Shown here: one piece after another, positions 1 through 15,646 of the stretch
How the letters are laid out: every line of letters begins with the position of its first letter
Position numbering within the stretch: the first letter of the stretch is position 1
Origin: an uncultured Gammaproteobacteria bacterium
Lineage (GTDB): Bacteria > Pseudomonadota > Gammaproteobacteria > Xanthomonadales > Xanthomonadaceae
Reading direction: 5' to 3'
DNA length: 15,646 nt
Assembly (NCBI GenBank): GCA_946885735.1
Contig: CAMPGW010000070.1
Location: 1-15,646 of the forward strand
The notes under the pieces: model-generated
Seen by the model: only the letters and a program-made list of their open reading frames with translations
What the model was told of the DNA's origin: nothing
Database searches by the model: none
Program-made: the position numbers and the translations under genes

Positions 1-884
1 GCTTCCGCGTCAGCTGCTTCTACCAGCGCAACCAGGTCGGCATGGTGCTGCGCCGGATCGAGACCCGCATCCCGACGATCGAGGAGCTGAACCTGCCGCC
101 GATCGTCAAGACCCTGGCGATGACCAAGCGCGGTATCATCCTCTTCGTCGGCGCGACGGGCACGGGCAAGTCCACCTCGCTGGCGGCGATGATCGGCTAC
201 CGCAACATGAACTCCTCGGGCCACATCATCACCATCGAGGACCCGATCGAGTTCGTGCACAAGCACGAGGGCTGCATCGTCACCCAGCGCGAGATCGGCA
301 TCGATACCGACAGCTGGGAGGCGGCGCTGCGCAACACCCTGCGCCAGGCGCCCGACGTGATCATGATCGGCGAGATCCGCACCCGCGAGGGCATGGACCA
401 CGCCATCGCCTTCGCCGAAACCGGCCACCTGGTGCTGTGCACGCTGCATGCCAACAACGCCAACCAGGCGATGGACCGCATGATCAACTTCTTCCCGGAA
501 GAGCGCCGCGGCCAGCTGCTGATGGACCTCTCGCTCAACCTCAAGGGCGTGGTCGCGCAGCAGCTGATCCCGACGCCGGACGGCAAGGGCCGCCGGGTGG
601 CGATGGAGATCCTGCTGGGCACGCCGCTGATGTCGGACTACATCCGCGAGGGCGAGATCCACAAGCTCAAGGACCTGATGAAGGAGTCCACCGAGCTGGG
701 CATGAAGACCTTCGACCAGGCCCTGTTCGAGCTCTACCAGGACGGCGAGATCAGCTACGAGGACGCGCTGCGGTACGCCGACTCGCAGAACGAGGTGCGC
801 CTGAAGATCAAGCTCGCCCAGGGCGGCGATGCCCGCAGCCTCTCGCAGGGCCTGGACGGCGTGGAGATCTCCGAGGTCCGCTGA
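1..884 (+). CDS. pilU: PilU, type IV pilus retraction ATPase (5' end outside window)
   Basis: PilT/PilU-type hexameric ATPase that powers pilus retraction at the inner-membrane base of the type IV pilus. The reading frame is open from base 3, so the true start lies upstream; the Met at 42 is internal, because the 13 codons before it (FRVSCFYQRNQVG) also match the family. Visible motifs are the Walker A GATGTGKST (150-176), an Asp box HIITIEDPIEF, the ALRNTLRQ segment, a Walker B DVIMIGEIR and the His box ETGHLVLCTLHANNA. The C-terminal tail after FDQALFELYQDGEISYEDAL (ending SQGLDGVEISEVR) resembles PilU rather than the shorter PilT tail, and GCIVTQREIGIDTDSW also fits PilU. It lies on the same side of the Pil-Chp cluster as pilTU does in Pseudomonas. 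About 293 codons are present; the full family length is near 380. The PilU call is firm, with the paralogue PilT as the only real alternative. Confidence 0.95.
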   Translation, partial: FRVSCFYQRNQVGMVLRRIETRIPTIEELNLPPIVKTLAMTKRGIILFVGATGTGKSTSLAAMIGYRNMNSSGHIITIEDPIEFVHKHEGCIVTQREIGIDTDSWEAALRNTLRQAPDVIMIGEIRTREGMDHAIAFAETGHLVLCTLHANNANQAMDRMINFFPEERRGQLLMDLSLNLKGVVAQQLIPTPDGKGRRVAMEILLGTPLMSDYIREGEIHKLKDLMKESTELGMKTFDQALFELYQDGEISYEDALRYADSQNEVRLKIKLAQGGDARSLSQGLDGVEISEVR

Positions 885-888
885 CCCC

Positions 889-911
889 GGTCCGATCGAA
901 AAGATCCGGCC
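889..911. terminator. Stem-loop between convergent pilU and lipoprotein gene
   Basis: GGTCCGATC (889-897) and GATCCGGCC (903-911) can pair around the loop GAAAA. The stem has one G-T wobble and one mismatch, with the inner four pairs GATC/GATC perfect. It sits in the 27-nt gap between the two stop codons, where a bidirectional terminator is expected. Neither strand has a T-run after it, so it is not a classical intrinsic terminator. Confidence 0.35.
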
Positions 912-1619
912 TCAGGGATACCTGGCGGCCGGTCCCGAATACGCGCAACCGCGCAGCGTCTCGCCGCCGGTCACCACCTGCGCGCTCCAGCCGTAGGTCA
1001 TGTCGGACATGCCGTCGTTGCAGGGGCCCGCGGTGATCGTGGCCTGGATCCTGCCGGCGAGCGTCTCCACCTCGTAGCGGCGCACGCCGTCCCCGGTGGA
1101 GACGTCCTTGATCTCGCCGGACACCGACTCGTGGTCGGGCCGCGAGAACGTGCCCTGGCCGATGTCCAGTTCCAGGTTCCAGAACGGCTCGGTGCCCAGC
1201 GCCTTCATCAGGTAGCGGAACTCACGCTCGTCGCAGCCCAGGCCTTCCAGGCCGACGCGCTCTATGGCCTGCAGCCGCAGCCGGTCGGTGCCGACCAGGT
1301 CGCCCCAGGCGTCGACGCGGAACTGGCGGGCGCCGTTGGCCAGGAAGGCGTCGAGCACGGTCCTGGCCGCGGGCTCGAGCTCGACGATGCGCTGCACGTC
1401 CTCGCCACACAGGGTCACACCGTAGCCGTCCTTGCCGACCACGCCGGCGCCGCGCACGCGCATCGCGCGCGGCGTGGCGGCAGCGACGGACGCAGCGACG
1501 GGCGTCGCCGCGGCGGGCGCGGCCGGGGCGGGTATCGTCGCGGTCGTGGGCGCATCGGGCGTTTTGCCACAGGCGGCCACCAGCAGGCCCATCGCCAGGA
1601 CCGGCAGGACCCGGCTCAC
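912..1619 (-). CDS. Putative lipoprotein with GTEPFW-type C-terminal domain
   Basis: Small secreted lipoprotein of unknown function, 235 residues. The N-terminus MSRVLPVLAMGLLVAACGK is a lipoprotein signal peptide with lipobox VAAC (Cys17), followed by an Ala/Pro/Thr-rich tether (about residues 20-50). The C-terminal half carries ALGTEPFW (140-147), CNDGMSDMTYGWSA (200-213) and GGETLRGCA (218-226). This combination is seen in a widespread family of uncharacterised envelope proteins (COG3650-like, from memory). Cys200 and Cys225 could form a disulfide. The start is GTG, and its first bases overlap the stop of the upstream peptidase gene as GTGA, which suggests translational coupling and a shared transcript. 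No enzymatic motif is visible, and the family assignment rests on motif resemblance only. Confidence 0.75.
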   Translation of the reverse strand: MSRVLPVLAMGLLVAACGKTPDAPTTATIPAPAAPAAATPVAASVAAATPRAMRVRGAGVVGKDGYGVTLCGEDVQRIVELEPAARTVLDAFLANGARQFRVDAWGDLVGTDRLRLQAIERVGLEGLGCDEREFRYLMKALGTEPFWNLELDIGQGTFSRPDHESVSGEIKDVSTGDGVRRYEVETLAGRIQATITAGPCNDGMSDMTYGWSAQVVTGGETLRGCAYSGPAARYP

Positions 1620-3319
1620 GGCGCACCCGCCGGGGTCGCCGCGGCGGCCTCGAGGCCCAGCACCTTCAGTCCCTGCTCGAAGCGCACGTCCACCGGGATG
1701 CCGGCGGTCTCCAGACGCTTGAGGTCGCCGGCGAGGGTGGGCGAGATCTTGCCCATGGTTTCGGTCATGCGTTTGGCGGCGGCGTAATCGCCATCGCCCT
1801 GGATGGTGAGCAGGCGCTCGGACAGGGCATCCACCGCCGCGGCCATCCTGGCCGCGTCCACGCGGTAGCGACCGCTCGCCGCGTCGCGGCTGAAGGCGCC
1901 TTGCTGCTCGAAGAAGTTGAAGCGCACCATGTTGGCCTGGCCGTGCGCCTCGGCGGCGCCGAAGCGCACCGAGCGCAGGATGCCGGCGAGGAAGGTGACG
2001 TAGTTGTCCATGCGCTTCTCCGGGTCGAGTTCGCCTTTCTTGCCGAGTTCGGTGATCAGGTACAGCCCGAGCACGTCCGCCTTGCCTTCCTCGAAGCTGC
2101 TCGCGTAATCCTTCAGCGCCTGGGTGACGGTCTGCTTGCCATCCAGGGTGTTCTTGATGCCCAGCCCGTGCGCGACCTCGTGGAACATCGTGTCCTCGAA
2201 GAAGGCGTCGAAGGTCACGTGCTGCAACTGGTCCTCGGCGATCAGCTCGCGGGCGATCGGCAGCAGGATCTTGTCGAACTTGGCGTGGATGACGTTCTCG
2301 AGCTGCAGCCGGCGCGTGCCCTTGCGCAGCTGCACTTCCTCGTCATTGGGCAGGTTGATGGCGATGGTCTTCGGGCCGGCGTTGGCGCTGCCGGCGTAGA
2401 AGATCGCGTTGTAGGCATTGAGGTCGGCGGAGGTACCGGGCCGCTCGGCCTTGTAGCGCTCGGGCACCGGCAACCCGCGCTGCAGCTCCGGCAGGTACTT
2501 GGCGAAGCGCGCCAGTTTCTCGCTCCACTCCCGGTCCTTGATCAGCACCAGGCCCTCGTAGCTGGCCTTGTAGCCGAACAGGCGGTCCTCGTAGGTCTCG
2601 ATCGGGCCGATGACGATGTCAACCGGATTGGTCTTCATGTCCATCCAGGCCAGGTCGCTGGGCTGGAACTCGTCGTCGAGCAAGGCATCGGCGCGCATGC
2701 GCAGGTAGTCGCCGAAGGCCTTGTCCTTGCTCAGCGGCGCGGCCTGGCGCAGCAACTCGGCGGCGCGCTCGAGGTGGTCGGCGTAGGCGACGTGGTAAGG
2801 CACGGTGATCAGCTTGCCGTCGGCGTCGAAGCGGATCAGCGTGTACCAGCTGGTCTTGGCGGGCAGGTCGGCGGCCTCGAACTCCTCCTTGGTCATTTCG
2901 GCCGGATAGAAGCGCAGGCCCGGCGGGCGCGGCCCGACGCCCGGCACGAAGGGCTCGTCGTCCTTCAGGCGGTCCCAGGGACCGTAGTTGAGTTCGATGA
3001 AGCGGCGCATGTCCTCGCTGGTCGCGCGGGCCATCAGCTCCTCGCGATCCGGCCAGCTCTGCTCCCAGTAGATACGGTCCATCACCTCGCAAGCCTGGAC
3101 CAGCAGCGCCAGCATGCGGCGGTCGTCGGCGTCCATGCCCGACAGGTCGGCGGTGAGCGGCACGCTCACGTAGTCGGCCAGCCGGCGGGCGATCGTCGCT
3201 TCGGCGGTGGGGGCCGCGGCGGCGGGCGCGGGTGACGCCGGGGGCTGCGGCTGCTCGCGTTTGCAACCGGCGACCGCGAGGGCCAGCAGGCAGGCGGCGG
3301 TCAGGACGGGCAGGCGCAT
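1616..3319 (-). CDS. M49-family (dipeptidyl-peptidase III-like) zinc metallopeptidase, lipoprotein
   Basis: Predicted envelope-anchored zinc peptidase of 567 residues. The N-terminus MRLPVLTAACLLALAVAGCK has lipobox VAGC (Cys19) and is followed by an Ala/Pro linker. The zinc site is HEVAH (His380-His384, then GLG), with a second motif EEGKAD (410-415) 26 residues further on. That pair is the signature of the M49 branch with a five-residue HExxH site, as in the C-terminal half of plant NUDT3-type proteins; classical dipeptidyl-peptidase III has HExxGH and EECRAE/D. His380 and His384 should bind zinc, with Glu381 as catalytic base and Glu410 or Glu411 as third ligand. The start at 3319 is supported by GGAG seven nt upstream and by the signal peptide; the open frame extends further upstream but would be antisense to yqgE. 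Its stop overlaps the GTG start of the next lipoprotein gene, so the two probably form an operon. The substrate is unknown, and metallo-oligopeptidase activity is an inference from the family. Confidence 0.85.
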   Translation of the reverse strand: MRLPVLTAACLLALAVAGCKREQPQPPASPAPAAAAPTAEATIARRLADYVSVPLTADLSGMDADDRRMLALLVQACEVMDRIYWEQSWPDREELMARATSEDMRRFIELNYGPWDRLKDDEPFVPGVGPRPPGLRFYPAEMTKEEFEAADLPAKTSWYTLIRFDADGKLITVPYHVAYADHLERAAELLRQAAPLSKDKAFGDYLRMRADALLDDEFQPSDLAWMDMKTNPVDIVIGPIETYEDRLFGYKASYEGLVLIKDREWSEKLARFAKYLPELQRGLPVPERYKAERPGTSADLNAYNAIFYAGSANAGPKTIAINLPNDEEVQLRKGTRRLQLENVIHAKFDKILLPIARELIAEDQLQHVTFDAFFEDTMFHEVAHGLGIKNTLDGKQTVTQALKDYASSFEEGKADVLGLYLITELGKKGELDPEKRMDNYVTFLAGILRSVRFGAAEAHGQANMVRFNFFEQQGAFSRDAASGRYRVDAARMAAAVDALSERLLTIQGDGDYAAAKRMTETMGKISPTLAGDLKRLETAGIPVDVRFEQGLKVLGLEAAAATPAGAP

Positions 3320-3392
3320 GGGCAGTCTCCACCGTGAACGGGCGCAAGGCCGATGGCGCCGATGGTAGCGCGGTCCGCGCCGCCCGGGGCGG

Positions 3393-3398
3393 TACACT
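3393..3398 (+). promoter_or_regulatory. Candidate -10 element (TACACT) for yqgE-ruvX-pyrB
   Basis: TACACT lies 6 nt before the yqgE ATG, in the 85-nt gap between the divergent peptidase gene and yqgE. It is the best -10-like hexamer in the gap, but I see no -35-like hexamer at 16-18 nt. If used, transcription would begin at or next to the ATG and give a leaderless or nearly leaderless mRNA. The only Shine-Dalgarno-like bases (AGGA, 3399-3402) sit just 2 nt from the ATG. The rest of the gap is GC-rich with no other clear signal. Weak evidence. Confidence 0.25.
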
Positions 3399-3404
3399 AG
3401 GACC

Positions 3405-3968
3405 ATGGGCGCGGCGCATTCCTGGGTGGACCACTTCCTGATCGCGATGCCGTCGCTGGACGACCCGCATTTCTTCCGCGGCGTCACCCTGGTCTGCCAG
3501 CACGACGAGGACGGGGCCATGGGCCTGGTGCTCAACCACCGGTCGGATTTCACGATGGGCGAGGTCCTGCGGCAGATGGACATCGCCTTCAGCTCGAGCG
3601 CGCTCGACCGCCATCCGGTGCTGGTCGGCGGGCCGGTGCAGCCCGACCGCGGCTTCGTGCTGCACGAGGACGCCCGCGATTTCGGCCCGTCCCTGCGCTT
3701 CGGCCAGGGCATGGCGATCAGCACCTCCCGCGACATCCTCGAGGCGATGGCCCGGGGCGAAGGCCCGGCCGAGTTCGTCATGACCCTGGGCTACGCGGGC
3801 TGGGGCGCGGGGCAGCTCGAGGCCGAGATCGCCAACAACGCCTGGCTGACAGTGCCCGCCGATCGCGCCATCGTCTTCGACACGCCGATCGAGCAGCGCT
3901 GGCAGGCGGCCGCCCGCGTGCTCGGCATCGACATCGCGGGTGTTTCCGACACGGTCGGGCACGCATGA
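3405..3968 (+). CDS. yqgE: YqgE/AlgH family protein
   Basis: Member of the UPF0301 (YqgE/AlgH) family, 187 residues, the usual length; its biochemical role is not settled. Diagnostic segments are HFLIAMPSLDDPHFFRGVTL near the N-terminus, GAMGLVLNH (about 37-45), GGPVQPDRGFVLH (75-87) and TLGYAGWGAGQLEAE (128-141) followed by NNAWLTVPAD. The protein is expected to be cytoplasmic, since no signal or membrane segment is seen. Its last codons overlap the ruvX start as ATGA (3965-3968), so it is the first gene of a yqgE-ruvX-pyrB operon, an order also found next to tonB3/gshB in Pseudomonas. Ribosome binding at this start is unusual: AGGA is only 2 nt from the ATG. No better in-frame start preserves the family N-terminus. 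Confidence 0.93.
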   Translation: MGAAHSWVDHFLIAMPSLDDPHFFRGVTLVCQHDEDGAMGLVLNHRSDFTMGEVLRQMDIAFSSSALDRHPVLVGGPVQPDRGFVLHEDARDFGPSLRFGQGMAISTSRDILEAMARGEGPAEFVMTLGYAGWGAGQLEAEIANNAWLTVPADRAIVFDTPIEQRWQAAARVLGIDIAGVSDTVGHA

Positions 3969-4459
3969 GCGAGGCCGGGGACAGTCCGCGCGCCGATACG
4001 GTGCAGACCCTGCTCGCCTTCGACGTCGGCGGGCGGCGCATCGGCGTGGCGGTCGGCAACACCGTGTCCATGAGCGCGCGCGAGCTCGGCGTGCTCGACA
4101 TGCGCGACAGCGGCCCGGACTGGGCCACGCTGGACCGCTGGATGCGCGAATGGCGACCGACGCGCCTGGTGGTCGGCGACCCCGCCACCCTCGACGGCGG
4201 CGACCAGCCGGTGCGACGGATGGCGCGCAGCTTCGCCCGCCAGGTCGCCGCACGCTATTCCCTGCCCGTGGAGCAAGTGGACGAGCGCACCAGTTCGATC
4301 GAGGCCGCGCAGCGTTTCGCCGCCGGCCGCGCCGCCGGCCAGCGCAAGCGCCACCAGGCCGCAGCGCTGGACGCGGTCGCCGCCGCCATCATCCTCGAGC
4401 GCTGGCTGACCGAGCCGGGCTCGCGCATTCCCCTCGCCGCCGAGCCTCCGACCACATGA
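3965..4459 (+). CDS. ruvX: RuvX/YqgF, RNase H-fold nuclease of pre-16S rRNA processing
   Basis: YqgF-family protein of 164 residues, slightly long for the family because of an N-terminal extension of about 14 residues. In E. coli YqgF acts in maturation of the 5' end of 16S rRNA; the family was earlier proposed as a Holliday junction resolvase. The RNase H-like core shows FDVGGRRIGVAVG (catalytic Asp20), RLVVGDP (67-73), VDERTSSIEA (from 105) and LDAVAAAIIL with the C-terminal acidic residue Asp136. The gene overlaps yqgE upstream and pyrB downstream, each by four bases (ATGA), so all three are probably translated from one mRNA by termination-reinitiation. No pyrR gene lies between ruvX and pyrB, unlike in Pseudomonas. 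Confidence 0.93.
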   Translation: MSEAGDSPRADTVQTLLAFDVGGRRIGVAVGNTVSMSARELGVLDMRDSGPDWATLDRWMREWRPTRLVVGDPATLDGGDQPVRRMARSFARQVAARYSLPVEQVDERTSSIEAAQRFAAGRAAGQRKRHQAAALDAVAAAIILERWLTEPGSRIPLAAEPPTT

Positions 4460-5412
4460 TCCCGCCGACCTCCCTGCAACTGGCTGCCGATGGCCGCCTG
4501 CGCCACCTGCTCACGCTCGAGGGCCTGCCGGCCGCCACCCTCGAGGGCCTGCTCGCCTCCGCAGAGGTGATGCGCCCGCGCGCGATGGGCGGCACCGGCC
4601 TGCGCGAACGCCTGGCCGGGCGCACTGTCTGCACGCTGTTCTTCGAACCTTCCACGCGCACGCGCGGGTCGTTCCAGGTGGCGGCCACCCGCTTGGGCGC
4701 GGACGTGCTGGGCTTCGACGTGCACACCAGTTCCTCGCGCAAGGGCGAGTCGCCGCTCGACACCATGCGCACGCTGGAAGCGATGGGCGTGGATTGCTTC
4801 ATCGTCCGGCACGCGCACAACGGCATGGTCGCCTCGCTCGCCGCCGGCGCCCGCCGCGGCACCGCCTTCGTCAATGCCGGCGACGGCCAGAGCGCGCACC
4901 CGACCCAGGGACTGCTCGACATGCTGACCCTGCGCCAGCGCAAGGGCGCGGATTTCAGCCGCCTGAAGGTCGCCATCGTCGGCGACATCCGACACTCGCG
5001 GGTCGCGCGCTCCGACCTGCATGCGCTGCGCACGCTCGGCGCCGGCGAGGTGCGCGTCTGCGCGCCGCCCGCGCTGCTGCCCGGCCACGACGTGCTGGCA
5101 GGCTGCCAGGTGGTCGAACGGCTCGACGAGGCGGTCGCCGGCGTGGACGCGGTGATGATGCTGCGCCTGCAGCGCGAGCGCATGGAAGAGGGCCTGGTGC
5201 CCTCGCTGGACGAGTACTTCCGCGACTTCGGGCTCGACGCGCGCCGGCTCGCGCTGGCCGCGCCCGACGCGATCGTGATGCACCCGGGACCGATGAACCG
5301 CGGCGTGGAGATCTCCGACGAAGTCGCGGACGGGCCGCAGTCGGCAATCCTGGACCAGGTCGCCAACGGCGTGGCGGTACGGATGGCGGTGCTGCAGGCC
5401 GTGCTGGGCTGA
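4456..5412 (+). CDS. pyrB: Aspartate carbamoyltransferase catalytic subunit
   Basis: Catalyses carbamoyl phosphate + L-aspartate to N-carbamoyl-L-aspartate, the first committed step of pyrimidine synthesis, in the cytoplasm; 318 residues. The carbamoyl-phosphate site FFEPSTRTRGSF (Ser66-Thr-Arg-Thr-Arg) and SSSRKGES (Lys96), the HPTQ segment (148-151) and HPGPMNRGVEI (276-286) are intact. The HPxPxNRxVEI form resembles Bacillus and Pseudomonas enzymes rather than the E. coli HPLPRVDEI. The start at 4456 forms an ATGA overlap with ruvX; the open frame runs further upstream, but those residues are not ATCase-like. Neither a regulatory subunit gene (pyrI) nor a pyrC-like partner follows, because the next gene is the convergent tonB. 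The enzyme may therefore act alone as a trimer, or its partner may be encoded elsewhere. Confidence 0.96.
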   Translation: MIPPTSLQLAADGRLRHLLTLEGLPAATLEGLLASAEVMRPRAMGGTGLRERLAGRTVCTLFFEPSTRTRGSFQVAATRLGADVLGFDVHTSSSRKGESPLDTMRTLEAMGVDCFIVRHAHNGMVASLAAGARRGTAFVNAGDGQSAHPTQGLLDMLTLRQRKGADFSRLKVAIVGDIRHSRVARSDLHALRTLGAGEVRVCAPPALLPGHDVLAGCQVVERLDEAVAGVDAVMMLRLQRERMEEGLVPSLDEYFRDFGLDARRLALAAPDAIVMHPGPMNRGVEISDEVADGPQSAILDQVANGVAVRMAVLQAVLG

Positions 5413-5438
5413 GCGCCCTGCACGGCATCGCGCTCAGC
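5408..5438. terminator. Bidirectional hairpin between convergent pyrB and tonB
   Basis: GCTGAGCGC (5408-5416) and GCGCTCAGC (5430-5438) are perfect reverse complements around a 13-nt loop. The stem contains the pyrB stop (TGA, 5410-5412) on one strand and the tonB stop (5434-5436 read in reverse) on the other. The position between convergent genes makes a shared terminator likely. It lacks a T-run on either strand, so it may be a Rho-assisted or mRNA 3'-end-stabilising hairpin. Confidence 0.6.
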
Positions 5439-6333
5439 GCGTGCCGACGCTGCCGTCCCGGTAGTCCCAGGTGCGGGTGATGTCGAGGATGTCGATGTCT
5501 TCGTGGGTCTGCGGCAAGGGGGCAAAGGGACTGGCGAGCTGCACCGCCTGCACCGCGGCCTGGTCGAGCAGCTTCTTGCCGCTGGACCGATTCACCAGCA
5601 CGCCCTTCACCTCGCCGTTGCGCCCGATCGACACCGTGAGGATCAGCCGCCCGGTCAGCCCGAGGCGCTGCGCCTCGCGCGGGTAGTTGAGGTTGCCCAC
5701 GCGCTCGACCTTGGCCACCCAGGCGCGCATGTAGCCGGCGTACTCGTATTCCTGGGTGCTGGCGGTGATGAACTTGCGCTTCGGGCGCTTGGCGTAGAGC
5801 GCGCTGCTGACCTCGATCTCGGCGGCGAGCCGCGCCATTTCCGCACTCTGCTCCATCAGTTCCGTTCCGGTGGGCAGCGGACGCGGCAGGCTGTCGGGCT
5901 GTTCCTCCGGGGTGGCGACGCGCTGGCCGCTCGGGTTGACGGTGGTGAGCAGGCGCTGGCGCGGCTCGGGCGAGGGCGGGGGCACCTGCGCGGTGAGCGG
6001 TTGCGGGGCGACGCCGGCTTCGTTCTTGGGAACCTGCGCGACCTGGTCTTCGCGCGGTCGTTGCGCCCGCTCGCTTTCGCCGCCGCCCTGGTTGTTGGAT
6101 TGGGCGAGGAAGTCGGCCTGCTCCGGCGGCAGCGGCGTCGAGGTCTGGGTCAGGATCACGTCCAGGGTCGGCACCACCGGCGCGGGGTCGTCCTGGCGGA
6201 AGGCCACGCCGAGGATCAGCACCCCGAAGGCCACCAGCGAGAGCACGCTGGTGGCACTGAGCCGCTCGTTGGGGCCGACCTTGCGCAGGGGCAGGGCGGC
6301 CCGCGGGGTCGCAGGGTCGGCCGGCGCGTTCAT
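5434..6333 (-). CDS. tonB: TonB-family energy transducer, TonB3-like
   Basis: Inner-membrane-anchored periplasmic protein of 299 residues. It has a short cytoplasmic N-terminus, one membrane segment (about 27-46, LSATSVLSLVAFGVLILGVAF), a long Pro/Gln/Glu-rich periplasmic spacer (about 65-155) and a TonB C-terminal domain (about 205-290). The domain includes NYPREAQRLGLTGRLILTVS, GRNGEVKGVLVNRSSGKKLLD and the terminal SPFAPLP. TonB proteins couple the ExbB/ExbD proton-driven motor to outer-membrane partners; no exbB or exbD is in view. The spacer lacks the regular Glu-Pro/Lys-Pro repeats of E. coli TonB. The neighbours gshB and pilG are the same as those of P. aeruginosa tonB3, a gene reported to affect twitching motility and pilus assembly, so a pilus-related role is inferred. 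It lies 43 nt after gshB on the same strand and is probably co-transcribed with it. The start has only a weak ribosome site. Confidence 0.88.
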   Translation of the reverse strand: MNAPADPATPRAALPLRKVGPNERLSATSVLSLVAFGVLILGVAFRQDDPAPVVPTLDVILTQTSTPLPPEQADFLAQSNNQGGGESERAQRPREDQVAQVPKNEAGVAPQPLTAQVPPPSPEPRQRLLTTVNPSGQRVATPEEQPDSLPRPLPTGTELMEQSAEMARLAAEIEVSSALYAKRPKRKFITASTQEYEYAGYMRAWVAKVERVGNLNYPREAQRLGLTGRLILTVSIGRNGEVKGVLVNRSSGKKLLDQAAVQAVQLASPFAPLPQTHEDIDILDITRTWDYRDGSVGTR

Positions 6334-6376
6334 GGCCCGATTCTAGACGACGCCCGCCCGGGAACGATGCACCGCG

Positions 6377-7330
6377 CTAGGCCGCCGCGCGTCGCGCCTC
6401 GATCGCATCGAACAGCAGGCCGGCGATGTTCAGTCCGAACTGCAGGTCGAGCTCGCGGATGCAGGTCGGGCTGGTGACGTTGACCTCGGTCAGGTAGTCG
6501 CCGATCACGTCCAGGCCGACGAAGAGCATGCCGCGGCGCTTGAGCTCCGGGCCCACCCGTTCGGCGATCCAGCGGTCGCGATCGCTCAGCGGTCGACCCT
6601 CGCCGCGGCCGCCGGCGGCGAGATTGCCGCGGAACTCGCTGCCCTGCGGGATCCGCGCCAGGCAATAGGGCACCGGCTCGCCGTCCACCACCAGGATGCG
6701 CTTGTCGCCGTCCTTGATCTCGGGAAGGTAGCGCTGGGCCATCGCCAGGTCGCGGCCGCTCTGGGTCAGCGTCTCCAGGATCACGTTCAGGTTCGGCTCG
6801 CCGTCGCGCACCTGGAAGATCGAGCGCCCGCCCATGCCGTCGAGTGGCTTGAGCACGCACAGGCCGTGTTCGGCGATGAACGCGCGCAGGACCGCGGCGT
6901 CGCGACTGACCACCGTCGGCGGGCAGCAGTCGGGAAAGAGCAGCGCCGCGAGTTTCTCGTTCAGGTCGCGCAGGCCGCGCGGGTCGTTGACCACCAGCAC
7001 GCCCTCGTTGCGGGCGAGGTCGAGCAGGATGCTGTCGTGCAGGTAGGCACTGTCCACGGGCGGGTCGGTGCGCACCAGCACCACGTCCATGCCGGCGAGC
7101 GGGCGCAGCTCACAGGTGGTCAATCCGTACCACGCGGCGGGGTCGTCTTGTACCGTAAGCCCGGCCAGGCGCGCGCAGGCGCGGCCCTCGATCGCCGACA
7201 GGCTGCCGGGCTCGACGTAATGCAGGCGGTGCCCGCGGCGCTGCGCTTCGAGCAACATCGCGAAGGTCGAGTCCTTGGCGATCTTGATCCGGGCGATGGG
7301 ATCCATGACCACGGCGACGTTCAGGGACAT
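6377..7330 (-). CDS. gshB: Glutathione synthetase
   Basis: ATP-grasp ligase joining gamma-glutamylcysteine and glycine to make glutathione, the second step of its synthesis; 317 residues, normal length. It aligns with E. coli GshB over its whole length from memory. Key segments are the N-terminal VVMDPIARIKIAKDSTFAML, the ATP-grasp loop KPLDGMGGRSIF (Lys161), YLPEIKDGDKRILVVDGEPV, the glycine-rich GNLAAGGRGE (235-244) and the metal/substrate segment TEVNVTSPTCIRE (281-293). The start at 7330 matches the family N-terminus (MSLNVAVVMDP). The gene is divergent from pilG across a 180-nt gap and is followed on the same strand by tonB. Adjacency of gshB to pilG is an old conserved arrangement in gammaproteobacteria and does not by itself imply a role in pili. 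Confidence 0.97.
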   Translation of the reverse strand: MSLNVAVVMDPIARIKIAKDSTFAMLLEAQRRGHRLHYVEPGSLSAIEGRACARLAGLTVQDDPAAWYGLTTCELRPLAGMDVVLVRTDPPVDSAYLHDSILLDLARNEGVLVVNDPRGLRDLNEKLAALLFPDCCPPTVVSRDAAVLRAFIAEHGLCVLKPLDGMGGRSIFQVRDGEPNLNVILETLTQSGRDLAMAQRYLPEIKDGDKRILVVDGEPVPYCLARIPQGSEFRGNLAAGGRGEGRPLSDRDRWIAERVGPELKRRGMLFVGLDVIGDYLTEVNVTSPTCIRELDLQFGLNIAGLLFDAIEARRAAA

Positions 7331-7351
7331 TCGTGAATCCGTGCAATCGGT

Positions 7352-7371
7352 CCTGCCGCTAGCCTAGCAGG
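7352..7371. repeat. Nested short palindrome in the gshB leader
   Basis: GCTAG-C-CTAGC (7358-7368) is a perfect interrupted palindrome, overlapped by an outer inverted pair CCTGC (7352-7356) and GCAGG (7367-7371). It lies about 22-41 nt upstream of the gshB start, within the gshB-pilG divergent region. It could be an operator or a small leader hairpin for gshB; no specific regulator is recognisable. The short arms could occur by chance. I found no convincing promoter for gshB beside it. Confidence 0.25.
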
Positions 7372-7426
7372 GCCGTCGGGACAACGTGCAGGGGGTCACG
7401 GAAAGCAGCGCGTCGCGCGGCATTGC

Positions 7427-7457
7427 TTGACACTCCCGCGTTCGGCTGGGATATAAG
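7427..7457 (+). promoter_or_regulatory. Sigma-70-type promoter of the pilG-pilI-pilJ-chpA operon
   Basis: A perfect -35 hexamer TTGACA (7427-7432) is followed after 19 nt by TATAAG (7452-7457), five of six matches to the -10 consensus. The predicted start near 7463-7465 leaves a leader of about 47 nt before the pilG ATG. The AT-rich ATATAAG stands out in this GC-rich sequence. The 19-nt spacer is 2 nt longer than optimal, which may leave room for activator control. No other promoter of similar quality is seen between pilG and chpA. Confidence 0.65.
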
Positions 7458-7510
7458 ACAGCTGCCAAACGCCGGAAACAGGCGTGACAGGCCGCGCACC
7501 GGGGAACCAG

Positions 7511-7900
7511 ATGGAACAAAACAATCTCAGCGGCCTACGGGTCATGGTCATCGACGATTCGAAGACCATCCGGCGGACCGCGGAAACGCTCCTGAAGAAG
7601 GAAGGCTGCGAGGTGGTCACCGCCACCGACGGCTTCGAGGCGCTGGCGAAGATCGCCGACCACCAGCCGCAGATCATCTTCGTGGACATCATGATGCCGC
7701 GCCTGGACGGCTACCAGACCTGCGCGCTGATCAAGAACAACCAGATGTTCAAGGGCACGCCGGTCATCATGCTGTCCTCCAAGGACGGCCTGTTCGACAA
7801 GGCCCGCGGGCGCATCGTCGGCTCCGACCAGTACCTGACCAAGCCCTTCACCCGCGACGAGCTGCTCGCCGCGATCCGCAACTTCGTCGCCTTCGCCTGA
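7511..7900 (+). CDS. pilG: PilG, CheY-like response regulator of twitching motility
   Basis: Single-domain receiver of 129 residues that is phosphorylated by the ChpA kinase and, in Pseudomonas, promotes pilus extension and acts upstream of cAMP signalling. It contains the acidic pocket IDDSK (Asp15, Asp16), phospho-acceptor Asp59 in IIFVDIMMPRLDGYQTCAL, the switch serine in VIMLSSKDG and the conserved Lys111 of YLTKPF. The sequence is very close to P. aeruginosa PilG, including TIRRTAETLLKKEGCEV and RIVGSDQYLTKPF. The ATG at 7511 is preferred over an in-frame GTG at 7484 because GGGGA lies 5 nt before it and MEQ matches the family start. It is the first gene of the operon, and pilI follows 5 nt after its stop. 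No pilH gene follows, unlike in Pseudomonas. Confidence 0.96.
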   Translation: MEQNNLSGLRVMVIDDSKTIRRTAETLLKKEGCEVVTATDGFEALAKIADHQPQIIFVDIMMPRLDGYQTCALIKNNQMFKGTPVIMLSSKDGLFDKARGRIVGSDQYLTKPFTRDELLAAIRNFVAFA

Positions 7901-7905
7901 CCGCC

Positions 7906-8451
7906 ATGGCCAAGACGCACGCCGCCTCCGCTTTCGACACCCTGCTCGACTACGAAGCCCGCTCGCTGGCGCACGTGCCCGGGCGCCCGGAGTCGGTGGA
8001 GGCCGCCGGCCACTGGCGCGGCGTCGGCTTCCGGCTCGGCCAGCGCCGCCTGGTCTCGTCCTTCGACGAGGTGATGGAAATCCTGCCGATGCCTGCCGTC
8101 ACCCCGGTGCCGGGCGCGCAGCCGTGGATGCTCGGCGTGGCCAACGTGCGCGGCACCCTGTTGCCCGTGGTGGACCTCAAGCAGTTCCTGGAGGGCGAAC
8201 GCACCGTCGTGCACGACGGCCAGCGCATGCTGGTCGTGCGCCAGGCCGGCGGCAACGTCGCCGTGCTGATCGACGAGCTGTACGGGCAGCGCACTTTCAA
8301 CGATACGCATCGCGCCGAGATGGGCGGTGAGGACGACGGCCGCTACGGCCACTTCGTCAGCCAGGTCTACCGCCTGGCCGACACCAACTGGGCGGTGTTC
8401 AGCATGCAGACGCTGACACGCACGCCTGAATTCCGGCAGGCCACCGTTTAG
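7906..8451 (+). CDS. pilI: PilI, CheW-like adaptor
   Basis: CheW-domain coupling protein of 181 residues, expected to link the receptor PilJ to the kinase ChpA in the cytoplasmic chemosensory array. The domain spans about residues 37-170. It shows WRGVGFRLGQRRLVSSFDEV, the hallmark WMLGVANVRGTLLPVVDL (74-91), MLVVRQAGGNVAVLIDELYG and a closing WAVFSMQTL. The start at 7906 lies 5 nt after the pilG stop and has no evident Shine-Dalgarno of its own, so it probably depends on translational coupling with pilG. Thirty-six nt separate its stop from the pilJ ATG; this gap contains a short TTTTT run but no convincing terminator stem. Confidence 0.93.
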   Translation: MAKTHAASAFDTLLDYEARSLAHVPGRPESVEAAGHWRGVGFRLGQRRLVSSFDEVMEILPMPAVTPVPGAQPWMLGVANVRGTLLPVVDLKQFLEGERTVVHDGQRMLVVRQAGGNVAVLIDELYGQRTFNDTHRAEMGGEDDGRYGHFVSQVYRLADTNWAVFSMQTLTRTPEFRQATV

Positions 8452-8487
8452 GCCGTTTTTGGATCACTTTCGAGGGTGGGTGCAGTC

Positions 8488-10530
8488 ATGAGCGTGAATG
8501 CCAGTTCGTTGCAGGGCCGGTTGTCCAACTTCGGCTTCAAGTTTTGGGGCGCGGTGCTGGCCCTGGCACTGGTCGTCCTCGGCGCGAACACGTTCTACGC
8601 CGCCTACCTGGGCAACCAGGAAAACAAGGCCCGAGCGCTGACCGCGGAACTGCAGGTGCTCTCGCAGCAGCTTGCGAAGTACTCCCGCGAGGCGGTCGAA
8701 GGCGGTAACTCCGAGTCCTTCGACGAGTTCAAGGCCACCAAGGACCGCAGCGCCGCCATCGTCACCGCCCTGCGCAAGGGTGGCGAGGGCGTCCCCGGCT
8801 ACGAAGGCAGCGTCAACCAGAAGGGCGTGGACGTCGCGCTGCGCAAGGTCACCACCGTCTGGACCAAGATGGCGGCCGACGCCAACCGCATCAGCCAGTC
8901 GCAGGACCGCATCGTCAACCTCAGCGACACCGCGGCCGCCTTCAACGCCCGCATCCCGCAGATCTCCGCCCGACTCGACGAAGTGGTGCGCGCGATGTCC
9001 GACGCCGGTGCGCCGGCCTCGCAGATCAACCTGGCCAATCGCCAGATCGTGCTGGCCGACCGCATGTCGCGCCGCGTGACGGAAATCCTCGCCGGTGGCG
9101 ACCGCGCCGTGACCGCCGCCGACGCGCTCTCGCGCGACTCCGCGGTGTTCGGCCAGGTGCTGGCCGGCCTGAAGAGCGGCAACGCCGAAATGGGCGTCGC
9201 CCGGGTCACCAGCTCCGCCGCGCTCGGCGCGGTGGACGCGGTCGACAAGCTGTACGCCGACTCGCTCAAGGAGATGGACTCGATCCTGCAGGCGTCCACC
9301 GACCTGTTCGAGGTGCAGCAGGCTTCGCAGGCGATCTCCGAGGACTCCAACGTCCTGCTCGAGGACAGCCAGGCGCTGTTCGAGACCTTCGGTTCCAGCC
9401 TGGCCCGCGCCTTCCCGAACAACGTCTGGGCGATCGGCTCCGGTGTCGCCGCCTTGCTGGCCCTGGTCGGCCTCTACGTCGTCCAGCGCCGCCGCGACTT
9501 CGAGACGCTCAACAGCACCAAGGAACTCAACCAGCGCAACCAGGAAGCCATTCTGCGGCTGCTCGACGAAATGGGCAGCCTCGCCGAGGGCGACCTGACG
9601 GTGAAGGCGACGGTGACCGAGGAGATCACCGGCGCGATCGCGGACTCGATCAACTTCGCCATCGAGGCGCTGCGATCCCTCGTATCCACGATCAACGAAA
9701 CCGCCGTGCAGGTGGCCGCCGCCGCCCAGGAAACCCAGGCGACCGCGATGCACCTGGCCGAAGCCGCGGAACACCAGGCGCAGCAGATCACCTCCGCCTC
9801 CGCGCAAATCCAGGACGTGGCATCGAGCATCGACCAGGTCTCGCGCAACTCCGCCGAATCGGCCGACGTGGCGCAGCGCTCCGTGCAGATCGCCGCGAAA
9901 GGCGCCGAAGTGGTGCGCCAGACGATCCAGGGCATGGACAACATCCGCGACCAGATCCAGGAGACCTCGAAGCGAATCAAGCGCCTCGGTGAAAGCTCGC
10001 AGGAAATCGGCTCGATCGTCGAACTGATCAACGACATCGCCGAGCAGACCAACATCCTCGCGCTCAACGCCGCCATCCAGGCGGCCTCCGCCGGTGAAGC
10101 GGGCCGAGGCTTCGCGGTGGTGGCCGACGAAGTGCAGCGACTCGCGGAACGCGCCTCGAACGCCACCAAGCGAATCGAGACCCTGGTCCAGACCATTCAG
10201 AGCGATACCAACGAGGCGGTGTCCTCGATGGAGCAGACGACCGCGGAAGTGGTCGCCGGTGCGCGACTGGCCGAGGACGCGGGCCTGGCCCTGGGCGAGA
10301 TCGAGAAGGTGTCGAACGACCTCGCGAGCCTCATCCAGAACATCTCCATGGCGGCCCGGCAGCAGTCGGTGGCGGCGACCAACATCACCGCGACCATGTC
10401 GGTCATCCAGGAGATCACCACGCAGACCTCGCAGGGCGCCAACCAGACCGCCGAGAGCATCGGCAACCTGGCCCAGCTCGCCGCGGACCTGCGGCGCTCG
10501 GTGGCCGACTTCAAGCTGCCGGCGATCTGA
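8488..10530 (+). CDS. pilJ: PilJ, methyl-accepting chemoreceptor of the Pil-Chp system
   Basis: Inner-membrane chemoreceptor of 680 residues that senses pilus or surface signals and controls the ChpA kinase. TM1 is at about residues 17-40 and TM2 at about 312-335 ([21 protein letters not shown]), bounding a periplasmic helical region of about 270 residues as in PilJ-type sensors. A HAMP-like segment ([20 protein letters not shown]) and a long cytoplasmic MCP coiled coil follow. The hairpin tip around residues 512-550 reads [20 protein letters not shown] then [20 protein letters not shown], the contact site for CheW and kinase. It has IQAASAGE where most MCPs have IEAARAGE, which I recall as a PilJ trait. 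ATG 8488 is chosen over in-frame GTG 8476 because GGTGGG lies 7 nt upstream. No methyltransferase gene (pilK) follows directly. Confidence 0.96.
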
Positions 10531-10580
10531 TCGGCGACAACCCCACACACCCGTAATGGCTGGGCACGGTCCCCCGATCC

Positions 10581-10597
10581 GTCGCTTGCGCAACGAC
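10581..10597 (+). other. Small hairpin just upstream of chpA
   Basis: GTCG-C-TTGCGCAA-CGAC can fold with GTCG/CGAC and TT/AA pairs around a GCGC loop and one bulged C. It occupies the 78-nt gap between pilJ and chpA and ends 11 nt before the chpA ATG, beside the likely ribosome site (CAGG, 10597-10600). It could influence chpA translation or mRNA processing. It has no T-run, so it is not a terminator. Nothing else notable is seen in the gap. Confidence 0.3.
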
Positions 10598-10608
10598 AGG
10601 CTTTCGGA

Positions 10609-13600
10609 ATGACGCTGCAAGACAACAGTATCGACTTCACGACGCTCACCTGGGTCAAGCCGGAGCTCGACGAGACGCTCAAGCAGGCGCGCAACGCCTT
10701 GCAGAGCTACGTCGAGGAAGGCGAGAACCCGGCCGAGCTGCGCACCTGCGCGGACCTGCTGCACCAGGTCCAGGGCACGCTGCGGATGGTCGAGCTGTAC
10801 GGCGCGGCGATGGTGGCCGAGGAGATGGAACAGCTCGGCCGCGCGCTGATGGACAAGCGCGTCGGCGACCGCGACGCCGCCTACTCGGTGCTGATGCAGG
10901 GCATCGTCCAGTTGCCCGACTACCTCGAGCGCCTGCAGGGCGGGCATCGCGACATCCCGATCGTGCTGTTGCCGCTGCTGAACCAGCTGCGCGCCTCGCG
11001 TGGCGAGAAGGGCCTGAGCGAGAGCGTGCTGTTCTCCCCCGATCTTTCGCGTCCCCTGCCGCCCGCGGCGCAGGGACCGGTGGCGCCGCTGCCGCACCTG
11101 GAGCTGACCCGCCGCGCCGAAGCCCTGCGCGGCCTGTTCCAGGGCGCGTTGCTGCGCTGGCTCAAGGACGACAACAGCGCGGCCACCATCCGCGACCTCA
11201 CCGACGTGTGCGAGCAGTTGGTGCCGATCACCAGCGCCGAGCCCGCGCGTCGCCTGTTCTGGGTCGCCGCCGGCACGCTCGACGCGCTCGCCCGCAATGC
11301 CTTCCCGATCAGCACGCCGCTCAAGCAGGCCCTGGCCAAGGTCGAGCGCGAGATCAAGCGCCTCGCCGACGGCGGCGACGTCGCCTTCCGCATCGACCCG
11401 CCGATCGAGCTGACCAAGCAACTGCTGTATTTCGTCGCCCACGAGGGCAGCGACCACGGCCGCATCGGCGAGATCCGCCAGGTGTTCGGGCTCAGCGGCT
11501 CGGAGCCGAGCGAGGCCGAGCTCGCGCACGCGCGGGGCAGCCTGTCCGGCAACAACCGCGCCCTGCTCGAGACCGTCGCGGTCGCGATCAAGGATGACCT
11601 GCTGCGGGTCAAGGACGCGCTCGACCTGCACCTGCGTACGCCCGGCGCCACGCCGGCCGCGCTGAGTGCGCAGGTGGACGCGCTCGACCGTGTCGCCGAC
11701 ACCCTCGGCATGCTCGGCCTGGCCGTGCCGCGTCGGGTGGTGCAGGACCAGCGCACCGCCGTGAACGACGTCGTGTCGGGCGTTCGCCGCGACGACGAGG
11801 CGACCCTGCTCGACATCGCCGGCGCGCTGCTTTACGTGGAAGCCGCACTCGACGACCAGGTCGAGCGCCTCGGCAAGGAGGGCGGCGAGGCTGCCGATCC
11901 CGCCGGCGGCAACGACTCCCGGCGCCTGCTCGAGGCGCTGGTCAAGGAAGCGATCGTCAATTTCTCGCAGGCCCGGCAGAGCTTCGTCGGTTTCGTCGAG
12001 ACCCATTGGGACCACCGCCAGCTGGCGGACGTGCCGCGCCTGCTCAACGAGGTTGCCGGCGCCCTGCGCATCCTCGACGTGCCGCTGCCGGCCGACTACC
12101 TGGTCGGCGTTCGCCAGTTCACCGAGAACGAGTTGCTGCAGCGCAAGCAGGTGCCCAACGGGCAGCAGATGGATCGCCTGGCCGATGCGCTGGCGAGCCT
12201 GGAATATTTCCTCGAGGCCCTGCGCGACCGCCGCCCGAATCGCGAGCAGATCCTCGAAGTGGCGCGGCAAAGCCTGACCGCGCTCGGCTATTGGCCGTTG
12301 TCGGCCGCGATGCGTGCGGCGCCGGTGCGCGTGGAAGCACCGGCCCCCGTCGTCGCCGCCCCGGCCGCATCCGTTGCTGCGTCGAGCGTGTCGAGCGCGT
12401 CGAGTGCGCCGGCCGAGCCGGTCGCGCCCGTGGCCGCCGAGCCAGCCGCAGGCGCGCCTGCCGAAGCCATTGCCACCGCTTCGCAGGCCGAGGCGCCGAG
12501 CGCGGCGCCCGCCCAGCCAGTGCCGTCGGAGGTTGCCTTGCTGTCGTCCGCGGGCGAGGTCGGCGAGCCGGTGTCCGGCTTCGACGCCACCAGCAGCGAG
12601 GAGATCGACGACGAGATCCGCGAAGTCTTCCTCGAGGAATTCGAGGAAGAGATCGAGAACCTCCAGCAGTTGTTGCCGCCGTGGCGCGACGACCCGGGCA
12701 ACGCGGAACTGCTGCGCCCGATCCGCCGCGTGTTCCACACCCTCAAGGGCAGTGGCCGCCTGGTGGGGGCGCGCGCGCTGGGCGAGTTCAGCTGGAAGAT
12801 CGAGAGCATGCTCAACCGCGTGCTCGACGGCAGCCGTCCCGCCAGCGCCGAAGTCATGGCGATGGTCCAGCTCGCGTTGCAGCACCTGCCCTTGCTGCGC
12901 TCGGCCTTGCAGGGCCAGCAGGTGCACGCGGACCTGGTCGGCATCCAGGACGTCGCCGACCGGCTTGCCGCTGGCGAGGAAGCGACCTACCGCTCGCCGC
13001 TGTTGGCCGCCGAAGCACCCGTGGCCGTCGAAGAGGACTTCGACGACGAGGAAATCTTCGAAGCCCAGGAGGCCGAGCTTGCTGTCGAGCCGGCCGGCGA
13101 GGAGCCCCTCGCCGCCGACGCCGAGACCGACGACGCGCCGGTGTTCTCCATCGACCCGGTGTTGCTGGAGATCCTCAAGCCCGAGGTCGCCGGACACCTG
13201 GAGACGGTCGACGCCTGGCTGGCGGCCTGCGCGGCCCGCGGTCCGCAGCCGGTGACCGATCCGCTGCTGCGTTCGATCCACACGATGAACGGCGCGTTCG
13301 CGATGACCGAGGTGATGTCCATCACCGAGGTGACGGCGCCGCTGGAAGGTTTCGTCAAGCGTTCGCTCGCCCACGACCTCGTGCCGGGCGAGGCTGGCAT
13401 CGCCCTGGTCGCCGATGCCGCCCGCGCCATCCGCGCGACCGTGCAGGCGATCGAGAAGCCGCGCCCCGTGTTGCCGCATTTCAGCGAGCTGGCTGCGCGT
13501 GCGGTTTCGCTGCGCGACACCTTGCCCGACTCGGCGCTGCCCAGCGTGCCCCTGCACGTGGACGACGAGCAGATGCCGCAAGTGGTGGTGATGGAAGCCG

Positions 13601-15646: not shown

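What the first reader, a model, noticed from the sequence alone, without database searches (positions are those of the whole stretch)
13561..15646. ChpA carries at least 695 residues of acidic linker with no Lys, Asn or Cys
Between HPt module B and the still-missing C-terminal kinase part, the protein has an uninterrupted polyanionic region longer than most whole kinases. The absence of Lys, Asn and Cys over this length is not a simple GC-content effect, since AAG, AAC and TGC are all used freely in the first half of the same gene. This suggests selection for a flexible, highly charged spacer between the phosphotransfer modules and the kinase core. Proposed roles (inference): entropic spacer that lets distant HPt modules reach the kinase core, crowding exclusion, or a docking surface for basic partners at the cell pole.
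Basis: partly seen in the sequence, partly recalled or inferred. Interest (0 to 1): 0.72.

Follow-up and report, generated by a model that had tools for sequence, protein, structure and literature searches.

The report
Stretchable acidic tether in pilus kinase
A kinase thought to steer bacterial twitching has its two halves joined by a probably floppy, acidic strap whose length drifts by gaining and losing short repeats, while a few tiny peptide motifs inside it change little and may be docking sites.

Summary
In detail: ChpA residues 985-1679 lack Lys, Asn and Cys and carry net charge -194; the free run is really 951-1679. Acidity is a family trait: 159 of 159 clean orthologous linkers are net negative and 32 of 159 also have no K, N or C. 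Length varies (132-925 aa, median 337); the window is at the long end. In orthologues a third HPt comes before the kinase. AlphaFold shows isolated helices but no folded domain in the linker.

Two features were missed. First, the linker is repeat-rich: near-identical ChpAs differ by whole repeats (one pair by 70 aa), contigs often end there, and the window itself ends in a 15-bp array. Second, short islands are conserved. M4, YGMSLAELEALTAP (1540-1553), is matched at 0.76-0.81 in its clade against a median of 0.05 per site. M4 resembles FliM's CheY-binding peptide LSQxEIDALL, and P. aeruginosa ChpA lacks the CheY-docking P2 domain, so response-regulator docking is testable but unproven: one folded kinase segment matched FliM slightly better.

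The parts
10609..15645 (+). chpA, N-terminal 1679 codons; no stop before the window end
   Evidence: Pfam Hpt 3 stretches
12598..12924 (+). HPt-A (aa 664-772), with H in FHTLKGS
   Evidence: Pfam; own HMM iE 7.8e-58; AF2 helices, block pLDDT 88-98
13144..13467 (+). HPt-B (aa 846-953), with H in IHTMNG
   Evidence: own HMM iE 2e-51; AF2
13561..15645 (+). acidic disordered linker (aa 985-1679), truncated by the window end
   Evidence: composition; mostly low pLDDT; no HPt hit
13576..13626 (+). island M1 PQVVVMEAADTSAIPDF (aa 990-1006)
   Evidence: regex in 17 of 71 linkers, 0 in shuffles; identity 0.51-0.56
14479..14502 (+). island M2 LFSVAEFL (aa 1291-1298)
   Evidence: M2 regex in 23 of 71 linkers v 0.94 in shuffles; the window's own copy does not fit that regex and was assigned by eye and does not stand out in the alignment; AF2 helix aa 1294-1301
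14890..14922 (+). island M3 DDALAGMIAAF (aa 1428-1438)
   Evidence: 4 of 71 linkers; core LAxMIAA in 20 rows; identity 0.59; AF2 helix aa 1428-1443
15226..15267 (+). island M4 YGMSLAELEALTAP (aa 1540-1553), FliM-like core
   Evidence: AF2 helix aa 1544-1551, block pLDDT 78
15444..15646 (+). 15-bp tandem array, 13.5 copies, coding VAEE(P/T/I), runs off the window
7511..7900 (+). pilG-type response regulator (name from recall and locus context)
   Evidence: ORF; receiver-domain hits in PDB
8476..10530 (+). pilJ chemoreceptor
   Evidence: Pfam MCPsignal and PilJ

Best explanation
The region is an intrinsically disordered, polyanionic tether that joins the N-terminal half of ChpA (with HPt-A and HPt-B) to HPt-C, the kinase core and the receiver domain. 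Its length is set and reset by in-frame gain and loss of short tandem repeats, so its charge and disorder are kept while its length drifts quickly. Embedded in the drifting sequence are a few short linear motifs that are conserved as peptides (M1-M4 in the Arenimonas lineage); M3 and M4 are predicted to be short helices that probably fold on a partner. Most likely the tether lets distant HPt domains reach the kinase core, and the motifs hold partners near it. Shown here by computation: disorder prediction, composition, repeat-driven length variation, conserved motifs. Inferred: reach, flexibility in the cell, and binding of a partner.
For: Net negative charge in 159 of 159 clean linkers, lengths 132-925 aa. 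AF2 of window aa 640-1679 and of L013 aa 1036-2235: linker mostly under pLDDT 50; in L013 its only two helices fall on M3 and M4. Repeats: tandem-repeat cover median 34% in 49 linkers v 1.5% and 0% in the flanking parts; the best array has a period that is a multiple of 3 in 45 of the 45 linkers with an array (older boundaries). Length change: 23 of 24 protein pairs with at least 97% identity over the folded parts differ in linker length, in 11 of 11 groups; P0022 and P0029 are 100% identical over the best aligned stretch of their folded parts, and their linkers match at 350 of 351 aligned residues with one 70-aa block of AAAAE-type repeats present in one only. Contig ends: 19 of 76 loci end 3-4 kb after the chpA start, against 0-3 in any other kb downstream; upstream, 22 loci end, at most 6 in one kb. 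Motifs: in 40 clade linkers window residues are matched at 0.76-0.81 in M4, 0.59 in M3, 0.51-0.56 in M1 and 0.05 at the median site; invariant M4 residues use varied synonymous codons in 13 copies.
Against: No binding or biophysical data. Copy-number differences between assemblies may partly be assembly collapse. A tether that drifts freely in length may not be selected for reach at all. The 40 clade linkers were chosen because they match an M4 pattern, which inflates the M4 score (M1 and M3 were not chosen so). M4 is confined to one lineage: 124 of 164 linkers lack it, so it cannot be essential to ChpA in general. In the window model 8 linker helices of 4 or more residues are predicted and only 3 lie on islands (M2, M3, M4); the most confident, aa 1204-1237, does not. 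AF2 gave no confident docking of M4 on the in-cis receiver domain (M4 block pLDDT 57 with the receiver present in L013, 78 without it in the window).
Confidence: 0.7

Rival explanations
1. M4 (and perhaps other islands) is a response-regulator docking motif: a FliM-like helix that binds PilG, PilH or the ChpA receiver domain on the alpha4-beta5-alpha5 face and does the job of the P2 domain that ChpA-type kinases lack.
For: M4 core [LM]SxxEL(E/D)AL matches FliM LSQxEIDALL in register (consensus from a passage of PMC6700473; 31 FliM N-termini, picked by likeness to that consensus). hhalign score 15.8; 0 of 150 column-permuted controls reach it. Linkers matching the narrow M4 pattern: 21 of 34 have a FliM-like 10-mer at shuffle P<0.05; the others 6 of 139, of which 5 are looser M4 variants. 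P. aeruginosa ChpA lacks P2, as do most CheAs with a CheY-like domain (PMC10782961 passages). ChpA recruits PilH to the pole independently of phosphorylation and direct contact is undemonstrated (PMC10519157 passages). FliM is absent from 10 of 10 Arenimonas-lineage genomes, 9 of which have M4 or its L010 variant, and present in 3 of 3 outgroup genomes tested, whose loci lack M4.
Against: hhalign probability only 22-23%. 6 of 254 control windows from folded parts of ChpA score higher, all overlapping one kinase segment, so a capped amphipathic helix is enough. FliM's last Leu of DALL is Thr in 13 of 13 M4 copies and the Leu before it is Ala in 4 of 13. L053 lacks both M4 and FliM, and the M4/FliM split is confounded by phylogeny. 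No docking in AF2.
Confidence: 0.25
2. The linker is only a neutral or weakly selected entropic spacer: GC-rich repeats expand because disorder and acidity tolerate them; motifs are remnants or helix caps without a partner.
For: Fast length turnover, different repeat units in different lineages (AAAAE, LEAER, VAEET, DLEE), acidic composition throughout. Most helices in the window model do not lie on islands (5 of 8).
Against: Islands conserved far above background with synonymous codon change; in L013 the only two predicted helices are islands.
Confidence: 0.25
3. The linker replaces lost HPt domains: some other gammaproteobacterial ChpAs carry extra HPts in this interval.
For: 4 of 168 full proteins examined have extra HPts there (P0038, P0040, P0089, P0098), among them those named Hahella (P0040) and Marinobacter (P0098).
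Against: No HPt remnant is detectable in the window linker; direction of change was not tested on a tree.
Confidence: 0.15
4. Sequencing or assembly artefact at the contig end.
For: The window ends inside a tandem array, and 19 of 76 loci end in the same kilobase. The reading frame is lost in the array region in two assemblies (L001, L018).
Against: Composition and motifs recur in independent genomes; the frame is open through all 1679 codons.
Confidence: 0.03

Closest known systems
ChpA / PilL, Tfp-class CheA of the Pil-Chp system (Pseudomonas aeruginosa ChpA)
   Same: Gene cluster with pilG-type regulator, CheW-domain gene and pilJ; several HPts, no P2 hit; kinase, CheW and C-terminal receiver in the 4 full orthologues scanned
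   Different: One very long acidic disordered tether between HPt-B and HPt-C, where 4 of 168 proteins examined have further HPts instead
CheA P1-P2-P3 linkers of flagellar CheA
   Same: Long linkers between phosphotransfer and other domains (PMC10782961 passage)
   Different: Far longer (length of CheA linkers recalled), acidic, repeat-rich, and without a P2 domain
FliM N-terminal CheY-binding peptide LSQxEIDALL
   Same: Short motif in a disordered stretch; core residues in register
   Different: M4 has conserved flanks YG and TxP, lacks the last Leu, sits in a kinase; binding untested
In-frame coding minisatellites (VNTR) that change protein length (kind recalled)
   Same: Units of 15 bp and other multiples of 3, copy-number change between near-identical proteins
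   Different: Found in a chemosensory kinase linker

Membership tests
ChpA / Tfp-class CheA | Multiple HPt domains at the N-terminal side | tested here: met
   Pfam Hpt 3 stretches
ChpA / Tfp-class CheA | Pil-Chp gene neighbourhood | tested here: met
   pilG-type regulator, CheW-domain gene, pilJ directly upstream
[quoted passage not shown]
   Missing from the window; present in 4 of 4 full orthologues scanned
ChpA / Tfp-class CheA | No P2/CheY-binding domain | tested here: met
   No P2 hit in the window (E up to 1) or in 4 full orthologues (E up to 0.01)
Intrinsically disordered linker | No confident fold, low pLDDT | tested here: met
   no HPt hit; prediction only
VNTR / coding minisatellite | Tandem array with in-frame unit | tested here: met
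   15 bp x 13.5
VNTR / coding minisatellite | Copy number varies between close relatives | tested here: inconclusive
   Met in relatives; no sister strain of the window was found
FliM-type CheY-binding motif | Sequence consensus LSQxEIDALL | tested here: inconclusive
   In register and above permuted controls, but last Leu is Thr and one folded segment scores higher
FliM-type CheY-binding motif | Binds a phosphorylated CheY-like protein | not testable with these tools
   Needs a binding assay

The most novel reading that the evidence does not exclude
ChpA of the Arenimonas lineage has evolved a substitute for the CheA P2 domain: a FliM-like response-regulator docking helix (M4) carried on a length-variable acidic tether, so that repeat copy number sets the distance and local concentration of PilG/PilH around the kinase.
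Probability: 0.2. Interest if true: 0.75.

Novelty: new variant of a known kind. Interest (0 to 1): 0.5.

Why it matters
How PilG and PilH are held by ChpA, which lacks P2 in P. aeruginosa, is open (PMC10519157 and PMC10782961, passages read). A short conserved peptide in an otherwise poorly conserved tether gives a specific place to test. The repeat-driven length variation also makes ChpA a natural series for asking how tether length affects phosphotransfer and polarity, and it is the likely reason why so many contigs end inside chpA (inference).

Tried and rejected
Hidden HPt domains in the linker: rejected for the window (own HMMs with filters off; AF2). The Foldseek search of the window model (50 of 349 matches shown) is topped by helical repeat proteins, designed bundles and CheA P1/HPt domains; rows with E above about 0.05 are a mixed lot; the table does not say which part of the model matched.

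First linker boundaries were wrong for about a dozen proteins, where HPt-C or HPt-B was included; found and replaced by HMM-based ones. Length and composition counts in the report use unless said otherwise. The repeat cover, the per-locus table, the core identities and the motif scans (islands) and 67 used the older boundaries; one search used the new ones.

Intramolecular docking of M4 on the receiver domain: no support. Searching the protein database with a linker piece alone found only its own protein and one relative. M1, M2 and M3 as FliM-like: rejected (scores 6.4, 7.4 and 8.0).

Statistical caution: comparing the linker with the first 984 residues of the same protein (P about 1e-13) overstates the surprise. 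In one search the group called 'without M4' still holds looser M4 variants, and the 34 with M4 include duplicate proteins.

Rows dropped: 5 duplicate proteins (P0002, P0017, P0039, P0058, P0060) before the counts, and 3 (P0002, P0017, P0020) before the alignment; 4 proteins with extra HPts left out of the 159. In one search two loci (L075, L077) without an N-terminal ORF were left out of the 76. One search listed 120 of 1589 matches; only those were used. One search kept the best 80 of 81 matches. One search gave loci for 30 matches; that made 32 FliM loci, of which 31 gave an N-terminus under my pattern (L108 did not).

Papers: PMC12632253, PMC9126983, PMC6700473, PMC10782961 and PMC10519157 were seen as found passages only; all others as search listings. 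Searches for this linker or motif in print; no paper on it seen in those listings (PMC papers under CC0, CC BY and CC BY-SA only; listings capped at 8-20 rows).

Full report
What was claimed and checked. The window's last gene is an open frame of 1679 codons, 10609-15645. Residues 985-1679 contain no Lys, Asn or Cys; the run without them starts already at 951. Net charge is -194, with 6 Arg and 4 His. The upstream genes are a pilG-type response regulator, a CheW-domain protein (pilI) and pilJ, so the gene is chpA. Gene names are from recall plus Pfam.

Is it unusual? I compared it with orthologues found in a genome scan (78 loci) and in a protein search (120 listed of 1589). Of 168 full proteins examined, 5 are duplicates and 4 have extra HPts in the interval; the other 159 have a clean linker between HPt-B and HPt-C, with boundaries set by HPt profiles. 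All 159 are net negative (-20 to -206), length is 132-925 aa with median 337, and 32 of 159 have no K, N or C. Only three are 695 aa or longer (L006 861, P0004 925, P0005 752). L006 is a close relative of the window (76% in its best segment) and P0004 is 84% identical to L006 in the searched region. So the composition is ordinary for this family, while long linkers cluster among the window's relatives. K+N is depleted in the linker compared with the rest of the same protein (0.33% v 3.2% median, 48 loci) and falls with GC (Spearman -0.40). Four loci at 33-56% GC still show depletion but not absence.

What follows the linker. In the 4 full orthologues scanned with Pfam, HPt, dimerisation, ATPase, CheW and receiver domains are present, and the HPt-C profile marks the end of the linker. 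In the 4 proteins with extra HPts (P0038, P0040, P0089, P0098), HPts take the place of the tether.

Disorder. AlphaFold of window aa 640-1679 with 36 sequences gives two confident HPts and then low confidence, broken by isolated helices. Of 8 linker helices of 4 or more residues, 3 lie on M2, M3 and M4; the other 5 do not, including the most confident one, 34 residues at aa 1204-1237 (block pLDDT 67-92), which may be a lone helix and was not followed up. AlphaFold of L013 aa 1036-2235 with 43 sequences gives a linker near pLDDT 35 with only two helices, model residues 188-202 and 300-307; these are M3 and M4.

Repeats. The window's linker ends in 13.5 copies of a 15-bp unit. Among 49 linkers, tandem repeats cover a median 34% (18% in the window), against 1.5% and 0% of the flanking parts; 4 of 49 have no array, and in the other 45 the best array has a period divisible by 3 (older boundaries). 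Near-identical proteins differ by repeat number: 23 of 24 pairs with at least 97% identity over the folded parts, 11 of 11 groups; the linkers of P0022 and P0029 match at 350 of 351 aligned residues, with one block of 70 residues of AAAAE type present in one only. Contigs end here: 19 of 76 loci end in the single kilobase 3-4 kb after the gene start, 0-3 in any other kilobase downstream; upstream, 22 loci end, at most 6 in one kilobase. The window may end for the same reason, but its own genome is not held. Caveat: short-read assemblies can mis-count repeats, so copy numbers need long reads.

Conserved islands. M1 (990-1006), M2 (1291-1298), M3 (1428-1438) and M4 (1540-1553) occur in the same order in L006, L013, L030 and the window, although the window's M2 is a poor match assigned by eye. 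In an alignment of 40 clade linkers the window's residues are matched at 0.76-0.81 in M4, 0.59 in M3, 0.51-0.56 in M1, and 0.05 at the median site; M2 does not stand out. Those 40 were picked by an M4 pattern, so the M4 value is biased upward. Codons of invariant M4 residues vary synonymously in 13 copies, which points to selection on the peptide. In 2.09 million six-frame residues of the loci held, a FliM-like M4 core is found 17 times, 12 of them in ChpA linkers; these 12 are homologous, not independent. Linkers outside the M4 clade, Stenotrophomonas and Luteimonas among them, share another island, DLS(A/R)(Y/F)(G/F), in 33 of 164 linkers, none in the M4 clade.

What M4 may do. Its core matches the CheY-binding peptide of FliM, LSQxEIDALL, in a segment reported as disordered until CheY-P binds (passage of PMC6700473), and 31 FliM N-termini I fetched, chosen by likeness to that consensus. 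The match is in register and beats 150 of 150 column-permuted controls. Against it: hhalign probability is 22-23%; 6 of 254 windows of folded ChpA score higher, all in one kinase segment; and M4 has features FliM lacks (YG before, TxP after, Thr for the last Leu in 13 of 13). FliM is absent from 10 of 10 Arenimonas-lineage genomes and present in the 3 outgroup genomes tested; 9 of the 10 have M4 or the L010 variant, L053 has neither, and phylogeny alone could explain the pattern. P. aeruginosa ChpA lacks P2 (PMC10782961 passages), and it recruits PilH independently of phosphorylation by an undemonstrated contact (PMC10519157 passages). Response-regulator docking is therefore worth a direct test, at about one in four or five.

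Mechanism. Most likely: a charged, extended tether that keeps the N-terminal HPt array within reach of the kinase core while resisting collapse and non-specific binding (inference), with a few docking peptides (motifs shown, partners inferred). Length turnover implies that exact length is under weak selection, or is a tuning variable.

Verdict. The repeat-driven length change and the conserved, partly helical motifs are the parts worth following.

Noticed in passing
L018:9989-14198 (Arenimonas daejeonensis chromosome) and L001 near 14119: The chpA reading frame is lost in the linker in both; M4 and HPt-C continue in another frame. L001 also has a run of N there. Could be sequencing error or a real break.
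   Followed up: partly
P0004 (2704 aa, best hit): Its linker holds about five copies of a unit like ITPQEIAELEFAQ, which looks like another amplified amphipathic motif.
   Followed up: no
L055, L062, L043, L067 linkers: Some linkers (Thermomonas, Luteimonas and an unnamed MAG) are E/R/A-rich, with hardly any Pro in L055 and L062, possibly long single alpha-helices rather than flexible chains: same place, different mechanics.
   Followed up: no
Stenotrophomonas and Luteimonas loci such as L066, L068, L072: A different conserved island, (D/E)DLS(A/R)(Y/F), in 19 of 164 linkers, sometimes in two copies, all in linkers without M4.
   Followed up: partly
window 7511-8451: pilG is followed directly by pilI; no second response-regulator frame was seen between them in the ORF list.
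   Followed up: no
window 8464-15417, minus strand: A 2317-codon open frame opposite pilJ and chpA; most likely a shadow of the GC-rich codon pattern.
   Followed up: no
L025:508-4296: The chpA frame ends in a basic KPKKKRGLFGR tail instead of continuing to HPt-C and kinase; possibly a chimeric low-coverage MAG contig.
   Followed up: no
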